Positions 1 to 47,987 of a DNA stretch of 47,987 nt are shown piece by piece (the stretch's first letter is position 1; every line of letters starts with the position of its first letter). The notes below the pieces were generated by a model. It was not told the DNA's origin. It made no database searches and was given only the letters and a program-made list of their open reading frames with translations. Source of the DNA: Leifsonia sp. 71-9 (GTDB taxonomy: Bacteria; Actinomycetota; Actinomycetes; Actinomycetales; Microbacteriaceae). Location of the stretch: the NCBI RefSeq assembly GCF_001898805.1, contig NZ_MKVJ01000013.1:105566-153552 (forward strand), written 5' to 3'. The translations under genes were made by a program, and so were the position numbers.

Positions 1-1362
1 CGCGAGCAGCGCTCCGGCCCCCGCCACGAGGGCGAGATAGGCCCACGGCAGCACCGGGACGACGAACCCGCCGCCCGGGATGCCCGCGAGCAGCGACTGC
101 GCACCGGCCCAGCCGTACACGCATCCCAGCACCAGTCCGGTCAAAAGCCCGGCGACGGTGATCTGGACGCTCTCGGCCAAGATCATCCGGCGCACCTGGC
201 CGCCGGTGAAGCCGAGGGCGCGCAGGAGGCCGAGCTCGCGCGCCCGCTGGAGCACGCTGAGGGCCAGGCTGTTCACCACACCGACCGCGGCGATCACGGC
301 GGAGAAACCGACCAGCACGCTGAAGACCACCATCGTGACGGTGAGGATATTCTCAACACCCGCATAGGCCTCCGGCTCGGACTCCGCGGCACGGTGGATC
401 ATCTGGAGCCACGACTGGGCGGCGACGACGAACATCGTGACGAGCGTCACGCCGATGACGAGCCCGATGGCGGTCCGGGAGCTGCGCTCCGGGTTCCGCA
501 TCGCGTTTGCGGCGGCGAGCCGGGAGGCGGCGCCGCGACCGAGCAGCATCCCGACGCCGCGGAGGACCACGGGCAGGAACATCGGGGCCGCGAGCACGAT
601 GCCCGTGAACGAGAGGATGCCGCCGGGCAGCGCCACGAGCACCCCGTACGGCGCGAGACCGTCGAGGGCCGGCACGCCGGCGAACATCCCGAGCCCCAGG
701 AGCACGCCCAGCACGAGCAGCGCCGCACCGAGGGCGATGAGCGTGAGCGCGACGATCGCGCGGCCACGGCTGCGGACGGCCGCGGCGGGACGCTCCTGCG
801 CCGCGCCGAGCGCCTGGATCGGGGACACGCTCAGCACCCTCCTGCTGCCGATCCACGACGCCAGCCAGGTCGTGAGGACGACCACCACGACCGGCACCAG
901 CAACGACGGGGTGAGCACGGGGTACGGCACATCCGGCAGCGTTCCCGTGAGCGTGAGGAGGCGGGTCGCGAGCAGGGAGAGCGCTGCCGCGCCCGCTCCC
1001 CCGGCGACCGCGCCGATCACGCCCACGGTGAGCCCCTCGCCCGCGACCGAGCGGCGCTGCGCCTGGGCGCTGGAGCCGATCAGCCGCAGGAGGGCGATCG
1101 TGCGCGTGCGGCCGGCGATGATCGTCGCGAACGTGTTCGTCGTCACGATCGCGCCGACGTAGACCGCGATGACGAAGAAGATGCCCGACACCACCGAGAG
1201 GGCGATCCGGACGGTCGCGCTCGCCCCGAAGTCGCTGGCCGCGATGTACGCGCTGAGGACGTTCGTGCAGGCCAGCAGCGCCACGCCGAAGGCGGAGCTG
1301 AGAGCGGCGACCAGGATACTCGCCCGGTGCTCGCGGGCGTTCGCCCGGAACGCCCGGATCAC
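1..1362 (-). CDS. FtsX/MacB-type ABC transporter permease (3' end beyond window)
   Basis: Integral-membrane half of an ABC exporter. About 454 residues are visible and the reading frame runs off the left edge, so the C-terminus is missing. Translation from GTG at 1362 gives a short basic N-terminus, a long hydrophobic segment, an extracytoplasmic stretch and several further membrane spans. Near the visible end is an FtsX-domain block reading V-N-S-L-A-L-S-V-L-Q-R-A-R-E-L-G-L-L-R-A-L-G, typical of the family. The start overlaps the stop of the upstream ATPase gene (GTGA), which indicates translational coupling. Together with that ATPase and the two-component system upstream it probably forms a regulated exporter. 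The substrate cannot be told; antimicrobial peptide or lipoprotein handling are family possibilities only. Confidence 0.85.
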   Translation of the reverse strand, partial: MIRAFRANAREHRASILVAALSSAFGVALLACTNVLSAYIAASDFGASATVRIALSVVSGIFFVIAVYVGAIVTTNTFATIIAGRTRTIALLRLIGSSAQAQRRSVAGEGLTVGVIGAVAGGAGAAALSLLATRLLTLTGTLPDVPYPVLTPSLLVPVVVVVLTTWLASWIGSRRVLSVSPIQALGAAQERPAAAVRSRGRAIVALTLIALGAALLVLGVLLGLGMFAGVPALDGLAPYGVLVALPGGILSFTGIVLAAPMFLPVVLRGVGMLLGRGAASRLAAANAMRNPERSSRTAIGLVIGVTLVTMFVVAAQSWLQMIHRAAESEPEAYAGVENILTVTMVVFSVLVGFSAVIAAVGVVNSLALSVLQRARELGLLRALGFTGGQVRRMILAESVQITVAGLLTGLVLGCVYGWAGAQSLLAGIPGGGFVVPVLPWAYLALVAGAGALLA

Positions 1363-2111
1363 GCGAGCGCCTCCATCCCGAGCATGTAGGCGGAGATCTC
1401 CTCGGCAGACGACCGCTCCCGCTCGGCGACCACCCGGCCGTCGGCGAGGAAGACGATGCGGTCGGCGAAGCTGGCGGCCACGGGATCGTGCGTCACCATC
1501 GCGATGCTCTGGCCGTACGTGTGCGCGGCCTCCCGCAGCACCGCCAGCACCTCGCGCCCGGTGCGCGAGTCGAGGTTGCCGGTCGGCTCGTCGGCGAAGA
1601 TCAGATCAGGCCGGGTCGCCAGCGCTCGCACGATCGCGACGCGCTGCTGCTGACCGCCGGACAGCTCGTGCGGCCGGTGCGTCAGGCGGGCGCCGAGGCC
1701 GAGCGACTCGACCAGGTGGTCGATCCACTCGCGCTGCGGCGGCGTCGGCTTGCGCCCGTCGAGCTCGAACGGCAGCAGGATGTTGCCCTGCACGTCGAGC
1801 GTCGGCACCAGGTTGAACGACTGGAACACGAAACCCACCCGGCGCCGCCGCAGAAGGGTCAACTCCCTGTCCGGCAGCGCGGTGATCTCGGTGTCGCCGA
1901 GGAAGACGCGCCCGCTGGTCACGGAGTCGAGCCCGGCCATCACGTGCATGAGCGTTGACTTGCCCGACCCGCTCGGCCCCATGATGGCCGTGAACCGCCC
2001 GGCCGGGATCCCGATGGTCACGCCGTCGAGCGCGGCCACCCGGCCGGCCCCCGATCCGTAGGTCTTGGTCGCCGCCTCGACGCGGGCGACGGGAGCAGTG
2101 GTCTCAGTCAT
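1359..2111 (-). CDS. ABC transporter ATP-binding protein (MacB/LolD type)
   Basis: Nucleotide-binding subunit of 250 residues that powers the FtsX-type permease encoded directly downstream. All canonical motifs are present: Walker A GPSGSGKST (residues 45-53), Q-loop Gln97 in FVFQSFNL, signature LSGGQQQR (150-157), Walker B with Asp174-Glu175 in IFADEPTGNLD, and H-loop His208 in VTHD. The RRRxVGFVFQ-FNL and EPTGNLDS signatures are characteristic of the MacB/LolD/FtsE branch. The stop overlaps the permease start by four bases. The ATG at 2111 lies six bases after a TAGCGT -10 hexamer, suggesting a leaderless transcript separate from the kinase/regulator genes. Confidence 0.93.
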   Translation of the reverse strand: MTETTAPVARVEAATKTYGSGAGRVAALDGVTIGIPAGRFTAIMGPSGSGKSTLMHVMAGLDSVTSGRVFLGDTEITALPDRELTLLRRRRVGFVFQSFNLVPTLDVQGNILLPFELDGRKPTPPQREWIDHLVESLGLGARLTHRPHELSGGQQQRVAIVRALATRPDLIFADEPTGNLDSRTGREVLAVLREAAHTYGQSIAMVTHDPVAASFADRIVFLADGRVVAERERSSAEEISAYMLGMEALA

Positions 2112-2117
2112 ACCTCC

Positions 2118-2123
2118 ACGCTA
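2118..2123 (-). promoter_or_regulatory. -10 hexamer TAGCGT, leaderless start of the ABC ATPase gene
   Basis: On the minus strand TAGCGT is followed by GGAGGT and then the ATG at 2111. A TANNNT hexamer six bases before the start codon would place the transcription start at or next to the A of ATG. GGAGGT resembles a ribosome binding site but abuts the codon, too close to work as one. No convincing -35 is visible. Confidence 0.5.
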
Positions 2124-2176
2124 GGAAGGCGCAGGCGGCGGCGGATCGCGCCGGGGGCCTATCCACCATCCGTCTG

Positions 2177-2188
2177 GAGGATGATTCG
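2177..2188 (-). promoter_or_regulatory. Copy 1 of repeated 12-mer CGAATCATCCTC (candidate response-regulator site)
   Basis: This 12-base word, read on the minus strand, lies in the 81-base gap between the response-regulator stop and the ABC ATPase start. The identical word occurs on the plus strand at 4813-4824, in the gap upstream of the kinase. Here it is part of an imperfect inverted repeat (2161-2182, seven of eight positions matched per arm). A binding site for the neighbouring LuxR-type regulator is the simplest reading; this is inference. Confidence 0.4.
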
Positions 2189-2192
2189 GCGA

Positions 2193-2888
2193 CTACGCCC
2201 CCGCACCCCCGGTCAACCCGTGCTCGAACGCGTACACGACCATCTGCACCCGGTCGCGCAGTCCGAGCTTCGACAGGATGCGGCTGATGTGCGTCTTCAC
2301 CGTCGCCTCGCTGAGGAACTCGGAGCCGGCGATCTCGGCGTTGCTGAGGCCGCGCGCCGCGAGCACGAAGATCTCGCGCTCGCGGGCGGTGAGGGTGGCG
2401 AACTCGACGGGTTGGGGGCGTTCGGCGGCGCGTCCCTCGGAGAAGTACTGGAAGAGCTCGCGGGTGGCGCCCGCGGCGATCACCGCGCTCCCCGCGTGGA
2501 CCGTGCGGATCGCCGCGAGCAGGAACTCGGGTTCGGCGTCCTTCAGCACGAACCCGCTCGCGCCGCCCCGGATAGCGCGCGCGGCGGCCTCGTCGAGGTC
2601 GAAGGTGGTCAGTACGACGATGCGGGGTGGCGTGCGGCCCTCGCGCTCGGCCTCGGCGATGATCGCGCCGGTGGCGGCGATGCCGTCCATGACGGGCATG
2701 CGGATGTCCATGAGGACGACGTCCGGGCTCACCGCGCGTGCGAGGTCCACGCCCTCCTGGCCGTTGGCGGCCTCGCCGACGAACGCGAGGTCGGGCTGGG
2801 ACGAGACCAGCATCCGCACGCCCGCGCGGAACAGCGCCTGGTCGTCGACCAGCAGCACGCGGATCGGCGCGCTCTCGCCGCCGGTCAC
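2193..2888 (-). CDS. NarL/LuxR-family two-component response regulator
   Basis: DNA-binding response regulator of 231 residues. The receiver domain (about residues 9-125) has acidic residues Asp15-Asp16, phospho-acceptor Asp61 in VVLMDIRMP, Thr94-Thr95 in VVLTTF and Lys116 in FVLKD. The C-terminal LuxR/GerE helix-turn-helix (about 165-225) begins LTAREREIFVLAARGLSN and contains EATVKTHISRILSKLGLRDR. The GTG start at 2888 overlaps the kinase stop (GTGA), so the pair is translationally coupled. The cognate kinase is the gene just upstream. The ABC exporter downstream and a 12-base word repeated in two flanking gaps suggest its targets. Confidence 0.94.
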   Translation of the reverse strand: MTGGESAPIRVLLVDDQALFRAGVRMLVSSQPDLAFVGEAANGQEGVDLARAVSPDVVLMDIRMPVMDGIAATGAIIAEAEREGRTPPRIVVLTTFDLDEAAARAIRGGASGFVLKDAEPEFLLAAIRTVHAGSAVIAAGATRELFQYFSEGRAAERPQPVEFATLTAREREIFVLAARGLSNAEIAGSEFLSEATVKTHISRILSKLGLRDRVQMVVYAFEHGLTGGAGA

Positions 2889-4765
2889 GCGGCTCCCCCG
2901 GCCGGGAGGAAGGCCGAGACCACGAACACGCCATCGGCGGGTCCGGCGGAGAGGGTTCCGCCGGCGAGGGAGGCGCGCTCCCGCATCCCGGGCAGGCCGT
3001 GGCCGATGCGCGGCAGCATGCCGGTCGAGGACTGTTCGGTGGACGGGTGCTTCATGGTGTTCCTCACGGTGATGACGATGCCGGGTCCCCCGTCGCCGGG
3101 AGCGGCGGCCGCCAGGACGACGATGGCGGGCTGGGAGGTGTCGCCGTGCCGGAGGGCGTTGGTGAGCGCCTCCTGCACGATGCGGTAGGCGGCGATCTGC
3201 TGGGCGGAGCCGAGCCCCTCGTACGAGCCGATCCGTTCGAGCACGACCGGTAGGCCCGCCGCGCGGATCTGTTCCACGGTCTGCACGACGTCGTCGAGTC
3301 CCGGCTGCGGTCCCTCTGGCTGCGACTGCCGCAGCTCGGCGAGCAGGATGCGCACGTCGCCGAGCGCCGATCGTGCGGTCGCCGCGATGGTCGTGAGCGC
3401 CTCGTCGACCGCCTCCGGATCGGCGTGCCGGGCGTACCGGGCGCCGTCGGCCTGGGCGATGACGACGGCGAGCGAGTGGGCGACGACGTCGTGCATGTCG
3501 CGCGCGATGCGGGTGCGCTCCTGCTCGACGACGACGACCTCCTCCGCCCGGTTGCGGTCGAGCTCGGCGATCGTCTGCGCGTAGCGCGAGAACCGCGCCG
3601 CGCGCCAGGTGCGCATGAGCAGGCCGAGCACCCAGGACAGCCCGAGGACGGTCGCACTCACCACGAACAGGAAGGCGAATTGGAGGGCGATGCTCGTGAT
3701 CGACGACGACAGCAGGTCGAAGTAGCCCTGGGCCAGGGCGGAGGTCACCGACAGGTAGAGCGCCGCGACCAGGGCGCCGAGACCGGATGAGACCAGACCG
3801 ACCCAGCGGACGACCCGATCGCCGTACGCGCCCGTCGCGTAGAGGACGAGCAGCACCGCGAGGTCGCTCGCCAGGATGGTATTGCCCGTCGTCATCTGGA
3901 TGACGGCGCCCAGCCAGGCGAAGGAGAGGGCCACCGCCGGGGACATCCGCCGAAGCGCGACGGCGACGGTGAACACCGCCAGCACCACCACGCCGGAGCG
4001 GCTGCCGTCGAGGGTGGTGCCGAACACGTTCGCCGAGTCGATCAGCAGGCAGACCACCGCGAACGCCGCGGCGCCGGCGATGTCGAACGTCAGCTCGGTG
4101 CGGCTGAGGCGCCGCACGAGCCGGGGCCGGTCCGGATCCCCCTCGGTCACGGTCGCCCCGCCCGAGGAGGCCAGCCAGACCAGGACCGAGCCGCGCTGCG
4201 TCTGGCCCGGCGCAGTGTCCCTGGTCGGCTCGAACGCGCGCTGACGGGCCACGAGGTAGCCGAGCAGCCACGCGATCAGGAAGGCGACGATCATCAGGAG
4301 GCTCATGAGCAGGAGCCCGACGCCCTGGCTCGTGTAGTAGCCCGCGATCACCGGCCCGAACTGCAGGAACTTGAGCTCCCCGCGCACCGTGAAGAGGTAC
4401 GCCATCGCCGGGCCCAGCAGGATGGCCGAACCGAAGGCGAACCAGCGGAGCACGCGTCCGCCGTGGGCGGCGATCCCGAAGACCGTGGCGAAGACCGCGA
4501 CGCTCCCGATCACACGGAACGCGCCCGGCAGCGGATCGGGCTCGGTGAGCTCCAGCAGGATGGCCACCCACACGATCCCGAGCGCCGCACCGGGGAGCAC
4601 CCGCGACAGGGCGACACCGGCGCAGTAGAACAGGACGGCGAGCCCGGAGAGGGCGGTCGGCAGACCGGCCAGCAGCCACGCGACGAACAGCAGCGCCGCG
4701 ACGGCCGGCTCCAGCACCCAGCGGTGCGGCGCCAGCGCGCTCAGGAGGCGGGTGCGGTCGGGCAT
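2885..4765 (-). CDS. Sensor histidine kinase (HisKA_3) with a duplicated membrane domain
   Basis: NarL-type sensor kinase of 626 residues, longer than the roughly 400 usual for such actinobacterial kinases. The catalytic half has the H-box His425 in RIARDMHDVVAHS, N-box Asn536 in QEALTNALRHG and a G-box from about 588 (GHGLPGMRERASLAGG). The N-terminal 385 residues hold about twelve hydrophobic segments in two blocks. Residues 40-125 and 257-340 resemble each other (SG..V......VAL.R..P..AL...W, then ..GRVLRW / ..DRVVRW), so the sensor domain appears tandemly duplicated with a hydrophilic linker (about 175-225). The ATG at 4765 is six bases after a TACCGT hexamer. The ligand is unknown. Confidence 0.92.
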   Translation of the reverse strand: MPDRTRLLSALAPHRWVLEPAVAALLFVAWLLAGLPTALSGLAVLFYCAGVALSRVLPGAALGIVWVAILLELTEPDPLPGAFRVIGSVAVFATVFGIAAHGGRVLRWFAFGSAILLGPAMAYLFTVRGELKFLQFGPVIAGYYTSQGVGLLLMSLLMIVAFLIAWLLGYLVARQRAFEPTRDTAPGQTQRGSVLVWLASSGGATVTEGDPDRPRLVRRLSRTELTFDIAGAAAFAVVCLLIDSANVFGTTLDGSRSGVVVLAVFTVAVALRRMSPAVALSFAWLGAVIQMTTGNTILASDLAVLLVLYATGAYGDRVVRWVGLVSSGLGALVAALYLSVTSALAQGYFDLLSSSITSIALQFAFLFVVSATVLGLSWVLGLLMRTWRAARFSRYAQTIAELDRNRAEEVVVVEQERTRIARDMHDVVAHSLAVVIAQADGARYARHADPEAVDEALTTIAATARSALGDVRILLAELRQSQPEGPQPGLDDVVQTVEQIRAAGLPVVLERIGSYEGLGSAQQIAAYRIVQEALTNALRHGDTSQPAIVVLAAAAPGDGGPGIVITVRNTMKHPSTEQSSTGMLPRIGHGLPGMRERASLAGGTLSAGPADGVFVVSAFLPAGGAA

Positions 4766-4771
4766 GCCTCT

Positions 4772-4777
4772 ACGGTA
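4772..4777 (-). promoter_or_regulatory. -10 hexamer TACCGT, leaderless start of the kinase gene
   Basis: On the minus strand TACCGT is followed by AGAGGC and the ATG at 4765, giving a six-base gap that fits a leaderless transcript. No good -35 hexamer is seen 16-18 bases upstream. Confidence 0.5.
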
Positions 4778-4812
4778 CGGTCCCGGGCGCGCCGAAGCCG
4801 CATCCTGACGCG

Positions 4813-4824
4813 CGAATCATCCTC
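4813..4824 (+). promoter_or_regulatory. Copy 2 of repeated 12-mer CGAATCATCCTC
   Basis: Identical to the word at 2177-2188 but on the opposite strand. It lies in the 74-base gap between the era stop and the kinase start, about 50 bases upstream of the kinase ATG. It overlaps a small palindrome CATCC-TCG-GGATG (4818-4830). It probably marks autoregulation by the response regulator; this is inferred from placement and repetition only. Confidence 0.4.
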
Positions 4825-4839
4825 GGGATGTACGGGGCG

Positions 4840-5733
4840 TCAGAACCCGAGACGCCCCAGCTGCTTCGGGTCGCGCTGCCAGTCCTTCGCCACCTTCACG
4901 CGAATGGAGAGGAACACGTGCCGCCCGAGCAGCGCCTCGATCGGCACCCGAGCGGCCGCGCCGACATCCCGCAGCCGGCTGCCGCCCTTGCCGATGACGA
5001 TGGCCTTCTGGCTGTCGCGCTCGACGAAGAGGTTCGCATACACCTCGACGAGATCCTTGTCGTCGCGCTCCACGATGTCGTCGATCGTGACGGCGAGCGA
5101 GTGCGGGAGCTCGTCCTGCACACCCTCCAGCACGGCCTCGCGGATGTACTCCGAGATGCGGTCCTCGAGGCCCTCGTCGGTGATCGCGTCCTCCGGGTAG
5201 AGCGGGCCGGGCGACGACGGGAGCAGCTTCATGAGCTCGCCCGTGAGGGTGTCGAGCTGGATGGCGCTGGTGGCGGAGATCGGCACGATCGCCTCCCACT
5301 CCCGCAGCTCGGCGAGGGCGAGCAGCTGCTGCGCGACCTGCGGGCGGCTCGCCTTGTCGATCTTGGTGACGATCGCCACCTTCTTCGCGGAGGGGTAGTC
5401 GTCGAGCTGCTCGTTGATGAAGCGGTCGCCCGGGCCGATCTTCTCGTCGGCGGGCACGCAGAACCCGATCACGTCCACGTCGCCGAGCGTCGACTGCACG
5501 AGGGTGTTGAGACGCTCGCCGAGCAGGGTGCGGGGACGGTGGATGCCCGGGGTGTCGACCAGGATGAGCTGGCCGTTCTTCTGGTGCACGATGCCGCGGA
5601 TGGCGCGGCGGGTCGTCTGCGGCTTGGAGCTGGTGATCGCCACCTTCTCGCCCACGAGGGCGTTGGTGAGCGTGGACTTCCCGACGTTCGGGCGGCCGAC
5701 GAACGACACGAATCCGGCGTGGTACTCGGTCAC
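4840..5733 (-). CDS. era: GTPase Era
   Basis: Essential GTPase that binds the 3' end of 16S rRNA and acts in 30S subunit maturation. The 297 residues match the family length. GTPase motifs: G1 GRPNVGKS (13-20), G3 DTPG (60-63), G4 TKID (123-126, the usual N of NKxD being T). The C-terminal KH domain carries the IGKGG loop. The GTG start at 5733 overlaps the stop of the CBS-domain gene (GTGA). It is the last gene of the hrcA-era operon and follows ybeY, another 16S maturation factor, so the tail of the operon is dedicated to ribosome assembly. A longer upstream reading frame exists, but the conserved N-terminus (YHAGFVSFVGRPNVGKS) fixes the start. Confidence 0.97.
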   Translation of the reverse strand: MTEYHAGFVSFVGRPNVGKSTLTNALVGEKVAITSSKPQTTRRAIRGIVHQKNGQLILVDTPGIHRPRTLLGERLNTLVQSTLGDVDVIGFCVPADEKIGPGDRFINEQLDDYPSAKKVAIVTKIDKASRPQVAQQLLALAELREWEAIVPISATSAIQLDTLTGELMKLLPSSPGPLYPEDAITDEGLEDRISEYIREAVLEGVQDELPHSLAVTIDDIVERDDKDLVEVYANLFVERDSQKAIVIGKGGSRLRDVGAAARVPIEALLGRHVFLSIRVKVAKDWQRDPKQLGRLGF

Positions 5734-7076
5734 GGGCGTACTTCTTTCTCGTGTCTGTCGTGCTTCTGGCGCTTCTCGTCCGACCGGTGCGCGAGCACCC
5801 GGTCGTCGGGCGCCGGGAGGAGCGCGGTGTCGCGCTCGACCAGGACGGTGCTGACGTGCTTGTGGCGGCCCTCGATGCGGTCGACCGTGAACCGGAGGCC
5901 CTCGATCGACACGGTCGAGCCGACCTCGGGCAGGCGGCCCAGGGCCTTGGCGATCAGACCGCCGACGCTGTCGACGTCGTCGTCGTCGATCTCCAGGTCG
6001 AACAGCTCGCCCAGATCGTCGAGCGGGAGGCGCGTCGCGATCCGGTAGCGGCCCTCGCCGAGCGGCTGGACCAGCTCGACCTCGTGGTCGTACTCGTCGG
6101 AGATGTCGCCGACGAGTTCCTCGATGAGGTCTTCGAGCGTGACGAGACCCGCGATGCCGCCGTACTCGTCGACGACCATCGCCAGATGGTTGGACTCCCG
6201 CTGCATCTCGCGCAGCAGCGCGTCCGCCTTCTGCGACTCGGGCACGAAGAGCGCGGGCCGCGCGATCTCCCCCATGGTCAGCTCGTCGGCGCCGAGCGGG
6301 CGCTCGAAGCTGAGCTTGGCGACATCCCGCAGGTAGAGCACGCCGACGACCTCGTCGGGGTCCCCGTCGATGACCGGCATGCGCGAGACGCCCTTGCTGA
6401 AGAACAGGCCCATCGCCGTGCCGAGACCCGCCGACGTGTCGAGGGCGATCATGTCCGTGCGCGGGATCATCACCTCGCGCACGACGGTGTCGCTGAACTC
6501 GAAGATCGAGTGGATGAGCTCCCGGTCGTCCTCCTCGAGCACGTCGAACTCCGCCGCCTCGTCGACGATGCTGAGCAGCTGCTCCTCGCTCGTGACCGGG
6601 GCCGAACGCGCGCGGGAGGGCGTCACGCGGTTGCCCAGCGCGACCAGGCCGCCCGGGATGGGGCCGAGCACGACGCGCACGAAGCGCACGAGTCCGGCGG
6701 TCGTGCGCAGCAGCACGGTCGAGTTCGCGCGCCCCACGCTCCGCGGGCTGACGCCCACCAGCACGAACGACACGCCCGTCATGATGAGGGCGGCCAGGAT
6801 CAGTGAGATCCACCACTCGTCGAAGATCTGCTCGAAGGCGAGCGTGACGAGCACGGCGGCCGTGGTCTCCGCGATGATGCGGCTGAAGTTGACCGCGTTC
6901 AGGTACGGGCCCGGGTCCTCGGAGATCGCCAGCAGCGCCTTCTTGGACCGGGAGGTCTCCGCCAGGTCGGCGATGTCGCCGCGCGACTGCACGCCCAGGG
7001 CGGAGTCGACGGCGGCCATCAGACCGCCGAAGGCGACGAGGACGAACGCGACGATGAAGAACAGCGCCGGGAGCAT
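5730..7076 (-). CDS. CNNM/CorC-type hemolysin C family protein (CBS domains)
   Basis: Membrane protein of 448 residues with an N-terminal DUF21/CNNM transmembrane domain (hydrophobic segments in roughly the first 170 residues). A linker containing SEEQLLSIVDEAAE is followed by a CBS pair (VMIPRTDMIALD through VDEYGGIAGLVTLEDLIEELVGDI) and a C-terminal CorC/HlyC domain (EVGSTVSIEGLRFTVDR). Family members are linked to Mg/Co efflux or resistance; old annotations call them hemolysins. The ATG at 7076 has a strong AGGAGG four bases away. It sits between ybeY and era, a conserved actinobacterial arrangement, and overlaps era by four bases. Confidence 0.93.
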   Translation of the reverse strand: MLPALFFIVAFVLVAFGGLMAAVDSALGVQSRGDIADLAETSRSKKALLAISEDPGPYLNAVNFSRIIAETTAAVLVTLAFEQIFDEWWISLILAALIMTGVSFVLVGVSPRSVGRANSTVLLRTTAGLVRFVRVVLGPIPGGLVALGNRVTPSRARSAPVTSEEQLLSIVDEAAEFDVLEEDDRELIHSIFEFSDTVVREVMIPRTDMIALDTSAGLGTAMGLFFSKGVSRMPVIDGDPDEVVGVLYLRDVAKLSFERPLGADELTMGEIARPALFVPESQKADALLREMQRESNHLAMVVDEYGGIAGLVTLEDLIEELVGDISDEYDHEVELVQPLGEGRYRIATRLPLDDLGELFDLEIDDDDVDSVGGLIAKALGRLPEVGSTVSIEGLRFTVDRIEGRHKHVSTVLVERDTALLPAPDDRVLAHRSDEKRQKHDRHEKEVRP

Positions 7077-7084
7077 CGTGCCTC

Positions 7085-7546
7085 CTAGCGCTGTCGGTCG
7101 TAGCGGGAGAAGCCCACCAGGATGTCGCGCTGGATCCCGAACATCTCGCGCTCCTCGGCCGGCTCCGCGTGGTCGAAGCCCAGCAGGTGCAGGATGCCGT
7201 GGGTCGTCAGCAGCAGCAGCTCGTCCATCAGGGTGTGCCCGGCCGTCTCGGCCTGCACCTGCGCCACCTGCGGGCAGAGCACGACGTCGCCGAGCAGTCC
7301 GGCCGGCGACGGCTCCTCCTCGGTGCCGGGACGCAGCTCGTCCATCGGGAAGCTGAGCACGTCGGTCGGGCCGGGCTCGTCCATCCACTGCACGTGCAGC
7401 TGCTCCATGGCGGCCTCGTCGACGAGCACGATCGCGAGCTCGGCGTCCGGGTGGACGTGCATGATGTCGAACGCGTACGAGGCGAGGCGCTGGAGGGCGG
7501 CCTCGTCCACCTCGATCGCGGACTCGTTGTTGATCTCGATGCTCAT
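7085..7546 (-). CDS. ybeY: Endoribonuclease YbeY (16S rRNA 3'-end maturation)
   Basis: Zinc-dependent RNase of the UPF0054 family, 153 residues, acting in 16S rRNA 3' maturation and ribosome quality control. The metal site [11 protein letters not shown] gives His116, His120 and His126 in the H-x3-H-x5-H pattern. The conserved [10 protein letters not shown] lies at 61-70. It follows phoH with a seven-base gap, the usual pairing, and precedes the CorC-like gene by eight bases. Start ATG at 7546 with a weak AGGG upstream. Confidence 0.96.
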
Positions 7547-7553
7547 GGCGGCC

Positions 7554-8645
7554 CTATCGTCGCTTCGGGAGGTGGTCGCGCGCGGCCCCGCGGCGTTCGG
7601 CGCGGTTCGCGAACTCGGCGGCCTTCTCGCGCTCGTACAGGCGCGCCTGCTGCTTGGCGTCGTACTCGGTGTACGCGTCGACGATGCGGCCCACCAGGGT
7701 GTGGCGCACGACGTCCTCGCTGGTCAGCTGCGCGAAGTGGATGTCGTCGACGTCCTTGAGGACGCGCGTCACGAGCCGCAGGCCGCTCGCCGCGTTCGGG
7801 AGGTCGATCTGCGTGATGTCGCCCGTCACGACCATCTGCGAGCCGAAGCCCAGACGGGTGAGGAACATCTTCATCTGCTCGGGCGTCGTGTTCTGCGCCT
7901 CGTCGAGGATGATGAACGAGTCGTTCAGCGTGCGGCCGCGCATGTAGGCGAGCGGAGCGACCTCGATGGTGCCCGCCGCGAGCAGCTTCGGCACCAGCTC
8001 CGGGTCCATCATCTCGTTGAGCGCGTCGTACAGCGGGCGGAGGTACGGGTCGATCTTGTCCGTGAGCGTGCCGGGCAGGTAGCCCAGGCGCTCCCCCGCC
8101 TCCACCGCCGGGCGCGTCAGGATGATGCGGTTGACCTCCTTGCGCTGGAGGGCCTGCACCGCCTTCGCCATCGCGAGGTACGTCTTGCCCGTACCGGCCG
8201 GGCCGATTCCGAAGACGATGGTGCTCTCGTCGATCGCGTCGACGTACTTCTTCTGCCCGAGCGTCTTCGGGCGGATGGTCTTTCCGCGCGTGGTCAGGAT
8301 GGCCTGGCCCAGCACGTCCGCGAGACTCGTGGCGTTGTCGTTGTCGAGGATCTTGGCCGACGTCGTGACCTCGGCCGGGCTGATGTCCTGCCCGTTGCGG
8401 ACGAGCTGCAGCAGCTCCTCCAGCAGCCGCCGTGCGGCCTCCACCTGCGTGGCGTCCCCGGTCAGGGTGATCTCGTTGCCGCGCACGTGCACGCTGACGA
8501 GCGGATACTGCCGCTCCAGCGTGGTGAGGAGCCGGTCCTGCGGTCCGAGCAGCCGGACCATCTGGACGCCGTCGACGTGCAGACGCGCCTCGGCGGCCCC
8601 GTTCGACGCGGCGCCCGCCTCGGGCATCGGTTCGCTAGTCGGCAA
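7554..8645 (-). CDS. PhoH family ATPase
   Basis: Cytoplasmic P-loop ATPase of 363 residues, the PhoH/YbeZ type encoded beside ybeY and thought to assist RNA metabolism. Walker A GPAGTGKT is at 148-155 and Walker [15 protein letters not shown] centres on Asp248-Glu249. The N-terminal ~100 residues hold a KH-like region typical of YbeZ. I chose the TTG at 8645 because GAGGAAGG lies about five bases upstream on the minus strand. The alternative ATG at 8627 has no ribosome binding site. With the TTG start the gene overlaps the HIT gene by 11 bases. Confidence 0.94.
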
Positions 8646-8997
8646 GGCTTCCTTCCTCGAGCGACCCGCCGGGGCCGGCGCTCAGTACGTGGGCGTGCAC
8701 ATGGAACACGGTCTGTCCCGCGCCCGCACCGGTGTTGAAGACCAGACGGAAGTCGCCTCCCGCCTCGGCGGCGAGGCGCTTCGCGACGGACACGATCTCG
8801 GCGAGCAGCGCCGGGTCGCCGGCGGCGAGCTCCGTCACGTCGCGGTACTGCTCGGTCTTGGGGACGACGAGGAGATGCACCGGCGCCTTGGGCGCGATGT
8901 CGCGGAACGCGATGATGCGCTCGCCGTCGTAGACGATGTCGGCCGGGATCTCGCCCGCGACGATGCGCGAGAAGATCGAGGGCTGTGCGCTTTCCAT
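8635..8997 (-). CDS. HIT-family (HINT-type) nucleotide-binding protein
   Basis: Small histidine-triad hydrolase of 120 residues from the chosen start. The HIT signature F-H-V-H-A-H-V sits near the C-terminus, with NTGAGAGQTVFHVH before it, as in HINT purine-nucleoside phosphoramidases. The N-terminal SIFSRIVAGEIPADIVYD is also typical. Two in-frame ATGs exist (9006 and 8997). I prefer 8997 because TAGGAT lies seven bases before it, the leaderless arrangement seen repeatedly in this window; the 9006 codon has no usable ribosome site. It lies in the conserved rsmE-HIT-phoH order. Physiological substrate unknown. Confidence 0.9.
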   Translation of the reverse strand: MESAQPSIFSRIVAGEIPADIVYDGERIIAFRDIAPKAPVHLLVVPKTEQYRDVTELAAGDPALLAEIVSVAKRLAAEAGGDFRLVFNTGAGAGQTVFHVHAHVLSAGPGGSLEEGSLAD

Positions 8998-9004
8998 GGG
9001 GTCC

Positions 9005-9010
9005 ATCCTA
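9005..9010 (-). promoter_or_regulatory. -10 hexamer TAGGAT, internal leaderless promoter before the HIT gene
   Basis: On the minus strand TAGGAT-GGACCCC-ATG puts a -10-like element seven bases before the ATG at 8997. It would give an internal, heat-independent entry into the operon. It also decides the start codon of the HIT gene. Confidence 0.4.
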
Positions 9011-9029
9011 TTCGCCCGCCCTGAGGGGT

Positions 9030-9758
9030 CTACCAGCGACCGAGCGCGGCGTTCAGCACCGCGAGGGCCGCGGGGCCGGCGGTGGAGGTGCGGAGCACCG
9101 TGTCGCCGAGGCGCACGATGCGCGCACCCGCGCCGTGGAGCACCTCGAGCTCGCCCGGTGCGATGCCGCCTTCGGGGCCGACGACGAGGATGAGGTCCCG
9201 CTCGCCCGGCGTGAACGCCGTCAGGGCGGTGTCCCCCGTCGGCTCCAGCACCAGCACGTCCGCGTCGACGGTCAGGGCGGCGATCTGCGCGGTCGTGGCC
9301 AGCTCACCGACCTCCGGCACCCAGGCGCGGATGGACTGCTTCGAGGCCTCCCGGACGATCGTCGACCAGCGGTCACGGCCTTTCGCGATCTTCGCGCCGT
9401 CCCAGCGGGACACCGAACGCGACGCGGACCACGGGACGACGCGATCGACGCCGAGCTCTGTCGCCGCCTGGATCGCCAGCTCGTCGCGGTCGCCCTTCGC
9501 CAGCGCCTGCACGAGGGTGATGCGCGGTGCGGGCCGCTCCTCCTGCCGCACCGAGGCGACCTCGATCGTGAGTTCGGCTCCGGTCGCGACGACCACCTCG
9601 CCCGCGGCGACCAGGCCGCGGCCGTTGCCGATGAGCACGGTCTGGCCAGGGCGGGTGCGGTTCACGGTCGCGGCGTGCTTGGCCTCGGGGCCGGTGAGCG
9701 TCAGGCGGCCCCCGGCGTCCACGGCCTCGAGGTCCTCCCGCAGATAGAGCGAGCTCAT
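9030..9758 (-). CDS. rsmE: 16S rRNA (uracil-1498-N3)-methyltransferase RsmE
   Basis: SPOUT-class methyltransferase of 242 residues that methylates U1498 of 16S rRNA with S-adenosylmethionine. The SAM-binding knot is seen in LILVVGPEGGIAPGELE and in the C-terminal LRTSTAGPAALAVLNAALG. The N-terminal PUA-like part includes a region around LTGPEAKHAATVNR-R-G that is typical of RsmE. The start ATG at 9758 lies four bases after the dnaJ stop, so it is co-transcribed with dnaJ. Its length matches the family. Confidence 0.95.
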   Translation of the reverse strand: MSSLYLREDLEAVDAGGRLTLTGPEAKHAATVNRTRPGQTVLIGNGRGLVAAGEVVVATGAELTIEVASVRQEERPAPRITLVQALAKGDRDELAIQAATELGVDRVVPWSASRSVSRWDGAKIAKGRDRWSTIVREASKQSIRAWVPEVGELATTAQIAALTVDADVLVLEPTGDTALTAFTPGERDLILVVGPEGGIAPGELEVLHGAGARIVRLGDTVLRTSTAGPAALAVLNAALGRW

Positions 9759-9762
9759 CGGG

Positions 9763-10878
9763 TCAGAAGTTCAGGAACCGGTCGCGCAGCTTGGCGAAGA
9801 GCCCCTGCTGGAAGCGCGCGAGCGACGGCTCCACCGAGTGGTGCGTCGCCGCGAACTTCTTGATGAGCTCCTTCTCCTTGTGGTCGAGCTTCGTCGGCGT
9901 GACCACCTGGATCCCGACCTTCAGGTCACCGCGGCCGCTGCCGCGCAGGTGCGTGATGCCGCGATCCTTCACGGTCACGATGTCGGCGCTCTGCGTGCCT
10001 GCTTTCAGCTCGAGGCGGATGTCGCCGTCGAGCGCCTTGACCGACGCCGTCGTGCCGAGGATCGCGTCCACCATCGACACCTCGAGGGTGCAGAGGAGGT
10101 CGTCGCCGTCGCGGCTGAAGACATCGTGGTGCTTGACCTTGATCTCGAGGTAGAGGTCGCCGTTCGGGCCGCCCGCGGGGCCCGCCTCGCCGCTGCCCGG
10201 CATCTGCAGGCGCAGGCCGGTGTCGACGCCGGCGGGGATGTCCACCGGAACGGTGCGGCGGGCGCGCACGCGGCCCTGACCCTGGCAGGTGACGCACGGG
10301 GTGGCGATGACGGTGCCGTAGCCGCGGCAGCTGCCGCACGGGCTCGACGTCATCACGTTGCCGAGCAGGGAGCGCACGGAGCGCTGGATGCTGCCGGTGC
10401 CGTGGCAGATGTCGCAGGTGACCGGCGCGGTGCCGGGCTGGCAGCAGGAGCCGTTGCAGGTCTCGCAGACGACGGCGGTGTCCACCTCGAGGTCGCGGTG
10501 GGTGCCGAAGACGACCTCGTCGAGATCGATCTCCACGCGCAGCAGGGCGTCCTGCCCGCGCTCGCGCCGGGACCGCGGACCACGGGAGGCGCCCCCTCCT
10601 CCCCCGAAGAACGTCTCGAAGATGTCCCCGAAGCCGGCGAAGTCGCCCTGGCCTCCCCCGCCGCCGAAACCGCCGGACCCGCCGAGGTCGTACTGCTGGC
10701 GCTGCTGCGGGTCGCTGAGCACGTCGTACGCGTGCGTGACGAGCTTGAACCGCTCCTGGGCCTCGGAGCTCGGATTCACGTCCGGGTGCAGCTCGCGCGC
10801 GAGCCGGCGGTACGCCTTCTTGATCTCGTCGGGGGTGGCGTTGCGCTCAACGCCCAGTACTTCGTAGTGGTCGGCCAC
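9763..10878 (-). CDS. dnaJ: Chaperone DnaJ (HrcA-linked second type)
   Basis: Type-I J-domain co-chaperone of 371 residues that stimulates DnaK. The J domain has HPD at 31-33. A Gly/Phe-rich linker spans about 66-100. The zinc domain has four Cys pairs (138/141, 155/158, 181/184, 195/198). The first repeat reads CETCNGSC, so the final Gly of CxxCxGxG is Cys145; as I recall, this variant is common in relatives. The gene follows hrcA by 31 bases and has no grpE or dnaK partner here, which fits the second, HrcA-linked dnaJ of actinobacteria. The GTG start at 10878 is preceded by AAGGA about ten bases upstream. Confidence 0.96.
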
Positions 10879-10909
10879 GTAAGGCTGTTCCTTCTCGTTT
10901 GTCGTGGTT

Positions 10910-11929
10910 CTAGTCGCCGAGGAGGCGAGAGAGGTAGCGGGCGACCGCGCGGACCGCGGCCATGTTGCCCGAGTAATCCATGCGGAGCGGGCCGAGCAGC
11001 CCGATGCGGGCGACGTCGGAGCCGGCGGCGCTGTAGCCGCTCGACAGGATCGACGCCTCGCTCAGCCCGAGGACGGCGTTCTCGCGCCCGATGCTGACGG
11101 CGACGCCGTGCTGGTCGTGCGCCATCTCGTCGAACAGGCGCAGCAGCACCACCTGCTCCTCGATCGCCTCGAGCACCGGGGTGATCGTGCCGGGGAAGTC
11201 GGTCTCGGTGCGGACGAGGTTGGCGGCCCCGGCCATCACGAGGCGCTCCTGGCGGTTCGCGGCGATCTGGTCGAGCAGCGCGCTCGCGACCGGCGAGACC
11301 AGCTCACGGGTCCGCTCGGTCAAGGCGTCCGGCAGCTGACGCAGCCGGGCGGTGGCGTCGGGGAGCGAGAGTCCCGCCGCCGCGCCGTTGATCGCTCCGC
11401 GGATCTCCGCGATCTCCTGGTCGCTCAGCGCGGCGTTCAGCTCGATCACACGCTGCTCGACCGCGCCCGAGTCCGTGATCAGCACGCTCAGGAGGCGGTG
11501 CGGCGCCAGCGACACCAGCTCGATGTGCCGGATGCGGGAGCGGGAGACCGACGGGTACTGCACCAGCGCGACCTGGTTGGTCAGCTGCGAGAGCAGGCGG
11601 ACGGTGCGTGCGAGCACGTCGTCCAGGTCGATCGACTCGCCGAGGAACGCCTCGATGGCGGTGCGCTGCGCCGTGGTGAGCGGACGCATCTCGGAGAGGT
11701 GGTCGACGAACAGCCGGTAGCCCTTGTCGGTCGGGACGCGCCCGGACGACGTGTGGGGAGCCGCGATGAGCTCCTCCTCCTCGAGCAGGGCCATGTCGTT
11801 GCGGATCGTCGCGGCCGAGACGCCGAACGAGTGCCGCTCGACGATGCTCTTCGAGCCGACCGGCTCGCGGGAGGCGACGTAGTCCTGCACGATCACCCGA
11901 AGGACCTCGAGACTGCGCTCGGAGACCAT
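10910..11929 (-). CDS. hrcA: Heat-inducible transcription repressor HrcA
   Basis: Repressor of 339 residues that binds CIRCE. The N-terminal winged helix ([17 protein letters not shown], then [19 protein letters not shown]) is followed by the HrcA ligand-like domain ending near [19 protein letters not shown] chose ATG at 11929 (MVSERSLE) over an in-frame codon at 11965 because GGGAGG lies five bases upstream and the conserved region begins there. A perfect CIRCE lies 37 bases upstream, so the gene and its operon should be autoregulated and heat-induced. First gene of the run extending to era. Confidence 0.96.
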
Positions 11930-11965
11930 GACACCCTCCCGTCGACCCTGTGACAGCGAATTCAC

Positions 11966-11992
11966 TTAGCACTCAGCGTTCTTGAGTGCTAA
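11966..11992 (-). promoter_or_regulatory. CIRCE operator for HrcA
   Basis: TTAGCACTC (11966-11974), nine bases, then GAGTGCTAA (11984-11992): a perfect nine-base inverted repeat identical to consensus CIRCE. It lies between the hrcA start and a TATGAT hexamer on the minus strand, so bound HrcA would block transcription of hrcA-dnaJ and the genes behind them. Confidence 0.97.
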
Positions 11993-11997
11993 TCATA
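11992..11997 (-). promoter_or_regulatory. hrcA: hrcA -10 element TATGAT
   Basis: Minus-strand TATGAT (five of six to consensus) abuts the CIRCE inverted repeat. The predicted transcription start falls inside CIRCE. A clear -35 is not seen. Confidence 0.6.
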
Positions 11998-12022
11998 TCG
12001 CGCGAACGGCCGTCACGAGTTA

Positions 12023-12051
12023 TTGTCCGCGGGCGCGCTCGGCGGTACCGT
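12023..12051 (+). promoter_or_regulatory. Promoter TTGTCC-N17-TACCGT for the first DUF4870 gene
   Basis: Plus-strand TTGTCC (12023-12028) and TACCGT (12046-12051) are separated by 17 bases, giving a predicted start near 12058 and a leader of about 44 bases. The promoter diverges from the CIRCE-controlled hrcA promoter, with fewer than 30 bases between the two core elements. Confidence 0.5.
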
Positions 12052-12101
12052 ATGCGCACCGGGTCGACTCCGTCGCATCCGATCATGAAAGGGCAACACG
12101 C

Positions 12102-12614
12102 ATGTCCGATCCGAATCAGCCTGTGGACCCGAACAACGGCGTTCCTCCGCAGCAGCCATACGGCGACGTCCCGCCGCAGCAGCCGTACGGCAACGTCCCT
12201 CCCCAGCAGCCCTACAACGGCACGCCTCCGCAGCAGCCGTACGCCGCTCCCGCCGCGCCGCTGGACGCCGCGCAGGACAAGCAGTGGGCGTCGTTCGCCC
12301 ACCTCGGCGGCATCCTCTGGATCCTCCCCTCCCTCATCATCTGGCTGGTCTTCAAGGACCGCGGCGCGAAGACGAACGTCGAGGGCAAGGAGGCGCTCAA
12401 CTGGCAGATCACCTGGATCATCGTGTGGGTGGCGTCGCTGATCGTCGGTGTCATCATCGGCGGCTTCACGTTCGGCGTCGGCTACCTGCTCTTCACTCTG
12501 CTGATCCCGTGGGTGCTCTACATCGTGAACCTGGTGTTCTCGATCCTCGGCTTCGTCAAGGTCAATGGAGGGGGCTCCTACCGGTACCCGGTGAACTTCC
12601 GCTTCATCAAGTAG
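12102..12614 (+). CDS. DUF4870 domain membrane protein with PPQQPY repeats
   Basis: Small membrane protein of 170 residues. The N-terminus is disordered and holds four nine-residue PPQQPY repeats (residues 15-50). The DUF4870 domain follows (about 56-170) with AHLGGILWILPSLIIWLVF, a polar stretch KDRGAKTNVEGKEALNWQ and two or three further hydrophobic segments, ending YPVNFRFIK. The ATG at 12102 has GAAAGGG about nine bases upstream. It is followed by a second DUF4870 gene in the same direction, so the two look like diverged duplicates. Function unknown; the family is widespread in bacteria and has no agreed role. Confidence 0.9.
   Translation: MSDPNQPVDPNNGVPPQQPYGDVPPQQPYGNVPPQQPYNGTPPQQPYAAPAAPLDAAQDKQWASFAHLGGILWILPSLIIWLVFKDRGAKTNVEGKEALNWQITWIIVWVASLIVGVIIGGFTFGVGYLLFTLLIPWVLYIVNLVFSILGFVKVNGGGSYRYPVNFRFIK
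12144..12251 (+). repeat. Four 27-base coding repeats (PPQQPY units)
   Basis: In-frame imperfect tandem repeats encoding PPQQPYGDV, PPQQPYGNV, PPQQPYNGT and PPQQPYAAP. They vary mainly at the last three codons. Such Pro/Gln/Tyr tails are common before small actinobacterial membrane domains; copy number may vary between strains. Confidence 0.85.
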
Positions 12615-12648
12615 AACGGTGGTCTCGGGCCGAATGGCTCTCGGTTTC

Positions 12649-12678
12649 TTCTCAGCCTCGGCCCTCCGGCCCTAGGCT
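12649..12678 (+). promoter_or_regulatory. Putative promoter TTCTCA-N18-TAGGCT for the second DUF4870 gene
   Basis: TTCTCA (12649-12654) and TAGGCT (12673-12678) are spaced by 18 bases. The predicted start is near 12685, giving a leader of about 53 bases that contains the hairpin at 12702-12720. Moderate match only. Confidence 0.4.
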
Positions 12679-12701
12679 GTGTGGGTAATCGTCCGCCGAT
12701 C

Positions 12702-12724
12702 AGCCCGGGACCTCCGGGCTCTTT
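12702..12724 (+). terminator. Hairpin plus CTTT between the two DUF4870 genes
   Basis: AGCCCGG-GACCT-CCGGGCT (12702-12720) followed by CTTT forms a seven-pair stem. It could be a weak terminator for the first gene or an attenuator-like structure in the leader of the second, because the AAGGAG ribosome site starts only a few bases after it. Confidence 0.45.
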
Positions 12725-12737
12725 GCAAGGAGACTCC

Positions 12738-13118
12738 ATGTCCGCAACGCCCCCACCGCCGCCCCAGCAGCCGTACGGAGGCGCCTCTCAGCAGTTGAGC
12801 CCCTCCGACGAGAAGCTCTGGGCGACGCTCGTCCACGTCGGCGGGATCCTCTTCGGATGGCTCCCTGCGCTCATCGGGTACCTCGTGCTCAAGGAGCGCG
12901 GCCCGTTCGTGCGCTCCCACACCGCCACGGCGCTGAACTTCCAGATAACCCTGTTCATCGGCACCGTGGTCGGCTGGATCACGAGCTTCGTCGTCGTCGG
13001 GATCTTCATCCTGCTGGCCGTCTGGGTCGTGAACATCGTCTTCAGCATCATGGCCGCTCTCAAGGCGAACCGCGGCGAGTACTACACGTACCCGATCGCC
13101 ATCAAGTTCGTGAGCTGA
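12738..13118 (+). CDS. DUF4870 domain membrane protein
   Basis: 126-residue paralogue of the preceding protein. It has a short Pro-rich N-terminus (TPPPPPQQPYGG), then the DUF4870 domain: LWATLVHVGGILFGWLPALIGYLVLKERGPFVRSH, two further hydrophobic segments and the ending YTYPIAIKFVS. AAGGAG lies about six bases before the ATG at 12738, and the conserved region fixes this start over an upstream in-frame codon at 12681. It lacks the long repeat tail of its neighbour. Convergent with hemW, nine bases apart. Role unknown. Confidence 0.9.
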   Translation: MSATPPPPPQQPYGGASQQLSPSDEKLWATLVHVGGILFGWLPALIGYLVLKERGPFVRSHTATALNFQITLFIGTVVGWITSFVVVGIFILLAVWVVNIVFSIMAALKANRGEYYTYPIAIKFVS

Positions 13119-13127
13119 CGCTCCCGA

Positions 13128-14357
13128 TCACACCTCGGCGAGCAGCCGTCTCACGACGGCGTCCGCCAGAAGCCGTCCTCGCAGGGTCAGGGTCACCGAT
13201 CCGGCGAGGGCGGCTTTTCCGTCGATCAGGCCGTCGGCGATGAGTCCCGCGATCTCCCGGCGACCCTCGGCGGAGAGCTCGGCCGTGCGGATGCCCTCCC
13301 GGATGCGCGTGAGCAGCAGCACCCGCTCCACCCGGCGCGTCTCGGTGTCGAGCGTCTCCCGGCCGGCGGCGGGCGACTCCCCCGCGAGCACGCGCTGGGC
13401 GTACGCGGCGGGATGCTTGACGTTCCACCAGCGCACGCCGCCGACGTGGCTGTGCGCGCCCGGCCCGATGCCCCACCAGTCGTGGCCGAGCCAGTACGAG
13501 AGGTTGTGGCGCGAGCGGTGGTCGCCGTCGCGGGACCAGTTACTGACCTCGTACCAGTCGTAGCCGGCCGCGGCGAGTCGCGCGTCCGCGAGCTCGTACA
13601 TGTCCGCCTGGAGATCCTCGTCGGGCTCCGGGACCTGTCCGCTCTTGATCTGGCGCGCGAGTTTGGTGCCCGCCTCGACGATCAGCGAGTACGCCGAGAG
13701 GTGGTCGGGGGCGCAGGCGAGCGCCGTGTCGAGGCTCCGCTCCCAGTCGGCGAGCGACTCCCCCGGCGTGCCGTAGATCAGGTCGAGGCTCACCTGGAGG
13801 CCGGCGTCGCGCGCCCACTCGACGACCAGTGGGATGCGCTCGGGGTCGTGGGTGCGCTCCAGCGTCGCGAGGACGTGCGGGACGGCGGACTGCATCCCGA
13901 ACGACACCCGGGTGAAGCCGGCGTCGGCGAGGCGGCGCAGGTCCTCCGCGTCCACGGAGTCGGGGTTCGCCTCGGTCGTGACCTCGGCGCCCGGCGCGAG
14001 GCCCCATGCGTCGCGAACCGCGCCGAGCATGGCGCCGAGATCCGACGGCGGCAGGAGGGTCGGCGTGCCGCCGCCCAGGAACACGGTCGACACCGGTCGC
14101 TCCGGCAATCCGCTCGCCTGCAGGGCGCGCGCGGCGAAACGGACCTCGGAGACCGCGTGCCCGGCGTACTCGGACTGGCTCACACCGCGGAGCTCCGTGG
14201 CCGTGTACGTGTTGAAGTCGCAGTACCCGCAGCGCACCCGGCAGAACGGCACGTGCAGGTAGACGCCGAAGTCGCGGTCCGCCGCACCGTCGAGCGACGA
14301 CTCCGGGAGGATGCCGTCGGCGGGCGCGGGGTCGCCGAGCGGGAGGGCGCTCGGCAT
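13128..14357 (-). CDS. hemW: Radical SAM heme chaperone HemW (HemN-like)
   Basis: Radical-SAM protein of 409 residues. HVPFCRVRCGYCDFN gives Cys39, Cys43 and Cys46 (CX3CX2C) for the 4Fe-4S cluster. The residue after the last Cys is Asp-Phe, lacking the fourth Cys of true coproporphyrinogen dehydrogenase HemN, as expected for HemW heme chaperones. FLGGGTPTLLP and EANPDSVD are the usual SAM-site motifs; the C-terminal HemN domain includes HNLSYWLGHDWWGIGPGAHS. The start overlaps the DUF1990 stop by one base (TGATG). lepA-hemW-hrcA is a common gene order, here interrupted by four other genes. Confidence 0.95.
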   Translation of the reverse strand: MPSALPLGDPAPADGILPESSLDGAADRDFGVYLHVPFCRVRCGYCDFNTYTATELRGVSQSEYAGHAVSEVRFAARALQASGLPERPVSTVFLGGGTPTLLPPSDLGAMLGAVRDAWGLAPGAEVTTEANPDSVDAEDLRRLADAGFTRVSFGMQSAVPHVLATLERTHDPERIPLVVEWARDAGLQVSLDLIYGTPGESLADWERSLDTALACAPDHLSAYSLIVEAGTKLARQIKSGQVPEPDEDLQADMYELADARLAAAGYDWYEVSNWSRDGDHRSRHNLSYWLGHDWWGIGPGAHSHVGGVRWWNVKHPAAYAQRVLAGESPAAGRETLDTETRRVERVLLLTRIREGIRTAELSAEGRREIAGLIADGLIDGKAALAGSVTLTLRGRLLADAVVRRLLAEV

Positions 14358-15004
14358 CAGGCCGACCGTGCGGGGAGCAGCGAACGCAGGTACTTCGTCG
14401 TGAAGCGGTTCTGTACCACCCGGAGCACCGGCGCGACGAGACGGTAGAAGCCGGTCGACGGGCGCGAGAACGACCGCAGGACGAACCACACGGTGCCGTC
14501 CTCGTGGCGCTCCACGAAGAACGCCTCCTCGCCGCTCTCCGGGTGTCCGTGCAGCGTGCCGTACGCGAAGCCCGCGCGGTCCGGCTCGTCCACCACGTAG
14601 ACGACGCGGATCGGAGCGGAGACCTTGAACGGGCCGAACGGCACCTTGAGCACGGCCGTCATCCCGTTGCGGATGTACGGGGAGCCGTCGTCGGCGAAGA
14701 CGTCCTCCTCCACGCGGTGCTCCCGCATCCCCTTCGGCGTGCCGTCGGCGTCGTACTCGATGCCCTCGTACTGCACGCCGGTGCCCTCGCTCACCTCGGT
14801 GACGAGGATGCCGCTGCCGCGCTGCACGCCCCACGTCATCAACGCGGTGGCCGCCGTCTCGAACCGCTCGTCGCCCGAGCCGAGACGCGTCCTCTTCTGC
14901 AGAGGCCGGTAGCCCTTCGGCGGGTAGTAGAGCAGGTCGGGGGCCTGCGTTCCACCGACGGCGCCGTACGTGACGGGCTGGTCGGTGAAGGTGGAGCGGC
15001 GCAT
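14357..15004 (-). CDS. DUF1990 family protein
   Basis: Soluble protein of 215 residues. It has the DUF1990 features: an early FTDQPVTYGAVGGT, a middle region GVQRGSGILVTEVSEGTGV, and the closing SFSRPSTGFYRLVAPVLRVVQNRFTTKYLRSLL. No catalytic motif is known to me. I chose ATG at 15004 (MRRSTFTDQ) because GGAGGA lies about eight bases upstream; an in-frame codon 34 residues earlier has no such site. Its stop overlaps the hemW start. Function unknown. Confidence 0.88.
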   Translation of the reverse strand: MRRSTFTDQPVTYGAVGGTQAPDLLYYPPKGYRPLQKRTRLGSGDERFETAATALMTWGVQRGSGILVTEVSEGTGVQYEGIEYDADGTPKGMREHRVEEDVFADDGSPYIRNGMTAVLKVPFGPFKVSAPIRVVYVVDEPDRAGFAYGTLHGHPESGEEAFFVERHEDGTVWFVLRSFSRPSTGFYRLVAPVLRVVQNRFTTKYLRSLLPARSA

Positions 15005-15123
15005 GGTGTCTATCCTCCGCCAATCCGCGCCCCAGCGCGAACCGGAGCGGATTCCCGGCCGGGTCTGGCGCTCTACCGCCGCGACGACGACACTGGGGCC
15101 GAGCACGACCGAGGAGGTTCGGC

Positions 15124-15741
15124 ATGAGCAGCATCGTGGTGCAGGAGTTCATCACGCTCGACGGCGTCATCCAGGCGCCGGGAGGGTCGACGGAGGACGA
15201 CGAGCACGGCTTCCCGTACGGCGGGTGGCAGATGGACTTCGACCGCGAACGCGGCGGCGGCGACGCGGACGACAACGTCGTCGTGGAGTGGGAGGAGCGC
15301 ACCGAGGCCCTGCTGCTCGGCCGCCGCACCTACGACATCTGGTCGCAGGCCTGGGGCGTGTGGCCCGAGGACGCTCCCGGCCTGCAGGGCGCGTTCACCC
15401 GCCGCTACAACCGGGTGCCGAAGTACGTCGCCTCCCGCACGCTCACCGAGCTGGGCTGGAAGAACTCGCAGCTGCTCGGCGACGACGTGCCCGGCGCGGT
15501 CGCGGCGCTCCGGGAGCAGCCCGGCGGAGAGATCCGCGTCTGGGGCAGCGCGAACCTCATCCAGACGCTCGGCGCCCACGGCCTGGTCGACGAGTACCGG
15601 CTGATGGTCTACCCGATCGTGCTCGGGACCGGCAAGAAGCTCTTCCCCGACGGGTTCCCGCGCACGACGTTCGACGTCGCCGAGACGCGCACGCTCGCGT
15701 CCGGCGTGCAGATCAACGTGTACCGGAAGGCGAACGCGTAG
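15124..15741 (+). CDS. Dihydrofolate reductase-fold (RibD C-terminal) family protein
   Basis: 205-residue protein of the RibD_C/DHFR-like family (YyaP/YwjB type). It begins SSIVVQEFITLDGVIQAPG and carries LLLGRRTYDIW for the nucleotide end. Near the C-terminus is EIRVWGSANLIQTLGAHGLVDEYRLMVYPIVLGTGKKLF, a strong family signature. Probably an NAD(P)H-dependent reductase of unknown substrate rather than folate DHFR. AGGAGG stands about six bases before the ATG. It diverges from the DUF1990 gene by 119 bases and converges on lepA with a six-base gap. Confidence 0.9.
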   Translation: MSSIVVQEFITLDGVIQAPGGSTEDDEHGFPYGGWQMDFDRERGGGDADDNVVVEWEERTEALLLGRRTYDIWSQAWGVWPEDAPGLQGAFTRRYNRVPKYVASRTLTELGWKNSQLLGDDVPGAVAALREQPGGEIRVWGSANLIQTLGAHGLVDEYRLMVYPIVLGTGKKLFPDGFPRTTFDVAETRTLASGVQINVYRKANA

Positions 15742-15747
15742 CCTCCG

Positions 15748-17598
15748 CTACTTCGCGTCCTTCTTTTCCGTGTCGCCCGAGAGCGCGGCGATGAACGCCT
15801 CCTGGGGGACCTCGACGCGGCCGACCATCTTCATGCGCTTCTTGCCCTCCTTCTGCTTCTCGAGGAGCTTGCGCTTGCGGGTGATGTCGCCGCCGTAGCA
15901 CTTGGCGAGGACGTCCTTTCGCATGGCGCGGATGTTCTCGCGCGCGATGATGCGGGCGCCGATGGCGGCCTGGATCGGCACCTCGAACTGCTGGCGCGGG
16001 ATGAGCTCGCGCAGGCGGCCGGCCATCATCGTGCCGTAGGCATACGCCTTGTCCCGGTGGACGATCGCACTGAACGCGTCGACGGCCTCGCCCTGCAGCA
16101 GGATGTCGACCTTGACGAGGTCGGCCTCCTGCTCGCCCGCGGGCTCGTAGTCGAGGGACGCGTAGCCGGCGGTGCGGCTCTTCAGGTTGTCGAAGAAGTC
16201 GAAGACGATCTCGCCGAGCGGCATCGTGTAGCGGATCTCGACGCGGTCCTCGCCGAGGTACTCCATGCCGAGCAGGGTGCCGCGGCGGCTCTGGCAGAGC
16301 TCCATGATGACGCCGACGTAGTCCTTGGGGGCGAGGATGGCCGCCTTGACGATCGGCTCCTCCACCTTGTCGATCTTGCCGCCCGGGAACTCACTCGGGT
16401 TCGTGACCGTGATGGTCTTCTTGTCCTCGGTCGTGACCTCGTAGACCACGCTCGGCGCGGTGGTGATGAGGTCGAGGCCGAACTCGCGCGAGAGGCGCTC
16501 GGTGATGATCTCCAGGTGCAGGAGGCCGAGGAAGCCGCAGCGGAAGCCGAAGCCGAGCGCGACCGACGTCTCGGGCTCGTAGACGAGCGCGGCGTCGGAG
16601 AGCTTCAGCTTGTCGAGGGCTTCGCGGAGCTCGGGGTAGTCGCTGCCGTCGATCGGGTAGAGACCCGAGAAGACCATCGGCTTGGGCTCGGTGTAGCCGG
16701 GGAGGGCGACCGTCGCGGGCTTCGACGCCGTCGTGATCGTGTCGCCGACCTTGGACTGGCGCACATCCTTCACGCCGGTGATCAGGTAGCCGACCTCGCC
16801 GACGCCCAGACCCTTCGACGGGGTGGGCTCGGGCGAGGAGACGCCGATCTCGAGGATCTCGTGGGTGGCCTTGGTCGACATCATCTGCACGCGCTCGCGC
16901 GGCGACAGCTTGCCGTCCACCATGCGGACGTAGGTGACGACGCCGCGGTAGCTGTCGTAGACGGAGTCGAAGATCATGGCGCGGGCGGGAGCGTCCGCGA
17001 CGCCCACGGGCGCGGGGATCTCCTGCACGACTCGGTCGAGGAGCGCATCGACGCCCATCCCGGTCTTGCCCGAGACACGCAGAACGTCCTCCGGGCGGCC
17101 GCCGATGAGGCTCGCCAGCTCGGCCGCGTACTTCTCGGGGTCGGCGGCGGGGAGGTCGATCTTGTTGAGCACCGGGATGATCGTCAGATCGTTCTCGAGC
17201 GCCAGGTAGAGGTTCGCGAGCGTCTGCGCTTCGATGCCCTGGGCGGCATCCACCAGCAGGATGGCGCCCTCGCACGCGGCGAGCGAACGGGACACCTCGT
17301 AGGTGAAGTCGACGTGGCCGGGCGTGTCGATCATGTTGAGCGCGAAGGTCGACCCGTCGTGCGCCCACGGCATGCGGACGGCCTGGCTCTTGATCGTGAT
17401 GCCGCGCTCGCGCTCGATGTCCATGCGGTCCAGGTACTGGGCGCGCATGTCCCGCTCGGCGACAGCGCCGGTGATCTGCAGCATGCGGTCGGCCAGGGTC
17501 GACTTGCCGTGGTCGATGTGCGCGATGATGCAGAAGTTGCGCAGGAACGCGGGATCGGTGGCGGCGGGCTCGAGGGCCGTCAAAGCTCGTGGTGACAT
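15748..17598 (-). CDS. lepA: Elongation factor 4 (LepA)
   Basis: Translational GTPase of 616 residues that acts on stalled or back-translocating ribosomes. G1 AHIDHGKS is at 26-33, switch I has [11 protein letters not shown]3 is DTPGHVD and G4 NKID. The LepA-specific C-terminal domain ends [23 protein letters not shown], which is diagnostic. I chose ATG at 17598 because the conserved N-terminus begins there; the frame is open further upstream. It lies in the usual neighbourhood of hemW and rpsT. Confidence 0.97.
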
Positions 17599-17641
17599 CG
17601 TGCCGCCATTCTCCCATGAACGGCCGAGCCCCTCCGACCCG

Positions 17642-18862
17642 TCAGGCGAAGCGCTCGGAGCGCTCCACGACCCGGCCGGCGCCGTCCTCCCAGCGGTAGA
17701 CCTCCGTGCCCTCGATGTAGACGCGCTCGGCACGCGAGTTCACGTCGAGCGGGTCCCCCGACCACACGACCACGTCGCCGTCGCGTCCCGGGGCCAGGGC
17801 GCCGATCCGCTCGTCGAGGCCCAGGAACGCTGCCGGGTTGACGGTGAGCGCCTCGAGCGCGGTCTGGTGCGGCAGTCCGTCCTTGACGGCGAGGGCCGCC
17901 TGGTAGACGAGGAAGTTGATCGGGACGACCGGGTGGTCCGTCGTGATCGCGACGCGCACGCCCGCCGCCGCGAGGGTGGCGAGGTTGGCGATGGCGCGGT
18001 CCCGCAGCTCGACCTTGGAGCGGGAGGTGAACATCGGCCCGAAGATGACCGGGATGTCGCGCTCGGCGAGCACGTCCGCGATCTTGTGCGCCTCGGTGCC
18101 GTGGTTCACGACGAGCTTGTAGCCGAACTCGTCGGCCAGGCGCAGGGCCGTGGCGATGTCGTCGTGGCGGTGCGTGTGCTGGTCCCAGTAGAGCTCGCCG
18201 TCGAGCACCCGGACGAGGGTCTCCTTGGTGAGATCGCGGGCGAACGCCTTGCCGTCGCGCTCGGCCTCGTCGCGCTGGGCGCGGTAGTTCTGCGCCTCCA
18301 CGAACGCCTGGCGGATGATCATCGCGACACCCAGACGCGTGCTCGGGGTGACGTTCTTCGCGCCGTAGACGCGCTTCGGGTTCTCGCCCAGCGCCGACTT
18401 CACGCTGACGGCCGCCTTGATGACCTGCTCGTCGATCGTCCGGCCGCCCCAGGACTTGATCGCGACGGTCTGGCCGCCGATCGGGTTGCCGGATCCGGGC
18501 TTGACGACGATGGAGGTGACGCCGCCCGAGAGTGCGTCGCGGAAGCCCTCGTCGTCGATGTTCACGGCGTCGATCGCGCGCACCGCCGCGGTGTTCGGCG
18601 TCGTCATCTCGTTGGTGTCGTCGCCCGCGGGTCCGTTGGCCTCCTCGTGGATGCCGACGTGCCCGTGCGACTCGACGAAGCCGGGCAGCACCCACTTGCC
18701 GGTCGCGTCGACCGTCGGGACGCCGTCCGGGATGTCGACCTCGCCCGCCGCGCCCACGGCCTCGATCACGCCGTCGCGGATGAGGACGGTGCCGCCCTCG
18801 ATCGGCTCTCCGAGCACGGGGACGACGCGGGCGTTGACGATGGCGATGGTCGAAGCAGTCAT
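17642..18862 (-). CDS. Amidohydrolase (imidazolonepropionase-like)
   Basis: Metal-dependent hydrolase of 406 residues. The N-terminal small beta-sandwich ([32 protein letters not shown]) is followed by the metal HxH in VESHGHVG (His66, His68), further metal histidines near [12 protein letters not shown] and [11 protein letters not shown], and the metal Asp in ITTDHPV. The C-terminal [26 protein letters not shown] is the classic amidohydrolase ending. The substrate cannot be assigned. The ATG at 18862 is seven bases after TAGGCT, a probable leaderless start. It diverges from the epimerase gene. Confidence 0.92.
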
Positions 18863-18869
18863 GGGGTCG

Positions 18870-18875
18870 AGCCTA
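18870..18875 (-). promoter_or_regulatory. -10 hexamer TAGGCT, leaderless start of the amidohydrolase gene
   Basis: Minus-strand TAGGCT-CGACCCC-ATG leaves seven bases between hexamer and start codon, and no ribosome binding site lies in between. Confidence 0.45.
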
Positions 18876-18927
18876 CGCTCGCCGTCAGGCGGGGAATGCG
18901 CCGGCGCCGGCAGTGTTGGATGGGAGC

Positions 18928-19818
18928 ATGAGCATCCTCCTGACCGGCGCGACCGGCTACATCGGCACCTCCGTCCTCCCCCGCCTCCTCGAGGAGGGGC
19001 ACTCCGTGACCGCCCTCGTCCGCAACGCCGAGAAGGCGGCGATCGTGGAGGCCGCGGGCGCAACGGCGCTGATCGGCGACGCGACCGACAGCGACCTGGT
19101 CGCGGAGACGGCCCTCGCGAGCGACGGCGTCCTGCACCTCGCTTCCGGGGAGGACGTCGACCCGGTCTTCATCACCGCCGTGCTGCGGGGCCTCGAGGGC
19201 AGCGACAAGCCGTTCGTGCACACCGGCGGGATCTGGACCTACGGCTCCAACGCCGACATCACGGAGGACTCCCCCGCCGCTCCGCCCGCGCTCACCGCGT
19301 GGCGCGGAGCGAACGAGGCCCGCGTCCTCGGCGCGGAGGGCGTACGCGGGATCGTCGTCGTCCCGTCCATCGTCTACGGCCGCGGTGCCGGCCTGGCCCG
19401 CCTGATCGTCGACGCTCCGCGCGGCGAAGGCGTCGCTCCGGCGCTGCACCTGATCGGGGACGGGGCGCAGCACTGGGCGACCGTGCACGTCGACGACCTC
19501 GCCGCCCTCTACGTGCTCGCGCTCGAGCAGGGTGACGCCGGCTCCGTGTACCTCGGGGCGAGCGGCGCCAACCCGACCGTTCGCGAGCTCGGGGAGGCCG
19601 CTGCCACCGCTGCGGGAATCGCCGGCGGCGTGGTCGCCGAGACGGTCGAGGAGACCTCCGAGCGTCTCGGCGCGGGGCTCACCGAGGCGCTGCTGCTCGA
19701 CCAGCAGTCGCGCGGATCCAAGGGCCGCATCGACCTCGGCTGGGAGCCCAACGGGCCGACGCTGCTCGACGAGATCACGTCCGGCTCGTACGCACCGGAG
19801 TCGGTCGACGCCCGCTGA
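18928..19818 (+). CDS. NAD-dependent epimerase/dehydratase family protein (extended SDR)
   Basis: 296-residue Rossmann-fold protein. The nucleotide site GATGYIG is at 7-13. GVLHLASGEDVDP and HTGGIWTYG follow, then a lipid-like VVVPSIVYGRGAGL region. The canonical YxxxK is not obvious; around the expected position the sequence reads LTAWRGANEARVL, so catalysis may differ or the protein may act as a binding or regulatory SDR. The ATG at 18928 is the likely start, as the Rossmann strand begins at once; a GTG at 18913 is an alternative. It lies upstream of rpsT but has no visible coupling to it. Substrate unknown. Confidence 0.88.
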   Translation: MSILLTGATGYIGTSVLPRLLEEGHSVTALVRNAEKAAIVEAAGATALIGDATDSDLVAETALASDGVLHLASGEDVDPVFITAVLRGLEGSDKPFVHTGGIWTYGSNADITEDSPAAPPALTAWRGANEARVLGAEGVRGIVVVPSIVYGRGAGLARLIVDAPRGEGVAPALHLIGDGAQHWATVHVDDLAALYVLALEQGDAGSVYLGASGANPTVRELGEAAATAAGIAGGVVAETVEETSERLGAGLTEALLLDQQSRGSKGRIDLGWEPNGPTLLDEITSGSYAPESVDAR

Positions 19819-19829
19819 TCCCGCCGCAT

Positions 19830-19858
19830 TTGGCGCAGAGGTTGCCCGCTGGTAAAGT
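19830..19858 (+). promoter_or_regulatory. rpsT: rpsT promoter TTGGCG-N17-TAAAGT
   Basis: TTGGCG (19830-19835) and TAAAGT (19853-19858) with a 17-base spacer fit a housekeeping sigma promoter. Transcription would start near 19865 and leave a leader of about 97 bases before the rpsT GTG. Confidence 0.6.
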
Positions 19859-19872
19859 TGTTTGTTGGCTTG

Positions 19873-19892
19873 CGTGTGGGTGTACCCGCACG
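19873..19892 (+). promoter_or_regulatory. Hairpin in the rpsT 5' leader
   Basis: CGTGTGGGT and ACCCGCACG pair along nine positions (one U-G pair) with a minimal loop. It lies just after the predicted transcription start. It could stabilise the message or be an S20 autoregulation site; both are inference. Confidence 0.45.
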
Positions 19893-19961
19893 AACGCCGG
19901 GAAGCGCCCTCTCTCGCTGAACGGCACATCCGATACTCACTTCGAACGAAAGTAACCATTC

Positions 19962-20222
19962 GTGGCAAACATCAAGTCGCAGATCAAGCGCAACCGCACC
20001 AACAAGAAGGCGCAGGAGCGCAACAAGTCCGTCAAGAGCGAGCTCAAGACGGCCATCCGCGCGACCCGTGAGGCCGTTGTCGCGGGCGACAAGGACAAGG
20101 CGACCGCGGCGCTGCGCATCGCGTCCAAGAAGATCGACAAGGCCGCCAGCAAGGGCGTCATCCACCAGAACCAGGCGGCGAACCGCAAGTCGTCCATCGC
20201 CAAGCAGGTCGCCGCTCTCTGA
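19962..20222 (+). CDS. rpsT: 30S ribosomal protein S20
   Basis: Primary 16S rRNA-binding protein of the small subunit. 86 residues, very basic: [22 protein letters not shown], then [14 protein letters not shown] and [17 protein letters not shown], matching S20 throughout. The start is GTG at 19962, since the universal second and third residues Ala-Asn follow. The ribosome site is weak (GAAAG). A long structured leader precedes and a strong terminator follows, so it is transcribed alone. It normally neighbours holA; here a HelR gene intervenes. Confidence 0.98.
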
Positions 20223-20261
20223 GCAGATGACCTCCGCGGGAGCTGATCCCGCGCAGCGAAG

Positions 20262-20305
20262 AGCCCCCGCTCCCGAGGACCACGGTCCGACGGCGGGGGC
20301 TTTCT
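20262..20305 (+). terminator. Intrinsic terminator after rpsT
   Basis: AGCCCCCGC (20262-20270) pairs with GCGGGGGCT (20293-20301), followed by TTCT. The loop contains an inner GGACC-AC-GGTCC hairpin. It lies 40 bases after the rpsT stop and separates rpsT from helR. Confidence 0.85.
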
Positions 20306-20378
20306 GCATCTGAACGCGGGTGGAGCGACGCGTCCCGAGGTTGCACGCCTCCCGCATTTCCAGGATAACGGGACCCAC

Positions 20379-20398
20379 CCCGCTTGCGGCAAGGCCCC
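20379..20398 (+). promoter_or_regulatory. Rifamycin-associated element (RAE) upstream of helR
   Basis: The stretch G-CTTGCGGCAAG-GCCCC (20382-20398) matches the RAE motif as I remember it (GGGGCTTGCGGCAAGGCCCC), with only the first three G positions different. The core CTTGC-G-GCAAG is a perfect palindrome. It ends four bases before the first possible helR ATG. RAEs precede rifamycin-resistance genes in actinobacteria and mediate rifamycin induction. TTGCGG inside it could serve as a -35, with CAGAAT (20409-20414) as a poorly spaced -10. Confidence 0.8.
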
Positions 20399-20402
20399 CG
20401 TC

Positions 20403-22748
20403 ATGCACCAGAATCGGTTCCTCTCCCTCCCGATTGGACGCGCATTGACCGATTCCCCACGCTCCCCGTTCGCGCTCTCCGCTCATCCCGCCAAGGCCTC
20501 ACCCGCACTCATCGAGGACGATGAGCGACACTTCGCCCGCATCGAGCGCAGCCTGGCGGCGCAGCTCCACGAGCTGGAGCGCCGGCTCGACGCCGAACTC
20601 CGGGCGCCCCTCGGGAGCGGACAGGACGCCTACGAGCGCGACCTCGAGATCCGGAGGCTGAACGGCCGCATCCGTGTACTGCGCCGCTTCGGGCTCGATC
20701 TCTGCATCGGCCGGATCGTCGGGGACCACGAGACGCAGTACATCGGCCGGATCGGACTCGTCGACGGTGACGGCGAGCGGCTGCTGCTCGACTGGCGCGC
20801 GCCGGCCGCCGAGCCGTTCTTCGGGGCGACCGTGGTGGACCCGATGGGGGCGCTCAGCCGTCGGCGGTACCGGTGGACCGACGGGTGGATCACGGACTAC
20901 TGGGACGAGGCGTTCGCGCCCGGCAGCGCGACCTCCGGCGTCGCGCTCGACGACCAGTCGGCGTTCATCGCCAGCCTGGGGGCCAGCCGGTCACCGCGCA
21001 TGCGCGATGTGCTCGGGACGATCCAGGCCGATCAGGACGCGATCATCCGCGCCGGCGCACGCGGCGCCCTCGTGGTCGACGGCGGCCCCGGCACGGGGAA
21101 GACGGTCGTCGCTCTTCACCGGGCCGCCTACCTGCTCTACGCCGACCCGCGCCTGACGAGCGGACGGGGTGGGGTGCTCGTCGTGGGGCCGTCGCACGCG
21201 TACACCGACTTCGTGAGCGACATCCTCCCCGGGCTCGGCGAGGACGGCGTCCACACCTGCACCCTGGCGGACCTCGTCCCCGAGGGCCCGGCCGCCCGGG
21301 CAGAGCCCGATCGCCGGGTGGCGCTGCTCAAGGCCGACGGCCGTATGCCCGGCGCCGTGGAGGCCGCGATCCGGCTCTCCGAGCGGGCGCCGCAGCGCAC
21401 CACCGTGATCGACACGGCGTGGGGCGAATTACGTCTCGGCCCGGCGGAGTGGGCGGAGGCGTTCGCTGCCGCCGATCCCGCCGTCTCGCACAACGAGGCG
21501 CGCGAGGTCGTCTGGGAGGCCCTGCTCGCGATCCTCGTCGACGCGGTCGCCTCGCGCTCCTCGATCCAGGGCGACCCTGCCGGTCGCTGGGACGGCGAAG
21601 GCTGGGGCGATGCGGGAGCTGAGGTCTCGAGCCCCACCGCGGACGACGACGCGGAACGGTGGGGCTTCGATGACGAGGAGGAGTTCGACGCGTACGGCCT
21701 CACGGCCCCCGATGCGGACGCGGAGACGGTCCGGCGCGTGCTCATCCGGGAGACGCCCCTGCGCGGCCTGTTCGACACGGCCTGGCCCCTGCTCGACCCG
21801 CCTGGGGTCGTGCGTCGTCTGTGGACCTCTCCTGACCTCCTGCGCCGCTGCGCGCCCTGGCTCGACGCTGCGGAGGCGGCGCTCCTGCAGCGGGCGTCCG
21901 CCGCACCGTGGAGGCTGTCGGACCTGCCGCTCCTCGACGCGGCGCACCGGCGGGCGGGCGACCCCGAGGCGGCCGAGCGGCGGCGCCGTGCGGTCGCGGA
22001 GGCGGCCGCCGACCGGGAGGTCATGGATGACGTGGTCGAGCGCCTGATCGCGACCGACGACTCCGATCTGAAGATCATGTCCATGCTGCGGGGCCAGGAT
22101 CTGCGGGGCGTGCTCAACACGGTCGCCGTCCCGGAGGTGTCGGACACGGGCCGGCTCGGCGGCCCGTTCGCGCACATCGTCGTGGACGAGGCGCAGGAGC
22201 TGACCGCAGCGGAGTGGAGCATGCTGGTCGGCCGCGTCCCGTCGCGCAGCGTCACGGTCGTCGGCGACCGAGCCCAGGCGCGGCACGGTTTCGTGGAGTC
22301 CTGGGAGGAACGACTGGCCGGTGTCGGCCTGAGCGACGCGACGGTCGCGTCCCTCACGATCAACTACCGGACGCCGGCGCCGGTCATGGCGGAGGCGGCG
22401 CCGGTCATCCGCTCCGTCCTCCGGGATGCGAACGTCCCCACCTCGATCCGCGACAACGGCATCCCGGTGCGGCGCGCCGCGTTCGCCGATCGGGACCGCA
22501 TCCTCGCCGACTGGCTGGCGGCGCATGACGAGGGGACGGCGTGCGTCATCGGCGACCCCGCGTTCGTGCCGCGCGGTCGCGTGCGTGCACTCACGCCCGC
22601 GGAGGCCAAGGGGCTGGAGTTCGATCTGGTGGTGCTGGTCGATGACGAGGAGCTGCCGGCGACCGATCCGTTCGAGGCCGCTGTCGACCGCTATGTCGCG
22701 ATGACCCGCACGACCGGGGAGCTCGTGCTGCTGGGCCGGTCCGCGTGA
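20403..22748 (+). CDS. helR: RNA polymerase recycling motor ATPase HelR (HelD/UvrD-like)
   Basis: Superfamily-1 helicase-like ATPase of 781 residues (767 from an alternative start). HelR binds rifamycin-inhibited RNA polymerase, displaces the drug and recycles the enzyme. Walker A GGPGTGKT is at 227-234, Walker B VVDEAQEL has Asp595-Glu596, and late UvrD motifs include VVGDRAQA, INYRTPAPV and the C-terminal VAMTRTTGELVLL. The N-terminal coiled region (about 36-90) and RFGLDLCIGRI...DWRAPAAEPFFGA with DQSAFIASLG match the HelR branch as I recall it. An RAE lies just upstream. The ATG at 20403 nearly touches the RAE; the TTG at 20445 (LTDSPRSPFALS) better matches family N-termini. Convergent with holA. 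Confidence 0.93.
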   Translation: MHQNRFLSLPIGRALTDSPRSPFALSAHPAKASPALIEDDERHFARIERSLAAQLHELERRLDAELRAPLGSGQDAYERDLEIRRLNGRIRVLRRFGLDLCIGRIVGDHETQYIGRIGLVDGDGERLLLDWRAPAAEPFFGATVVDPMGALSRRRYRWTDGWITDYWDEAFAPGSATSGVALDDQSAFIASLGASRSPRMRDVLGTIQADQDAIIRAGARGALVVDGGPGTGKTVVALHRAAYLLYADPRLTSGRGGVLVVGPSHAYTDFVSDILPGLGEDGVHTCTLADLVPEGPAARAEPDRRVALLKADGRMPGAVEAAIRLSERAPQRTTVIDTAWGELRLGPAEWAEAFAAADPAVSHNEAREVVWEALLAILVDAVASRSSIQGDPAGRWDGEGWGDAGAEVSSPTADDDAERWGFDDEEEFDAYGLTAPDADAETVRRVLIRETPLRGLFDTAWPLLDPPGVVRRLWTSPDLLRRCAPWLDAAEAALLQRASAAPWRLSDLPLLDAAHRRAGDPEAAERRRRAVAEAAADREVMDDVVERLIATDDSDLKIMSMLRGQDLRGVLNTVAVPEVSDTGRLGGPFAHIVVDEAQELTAAEWSMLVGRVPSRSVTVVGDRAQARHGFVESWEERLAGVGLSDATVASLTINYRTPAPVMAEAAPVIRSVLRDANVPTSIRDNGIPVRRAAFADRDRILADWLAAHDEGTACVIGDPAFVPRGRVRALTPAEAKGLEFDLVVLVDDEELPATDPFEAAVDRYVAMTRTTGELVLLGRSA

Positions 22749-22757
22749 GCGGACCGC

Positions 22758-23813
22758 TCAGCCTCGCCCTCGGCCGCTGACGATCCGGATCATCCGCTCC
22801 AGGGCGAACACCGGGTCCCGGCCGCCGCCCTTCACGTTCGCGTCGGTCTCGGCGAGCACCTCGATGCAGCGGCCGAGGCCGTCCTCCGTCCAGCCCTGCA
22901 GGTCGCGCTTGGCGCGGTCGACCTGCCACGGCGCGAGCCCGAACTGCTGGGCCAGCTGTCCTGAGCCGCCGCGCGCTCCGGAGATCTTCGCCATCGTGCG
23001 GATCTTGCTCGCGAATGCGGCCACCATCGGCACGGGGTCGGCGCCAGACGCGAGCGCGTGGCGCATGGTGATGAGCGCCTCGCCATGTCGGCCGGCGATG
23101 GCGGCGTCGGCGACCTGGAACGCGTTCGTCTCGACGCGACCGCCGTAGTACTTGTCGACCGTCGCCTCGGTGATCTGCTCCGCCGCGTCGGAGATGAGCT
23201 GCTGGCACGCGGCGGCCATCTCCGCGAGATCGTCCGAGAAGGCCGACGTGATCGCCCGAAGGGCGCCCGGGGTGACCTTGCGGCCGGCGCTGGCGAACTC
23301 GGCCTGCGTGAACTCGTACTTCTCGGCGTCCTTCTTCAGCTCGGTGCAGACCACTTCGATGCCGCCGCCCGAGCCGGACCGGATCGCGTCGAGCAGCTTC
23401 TTGCCCCGCACTCCCCCGGCGTGGCGCAGCACGACGACGGTGCCGTCGGCGGGCGCGGAGAGGTACTCGAGCATCTCGGTGAGGAACGCGTCGGTGCACT
23501 TCTCGACCGCGTCGACGCGGATGAGCCGCGGCTCCCCGAAGAGGGAGGGGCTCGCGAGCGTGATGAGCTCGCCCGGCGCGTAGTCCGCCGCGGAGACGTC
23601 ACTGATCTCGAGGCTCGGGTCCTCCGCCTTGAGCGCGTCGCGCAGGTTGCGGATCGCGCGGTCGGCGAGGAATCCCTCCGTCCCGGACACCAGCACCACG
23701 GGTGCGGAGCGGATCTGGTTCCAGGCGAGCTGCGGGATCGCCGCCGCGACCGCGCGGGCCTTGCTGGCTCCGGAGCGGCTCGCGCTGCTTCGGCCGGTGT
23801 TCCTGGTCGCCAC
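22758..23813 (-). CDS. holA: DNA polymerase III subunit delta
   Basis: Clamp-loader subunit that opens the beta sliding clamp. 351 residues from GTG at 23813. The delta hallmark APVVLVSGTEGFLADRAI is near residues 37-55, then ASPSLFGEPRLIRVD and the central PADGTVVVLRHAGGVRGKKLLD. The C-terminal domain has LAQQFGLAPWQVDRAKRDLQGW. GAGGAGG lies about four bases before the GTG, which fixes the start. The gene begins inside the 3' part of the comEC reading frame (478-base overlap, different frame). Standard rpsT-holA-comEC neighbourhood, with helR inserted. Confidence 0.95.
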   Translation of the reverse strand: MATRNTGRSSASRSGASKARAVAAAIPQLAWNQIRSAPVVLVSGTEGFLADRAIRNLRDALKAEDPSLEISDVSAADYAPGELITLASPSLFGEPRLIRVDAVEKCTDAFLTEMLEYLSAPADGTVVVLRHAGGVRGKKLLDAIRSGSGGGIEVVCTELKKDAEKYEFTQAEFASAGRKVTPGALRAITSAFSDDLAEMAAACQQLISDAAEQITEATVDKYYGGRVETNAFQVADAAIAGRHGEALITMRHALASGADPVPMVAAFASKIRTMAKISGARGGSGQLAQQFGLAPWQVDRAKRDLQGWTEDGLGRCIEVLAETDANVKGGGRDPVFALERMIRIVSGRGRG

Positions 23814-26197
23814 GTTCCTCCTCGTTCCCCTCCAGGATACGGGCGACCACCGGCATCGGCCGCCTCGGGCCGCTCGGTCCAGACCCGCGGCCCGTCCGCA
23901 CCCGGCGAGACGAGGACGAGCCCCCGCGTGTCCGTGCGGACGGCCACCGCCCCGACGCGGTCCATCAGATCCAGTGCGCGCCGCGTCGGGTGCCCGTACC
24001 CGTTGTCCGCACCCACCGAGAGCAGACCGACCCGTGGAGCAGAGACGTCGTAGAGGCGCTCGCTCTGGTCCGCCGACCCGTGGTGCGCGACCTTCACCAC
24101 GTCGACCCGTCCGAGTCCACCCGCGGCGAGCAGCTCGTCCTGCGCCCGCTCGCCCAGGTCCCCGAGGAACAGCCCGGTGAGACCGGCGCCCGACGTCCGC
24201 AGCACCACGCTCCCGTCGTTGCCCGTCGGCGCGGCTCCGGGCCCCCCACGGGGCCACAGAACGTCCCAGCGGAGCCGACCGAGCCCGCCCGTCATTCCCG
24301 CCCGCGCCTGCTCGACCGTCACCCCGTGCTCATCGAGCGATGCCATGACGCGTTCGTCGGCCTCCCGGTCCGGCCGCCCGACCAGCGCCCGCTCGACCCG
24401 ATCCAGCACACCCGGGAGACCGCCGACGTGATCCGCGTCGAAGTGAGTGAGCACCAGGAGGTCGACCCGCGCCACGCCGAGGCGGTCGAGGCAGGCGACC
24501 GCCGCTTCCGGCGCTCGTCCCACGTCGATCATCCCGATCGCGTCGCCGTCGCGGAGGAGGATCGCGTCGCCCTGGCCGACATCGCAGGCCGCGATCTGCC
24601 AGTCCCCCGGCGTGGCCACCATCCGTATCACCAGGGCGCCGCCGAGCGCACCGGCGTACGCGACCACGACGCCCCCGAGGGCGAGGGCCGCGGCGACGAA
24701 CACCGGCCTCGGCACACGGCCGCGCGCACTCACGACGCCGACTGCGACGAGGACACCGACGCACAGGATCACCCCGACCGCGCCCTCGGCCCACGGGAGC
24801 GCCGCCCCTGGCAGCGCCGCGGTCGTGTGCGCGATCCGGGCGATCCACGCCGACGGCAGCCAGGCGATCCGGACGAACAGCTCCCCCAGCGCCGGAGCCC
24901 ACGGCAGCGTGAGGCACGCGAGGCAGCCCAGCACGGTCGCCACCGGCGCGGCCGGTTCGGCGAGCAGATTCGCCCCGACCCCGTACACGGGGATGGTGGG
25001 CGTGAGCAGCAGGAGGATGGGCTGGCACGCCAGCTGGGCCGCCGCCGGCACGGCGATCGCCAGGGCGACCCCGCGCGGCAGCCACCGCGAGAACAGGCGC
25101 GCCAGCGGCCCGGCCAGCAGGAGCAGCCCGGCGGTCGCGGCGACCGAGAGCGCGAACCCGTAGTCGCGCGCCATCCACGGATCGTGCACCAGCAGCAGGA
25201 CCACGGCCAGCGCGAGCGCCGGCAGACCGTCCGCCGGCCGTCCCCGGGCGAGCGCGAGCAGCACGACGGCGGCCATCACCGCCGCGCGCAGGATGCTCGC
25301 GCCCGGCCCGACGAGCACGACGAACGCCAACAGCGCTGTGGCGGCGACGACGATCCGGGTGCGGCGACCGGCGCCGACGCGCGCCGCCACGATGAACACC
25401 AGTCCCGTGACAAGGGCGCAGTTCGCCCCCGACACGGCGGTGAGGTGGCTCAGCGAGCTCGCCTTCATCGCGGCGTCGAGCTCCTCCGAGACACCGGATT
25501 CATCGCCGATCGCGAGCCCGGGCAGGAGCGCCCCGCCGTCGCCGGGAGTCTTCCGCGCGGCCTCGGCGAACGCCGACCGGACCGGCGCGGTCCACGCCAC
25601 CCACGCGGGCGGGTCGGCGACGGGAACGGCGCTCTCCGTAGCGGACAGCCGGAAGCTGGTGGACTCCCCCGGCTCGTTCGCGCGGACAGCCCCGGTCGCC
25701 TCCACCACGGCGCCGAACGGCGGCACTCCCGTGGACCCGTCGGCGGCCGCGGCCGCGAACACCGTCAGGGGGACGGCCAGCCCGCGCGCGGTGCCGCCGC
25801 CACCTGGGGCACCACCGGTCACCGCAAGCGCGGTGCCTTCCCAGCTCCAGCGCTCGGCGCCGTCGAAGCCGGAGGCCACCCGACGGCCCGGACTCTCCGC
25901 ACGCACCTGCACCGTCAGCTCCCGCCGGTCCTCGACGGCCGTCTCGAACACTCCGGCCGTGCGGCTCGGCGCCCGCACAGCGGACACACCGCACCCCAAC
26001 GCCACCCCCGCCGCCACGACCCCGATGAGCACCGCCAGCGCACGACGCCGAACCAGCCGGAGCGCGGCGACGACGACCACCACCGCCACGATCCCCGCGC
26101 CCACGGCGACGAGCCCGGCGCTGCCGGGCGATCCGATGGCGACGGCGCAGGCGAGCCAGACGGCTGCGGCCGGAAGGGCGAGACGCAGATCGGGCAT
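23336..26197 (-). CDS. comEC: ComEC/Rec2-family DNA-uptake channel protein with overlapping 3' extension
   Basis: Membrane channel for DNA uptake. The N-terminal region has several spans; a ComEC competence domain follows (around LSHLTAVSGANCALVTGLVF and PGASILRAAVMAA). A C-terminal metallo-beta-lactamase domain has the metal motif THFDADHVGG and later VAHHGSADQS. The ATG at 26197 overlaps the comEA stop by one base. The recognisable domain ends near 23870, but the frame has no stop until 23336, so the last ~158 residues are R/S/P-rich and overlap holA in another frame. I found no stop in any minus-strand frame for 23806-23935. Whether the tail is made is unknown; an indel is the alternative. 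Confidence 0.85.
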   Translation of the reverse strand: MPDLRLALPAAAVWLACAVAIGSPGSAGLVAVGAGIVAVVVVVAALRLVRRRALAVLIGVVAAGVALGCGVSAVRAPSRTAGVFETAVEDRRELTVQVRAESPGRRVASGFDGAERWSWEGTALAVTGGAPGGGGTARGLAVPLTVFAAAAADGSTGVPPFGAVVEATGAVRANEPGESTSFRLSATESAVPVADPPAWVAWTAPVRSAFAEAARKTPGDGGALLPGLAIGDESGVSEELDAAMKASSLSHLTAVSGANCALVTGLVFIVAARVGAGRRTRIVVAATALLAFVVLVGPGASILRAAVMAAVVLLALARGRPADGLPALALAVVLLLVHDPWMARDYGFALSVAATAGLLLLAGPLARLFSRWLPRGVALAIAVPAAAQLACQPILLLLTPTIPVYGVGANLLAEPAAPVATVLGCLACLTLPWAPALGELFVRIAWLPSAWIARIAHTTAALPGAALPWAEGAVGVILCVGVLVAVGVVSARGRVPRPVFVAAALALGGVVVAYAGALGGALVIRMVATPGDWQIAACDVGQGDAILLRDGDAIGMIDVGRAPEAAVACLDRLGVARVDLLVLTHFDADHVGGLPGVLDRVERALVGRPDREADERVMASLDEHGVTVEQARAGMTGGLGRLRWDVLWPRGGPGAAPTGNDGSVVLRTSGAGLTGLFLGDLGERAQDELLAAGGLGRVDVVKVAHHGSADQSERLYDVSAPRVGLLSVGADNGYGHPTRRALDLMDRVGAVAVRTDTRGLVLVSPGADGPRVWTERPEAADAGGRPYPGGERGGTWRPGTPAEAARAAPEPARPARSRRRSRSSPGTRSAPHPWCWCPGRRDSSPTARSATCATRSRRRTRASRSVTSPRRTTRRASSSRSRAPPSSGSRGSSASTRSRSAPTRSSPRCSSTSPRPPTAPSSCCATPGECGARSCSTRSGPARAAASKWSAPS

Positions 26198-26850
26198 CAG
26201 ACGCTCACCCGGTCTTTGAGGCCCTCGAAGACCTTGTCCCCGATGCCCGTGACCTTCAGCAGGTCGGTCGTCGCGCTGAACCGCCCGTTCGCGGCCCGCC
26301 AGTCCAGGATGCGCTGTGCCAGCGCGGGTCCGATGCGCGGCAGCGTCTCGAGTTCGGCCTGTCCTGCCGTGTTGAGGTTCACGAGACCCGCCGTCGCACC
26401 TCCGACGCTCCCGCCGCCACCGACCACGCCGGCGGGCGGAAGCTCCCCTTCCCGGGGCACCACCAGCTGCTCGCCATCGGAGACCAGGCGCGCGAGATTC
26501 ACCCCGGCAGGATCGCCGTCAGGCGTGAGCCCTCCCGCGGCAGCGATCGCGTCGACCACCCGGGCGCCCGCCGCGAGGGTGACCAGTCCAGGGCTGACCA
26601 CGGCTCCTGACACGTGCACGAAGAGTTCGCCGGCCCCGTCGACCTCCTCCGCTCCCGATCCCGCTCCCGTTGCCGAGGGCGAGGCGTGCGCCGGGGGGAC
26701 CTCCACCTCGCTCCCCTGCTGCGCGAACACCGACACCAGGATCGCCACCGCGAACGCACCGAGCAGCAGCACGATCGCCGCGCCCGCCCCCAGCCGCAAC
26801 CGTCGGCGCGCGACCGGATCCGCGTCGGAGGCATCGGCTCGGTGTCGCAT
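26197..26850 (-). CDS. comEA: ComEA-type helix-hairpin-helix DNA-binding protein
   Basis: Membrane-anchored competence DNA receptor of 217 residues. One N-terminal transmembrane segment (about 18-43), a linker, an SLBB domain (about 75-132, FVHVSGAVVSPGLVTLAAGARVVDAI) and a C-terminal double helix-hairpin-helix (VNLNTAGQAELETLPRIGPALAQRILDWR). It overlaps the comEC start by one base, so they are coupled. The ATG at 26850 lies six bases after TAGCGT, a leaderless arrangement. ComEA-ComEC alone does not prove natural competence here; ComEC/ComEA are widespread in actinobacteria. Confidence 0.94.
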   Translation of the reverse strand: MRHRADASDADPVARRRLRLGAGAAIVLLLGAFAVAILVSVFAQQGSEVEVPPAHASPSATGAGSGAEEVDGAGELFVHVSGAVVSPGLVTLAAGARVVDAIAAAGGLTPDGDPAGVNLARLVSDGEQLVVPREGELPPAGVVGGGGSVGGATAGLVNLNTAGQAELETLPRIGPALAQRILDWRAANGRFSATTDLLKVTGIGDKVFEGLKDRVSV

Positions 26851-26856
26851 GGCTCC

Positions 26857-26862
26857 ACGCTA
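26857..26862 (-). promoter_or_regulatory. -10 hexamer TAGCGT, leaderless start of comEA
   Basis: Minus-strand TAGCGT-GGAGCC-ATG, the same layout as the ABC ATPase at 2111. Together with the hairpin at 26918 it makes comEA-comEC-holA a separate transcript from leuS. Confidence 0.5.
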
Positions 26863-26917
26863 CGAAGCGCGAACGGCGACCCGTCGCCCGGTCCCGAACC
26901 GGTCAGAAACGCGGATC

Positions 26918-26942
26918 GGCGGCCCTCCTGTGGAGGGCCGCC
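26918..26942 (-). terminator. Probable terminator of leuS
   Basis: Perfect 11-base inverted repeat GGCGGCCCTCC-TGT-GGAGGGCCGCC, 33 bases beyond the leuS stop and before the comEA promoter. The stem is very strong but is not followed directly by a T-run; GTTTCT comes about seven bases later on the minus strand. High-GC actinobacterial terminators often lack a T-run. Confidence 0.65.
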
Positions 26943-26974
26943 GACCCGTTCAGCTCAGAGCAGGGCAGCTCAGC

Positions 26975-29563
26975 TCAGCCTTTCGGCCGCGTGGCGATGT
27001 TCACCAGCCGCGGCGCACGCACGATCACGTTGACGATCTCCCGGCCACCGACCGAACGCACCACGGCCTCCGACGCCCGCGCGAGAGCCTCCAGCTCGTC
27101 ACCCGAGATCTTCGGCGAGACCTCGACGCGGTCGCGGACCTTGCCGTCCACCTGCACGACGGCCGTGACCGACTCCTCGATCAGGAGGGTCGGGTCGGCT
27201 TTGCGCCACTGGGCCAGCGCCACGGAGGCCTCGTAGCCGAGGATCTCCCACATGTCCTCCGCGGTGTACGGCGCGAAGAGGTTGAGGGCCATCGCCGTGA
27301 CCTCCGCCGCCTCGCGCACGGCCGCGTCGGCCGGGCCGACGCCGGTGTCGATCGCCTTGCGGGTGGCGTTCACCAGCTCCATCAGGCGGGCGACGACGAC
27401 GTTGAACTTGAACGCCTCGATCAGTCCGGGGGCGTCGGCGAGGAAGCGGTGCGTCACGCGGCGCAGCGCCGGGTCGCCGTTCTTCCAGACGACGTCGGGC
27501 GCGCTCGTGACGTCGTGCGCCACGCGCCAGGCACGCGCGAGGAACTTGGCGCTGCCCGACGGCGACACGTCCGCCCAGTCGATGTCGTCCTCCGGCGGGC
27601 CGGCGAACGCCATGGTCAGTCGCACCGCGTCGACACCGTGCTCGTCGAGCTGCTCGGACAGCTTCACGATGTTGCCGCGCGACTTCGACATCGCGGAGCC
27701 CTCCATCAGCACCATGCCCTGGTTCAGCAGTGCCGTGAACGGCTCCGTGAAGCTGATCGAGCCCATGTCGAACAGCACCTTGGTGATGAACCGCGAGTAC
27801 AGCAGGTGCAGAATGGCGTGCGTCACGCCGCCGACGTACTGGTCGACGGGCGCCCACTTCTCGGCCTCGCGCGGGTCGAACGCCTGGGTGTCGTCCTTCG
27901 GGGACAGGAAGCGCAGGAAGTACCAGGAGCTGTCGACGAAGGTGTCCATCGTGTCGGCGTCGCGCTTGGCGGGGCCGCCGCACGTCGGGCACGACACGTT
28001 GACCCAGTCCTCGGCCGCACCCAGCGGGCTGGTGCCCTTGGGCTTCAGGTCGAGACCCTCCGCCGGCGGCAGGAGCACGGGCAGCTCCGACTCCGGGACG
28101 GGCACCTCGCCGCACTTCTCGCAGTGGATGATCGGGATGGGGGTGCCCCAGTAGCGCTGACGCGAGATCAGCCAGTCGCGCAGGCGGAAATTCTTGGCCG
28201 TCTCGCCCAGGCCGGAGCCCTGCAGCGCCTCCGTCACGCGACGGATCGCGTTCGACTTGCTCAGCCCGTCGAACGGACCGGAGTTGATCAGGCGTCCTTC
28301 ACCGGTCAGCGCCACGCCGGTCTCCGACGGGTTCTCCAGCGGGGCGTCCTCCGGCATCGTCGGCTCGCCCGTCTCCGGGTCGACCGGGATGACGGGGATG
28401 ACGCCGGTGACGGGCTGGTTGGTGTCGACCACCACGCGCACGGGGAGGTCGAAGGCGCGGGCGAAGTCCAGGTCGCGCTGGTCGTGCGCGGGCACGGCCA
28501 TGATCGCGCCGTGACCGTAGTCGCTCAGCACGTAGTCGGCCGCCCAGATCGGGATGCGCTCGCCGGTCAGCGGGTTGATCGCGTGCCGCTCCAGGAAGAC
28601 GCCGGTCTTCTCGCGCTCGGTGCTCAGGCGGTCCATCTCGGTGGTGCCGCGCACCGCCGCCAGGTACTCGTCGAACCGCTCACGGACCTCCGGGCGCGCA
28701 CCCTCCACCAGCTCGGCGGCCAGGTCGGAGTCCGGTGCGACGACCATGAAGGTCACGCCGTAGAGGGTGTCCGGCCGGGTGGTGTACACCGTCACGGCCT
28801 CGTCGCGGCCCTCGATCGCGAACTGCACGTCGGCACCGGTGGAGCGGCCGATCCAGTTGCGCTGCATGCTGAGGACCTTGGACGGCCAGGCGCCCTCCAG
28901 CTGCTTCAGGTCGTCCAGCAGGCGGTCCGCGTAGTCGGTGATGCGGAAGTACCACTGGGTCAGCTTCTTCTTGGTGACCAGGTTGTCGCAGCGCTCGCAG
29001 CGGCCGTTGACGACCTGCTCGTTCGCCAGCACCGTCTGGTCGAAGGGGCACCAGTTGACCTGGCTGGCCTTGCGGTAGGCCAGGCCCTTCTCGTACAGCT
29101 TCAGGAACAGCCACTGGTTCCAGCGGTAGTAGTCCGGGTCGCAGGTCTGGATGACGCGGTCCCAGTCGAAGCTGGGCGCGTAGCGGCGCATGCTGGCCTT
29201 CTGCTGCGCGATGTTGTCGTAGGTCCAGTCGCGCGGGTCGAGGTTGCGCTTGATGGCGGCGCCCTCTGCGGGCAGGCCGAAGGCGTCCCAGCCGATCGGG
29301 TGCAGCACGTTGAAGCCCTGCTGACGCCAGTAGCGGGCGATCACGTCACCCAGCGCGTACGCCTCGGCGTGGCCCATGTGGAGGTCTCCGGAGGGGTACG
29401 GGAACATGTCGAGCACGTACTTGCGCGGACGCTTGTCGTCCGGGTCGGCCGTGGCGAACGGCTTGAGCTCGTCCCAGATCGGGAGCCACTTGCTCTGGAT
29501 CGCGGCGAAGTCGTACTGCGCGCCCTCGACGGGCGTGCTCCCTGAATCGTGCTCGTGTGCCAC
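26975..29563 (-). CDS. leuS: Leucyl-tRNA synthetase
   Basis: Class-I aminoacyl-tRNA synthetase of 862 residues that charges tRNA-Leu. HIGH motif HMGH at 62-65 in [21 protein letters not shown] equivalent AMSKS at 624-628 ([11 protein letters not shown]). The editing domain (CP1) has the threonine-rich [11 protein letters not shown], and the zinc region has [11 protein letters not shown] and [25 protein letters not shown]. The C-terminal anticodon domain ends [20 protein letters not shown] at 29563 has AGGAG four to five bases upstream. I looked for a T-box in the 163-base upstream gap and did not see one. Confidence 0.98.
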
Positions 29564-29660
29564 GGGACTCCTGTTTTTCTCGCTAGCGCTGTGTCGATAC
29601 CGCCGGCTCGACCGCACCGCGACGGCGGACCGTCGGGCGGGGTGGCTGGCGAAGCAGACT

Positions 29661-29676
29661 CCGGGCACAAGCCCGG
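29661..29676. other. Inverted repeat between pabB and leuS
   Basis: CCGGGC-ACAA-GCCCGG forms a six-pair stem with a four-base loop, flanked by ACT/ACT-type partial extensions. It lies 51 bases beyond the pabB stop and about 98 bases upstream of the leuS start. It may end pabB transcription or be part of the leuS leader. Confidence 0.4.
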
Positions 29677-29726
29677 GACTCCAGACTACTAAACGTCGGA
29701 GGCGTCCAGTCCGTTCCCAGCCGACG

Positions 29727-31115
29727 TCAAGCGCCGGGGACGCGCAGTCCGGCGGAGCGGAGCAGCGGAGCCGCCTTGACCCGCACCTCCTCCAACTCCT
29801 CGAGCGGGACCGAGAGCGCGGTGATCCCGCCGCCCGCGCCGATCTGCACCCCGCCGTCGCGGAAGCGGAGGCTCCGGATGACCATGGCGAGATCGGCGGA
29901 CCCGTCCAGCCCGATGAACCCGAAGCAGCCCGCGTACACACCGCGTGGGCCGTCCTCCAGCCGGGACAGGATGCGCATGGCGCTGAGCTTCGGAGCGCCC
30001 GTCATCGAGCCGGCCGGGAAGCACGCCGCGATCGCGTCCACCGCGCCGAGCCCGTCGCGCAGCCGCCCCTCCACCGTGCTCACCAGCTGATGCACCTGCG
30101 CGTAGCTCTCGACCGCGAGCAGGTGCCGGACCTCCACCGAGCCGACCGCGCAGACGCGCGCGAGGTCGTTGCGCATCAGGTCGACGATCATGACGTTCTC
30201 GGCCCGCTCCTTGTCGCTCGCCTCCAGCTCGGCGCGGAGCGCGAGGTCGGCGGAGACGGTGGCGCCGCGCGGCCGGGTCCCCTTGATCGGCTTCGTGCGC
30301 ACGCGCCCCGCGGCCGAGACGTGCAGGAACTGCTCGGGCGACGAGCTGACGAGCGCCTCCCCCGCGATCCGGAGGAATCCCCCGTGGTGCGCCGGGCTCG
30401 TCGCGCGCAGCCGGAGCTGCACCGCGAGCGGGTCCGCGTCGGTGCGCGCCGTCGCGAGGTTCGTGAGGCACAGCTGATAGGCGTCGCCGTCCCGGATGGC
30501 GTCGAGGCAGTCGCGGATCAGGCCGAGGTACGCGTCGTCGCCGTGACGCCAGACGGCTGCCGCCTCGGGCACGGGATGGGCGCGATCGTACGCCGCCGCT
30601 GCGCCCGCGCAGTCCGCGAGGGCCGCGCGCGCCTCCTCCGCCCACTCGCGGTCGTCACCTTCCGGCGCAGTGATGATCTCCACCCGGCGGGAGGCGTGAT
30701 CGAAGACGACGGCGCGGTCGACGAGCAGCAGCGCGGAATCGGCCCCGTCGCCCGCGCGGTACGGGACCCCCAGCGGGCGCGCGCCGGTCTCGTAGCCGAG
30801 CCAGCCGACCCAGCCGAACGGCGCGTCCGGGATGCTCGGCGCCTCCCAGCCGGAGAGCTCGGCGCGGAGGGCGTCGAGGGCCTCTCCCGCGCGTTCGACG
30901 CCGTCGACCGTGACCGTGCCGCGGGACGCCGACGCGGTGAGCACCCGCCGGCCGGTGGCGATGACGCTCCGCCCGTCGACGGCATCGGGGCCGCTGTCGA
31001 GCCACACCGCGTCGGCCGCGCGCGACGTCGCCGACGGGTCGCCGAAGAGCGCGACGAAGGCATCCGCCGGATCGACCCAGTCGTCGAGCGGCAGCGCGCG
31101 GAGCGGGAGAACCAC
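29727..31115 (-). CDS. pabB: Aminodeoxychorismate synthase component I
   Basis: Chorismate-binding enzyme of 462 residues that makes 4-amino-4-deoxychorismate for folate. The key motif is PIKGT (276-280), whose Lys278 distinguishes PabB from anthranilate synthase TrpE (PIAGT). Other conserved blocks are [26 protein letters not shown] and [17 protein letters not shown]. No glutaminase partner (PabA) is in the window, so it must be encoded elsewhere or ammonia used. The GTG at 31115 is six bases after TAGGCT. The gene diverges from a probable lyase gene with only 17 bases between start codons. Confidence 0.93.
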
Positions 31116-31120
31116 TGGGC

Positions 31121-31127
31121 TAGCCTA
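31121..31127. promoter_or_regulatory. Overlapping divergent -10 elements of pabB and the class-IV aminotransferase gene
   Basis: Plus strand: TAGCCT (31121-31126), AGGCGA, ATG at 31133. Minus strand: TAGGCT (31127-31122), AGCCCA, GTG at 31115. Each hexamer is six bases from its start codon and they share five bases, so polymerase could occupy only one direction at a time. Both transcripts would be leaderless. Confidence 0.5.
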
Positions 31128-31132
31128 GGCGA

Positions 31133-31927
31133 ATGGACGCGAGCAGCACCCTCTTCGACTGGGCGGGCGGCGAGCTCGTCGCCCGCGACTCCTGCGAGGT
31201 GGCCGAGACCGAGCTCCTCGTCGCGGACTCCTTCCTCGTCACCGACGGGACCGCGCTCGCGCTCGCGCTGCACTCCGCGCGGTTCCAGGAGTCGGCGCGG
31301 CTGCAGGGGCATCCCGACCGCTCCGAGATCCAGGCGTTCTGGGAGGCCGGGGTCGCCGCGCTGCCCCGTGAGGGCGCGTGGTTCCCGCGGTTCGAGCTCG
31401 TGCGCACCCGCGACGCCCTGCGTCTGCGGTTCCGGCTGCGGACCGCCCCGCCGCTCGGCGAATCCCTCGTCGTGGCGACCGCCGCCTCCGACCCGCGCAC
31501 CGCTCCCGACCTCAAGGGGCCGGACATCGACCGGCTCTCGGTCCTGCGCCAACGCGCGCAGAGCCGTGGTGCGCAGGAGGCCGTCATCCTCGACGAGGGT
31601 TACGTGTCCGATGGTTCGACGACGGCGCTCCTCTGGTGGCGCGGCGACACTCTGTTCGCGCCTCCGCTCTCCCTCGCCCGGGTCGACAGCGTCGCCGCCC
31701 GGACCGTCCGCGGGATCGCGGCGGCCCTCCGGGTTCCGGTGGACGAGGAGGAGGTGCGGCCGGCGCAGCTCGACGGTGCGACGCTGTGGGCGGTGAACGC
31801 GCTGCACGGCATCCGCCCGGTGACGGCGTGGGTGGACGGCCCCGCGCTCGCGCAGGATCCGGCCCGCACCGACGCGTGGCGCTCCCGCTTCGCCGCGCTG
31901 GCTAGGCCGCTGCCGCCGCGTCCGTGA
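31133..31927 (+). CDS. Class-IV PLP aminotransferase, probable aminodeoxychorismate lyase
   Basis: 264-residue PLP enzyme of the BCAT/PabC fold. Schiff-base Lys128 lies in DLKGPDIDRLSVLRQRA. The phosphate and active-site region follows in EAVILDEGYVSDGSTTALLWW and the ending NALHGIRPVTAWVDG. The divergent pabB suggests 4-amino-4-deoxychorismate lyase (PabC), which would complete p-aminobenzoate synthesis; a D-amino-acid or branched-chain role cannot be excluded from sequence alone. The 3' end overlaps cydC by 26 bases tail to tail. ATG at 31133 is preceded by a leaderless-type -10. Confidence 0.85.
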   Translation: MDASSTLFDWAGGELVARDSCEVAETELLVADSFLVTDGTALALALHSARFQESARLQGHPDRSEIQAFWEAGVAALPREGAWFPRFELVRTRDALRLRFRLRTAPPLGESLVVATAASDPRTAPDLKGPDIDRLSVLRQRAQSRGAQEAVILDEGYVSDGSTTALLWWRGDTLFAPPLSLARVDSVAARTVRGIAAALRVPVDEEEVRPAQLDGATLWAVNALHGIRPVTAWVDGPALAQDPARTDAWRSRFAALARPLPPRP

Positions 31928-33587
31928 TCCGGCCGTCCTCCAGGGCGATGCTCCGGGTGATGAGCTCGCGCGGGACGTCGGTGTGCGAGATGAGCAGCAC
32001 CGTGCGCCCGTCCTCCTCCGCGGTGCGGAGGATGTCGCGCACCACCCGGTCGGCGGCCGTCACGTCGACGTTCGCCGTGGGCTCGTCGACGACGAGCACG
32101 GGGAAGTCGGCCAGCAGGGCGCGCGCCAGCGCGATCCGCTGCGCCTGACCGCCCGACACCAGGGCTCCGTGCTCGCCCACGCTCGTCGCGAGGCCGTCGC
32201 GCTCGCGCGCCCAGTCCGCCAGGCCGACGCGCTCCAGCACCGCCAGCAGCTCCTCGTCCGTGGCGGTCTCGTGCGCGAACAGCAGGTTCTGCCGCAGGTC
32301 GGCGTCGAAGAGGTAGGGCTGCTGCTCGCACAGCCCGACCACCCGGCGCACATCGTCCTGTCGCGCGTCCCGCGTCTCGACACCGCCGACGGAGTAGCTG
32401 CCGTCGTGCTCCAGGAAGCGCACCAGCACATGGGCCAGCGCCGTCTTGCCCGCCCCGGTCGGGCCGGTCAGCAGCACCCGCTCCCCCGGCAGGAGTTCGA
32501 GATCGATGTCGTGCAGCACCGGACGGTCGACGCCCGGCCAGTGCGCGGACACGCGGGCCAGCCGGAGCACCGGCACGCCGTCGACTGCGAGCGGCTCGGC
32601 GCCCTCGGCATCGACGGGGATGCCACCCGGCACGGAGGCGGGCGCGGCCTCGGCGATGCGACGGGCGCTCGCCTGCACCTGCCGCCATGCGCCCAGCGCG
32701 AGCGGAACCATGCCGAAGACCTCGAACACCGCGAGCGGGAGCAGCGCGACGACCGCGAGGACGGGACCGTCGATCCGTCCGGCCCCGAGCGCCGGGATGC
32801 CGGACACGAGGCCGAGGACGGTCGCGCCGCCCGCGAGCAGCGAGACAGCACCGGCGGTGAGGCCGAGACCGGCCGCGCGGGCGCGGACCGCGCCGGTCAG
32901 GCGGTCGCTCGCCGCGGACACCCGCGCCTGCGCGGCGGGAAGCGCCCCGTAGGCGGTGAGCACGTCGACGTTACGGACCAGGTCGAGGATCGCGTCGGAG
33001 AGCTCGGCGCGGAGCGGTGCGATCCGGCGCTCGGCGGCTCCCGCGGCCCACGAGTTGACGAACGATCCGGCGACGACGGCCAGGACGAGCATCGCCAGGA
33101 GGGCGACCCCCGCCTCGGGGAGGAGCAGGACGGCGACGACCACGCTCGCCAGCGCGATCAGCCCGGAGGTCACCAGCGGCTGGACCACTCGCAGCGAGTA
33201 GTTCTGCAGCTCGTCGACGTCGTCGGCGATCCGCGAGAGCAGGTCGCCGCCGCGCGCGCCGCGCAGGCCGTCCGGTGCGAGGGGCACGAGGCGCGCGAAG
33301 AGCGAGGAGCGGATGGCCGGCAGCTGCCGGAACGCCGCGTCGTGGCCGGCCAGGCGCTCCAGGTAGCGGAAGAAGGCGCGGCCGAGGGCGAACGCACGCA
33401 CGCCGACCACGGCCATCGACAGGAACAGGACGGGCGGCTGCTCGGCGGCATAGGTGATCAGCCAGGCGCTGACGCCGAGCAGCGCCACGGCGCAGGCGGC
33501 ACTCAGCGCGCCCAGGGCCACCGCGGCCCACAGCCGGCGGGCCGGCGGGAGGGAGAGCCGCAGGATACGGCGGACGTCAGCGGACAC
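31902..33587 (-). CDS. cydC: Thiol reductant ABC exporter subunit CydC
   Basis: Fused membrane-ATPase half-transporter of 561 residues. With CydD it exports glutathione/cysteine-type thiols or controls heme loading needed for cytochrome bd assembly. Six hydrophobic segments lie within residues 20-300. Walker A GPTGAGKT is at 375-382, the signature VSGGQAQR, and Walker B LVVDEPTANVD; the closing loop has LLISHTDV. The signature begins with Val rather than Leu. GTG at 33587 overlaps the cydD stop by 11 bases. Last gene of cydABDC. Confidence 0.94.
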   Translation of the reverse strand: MSADVRRILRLSLPPARRLWAAVALGALSAACAVALLGVSAWLITYAAEQPPVLFLSMAVVGVRAFALGRAFFRYLERLAGHDAAFRQLPAIRSSLFARLVPLAPDGLRGARGGDLLSRIADDVDELQNYSLRVVQPLVTSGLIALASVVVAVLLLPEAGVALLAMLVLAVVAGSFVNSWAAGAAERRIAPLRAELSDAILDLVRNVDVLTAYGALPAAQARVSAASDRLTGAVRARAAGLGLTAGAVSLLAGGATVLGLVSGIPALGAGRIDGPVLAVVALLPLAVFEVFGMVPLALGAWRQVQASARRIAEAAPASVPGGIPVDAEGAEPLAVDGVPVLRLARVSAHWPGVDRPVLHDIDLELLPGERVLLTGPTGAGKTALAHVLVRFLEHDGSYSVGGVETRDARQDDVRRVVGLCEQQPYLFDADLRQNLLFAHETATDEELLAVLERVGLADWARERDGLATSVGEHGALVSGGQAQRIALARALLADFPVLVVDEPTANVDVTAADRVVRDILRTAEEDGRTVLLISHTDVPRELITRSIALEDGRITDAAAAA

Positions 33588-35214
33588 GATCGGCCGCCTC
33601 CACTTCGAAGATCACGTCGGCCGCGGCGACCACGGCCTCCCGGTGGCTGACGACGAGCACGGCCGACCCGGCGTCCGCGATCCGCCGGAGGCTGGCCATC
33701 AGCGCGGACTCGGTCGCGGCGTCGAGCGCCGAGGTGGGCTCGTCGAGGATCAGGACGGGGCAGTCGCGGGTGCGCAGCCGGTACAGGGCGCGGGCGACGG
33801 CGACGCGCTGCGCCTGACCGCCGGACAGTCCGGCTCCCCCGGCATCGACGCTCGCGTCGGGGTCGAGCTCGCCGGCGGCCGCGTCGTGCAGGGCGTCGAG
33901 CACGGCGGTGCGCTCGGGATGCGGGTCGCCGAGCGCGACGTTCGAGGCGATCGTGCCGGCGATCAGCCCGGGCCGCTGTCCGGCCCACGCGATCGCGGAT
34001 CGCCGCCCCTCGGCGTCGCTCCGGCGTCCCGCGACGATCGTGCCCTCCGCGTCCGCGAAGCCGAGGGCCGCAGAGACGAGGCTCGACTTTCCGGCGCCGC
34101 TCGGAGCGCTCAGTGCGGCCAGCCTCCCCGGGGCGACGACGGCGGTGAAGGGACCGACCACGGGCTGCCCGTCGTAGCGCACGACGACCCCCGCGAAGGC
34201 GAGCCCCGGCTCGGCGGGTGCCCCTCCCTCCGCCGGGGCCGGAGCGGTCGCGTCGGCGTTCTCCGCCGCCTCGATCACCGCGAACGCGTTCTCGGCGGCC
34301 TCGACGCCCTCGGCCGCGGCGTGATAGCTCGCGCCCACGTTGCGGAGAGGGAGAAAGGCCTCCGGTGCGAGCAGCAGCACGAACAGCCCGACCGACAGCT
34401 CCATGTCGCCCGCGACGAGTCGCAGGCCGATGGTCACCGCGACGAGCGCGACCGACAGGCTGGCCGCCAGCTCGAGCACGAAACCGGAGAGGAACGACAT
34501 CCGGAGCACCTTCATGGTGTGCACCCGGTAGTCCTCGCTCACCGAGCGGATCCGCCCCTCCTGGCGGTGCTGCCGCCCGAAGAGCTTCAGCGTGGAGAGC
34601 CCGCCGACCACGTCGAGGAAGCCGCGGGACAGCGTCGAGAGCGCGGTCCACTGCCGCTTCTGCGCCGCCTGGGTCGCCCAGCCGACGAGCACCATGAAGA
34701 GCGGGATGAGCGGCAGGGTCAGCAGGATGATGATCCCGCTCGTGAGGTCCTGCCAGCCGATCACCAGCACCAGGATCGGCGTGGCCACGGCCGTCATGAT
34801 CAGCTGCGGCAGGTACTTGCCGAAGTACCCGTCGAGCGCCTCCATCCCGCGGCCGGCGACGAGTGTCACGTCGGCCGAGTTGCGCGAGGCCGTCCACCCG
34901 GGGCCGAGCGTCGCGACAGCGGACATGAGCCGTTCCCGCAACTGCCCGATCACCCGTGCGCCGCCGCGCGCGGCGACCGCGTCGACGAGCCAGAGCACGA
35001 CGCCCCGCCCGATGACCACCAACACGAGCGCGGCGATCAGGCCGCTGAGGGCCGTGAGATCCTCACCCGCGATCGCGCGCACGATCAGCTGCGTCACGAG
35101 CCAGGCGAACGCCAGGCCGGCGGCGGTCTGCACGATGGCGAGCAGACCGCCGGCGGCGAGGGTCCCCCGGGACGCGGAGGCGTACCTCAGGAGGCGGGGA
35201 TCGAAAGGCTTCAC
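33577..35214 (-). CDS. cydD: Thiol reductant ABC exporter subunit CydD
   Basis: Half-transporter of 545 residues and partner of CydC. The N-terminal membrane domain has FLDVVGGLSTLKLFGRQ, typical of CydD. The nucleotide-binding domain has Walker A APSGAGKS at 370-377, where the usual first Gly is Ala370. The signature is LSGGQAQRVAVARALY and Walker B is LILDEPTSALD, followed by VVSHREAV. Three bases separate the GTG at 35214 from the cydB stop region, so the operon is tightly packed. Required in other bacteria for mature cytochrome bd. Confidence 0.94.
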   Translation of the reverse strand: MKPFDPRLLRYASASRGTLAAGGLLAIVQTAAGLAFAWLVTQLIVRAIAGEDLTALSGLIAALVLVVIGRGVVLWLVDAVAARGGARVIGQLRERLMSAVATLGPGWTASRNSADVTLVAGRGMEALDGYFGKYLPQLIMTAVATPILVLVIGWQDLTSGIIILLTLPLIPLFMVLVGWATQAAQKRQWTALSTLSRGFLDVVGGLSTLKLFGRQHRQEGRIRSVSEDYRVHTMKVLRMSFLSGFVLELAASLSVALVAVTIGLRLVAGDMELSVGLFVLLLAPEAFLPLRNVGASYHAAAEGVEAAENAFAVIEAAENADATAPAPAEGGAPAEPGLAFAGVVVRYDGQPVVGPFTAVVAPGRLAALSAPSGAGKSSLVSAALGFADAEGTIVAGRRSDAEGRRSAIAWAGQRPGLIAGTIASNVALGDPHPERTAVLDALHDAAAGELDPDASVDAGGAGLSGGQAQRVAVARALYRLRTRDCPVLILDEPTSALDAATESALMASLRRIADAGSAVLVVSHREAVVAAADVIFEVEAADRVR

Positions 35215-35217
35215 CGG

Positions 35218-36237
35218 TCAGGCGTTCACGGGTTCGGGGGCCTCGTCCGGGATGCTGGCCCGGGTGACCCGCTTGCGGAAGACCCAGTACGTGAAGCCCT
35301 GGTAGAGCAGGATCAGCGGCAGGAAGATCGCCGCCACCCAGGTCATCACGGTGAGGGTCGCGGTGGTGCTCGACGCGTTCGCGATCGTGAGGCTGTTCTC
35401 CGGGTTCGGCGACGACGGCATCACGTTCGGGAAGAGCGCGGCGAAGAGCGAGACCACGGCGAAGGCGATCGTCGCCGCCATGAGCGCGAACGACCAGCCC
35501 TCGGCACCGCGCAGGTTGGCGACCCACGAGGCGATCAGGGCGACGGCGGCCAGCGCGGCCAGGATCAGGAACACGACCGAGAAGTGCGCGATGCCGGTCC
35601 AGAGCAGGAACGCCGCCGCGACGACGACGGTCACCGCGCCCGACTTCACGGCCAGCGAGCGCGCCCGCTCCCGGATGGCGCCGTCGGTCTTCAGCGAGAT
35701 GAACACGACCCCGTGCGTGAAGAACAGCAGGAGCGTCGTCAGTCCGCCCAGCAGGCCGTAGGCGTTCAGGAGGTCGAACAGCGTGCCCGTGTAGTTGTAG
35801 CCCGAGTCGAGCGCCACGCCCTGCACGATGTTCGCGAAGGCGCAGCCCCAGAGGAACGCGGGAACGGCGGAGCCGAACACGATCATGCCGTCGAACCACT
35901 TCTTCCACCGCGTGCTGTCGCGCTGGTGCCGGTACTCGAACGAGACCCCGCGCAGGATGAGCGCGATCAGGATGAGCAGCAGCGCCAGGTAGAACCCGCT
36001 GAACAGCGTGGCGTACCACTCGGGGAAGGCCGCGAACAGCGCGGCGCCGCCCACGATGACCCAGGTCTCGTTGAGGTCCCAGACCGGGCCGATGGTGTTG
36101 ATCATGACGCGGCGGTCCACGTCGTCCTTGCCGAGGAAGGGCAGCGCCATCCCGACGCCGAAGTCGAACCCGTCGAGGACGAAGTAGCCGACGAAGAAGA
36201 AGGCGACGATGCCGAACCAGAGAACTGCGAGATCCAT
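35218..36237 (-). CDS. cydB: Cytochrome bd ubiquinol/menaquinol oxidase subunit II
   Basis: Membrane subunit of cytochrome bd, 339 residues, structural partner of CydA. The N-terminus (AVLWFGIVAFFFVGYFVLDGFDFGVGM) is the family hallmark, followed by NTIGPVWDLNETWVIVGGAALFAAFP, and about eight hydrophobic segments in all. ATG at 36237 is 13 bases from the cydA stop and is fixed by the conserved N-terminus; the frame is open upstream within cydA. The C-terminus ends with a short charged tail (FRKRVTRASIPDEA). Confidence 0.96.
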   Translation of the reverse strand: MDLAVLWFGIVAFFFVGYFVLDGFDFGVGMALPFLGKDDVDRRVMINTIGPVWDLNETWVIVGGAALFAAFPEWYATLFSGFYLALLLILIALILRGVSFEYRHQRDSTRWKKWFDGMIVFGSAVPAFLWGCAFANIVQGVALDSGYNYTGTLFDLLNAYGLLGGLTTLLLFFTHGVVFISLKTDGAIRERARSLAVKSGAVTVVVAAAFLLWTGIAHFSVVFLILAALAAVALIASWVANLRGAEGWSFALMAATIAFAVVSLFAALFPNVMPSSPNPENSLTIANASSTTATLTVMTWVAAIFLPLILLYQGFTYWVFRKRVTRASIPDEAPEPVNA

Positions 36238-36250
36238 TTTCCGTCTCCTC

Positions 36251-37663
36251 CTAGTAGACCGTCGCGACCGGGACGTGCTTGCCCTCTTCGTCGAGATGCT
36301 CCTCGACCGGGGCCGGACCCTTCTGGGCCGCACGTTTGATCAGCTTGAACTCGACGACCGCCAGTGCGCCGTAGACGAGGGTGAAGGCGATGATCGAGAT
36401 CAGCACCTCGAGGCCGGTGGTGTTGGGCGAGACGCCGTCCGCCGTCTTCATCAGGCTGAAGACGATCCACGGCTGCCGGCCCATCTCGGTGAAGATCCAG
36501 CCGACGATCATCGCGGCGAGCGAGAGCGGCATCGCCCAGATGGCGAGCTTCCACTGCCACTGGCGCTTCGGCATGCGGCCCTTGCGGGTCAGCCAGAGGC
36601 CGACGACGGCGACGAGCACGTGGAGCATGCCGAGGCCGATCATCCAGCGGAACGCCCAGTAGGTGACCCAGATCGTCGGGGTGTAGTCGCCCGGTCCGTA
36701 CAGCTGCACGTACTGGGCCTGGAGGTCGTTGATGCCCTCGACCGTCCCGTTCAGCGTGTGCGTCGAGAGGAACGACAGCAGATACGGCACGCGGATGGAG
36801 AACAGCTCGTGCACGCCGTCTGGTGTGCCCAGCGTGAAGATCGAGAACGAGGCGTCGGCTCCCGTCGACGTCTTGTACAACGCCTCCGCGGCCGCCATCT
36901 TCATCGGCTGCGTCTCCACCATCGCGAGGCCGAGCTGGTCTCCGCTCAGCACCGTGCCGATGCCGGCGACCACCATCATCCAGAGGCTGAACTTCAGCGC
37001 GGGGCGCATGGTCTCGAGGTGCTGGTTGCGCGAGAGGTGCCAGGCCGCGACCGTGATCATCAGCCCCGCCGACACCATGAACGCGCCGAAGATCGTGTGC
37101 GGGAACGCCGCGAGCGCCACCTTGTTGGTGAGCACCGCCCAGATGTCGGTGAGCTCGGCCCGGCCGCGCTCCGGGTTGAGCGTGTAGCCGACCGGGTTCT
37201 GCATGAAGGCGTTGGCCGCGATGATGAAGTACGCCGAGAGGATGCTGCCGGCCGCCGTCAACCAGATGGTCGCCAGGTGCAGACCCCTGGGCAGCTTGTC
37301 CCAGCCGAAGATCCAGAGGCCGATGAAGGTGGCCTCCAGGAAGAACGCGAGCAGGCCCTCCAGCGCGAGCGGAGCGCCGAAGATGTCGCCGACGAAGCGC
37401 GAGTAGTCCGACCAGTTCATGCCGAACTGGAACTCCTGCACGATGCCCGTCACGACACCCATGGCGAAGTTGATCAGGAAGATCTTGCCGAAGAAGTGGG
37501 TGAGCTGCAGGTAGTGGACCTTGCCCGTGCGGTACCAGCAGGTCTGGAAGATCGCGACCACGGTGACGACGCCGATCGTCAGGGGCACGAACAGGAAATG
37601 GTAGATCGTTGTGAGCCCGAACTGCCACCGCGACAGCAGCAGCGGGTCCAAGAGATCGTGCAC
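36251..37663 (-). CDS. cydA: Cytochrome bd menaquinol oxidase subunit I
   Basis: Catalytic heme subunit of the high-affinity terminal oxidase, 470 residues, a short Q-loop form. The likely b595 ligand is His22 (TTIYHFLFVPLTIG), the b558 ligands His189 (PHTIFGAF) and Met341 (RWMIGLGML), with Glu102 in the GAPLALEG region and the GRQPW motif near 395-399. The Q-loop lies around ETQPMKMAAAEAL. GTG at 37663 has AAGGG about eight bases upstream. The 95-base gap to the divergent blaI gene holds two palindromes, so expression is probably under BlaI control. Confidence 0.97.
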   Translation of the reverse strand: MHDLLDPLLLSRWQFGLTTIYHFLFVPLTIGVVTVVAIFQTCWYRTGKVHYLQLTHFFGKIFLINFAMGVVTGIVQEFQFGMNWSDYSRFVGDIFGAPLALEGLLAFFLEATFIGLWIFGWDKLPRGLHLATIWLTAAGSILSAYFIIAANAFMQNPVGYTLNPERGRAELTDIWAVLTNKVALAAFPHTIFGAFMVSAGLMITVAAWHLSRNQHLETMRPALKFSLWMMVVAGIGTVLSGDQLGLAMVETQPMKMAAAEALYKTSTGADASFSIFTLGTPDGVHELFSIRVPYLLSFLSTHTLNGTVEGINDLQAQYVQLYGPGDYTPTIWVTYWAFRWMIGLGMLHVLVAVVGLWLTRKGRMPKRQWQWKLAIWAMPLSLAAMIVGWIFTEMGRQPWIVFSLMKTADGVSPNTTGLEVLISIIAFTLVYGALAVVEFKLIKRAAQKGPAPVEEHLDEEGKHVPVATVY

Positions 37664-37686
37664 GGCGTCTCACCCTTCGATCGGTC

Positions 37687-37703
37687 TTCTACACGGTGTA
37701 GAA
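37687..37703. promoter_or_regulatory. BlaI-type operator 1 (perfect palindrome)
   Basis: TTCTACAC-G-GTGTAGAA, a perfect 17-base palindrome with the TACA/TGTA core expected for BlaI/CopY repressors. It is the cydA-proximal copy, 24 bases upstream of the cydA start. Confidence 0.8.
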
Positions 37704-37710
37704 GTGCGTC

Positions 37711-37727
37711 TTCTACAGAGTGTAGAA
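37711..37727. promoter_or_regulatory. BlaI-type operator 2
   Basis: TTCTACAG-A-GTGTAGAA matches operator 1 except for one arm base and the centre. Centre-to-centre spacing is 24 bases, slightly over two helical turns. It lies just upstream of the blaI -10 and covers its -35 region, which implies autoregulation. Confidence 0.75.
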
Positions 37728-37746
37728 CATTCTCAGCATCTTCGCG

Positions 37747-37752
37747 TACGCT
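37747..37752 (+). promoter_or_regulatory. -10 hexamer TACGCT, leaderless start of the blaI-type gene
   Basis: TACGCT-GTATCC-GTG: six bases separate the hexamer from the start codon and there is no ribosome binding site, so the message is probably leaderless. Confidence 0.55.
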
Positions 37753-37758
37753 GTATCC

Positions 37759-38127
37759 GTGGCGAATCTCGGAGAACTGGAGCGGGCTGTCATGGACGCC
37801 CTGTGGGCGGGCGACGCCCCGATCACTGCCAACGAGTTACGCGACAAGCTATCGGCCACCCGTGGGGAGGGCAAGACTCCCGCGCTCACGACGGTGCTCA
37901 CCGTGCTCTCCCGCCTCGAGCAGAAGGGCATGGTCGACCGCGAGCGCGACGTCCGCCCGCACGTCTACTTCGCGGCCCTCAGCAAGGCCGGTCACGTCGC
38001 CGATCTGATGCGCGAGGTGCTGGAGTCGTCCTCCGACCGCACCGAGGCGCTCGCCTACTTCGTGGGAACCGTCGACGAGTCGGAGGCGCAGGTGCTGCGC
38101 CGCCTGCTCGACGCGCGCACCTCCTAG
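37759..38127 (+). CDS. BlaI/MecI/CopY family transcriptional repressor
   Basis: Winged-helix repressor of 122 residues. It starts LGELERAVMDALWAGDAPITANELRDKL with the recognition region TPALTTVLTVLSRLEQKGMVDRERD, then the dimerisation tail with HVYFAALSKAGHVADLMREVLESSSD. BlaI proteins are inactivated by cleavage within the dimerisation part, triggered by an M56 protease, and one is encoded seven bases downstream. Two TACA/TGTA palindromes lie in its promoter, shared with cydABDC, so it probably represses both transcripts. It resembles the mycobacterial Rv1846c type. No beta-lactamase gene is nearby. Confidence 0.93.
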   Translation: MANLGELERAVMDALWAGDAPITANELRDKLSATRGEGKTPALTTVLTVLSRLEQKGMVDRERDVRPHVYFAALSKAGHVADLMREVLESSSDRTEALAYFVGTVDESEAQVLRRLLDARTS

Positions 38128-38134
38128 TCCGACC

Positions 38135-39079
38135 GTGCTCCCCGTCAACGAGACGGCCATCATCCTCGGGCTGCTGGCGATCGCCCTGGCCTGGCCCGTG
38201 CCGCTGCTCCTCGCGCGGGCGACCTGGCCGACGGCCGCTCCCGTCCTCGCCGTCGCGCTGTGGCAGTCGATCGCGCTCGCGGGTGGCATCTCGATGATCG
38301 GCTCCCTGCTGCTCGCCGGCCTGCAGCCGTTCGGCGACGACCTGTGGAGCCGGATCGCGGGAGCGGCGGGCACCCTCTTCACGGGCCCGCTCCCCTCCGG
38401 CGTCAGCCTGCTCAACGCGTTCCTGCTGAGTGCGGCGGTCCTGCTCACGGCGCACCTCGTACTGAACCTCGCGCTGACGTCGGTGCGCAGCCGCCGCCAG
38501 CGCCACCAGCACATGGAGCTGCTGCGCCTCCTCAGCTCGCCCCTCCCGGACGTGCCCAGCACACGGGTGATCGACCATCCCGCACCCGCGGCGTACTGCC
38601 TCCCCGGAGCCCGCAGCGTGACGGTGCTCTCCGAGGGGATGATCGCGTTGCTCAGCCCCGAGGAGCTGGACGCGGTGATCGCGCACGAGCGCACGCACCT
38701 GCGCCAGAAGCACCACCTCCTGTTGGACGCGTTCCGGTCGTGGAAGCGCGCCCTCCCCTGGTTCCCCATCGCCACCCGCGCCCAGGACGCCGTCGCGCTG
38801 CTGCTCGAGATGCTCGCCGACGACACCGCACGGCGGTCGTCGGGCGACCCCGTGCTCGCCGGAGCGATCCGCATCGTCGACGAGACGGGCACGGCGGGCT
38901 CCGCGCTCGGCGCCCCGAAGGACCGCCGCACGCCCGAGCAGCGGCGCGACGCCCTCCTCGCCCGGGAGGCGCGGCTCACCGCCGGCCGCCGCACGGTGGG
39001 CCCGGCGCTCCGCCTCACCATCGCCGTCGTGACCGTCCTCCTCGTCGTCGTGCCGCCGGTGCTGGTGCTCACCAGCTGA
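38135..39079 (+). CDS. M56 family metallopeptidase (BlaR1-like, without penicillin sensor domain)
   Basis: Membrane zinc protease of 314 residues. Four hydrophobic segments (about 8-28, 35-62, 90-115, 292-311) bracket the cytoplasmic catalytic part with HERTH at 184-188 (His184, Glu185, His188); Glu225 or Asp229 in LLLEMLADD is the likely third ligand. The large penicillin-binding sensor of true BlaR1/MecR1 is absent, so the trigger is something else. GTG at 38135 follows the repressor stop by seven bases, giving an operon. Expected role: cleave or relieve the BlaI-type repressor. Length and layout resemble Rv1845c of Mycobacterium tuberculosis. Confidence 0.92.
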   Translation: MLPVNETAIILGLLAIALAWPVPLLLARATWPTAAPVLAVALWQSIALAGGISMIGSLLLAGLQPFGDDLWSRIAGAAGTLFTGPLPSGVSLLNAFLLSAAVLLTAHLVLNLALTSVRSRRQRHQHMELLRLLSSPLPDVPSTRVIDHPAPAAYCLPGARSVTVLSEGMIALLSPEELDAVIAHERTHLRQKHHLLLDAFRSWKRALPWFPIATRAQDAVALLLEMLADDTARRSSGDPVLAGAIRIVDETGTAGSALGAPKDRRTPEQRRDALLAREARLTAGRRTVGPALRLTIAVVTVLLVVVPPVLVLTS

Positions 39080-39107
39080 GCGCTCCGGTCTCCCAGGCGC
39101 GGCCCAG

Positions 39108-39113
39108 TAGCAT
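39108..39113 (+). promoter_or_regulatory. -10 hexamer TAGCAT, leaderless start of the TetR gene
   Basis: TAGCAT-CGTCCGT-ATG with seven bases between, no ribosome site. It makes this TetR gene and dedA a separate transcript from the M56 gene. Confidence 0.45.
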
Positions 39114-39120
39114 CGTCCGT

Positions 39121-39711
39121 ATGCCGAAGAAGGGCTCGTACGCCAAGGGAATCGCCAAACGGGAGGAGATCCTCTCGCGCGCGCTGGAGGTGTTCGCCGA
39201 CAAGGGATACCGCAAGGCGTCGCTGCGCGAGATCGCCGAGTCCGTGGGGCTGAGCCAGGCGGGCCTGCTGCATCACTTCTCCTCGAAGGAGGAGCTCTTC
39301 TCCGAGGTGCTGCGCAAGCGCGACGAGGTGGACACGGGCGGGGCGGAGCTCGGCGACCAGTGGGCGGACGCCGCGGACGGCCTCGTGCGCGTCATCCGCC
39401 ACAACGCCGAGGTCCCGGGGCTCGTGCAGCTCTACGCGACCCTCTCCGCCGAGGCATCCGATCCCGAGCATCCCGGCCACGACTACTTCGTCGAGCGCTA
39501 CGCGAGGATCGTCGGCGGCCTCGAGCAGCACGTGCGCGCCGAGCAGGCCGCGGGCCGGATGACCGACGCGGTCGACGCGCGGCAGCTCGCCCGGCTCGGC
39601 ATCGCCGTCGCCGACGGCATGCAGGTGCAGTGGATGCTGGACCCGTCGGCCGACATGGCGGACGCGCTCACGGCGTTCTGGAGCCTCGTGCGGACGGCGC
39701 CCGCCCCGTGA
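39121..39711 (+). CDS. TetR/AcrR family transcriptional regulator
   Basis: 196-residue repressor-type regulator. The N-terminal helix-turn-helix reads KREEILSRALEVFADKGYRKASLREIAESVGLSQAGLLHHFSSKEELF. The C-terminal ligand-binding part is helical and includes VQLYATLSAEASDPEHPGHDYF, a segment typical of the C-terminal subfamily beside HTH_TetR. Its stop overlaps the dedA start (GTGA), so they are coupled and dedA is the likeliest co-regulated gene. Ligand unknown. Confidence 0.93.
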   Translation: MPKKGSYAKGIAKREEILSRALEVFADKGYRKASLREIAESVGLSQAGLLHHFSSKEELFSEVLRKRDEVDTGGAELGDQWADAADGLVRVIRHNAEVPGLVQLYATLSAEASDPEHPGHDYFVERYARIVGGLEQHVRAEQAAGRMTDAVDARQLARLGIAVADGMQVQWMLDPSADMADALTAFWSLVRTAPAP

Positions 39712-40382
39712 ACGACGCGCTCAACTGGATCCTCGACCTCGTCCAGAGCGTGGATCCCGTTCTGCGGACGCTGCTCGCCGGCGTCGGGATCATGCTGGAG
39801 ACGTCCATCCTCGTCGGCCTGATCGTCCCGGGCGACACGATCGTCCTCGTCGCGAGCACCGCGGTCGAGGGCCCCGTCGAGTACTTCGCGATGGTCGTCG
39901 CGGTCGTGATCGGCGCCCTGTGCGGCGAGTCGATCGGCTTCGCCCTGGGCCGCTGGTTCGGGCCGCGCATCCGCGCCAGCAAGCTGGGCCGCAAGCTCGG
40001 CCAGGACAACTTCGACAAGGCGGAGGCGTATCTCGCGCGACGCGGCGGGATCGCCGTCTTCCTGTCCCGCTTCCTGCCAGTGCTGCACTCGCTCATCCCG
40101 CTGACGGTGGGGATGAGCCCGATGCGGTACCGCACCTTCATGACGTGGACGGCGCCGGCGTGCATCCTGTGGGCGTTCGCCTACGTCAGCGTCGGTTCGC
40201 TGGCCGCCGGGAGCTATCGCGAGCTCTCGCGGGAGCTGCACTGGGCCGGGTACATCTTCGTGGCCATCATCGCGGTCTTCATCGTGCTGGTCTTCCTCGT
40301 GAAGAAGATCCTGCAGAAGCGCGAGGCGGCGCACATGGGTGCGGCGGCCCGGTCTCCCGAGCCGCCGCACGACGGAGAATGA
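39708..40382 (+). CDS. DedA family membrane protein (VTT domain)
   Basis: 224-residue integral membrane protein. It has the DedA/SNARE-associated signature: ETSILVGLIVPGDTIVLVAS, an ALCGESIGFALGRWFGPR re-entrant region, RRGGIAVFLSRFLPVLHSLIPLTVGMSPMRYRTF with the conserved basic and acidic residues, and two C-terminal spans. DedA proteins act as lipid-carrier (undecaprenyl phosphate or phospholipid) flippases in several bacteria; substrate here not known. The GTG start overlaps the TetR stop by four bases. Confidence 0.93.
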   Translation: MNDALNWILDLVQSVDPVLRTLLAGVGIMLETSILVGLIVPGDTIVLVASTAVEGPVEYFAMVVAVVIGALCGESIGFALGRWFGPRIRASKLGRKLGQDNFDKAEAYLARRGGIAVFLSRFLPVLHSLIPLTVGMSPMRYRTFMTWTAPACILWAFAYVSVGSLAAGSYRELSRELHWAGYIFVAIIAVFIVLVFLVKKILQKREAAHMGAAARSPEPPHDGE

Positions 40383-40391
40383 CGCCCGCGT

Positions 40392-41318
40392 CTACTTGAC
40401 GGGGTGGTCCTTCAGCCAGTTCTTCGCGACCACGTCGGGCGCGGTCTTGCTGGAGCCCTGGTTCTCGCTGTTCATCGTGATGAGGTCATCGGTGGTGAGC
40501 TCGGCGGAGACCTTGTTCAGGACCTCCTTGACCTTGTCCGTCGCCTTGGAGGTGTTGATCAGCGGGACGATGTTCTGCGCCGCGATCAGGCTCTTCGGGT
40601 CCTTCAGGGTCACGAAGCCGTTGTCCTTGATGGCCGGGGTCGTCGTGTAGATGTCGGCCAGCTGCACGTCGCCGTTCTTCAGCGCCGTGACGGTCAGCGG
40701 GCCGCCCGAGTCGCTGATCGGCTTCAGCGTCGCGGTGACGCCGTAGGCCGACTTGAGCCCCGGGATGCCGTAGGGACGGGTCTCGAACTCCGGGTTCGCG
40801 CCCACCGTCAGCGGGTCGGTGACCTTGGAGAGGTCGGCGAGGCTGGTGACGCCCCACTTCTCCGAGAACTCCTTGGTGACGTTGTAGGAGTCGGCGTCCT
40901 GCGCCTCGGCCTGATCGAGCACCTCGTAACCCTTGGGGAGGGCCGACTTGAGCGCCGTGTAGACGTCGTCGCTGGAGGTGGCGGTGCTGTCCTTCTTGTA
41001 GAACTGAAGCAGGTTGCCGCTGTACTCGGGGATCAGGTCGATCGAGCCGTCCTGCAGCGCCTTGAGGTAGACGTCGCGCTGACCGATGCTCGGCTTGTAG
41101 TTGACCTTCACACCGTTGGCGGCCAGAGCCTGGCCGTACACCTGCATGAGGATCTCGGACTCGCCGAACGCGGCGGAGCCGATGGTGACGCTGTCGCTCG
41201 ACGAGGTCGAGGTGTTGCCGCCGAGCGCGCCACCGCCGGACGAGCACGCGCTGAGAGCCAGGAGGGCTCCCGCCGCCACCACGCCGGCCGCGATGCGGCC
41301 TCTCTTGGATGCGAACAT
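40392..41318 (-). CDS. Glycine betaine/choline ABC transporter substrate-binding lipoprotein
   Basis: Extracytoplasmic binding protein of the OpuAC/ProX (OsmF-like) group, 308 residues. A lipoprotein signal ends in LSAC with Cys25. The mature part begins VTIGSAAFGESEILMQVYGQALAANG and has IDLIPEYSGNLLQFY, TALKNGDVQLADIYTTTPAI and DDLITMN, the standard quaternary-amine binding fold. ATG at 41318. It is the last of four transporter genes, 50 bases after the second permease. The ligand could be glycine betaine, choline, proline betaine or carnitine. Confidence 0.93.
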   Translation of the reverse strand: MFASKRGRIAAGVVAAGALLALSACSSGGGALGGNTSTSSSDSVTIGSAAFGESEILMQVYGQALAANGVKVNYKPSIGQRDVYLKALQDGSIDLIPEYSGNLLQFYKKDSTATSSDDVYTALKSALPKGYEVLDQAEAQDADSYNVTKEFSEKWGVTSLADLSKVTDPLTVGANPEFETRPYGIPGLKSAYGVTATLKPISDSGGPLTVTALKNGDVQLADIYTTTPAIKDNGFVTLKDPKSLIAAQNIVPLINTSKATDKVKEVLNKVSAELTTDDLITMNSENQGSSKTAPDVVAKNWLKDHPVK

Positions 41319-41368
41319 GTTGGTTTCTCTCTTTCGGTGGGTGCTATGGATCTTGGTGGGTTCGGGGG

Positions 41369-42121
41369 TCAGGTGCTGCTGTTCCCGACCGGATGGTTGG
41401 GAACCGAGGGGCCGATGGGGCGCCAGGGGTCCTTCGAGCGCACGTCCTGGATCTTGCCGGCGGTGACGCCGCGCGGCACCACGAGGCGCTGCACGAGGGC
41501 GAAGACGCCGTCGGTGACGAGGGCGAGCGCGATCACGAGGATCGAGCCGCCCAGCATCTCGTCGTAGCGCTGCACGGCGAGTCCGTCGAACAGGAAGCGG
41601 CCGAGGCCGCCGACCGGCAGGATGGCCGCGACCGTCCAGGTCGCGATGACCTGCAGGGCTGCAGAGCGGATCCCGCCGATGAGCAGTGGCAGGGACAGCG
41701 GGATCTCGACCTTGAACAGGATCTGGAGCTCCGTCATCCCCATGGCGCGCGCCGCGTCGATCGTGCGCCGGTCCACCGATTCCAGCCCGGAGTACGCGCC
41801 CGCCAGCACGGGCGGGATCGCCAGGATGGTCAGCGCGATCAGCGGGGGGATGATGCTGAGGTTCAGCGTGATGAGGGCCAGGTAGACCACGAGGCCGAGC
41901 GTCGGGATCGCGCGCAGGGCGCCGGAGACGCCGACGGCGAGCCCGCGGAACCGGCCGGTGTGGCCGATCGCCAGTCCGATCGGCAGGGCGATCACCGCGG
42001 CCAGGATCAGCGTCAGCAGCGAGTACCAGGCGTGCTCGCCGAGACGCGCGAGGATGCCGCTCGGGCCGGCCCAGTTGGCCGGGTCGAACACCCAGGCGAA
42101 CGCCGCGAGGATATCGGTCAT
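41369..42121 (-). CDS. Betaine/choline-type ABC transporter permease (second)
   Basis: Membrane permease of 250 residues of the OpuCB/OpuCD family. About six hydrophobic segments; the cytoplasmic coupling loop reads GLESVDRRTIDAARAMGMTELQILFKVEIPLSLP, equivalent to the EAA motif. The C-terminus carries a hydrophilic tail of about 30 residues (VRSKDPWRPIGPSVPN). ATG at 42121 overlaps the preceding permease stop (ATGA). Works with the other permease, the ATPase and the binding lipoprotein. Confidence 0.94.
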   Translation of the reverse strand: MTDILAAFAWVFDPANWAGPSGILARLGEHAWYSLLTLILAAVIALPIGLAIGHTGRFRGLAVGVSGALRAIPTLGLVVYLALITLNLSIIPPLIALTILAIPPVLAGAYSGLESVDRRTIDAARAMGMTELQILFKVEIPLSLPLLIGGIRSAALQVIATWTVAAILPVGGLGRFLFDGLAVQRYDEMLGGSILVIALALVTDGVFALVQRLVVPRGVTAGKIQDVRSKDPWRPIGPSVPNHPVGNSST

Positions 42122-42804
42122 GCGCCCGTCACCGCCCTCAGCGCGGCACGGCGGCTCGCGCGCTTGGTCGTGCCGAGCCGGGTCCACGGCATCAGGAGCC
42201 TCCCGAGGAGCACCAGGGCCAGGTCGAAGACGAGCGCGATGATCACGATCGCGACGATGCCCGTCACCACCTCGGCGTTGTTGTACTGGTTCAGCCCCTG
42301 CACGAACATCGTTCCGAGGTTGCTCACGCCGACGAGGGAGCCGACGCTGACGAGGCTCACCGTGCTCACCGAGACCACCCGGAGACCCGCGAGCAGCACC
42401 GGACCGGCGAGCGGCAGCTCGACGGACCAGAAGCGGCGCCAGGTGCTGAAGCCCACGGCGGACGCCGACTGCAGCACGTCACCGGGCACGCTCGCGAGCG
42501 CGTCGGAGGTCGTGCGCACCATCAGGGCGAGCGCATACAGGCTGAGGGCGATGACCACGTTCTTCGGGTCCAGGATCTGCGTGCCGATCAGCGCCGGCAT
42601 CGCCACGAAGAGCGGCAGCGATGGGATCGTGTAGAGGATGCCGCCGATCGTCAGCAGCACTCCGCGGCTCGCGCGGTAGCGGTTCGCGACCCAGCCGATC
42701 GGAATCGAGACCAGGAACCCGATGACGATCGGGAACACGCTCAGCGTCACGTGAGCGACCGTGAGATCCCAGACGAGGCCGATGTTCGACCACAGCCAGC
42801 TCAC
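42118..42804 (-). CDS. Betaine/choline-type ABC transporter permease (first)
   Basis: 228-residue permease with about six hydrophobic segments. The coupling loop reads SASAVGFSTWRRFWSVELPLAGP. The N-terminal HVTLSVFPIVIGFLVSIPIGWVANRY and GILYTIPSLPLFVAMPALIG match OpuC permeases. GTG at 42804 overlaps the ATPase stop (GTGA) and its own stop overlaps the next permease, so all three are coupled. Confidence 0.94.
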   Translation of the reverse strand: MSWLWSNIGLVWDLTVAHVTLSVFPIVIGFLVSIPIGWVANRYRASRGVLLTIGGILYTIPSLPLFVAMPALIGTQILDPKNVVIALSLYALALMVRTTSDALASVPGDVLQSASAVGFSTWRRFWSVELPLAGPVLLAGLRVVSVSTVSLVSVGSLVGVSNLGTMFVQGLNQYNNAEVVTGIVAIVIIALVFDLALVLLGRLLMPWTRLGTTKRASRRAALRAVTGA

Positions 42805-43679
42805 GACGCTTCCTCACCCTGCGCCGAAGCACCCACGACCGGGAGGGTCGTGGCCTTTGCCTCATCGGACGGGGTCAGCACACCGGCCGGCCGTCCTTCG
42901 CTGTCGACCAGCACATCGCCGGTCGGGGTCTGCTCGACGTGGAGCGCACGGCGTCCGCGGTCGGCGCCGATGAACGACGCGACGAACTCGTCCGCGGGCG
43001 CCGCCAGGATCTCGGACGGCGTGCCCTGCTGGGCGATGATGCCGCCCTTGCGGAAGATCACGACCTGGCTGCCGAGCCGGAACGCCTCGTCGATGTCGTG
43101 GGTCACGAAGACGACCGTCTTGTCGAGCTCGCGCTGCAGGTGCAGCAGCTCGTTCTGCAGTTCGTCGCGGACGATCGGGTCGACGGCGCCGAACGGCTCG
43201 TCCATGAGCAGGATGTTCGGGTCGACGGCGAGGCCGCGGGCGACGCCGACGCGCTGCTGCTGTCCGCCCGAGAGCTGGCTTGGGTACCGGTCGGCGAGCG
43301 AGCGCTCGAGCCCGACCGTGTCCATCAGCTCGAGGGCGTTCTGCCGCGCCTCCCGCTTCTTGACCCCGCGGAGCAAAGGGACGGTCGCGATGTTGTCGAC
43401 GACCTTGCGGTGCGGGAGCAGACCGGAGTTCTGCATGACGTACCCGATGCTGCGCCGCAGCTGGACGGGCTGCAGGTTCTGCACGTCCTCGCCGTCGATC
43501 TCGATCGTGCCGCTCGTCGGATCCACCATCCGGTTGATCATGCGCAGGATCGTGGTCTTGCCGCTACCGGAGGAGCCGACCAGCACCGTGATCTTGCGCG
43601 ACGGGATCACGAGCGAGAAGTCGTCGACCGCGACGGTGCCGTCGGGGAACTGTTTCGTCACCGAACGGAACTCGATCAT
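42801..43679 (-). CDS. Quaternary-amine ABC transporter ATP-binding protein
   Basis: 292-residue ATPase of the OpuCA/ProV family and first gene of the importer operon. Walker A GSSGSGKTT is at 35-43, signature LSGGQQQRVGVARGLA, Walker B LLMDEPFGAVDPIVR, with VTHDIDEAFRLG following. After the ATPase domain only about 45 residues remain, so it has at most a fragment of the tandem CBS module found in full-length OpuA/OpuC ATPases. Osmotic gating by CBS is therefore less likely. I chose ATG at 43679 (MIEFRSVTKQF). Confidence 0.93.
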   Translation of the reverse strand: MIEFRSVTKQFPDGTVAVDDFSLVIPSRKITVLVGSSGSGKTTILRMINRMVDPTSGTIEIDGEDVQNLQPVQLRRSIGYVMQNSGLLPHRKVVDNIATVPLLRGVKKREARQNALELMDTVGLERSLADRYPSQLSGGQQQRVGVARGLAVDPNILLMDEPFGAVDPIVRDELQNELLHLQRELDKTVVFVTHDIDEAFRLGSQVVIFRKGGIIAQQGTPSEILAAPADEFVASFIGADRGRRALHVEQTPTGDVLVDSEGRPAGVLTPSDEAKATTLPVVGASAQGEEAS

Positions 43680-43720
43680 CGCAGGGGCCCATTTCTGTCG
43701 GTCAGGTCCATCCATTCCAC

Positions 43721-43744
43721 CCAAACAGCGTTCTGCCCGTTTGG
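43721..43744. promoter_or_regulatory. Inverted repeat CCAAAC-N12-GTTTGG upstream of the betaine transporter
   Basis: Perfect six-base arms separated by 12 bases, about 42 bases upstream of the ATPase start and in its promoter region. It may be an operator for the TetR regulator encoded just upstream. A minus-strand TGGAAT (43714-43719) could be the -10. Confidence 0.4.
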
Positions 43745-43873
43745 CAACGGATGCGTCCCTTTATGGCGGAAATCAGAAGAGATCGTCGATCTCCCCCGCT
43801 TCTTCGGAGCGCAGCCGTCGATGGATGTCAGCGTCGCGCGGACCACCGACATTCCCACGAGGGGAGAGCGGGA

Positions 43874-44530
43874 TCAGGCCTCGCTGCCGTAGCGCTTCTC
43901 GAGGTACTCGCGGGCGACGACGCGGGCCTCGGCGATGTAGCGCTCGTCGCCCGCCGGGTCGTCGCGGAAGGCGCGGTTGATCAGCGAGTCCATGATCTCC
44001 ACCACGATCTCGAGCCGGAAGGCCAGGTCGTCGCCGGCGGGCAGGCTGTACTCGTCGGCGAGGATGTCGGCGAACTGGGCGGCGAACGAGACGTCGCGCA
44101 CGACCTCCTCGCCCGGCACGCCGGAGCGCTCGGCGTCGGTGAACCGGATGATGCGGAAGCCCGCCTCGTCGCGGAACATCGTGACGAACGAGTCGATGGC
44201 GGCCTCGACGGCGTTCCACCAGTGCTCGGGCTGCTGCTCGTGGATCGCCTCGACGACGGTGCGGCGATAGCGCAGCACCGCGCGGTCGCGGAGCGCCTGG
44301 AGGAGCACGATGCGATCGGGGAAGTACCGGTACACGGTGCCGATCGAGGCGCCCGCCCGCTCGGCCACCATCGCCGTGGTCAGCCGGTCGAAGCCGATCT
44401 CGTCGACCACTTCGGCGGCCGCGTCCAACAGCGCGTCGACCCGGGCGGCGCTGCGCTCCTGGATCGGCTCGGTGCGCACGAGCGCGGCTCCGACGGTGTT
44501 CTGTCCAGCGACGAGGTCGTTGATGGGCAC
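43874..44530 (-). CDS. TetR family transcriptional regulator, upstream of the betaine transporter
   Basis: 218-residue regulator. Helix-turn-helix: RVDALLDAAAEVVDEIGFDRLTTAMVAERAGASIGTVYRYFPDRIVLL. The C-terminal half is helical and acidic with no recognised ligand motif. GTG at 44530 has AAGGAG about eight bases upstream. It is transcribed towards the importer operon 194 bases downstream and diverges from the App1-like gene. It may regulate either. No operator is proven; inverted repeats lie on both sides of it. Confidence 0.92.
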   Translation of the reverse strand: MPINDLVAGQNTVGAALVRTEPIQERSAARVDALLDAAAEVVDEIGFDRLTTAMVAERAGASIGTVYRYFPDRIVLLQALRDRAVLRYRRTVVEAIHEQQPEHWWNAVEAAIDSFVTMFRDEAGFRIIRFTDAERSGVPGEEVVRDVSFAAQFADILADEYSLPAGDDLAFRLEIVVEIMDSLINRAFRDDPAGDERYIAEARVVAREYLEKRYGSEA

Positions 44531-44586
44531 GATCGCAACTCCTTCTTTCCGGTGACTACGTTACGTGTTGCGGTTCCCCAACCCGG

Positions 44587-44607
44587 GCGTGACGCCGCGC
44601 GTCACGC
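44587..44607. promoter_or_regulatory. Inverted repeat GCGTGACG-N5-CGTCACGC
   Basis: Perfect eight-base arms with a five-base centre, 57 bases upstream of the TetR gene start. Size and symmetry fit a TetR operator for autoregulation. Confidence 0.4.
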
Positions 44608-44683
44608 ACTCCATTGGTAACGATCATATTCGTGGAAAGCTCACTTATTGCGGGGAATCCGCTCCGACTCGCTCAGTGATCGC

Positions 44684-44699
44684 CCCCCAGATCTGGGGG
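44684..44699. promoter_or_regulatory. Perfect 16-base palindrome CCCCCAGATCTGGGGG
   Basis: Self-complementary with no spacer, 43 bases upstream of the App1-like gene start. Without a loop it is more likely a protein-binding site than a terminator. The partner is unknown. Confidence 0.4.
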
Positions 44700-44742
44700 C
44701 TGTCGAAATCGATCCTGCACTCCATGAGAGACTTGAATCTCT

Positions 44743-45810
44743 ATGACCGCAACTCCGGACAAGCGCAGCGCCTCCGTGGAGCCCATCATGCACCGGGCCG
44801 CGCGTATCGAAGACGCGTTCCACGAGTTCCGGGCCCGCCGGGCGCGCAAGCGCGGGTATCTCGCGACCGTCCTGCCGTACACCGGCTACGGAGCGCCCAC
44901 CTGGGTGCGCATCCTGGGCCGCGTCGTCCTGGCGAAGGAGCCCCGTCCGGGCAGCCGGGCCGAGCGCAAGCATCGCAAGCGCGAGGAGTCCATCCGCGGC
45001 TGGCGGTCGTTCGTCAGCGTTCCCGTGGCGGATGTGGCGGTCACCGTCGAGATCGAGGGCGAGACCCACACGGTCATGCCCGACCGCGGCGGCGTGATCG
45101 ACACGGTCGTCCCCGTCCAGCTCACCCCCGGCTGGCACACGGTGCGGCTGTCCACCGTCGAGTCCAGCCGGGTGTTCGAAGCGCCGATCTACATCGTGGA
45201 CCCGAAGGCCGAGTTCGGCATCATCTCCGACGTCGACGACACCGTCATGGTGACCGCCCTCCCCCGCCCGCTGCTCGCGGCCTGGAACACCTTCGTGCTC
45301 GACGAGCACGCGCGCGTCCCCACTCCCGGCATGGCGGTCCTGCTGGAACGGCTGGCGGCGACCCATCCCGGAACGCCGGTGATCTACCTCTCGACCGGGG
45401 CCTGGAACGTCGCGCCCACGCTGCGCCGGTTCCTCTCCCGCAACCTGTTCCCGGCCGGTCCGCTGCTGCTCACCGACTGGGGACCCACCCACGACCGGAT
45501 CTTCCGGAGCGGCCGCGAGCACAAGCGCACGAGCCTCGAGCGGCTGGCATCCGAGTTCCCCGGACTCAAGTGGCTGCTCATCGGCGACGACGGCCAGCAC
45601 GATGAGATGCTCTACGGGGAGTTCACGACAGCCCACCCCGACAACGTGACCGGGGTCGCGATCCGCCAGCTCTCCGGCGGCGAGGCGGTGCTCGCCGGCG
45701 GTCGCTCGAAGGCGGAGAAGCACAGCGAGATCTCGGGAGCGCCCTGGGTGTACGCGCCCGACGGCGCAGGACTGAGCGAGCAGCTCAGCGAGCTCGGCAT
45801 CCTCCCCTAG
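44743..45810 (+). CDS. App1-like phosphatase domain protein (DUF2183)
   Basis: 355-residue protein with a DUF2183/App1 catalytic domain. The HAD-type motif FGIISDVDDTVM gives nucleophile-type Asp163 and Asp165 plus Thr167, followed by PVIYLSTGAWNVAP (motif II Ser/Thr), a conserved Lys/Arg region, and LLIGDDGQHDEMLYGEF (motif III/IV acids). The yeast homologue App1 is a phosphatidate phosphatase; the bacterial substrate is not established. The N-terminal 150 residues form a beta-rich domain. The ATG at 44743 lies in a small inverted repeat AGAGA...TCTCT. It diverges from the TetR gene. Confidence 0.9.
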   Translation: MTATPDKRSASVEPIMHRAARIEDAFHEFRARRARKRGYLATVLPYTGYGAPTWVRILGRVVLAKEPRPGSRAERKHRKREESIRGWRSFVSVPVADVAVTVEIEGETHTVMPDRGGVIDTVVPVQLTPGWHTVRLSTVESSRVFEAPIYIVDPKAEFGIISDVDDTVMVTALPRPLLAAWNTFVLDEHARVPTPGMAVLLERLAATHPGTPVIYLSTGAWNVAPTLRRFLSRNLFPAGPLLLTDWGPTHDRIFRSGREHKRTSLERLASEFPGLKWLLIGDDGQHDEMLYGEFTTAHPDNVTGVAIRQLSGGEAVLAGGRSKAEKHSEISGAPWVYAPDGAGLSEQLSELGILP

Positions 45811-45841
45811 CGCGCCTCGCACCCGTGTCGGTGCCCTGCGG

Positions 45842-45847
45842 CAGACT
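45842..45847 (+). promoter_or_regulatory. -10-like CAGACT, leaderless start of the winged-helix gene
   Basis: CAGACT-GGACCC-ATG with a six-base gap. It deviates from TANNNT at the first base, so support is weaker than for the other leaderless starts. Confidence 0.35.
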
Positions 45848-45853
45848 GGACCC

Positions 45854-46933
45854 ATGCCAGCGCGCCGTTCCGACCTGCTCCGGATGCGCCGCCTCGCGCA
45901 GGCGCTCGACGGCGACCGCGAAGTCGGTCCCGCCGATGTGACGCGCCGGATGCTGGCGGTGCAGGCGCAGGATTTCGGCGCGGCCTGCTGGGCGCTCGCC
46001 CTGCGGACGGTCGCCCCTTCACGTAGCGCCGTGCTCGCGGACCTGGATGCCGGCCGGATCGTGCGGTTGTGGCCCATGCGCGGCACCCTGCACTTCGTCG
46101 CGCCGGAGGACCTCCGCTGGATGCTCGGTGTCACCACCGCCCGCATGGTCGCCGGGCTGACGCGCCGGCACCGCGATCTGGAGCTCGAGCCGCCCGACTT
46201 CGTGCGCGCCCAGGACCTCCTCACAGCCGCCCTCTCCGGCGGGCGCAGCCTCGGACGCGCCGACGTCATGGCGCTCTGGGAGGCCGCGGGCATCGCCACG
46301 GGCGGTCAGCGCGGCTACCACCTGCTGTACTTCCTCGCGCAGACCGGCGTGATCTGCTGGGGGCCGACGCACCGCACCCAGCAGGCGCTCGTGCTGCTCG
46401 ACGAGTGGGCGCCGCTCTCGGCGTCGCGCACGCTCGAGCCGGACGAGGCGATCGCCGAGTACCTGCGTCGCTACCTCGCCGGTCACGGCCCCGCCACCCT
46501 GAAGGACTTCGTCTGGTGGACGAAGGGAACCGTCGCGCAGGCGCGCACCGCCGTCGCCGTGCTGGGCGACGAGCTCACCACCCTCGAGGTCGACGGCACC
46601 GAGTACCTCGTCACCGCGCGCCTGGCCGACACAGCGACCGCGACTCCCGAGACCCGCGCGGAGAGCGCCGCCGTGCACCTCCTGCCCGGCTTCGACGAAT
46701 ACCTCCTCGGGTATCAGAACCGCGACCCCGTCATCGATCCCGCGGACTTCGAGCGCGTCGTCCCCGGCAAGAACGGCATCTTCTCCCCCGTCGTGATCGC
46801 GCGCGGTCGCGTCGCCGGCACCTGGCGGCGCGACGGGGAGGCGATCGAAGCGCGCCCGTTCCTGCCGCTGACGGCCGCGCAGGAGCGCGGGGTCGAGCGA
46901 GCGGCGGACCGGTACCGCCGCTATGCGGACTAG
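45854..46933 (+). CDS. Winged helix DNA-binding domain protein (HTH_42/YcaQ-like)
   Basis: 359-residue protein of the winged-helix family formerly DUF1006. The N-terminus reads RRLAQALDGDREVGPADVTRRMLAVQAQDFGAACWALALRT; further blocks are RLWPMRGTLHFVAPEDLRWML, YLRRYLAGHGPATLKDFVWWTKG and LLPGFDEYLLGYQNRDPVIDP, all typical. Relatives such as YcaQ/AlkX are DNA glycosylases for crosslinks or bulky adducts; whether this member is one cannot be told from sequence. It follows the App1-like gene by 43 bases. Its stop codon is part of the -10 of the next gene. Confidence 0.9.
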   Translation: MPARRSDLLRMRRLAQALDGDREVGPADVTRRMLAVQAQDFGAACWALALRTVAPSRSAVLADLDAGRIVRLWPMRGTLHFVAPEDLRWMLGVTTARMVAGLTRRHRDLELEPPDFVRAQDLLTAALSGGRSLGRADVMALWEAAGIATGGQRGYHLLYFLAQTGVICWGPTHRTQQALVLLDEWAPLSASRTLEPDEAIAEYLRRYLAGHGPATLKDFVWWTKGTVAQARTAVAVLGDELTTLEVDGTEYLVTARLADTATATPETRAESAAVHLLPGFDEYLLGYQNRDPVIDPADFERVVPGKNGIFSPVVIARGRVAGTWRRDGEAIEARPFLPLTAAQERGVERAADRYRRYAD

Positions 46934-46936
46934 CCT
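46931..46936 (+). promoter_or_regulatory. -10 hexamer TAGCCT, leaderless start of the FUSC gene
   Basis: TAGCCT-GGAGCA-GTG. The first three bases are also the stop codon of the winged-helix gene. Same hexamer and spacing as at 31121. Confidence 0.5.
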
Positions 46937-46942
46937 GGAGCA

Positions 46943-47987
46943 GTGGCACTGAAACTCCCCGCGAACATCCGCGCGACGAGCCGCACGCCGTTCCTGCAGG
47001 TGCTCAAGACCGCCGTCGCGATGATCCTGGCCTGGCTCGCGGCGAGCCTGATCGTGCCGGGGGAACTGCCGGTGTTCGCCGCGATCGCGGCCCTGCTCGT
47101 GGTGCAGCCGAGCGTGAACCAGTCCGTCGGCCGCGCGATCGAGCGCTCGCTCGGCGTGATCGTCGGCGTGCTGGTGGCCTACGCGGTCGGTCTGGCGTTC
47201 GGGATGAACAGCTGGATCGTGCTGGTCGCGGTCGTCGTCTCGGTGCTGCTCGCGTGGGTGCTCAAGCTGACCCCGGGCAGCGCCAACCAGGTGCCGATCA
47301 GCGCCATGCTCGTCCTCGCGATCGGGGCGTCGAATCCGGAGTACGCCTTCGCCCGGATCGGCGAGACGATCGTCGGTGCGGTCATCGGCGTGATCGTCAA
47401 CATCGCGGTCGTCCCTCCCGTGCTCACGGCGCCGGCGCGCACCGCCGTCCTCGCGCTCGGGAACGAGCTCGCCTCGACCCTCGACCGGCTCGCCCAGGCG
47501 ATCACGAGCACGCTCACGCCGGGAGAGCTCGACGCCCTCCTGATCGAGGCCCGCCTCCTGCGCCCGATGGAGGCGAAGGCCGCGACCGCGCTGACCGCGG
47601 CCGAGGAGAGCCTGACGCTGAACCCGCGGCAGGGGAAGCACCGGGTCGTCCTGGCTCACGACGAGGCTCTGTTCGCGCGCCTCAAGCCCATCGTCACGCG
47701 GGCGATCGGCATGACGCGGGCGTTCCACGACCACTACGACGACGGGCTCACCGGCGAACCGACCATGATCGCGATCGCCGAGGAGCTGCGCCGGGCGGCG
47801 CACGACCTCCGGCTGCTCAGTCGCGACCCGGACTCCCCCGTCGTCGAGCCCGACACCGCGACGGCGAACATCCCCGCGCTCACGGCGCCGCTGGTGATCT
47901 CGACGCCCGATCCGCGGCACTGGGTGCTGCTCGGCTCCCTGGTGGAGGATCTGCGGCGCGTCCACTCGGAGATCACCGGGGACGACG
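46943..47987 (+). CDS. FUSC/aromatic acid exporter family membrane protein (3' end beyond window)
   Basis: At least 348 residues; the frame is open at the right edge. Translation from GTG at 46943 gives a basic N-terminus and about five or six closely spaced hydrophobic segments within the first 155 residues, including a conserved FAAIAALLVVQPSVNQSVGRAIERSLGVIVGVLVAY block of FUSC/ArAE proteins (ERxxGxxxG). A long hydrophilic helical region follows. Related proteins (AaeB, YeeA, FUSC) export aromatic acids or polyphosphorylated compounds; substrate here unknown. Its start is preceded by a leaderless-type -10. Confidence 0.88.
   Translation, partial: MALKLPANIRATSRTPFLQVLKTAVAMILAWLAASLIVPGELPVFAAIAALLVVQPSVNQSVGRAIERSLGVIVGVLVAYAVGLAFGMNSWIVLVAVVVSVLLAWVLKLTPGSANQVPISAMLVLAIGASNPEYAFARIGETIVGAVIGVIVNIAVVPPVLTAPARTAVLALGNELASTLDRLAQAITSTLTPGELDALLIEARLLRPMEAKAATALTAAEESLTLNPRQGKHRVVLAHDEALFARLKPIVTRAIGMTRAFHDHYDDGLTGEPTMIAIAEELRRAAHDLRLLSRDPDSPVVEPDTATANIPALTAPLVISTPDPRHWVLLGSLVEDLRRVHSEITGDD

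Follow-up and report, generated by a model that had tools for sequence, protein, structure and literature searches.

Proteins of the HelR family remove RNA polymerase stalled by rifamycin from its template and dislodge the drug. A helR gene with a rifamycin-associated element (RAE) is already known from S. venezuelae (SVEN_6029) and M. abscessus (MAB_3189c) (PMC10719064, PMC8655204), and PMC10719064 reports for mycobacteria a sense promoter whose -35 the RAE overlaps. According to a 2026 paper (PMC12802891), the mechanism by which the RAE senses rifamycins is still to be elucidated. In the literature searched, a search outside which the primary RAE papers lay, no account of an RAE mentioned a promoter on the antisense strand; the main text of PMC13246000 mentions neither HelR nor the RAE, and helD is not named in the main text of a paper on M. 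smegmatis transcription start sites.

The stretch of DNA analysed here (the window) comprises 47,987 nucleotides of Leifsonia sp. 71-9, namely G000:C13:105566-153552 in an assembly of 4,475,219 bases and 24 contigs; the named nearest relatives indicate that the organism probably belongs to Microbacteriaceae. The helR gene of the window stands between a left neighbour that we take, by eye, to be rpsT (19962-20222) and a right neighbour, on the other strand, that is presumably holA. The features discussed below, where PS and PA denote the predicted sense and antisense promoters, are:

20314..20357, minus strand: weak stem at the place of the relatives' PA hairpin (9 pairs, one mismatch allowed, long loop, without a U run)
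20362..20367, minus strand: predicted PA -10, TATCCT, 19 bases past its -35 (TANNNT here in 183 of 187 sites)
20382..20398, plus strand: RAE, 17 bases, exact match, with the core CTTGCGGCAAG at 20383-20393
20384..20389, plus strand: predicted PS -35, TTGCGG (putative function, from its position in the core)
20387..20392, minus strand: predicted PA -35, TTGCCG (putative function), overlapping the PS -35 by 3 bases
20409..20414, plus strand: predicted PS -10, CAGAAT, 19 bases past its -35 (conserved at the mirrored position in all 113 helR sites)
20445..22748, plus strand: helR, probably from the in-frame TTG at its left end (NF041254 score, tree, N-terminus alignment), in a frame open from ATG 20403
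21549..21701, plus strand: about 51 extra, mostly acidic helR codons, absent in 39 aligned HelR proteins

As in the published cases, a HelR scoring above its family cut-off has an RAE directly upstream, and this RAE covers the -35 of the promoter nearest the gene, a predicted one in the window. The helR/RAE pair of the window belongs to an already known type; what deserves pursuit is the module of mirrored promoters. The published accounts consulted (PMC10719064, PMC8655204) give two sense promoters, whereas in the window a mirrored antisense promoter is predicted; the window protein also differs from the published ones by its approximately 51 extra residues. The upstream sense start given in PMC10719064 falls about 20 bp before the RAE, and the predicted antisense start lies at nearly that place.

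The first-pass annotation had recognized a 17-base RAE match with a palindromic core, and both hold. The 17-mer GCTTGCGGCAAGGCCCC is present exactly at 20382-20398 on the plus strand as the sole match in the window at two mismatches or fewer, dinucleotide shuffles of the window giving 0.03 such matches on average, and the inner 11 bases are palindromic but for the middle one. The core has the form CTTGCSGCAAG upstream of a rifamycin-response gene; measured against a 19-bp palindrome, its outer arms are non-complementary (CCCCG before the core and GCCCC after it, compared with GGGG and CCCC in most relatives). An RAE acting as a leader-RNA hairpin was rejected on this account: the arms in the window are unable to pair, and such a hairpin is hence not general. 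The whole 4.48-Mb genome contains two copies of CTTGCGGCAAG (three of a control, the pattern read backwards). The second, on contig C22, begins 77 bases upstream of the start codon (ATG) of a gene whose product scores 803.6 bits as a Rox-type rifampin monooxygenase (cut-off 800), and both genomic cores accordingly precede rifamycin-related genes, helR and rox; no arr was found in this genome. A model of the core plus the sense half alone has two matches in the source genome and, among the matches listed, the placed one is the window site. When the 71-base module is turned into a matrix and scored in leave-one-out fashion, this site reaches 32.9 bits and the second-best place in the window -57.0; minus the core columns, the values are 12.4 and, for the next best place, -27.2. 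Identification of the element as an RAE is thus supported by its core, its flanks and its company, the genome's only other exact core being the one before rox.

That the next gene is HelR-like, as had also been proposed, is borne out as well. The frame 20403-22748 scores 1028.7 bits against NCBIfam motor_HelR (NF041254; cut-off 750), is below the cut-offs for motor_HelR_2 (382.1), HelD_MYCSM (339.8) and HelD_BACSU (82.6), and contains the DWR motif and the helicase-like ATPase motifs in full (DWRAP, GGPGTGKT, DEAQ, GDRAQ, NYRTP and KGLEFD). Phylogeny had been suggested as the means of separating HelR from a housekeeping HelD: in a tree of 58 proteins, with no experimentally studied HelR among its rows by name, the window protein falls within the 40-row HelR side (support 100/100) and the second paralogue of the genome (C9, under every cut-off) groups with HelD. 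By analogy with its family, the window HelR is expected to clear rifamycin-stalled polymerase and displace the drug; rifamycin induction and polymerase protection by this gene are predictions from its sequence. The approximately 51 extra residues, at about 383-433 of the 781-residue frame and missing from the 39 aligned HelR proteins, may possibly lie near the primary-channel loop. The HelR of another genome (G434) gave two separate partial matches, interrupted where the window HelR has its extra residues, an apparent insert. HelR above cut-off has a patchy distribution, occurring in 26 of the 150 genomes of the family and 101 of the 296 of the class. The RpoB rifampicin region of the source genome (33 residues read) probably resembles that of a drug-sensitive enzyme. 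An rpoB piece (L227, contig C24) has, within the 16 residues read of its rifampicin region, Ala at a site that we take to be Ser in M. tuberculosis.

HelR searches gathered 134 loci, 133 of them with a readable frame; both denominators retain L014, which is only 34% identical and groups with HelD, and the counts exclude L036, where the first script found no frame and the module was detected later. The core, at one mismatch or fewer, is upstream of 113 of the 133 (97 exact), and a matrix rescan adds five sites, giving 118 of 134; these five are not part of the 187 sites considered below. Among the 16 remaining HelR loci, L057 and L062 (G328 and G319) have their nearest RAE model match about 1.5 kb upstream of the HelR gene, beyond the stretch read and perhaps with an intervening gene. 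A small HelR subclade (L029, L009 and L011; support 100/100) shows no RAE module within the 1.5 kb covered to either side and offers a natural control group. The core also precedes 29 of 31 rox loci, 6 of 30 arr loci (a seventh, L195, with a one-mismatch core without flanks, was judged to be chance and dropped) and 5 of 20 class II paralogues, that is 5 of 11 in family f10 and none of 9 in other families. The mycobacterial proteins with an RAE group on the HelD side of the tree, and RAEs therefore accompany two separate branches of class II HelD, in agreement with PMC8655204.

What is conserved around the core is not symmetrical. At all 113 helR sites, offsets 16 and 20 outward from the core are A and T on both strands. 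On the antisense strand, 111 of the 113 have TANNNT at offset 15 (at most 3 at other offsets); the sense hexamer is NANNNT in all 113 and TANNNT in none. The antisense TANNNT recurs at 29 of 29 rox sites, 6 of 6 arr sites and 4 of 5 mycobacterial f10 paralogues, the fifth being shifted by one base. Over all 187 sites, which belong to helR, rox, arr and other genes, it stands 15 bases from the core in 183, the exceptions being two GATAAT and two shifted by one base, and the first base of the sense -10 is C in 166, G in 21 and T or A in none. Since the RAE sites are related by ancestry, no probability is attached to these counts. The window retains both predicted promoters, with a weak hairpin. 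A generic promoter scan of 20200-20520, with spacers of 16-18 only, found neither of them; PS and PA each need a 19-base spacer, which is outside that range. A sense promoter picked out by eye, TTGCAC-17-GATAAC at 20341-20369, was rejected, for its GATAAC coincides in part with the antisense -10 and, over the sites compared, it is the antisense TANNNT alone that is conserved.

The predicted PS also bears on the start of helR. The ATG at 20403 follows the RAE but precedes the predicted sense -10 (20409-20414) and would hence be off any PS transcript; this makes the in-frame TTG at 20445, which aligns with the N-termini of relatives, the likelier start. In 28 of the 113 helR sites a GTG or ATG comes exactly 8 bases past the sense -10 (the runner-up spacing occurs at 6 sites), the pattern that a leaderless mRNA would give. 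Neither this later start nor the antisense half of the module had been noticed in the first-pass annotation.

Taken at face value, this geometry suggests that the RAE may consist of the -35 boxes of a strong PA and a crippled PS, which diverge and overlap there. The most far-reaching reading, to which we give a probability of about 0.4, is that the RAE is a polymerase-sensing switch and no regulator's operator, the decoy PA, which would make a tiny terminated RNA, shutting the resistance promoter until drug-bound polymerase is cleared. Our preferred explanation for the window, slightly easier to believe at a little under even odds, is that helR is under the RAE module and that PA occupancy silences PS until rifamycin-bound polymerase has been cleared. 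The core would bear the -35 boxes of both promoters, each with its 19-base spacer: PA, with a full TANNNT -10, would be directed away from the gene and would make a tiny hairpin RNA in many relatives, and PS, with C or G as its first -10 base, would serve helR. As their -35 boxes overlap by three bases, PS and PA should exclude each other. A polymerase sitting on PA would then keep PS silent; rifamycin would bind this PA-held polymerase and lead to its fast removal, and PS would be freed for drug-free polymerase. Of this picture, the sequences show the module, its spacing, its asymmetry and the hairpin, whereas the activity of PA, its repression of PS, the role of polymerase as the sensor and the clearing are inferred.

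A steady-state kinetic sketch, its rate constants chosen by us, indicates what such a switch requires and not what actually happens. When the drug alters only the free-polymerase share there is no induction (28 of 28 settings at 1 or below), and plain competition for polymerase was rejected as the mechanism. With the drug also binding polymerase that already occupies PA, and this complex cleared 10 or 100 times faster than drug-free polymerase departs, PS rises at most 3.9- or 11.2-fold, respectively; with drug-bound polymerase cleared equally fast or more slowly, PS falls. HelR or HelD would be the natural candidates for the clearing factor. In three genomes (G388, G436 and G257) rox is preceded by an RAE and no HelR scores above cut-off, which rules out HelR as the sole clearing factor; in G257, no strong HelD match was found among the three candidates scored.

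The most serious competitor, which we regard as a real possibility if a somewhat doubtful one, is a dedicated rifamycin-responsive regulator that binds the RAE palindrome and controls PS, with PA a side effect or a second target. The core is indeed palindromic and overlaps the -35; the C and G at its outer ends and centre are under tighter conservation than a -35 alone would call for (exact cores at 97 of 113 sites), and PMC10719064 and PMC12802891 each propose an unknown factor. However, a symmetric site leaves the contrast between the two -10 elements unexplained (T first in 183 of 187 on the antisense side, in none on the sense side) and provides no reason for a PA hairpin RNA, and the literature searched names no such regulator.

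It is also conceivable, if unlikely, that this is an ordinary HelR gene with an RAE and that the remaining conservation of the flanks is irrelevant to drug sensing. HelR with an RAE has after all been published, with two Microbacterium genes placed in a potential HelR group in PMC8655204, and the sites share ancestry. Against this, the antisense -10 is conserved upstream of unrelated genes, and its inner bases vary: the 23 distinct antisense hexamers among the 113 helR sites show, to judge from their variety, that these bases have had time to change. A blind model, for which 73 sites supplied their core and sense half but not the antisense half, was also used to search the 296 class genomes and matched in 158 of them. 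Among the matches listed, 34 sites away from the listed helR, rox and arr places were chosen by eye, others possibly having been overlooked. All 34 have the antisense TANNNT, at 15 in 33 and at 16 in one; the script that read them demanded the sense A and T, and the sense side was thus selected and the antisense side unselected.

The frames downstream of nine of these 34 sites, picked mechanically and some of them probably wrong, were scored against NCBIfam. Two are Rph (1517.9 and 1537.8 bits; cut-off 999) and two are Rgt-like, at 676.9 and 516.4 bits and under the cut-off of 800. A Rox-like monooxygenase (L269) is at 327.4 bits, likewise under its cut-off of 800. Three others (L283, L272 and L270), from three genomes of one family, are DrrA/DrrB-like ABC exporter proteins, L283 being above the drrA cut-off (325.7 bits; cut-off 312.45) and L272 and L270 under theirs. 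L270, L272 and L283 (G203, G185 and G266; family f20) represent a candidate rifamycin exporter under RAE control. At L266 (G435, family f10), the next long frame after the RAE module has no NCBIfam family and is Amidase_2 in Pfam.

Where the antisense RNA should begin there is, in addition, a predicted hairpin. Its 5' arm is at offsets 6-13 past the antisense -10 in 111 of 151 sites, compared with 44 of 151 on the sense side, and its stem positions exchange C-G, A-T and G-C with pairing maintained; folding z scores below -2 number 66 antisense and 12 sense in the same 151 sites. A terminator with a U run is found at 39 of the 151 antisense sides, versus 1 sense and 8 shuffled (by class: 30 of 111 for helR, 9 of 29 for rox, 0 of 6 for arr and 0 of 5 for the mycobacterial f10 paralogues). 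At many sites PA should therefore yield an RNA of about 30-40 bases and little beyond the terminator. No terminator was found at the PA stem of the window, and the stem at the genome's rox copy is likewise weak and without a U run. That the hairpin RNA itself, a small RNA acting elsewhere, is the effector rather than initiation at PA seems very improbable, for while a fixed-place hairpin with exchanged pairs at 111 of 151 sites would suit it, the pairing is kept and the sequence is not, the RNA has no overlap with the PS transcript and the stem in the window is weak. PA as the promoter of a divergent gene was rejected for the window, where the left neighbour is co-directional; over 153 sites, a rough guess from codon bias makes 81 left neighbours co-directional, 63 divergent, 4 unclear and 5 too short, and it is possible that PA serves a divergent gene in some relatives.

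How does the polymerase-sensing switch compare with the described dual-promoter systems? In the B. subtilis helD/pps alarm (PMC12802891), a stronger antisense and a weaker sense promoter likewise precede a rifampicin-response gene. There the promoters converge without clash, whereas here they are predicted to stand back to back with the -35 region in common. The same paper reports that a shortened promoter distance, or clashing promoters, abolished induction in B. subtilis; the predicted promoters here diverge and do not face each other with room for both polymerases. As the promoters converge there and a clash abolishes induction, the B. subtilis mechanism is not transferable as it stands. 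The tandem promoters of M. smegmatis rpoBC at sub-inhibitory rifampicin are alike in the drug-relieved promoter interference, but both are co-directional and no RAE is described for them in PMC10719064. Should the RAE prove to be the centre of a two-way promoter, how it senses the drug can be tested by strand-specific start sites and a few reporter mutations. Were the switch real, actinobacteria would have it in common before helR, rox, arr, rph, rgt-like genes and an ABC exporter, and rifamycin would have two known dual-promoter sensors of different geometry. The actinobacterial and B. subtilis responses would then come under one principle, the drug being sensed via its target enzyme and only the promoter geometry differing.
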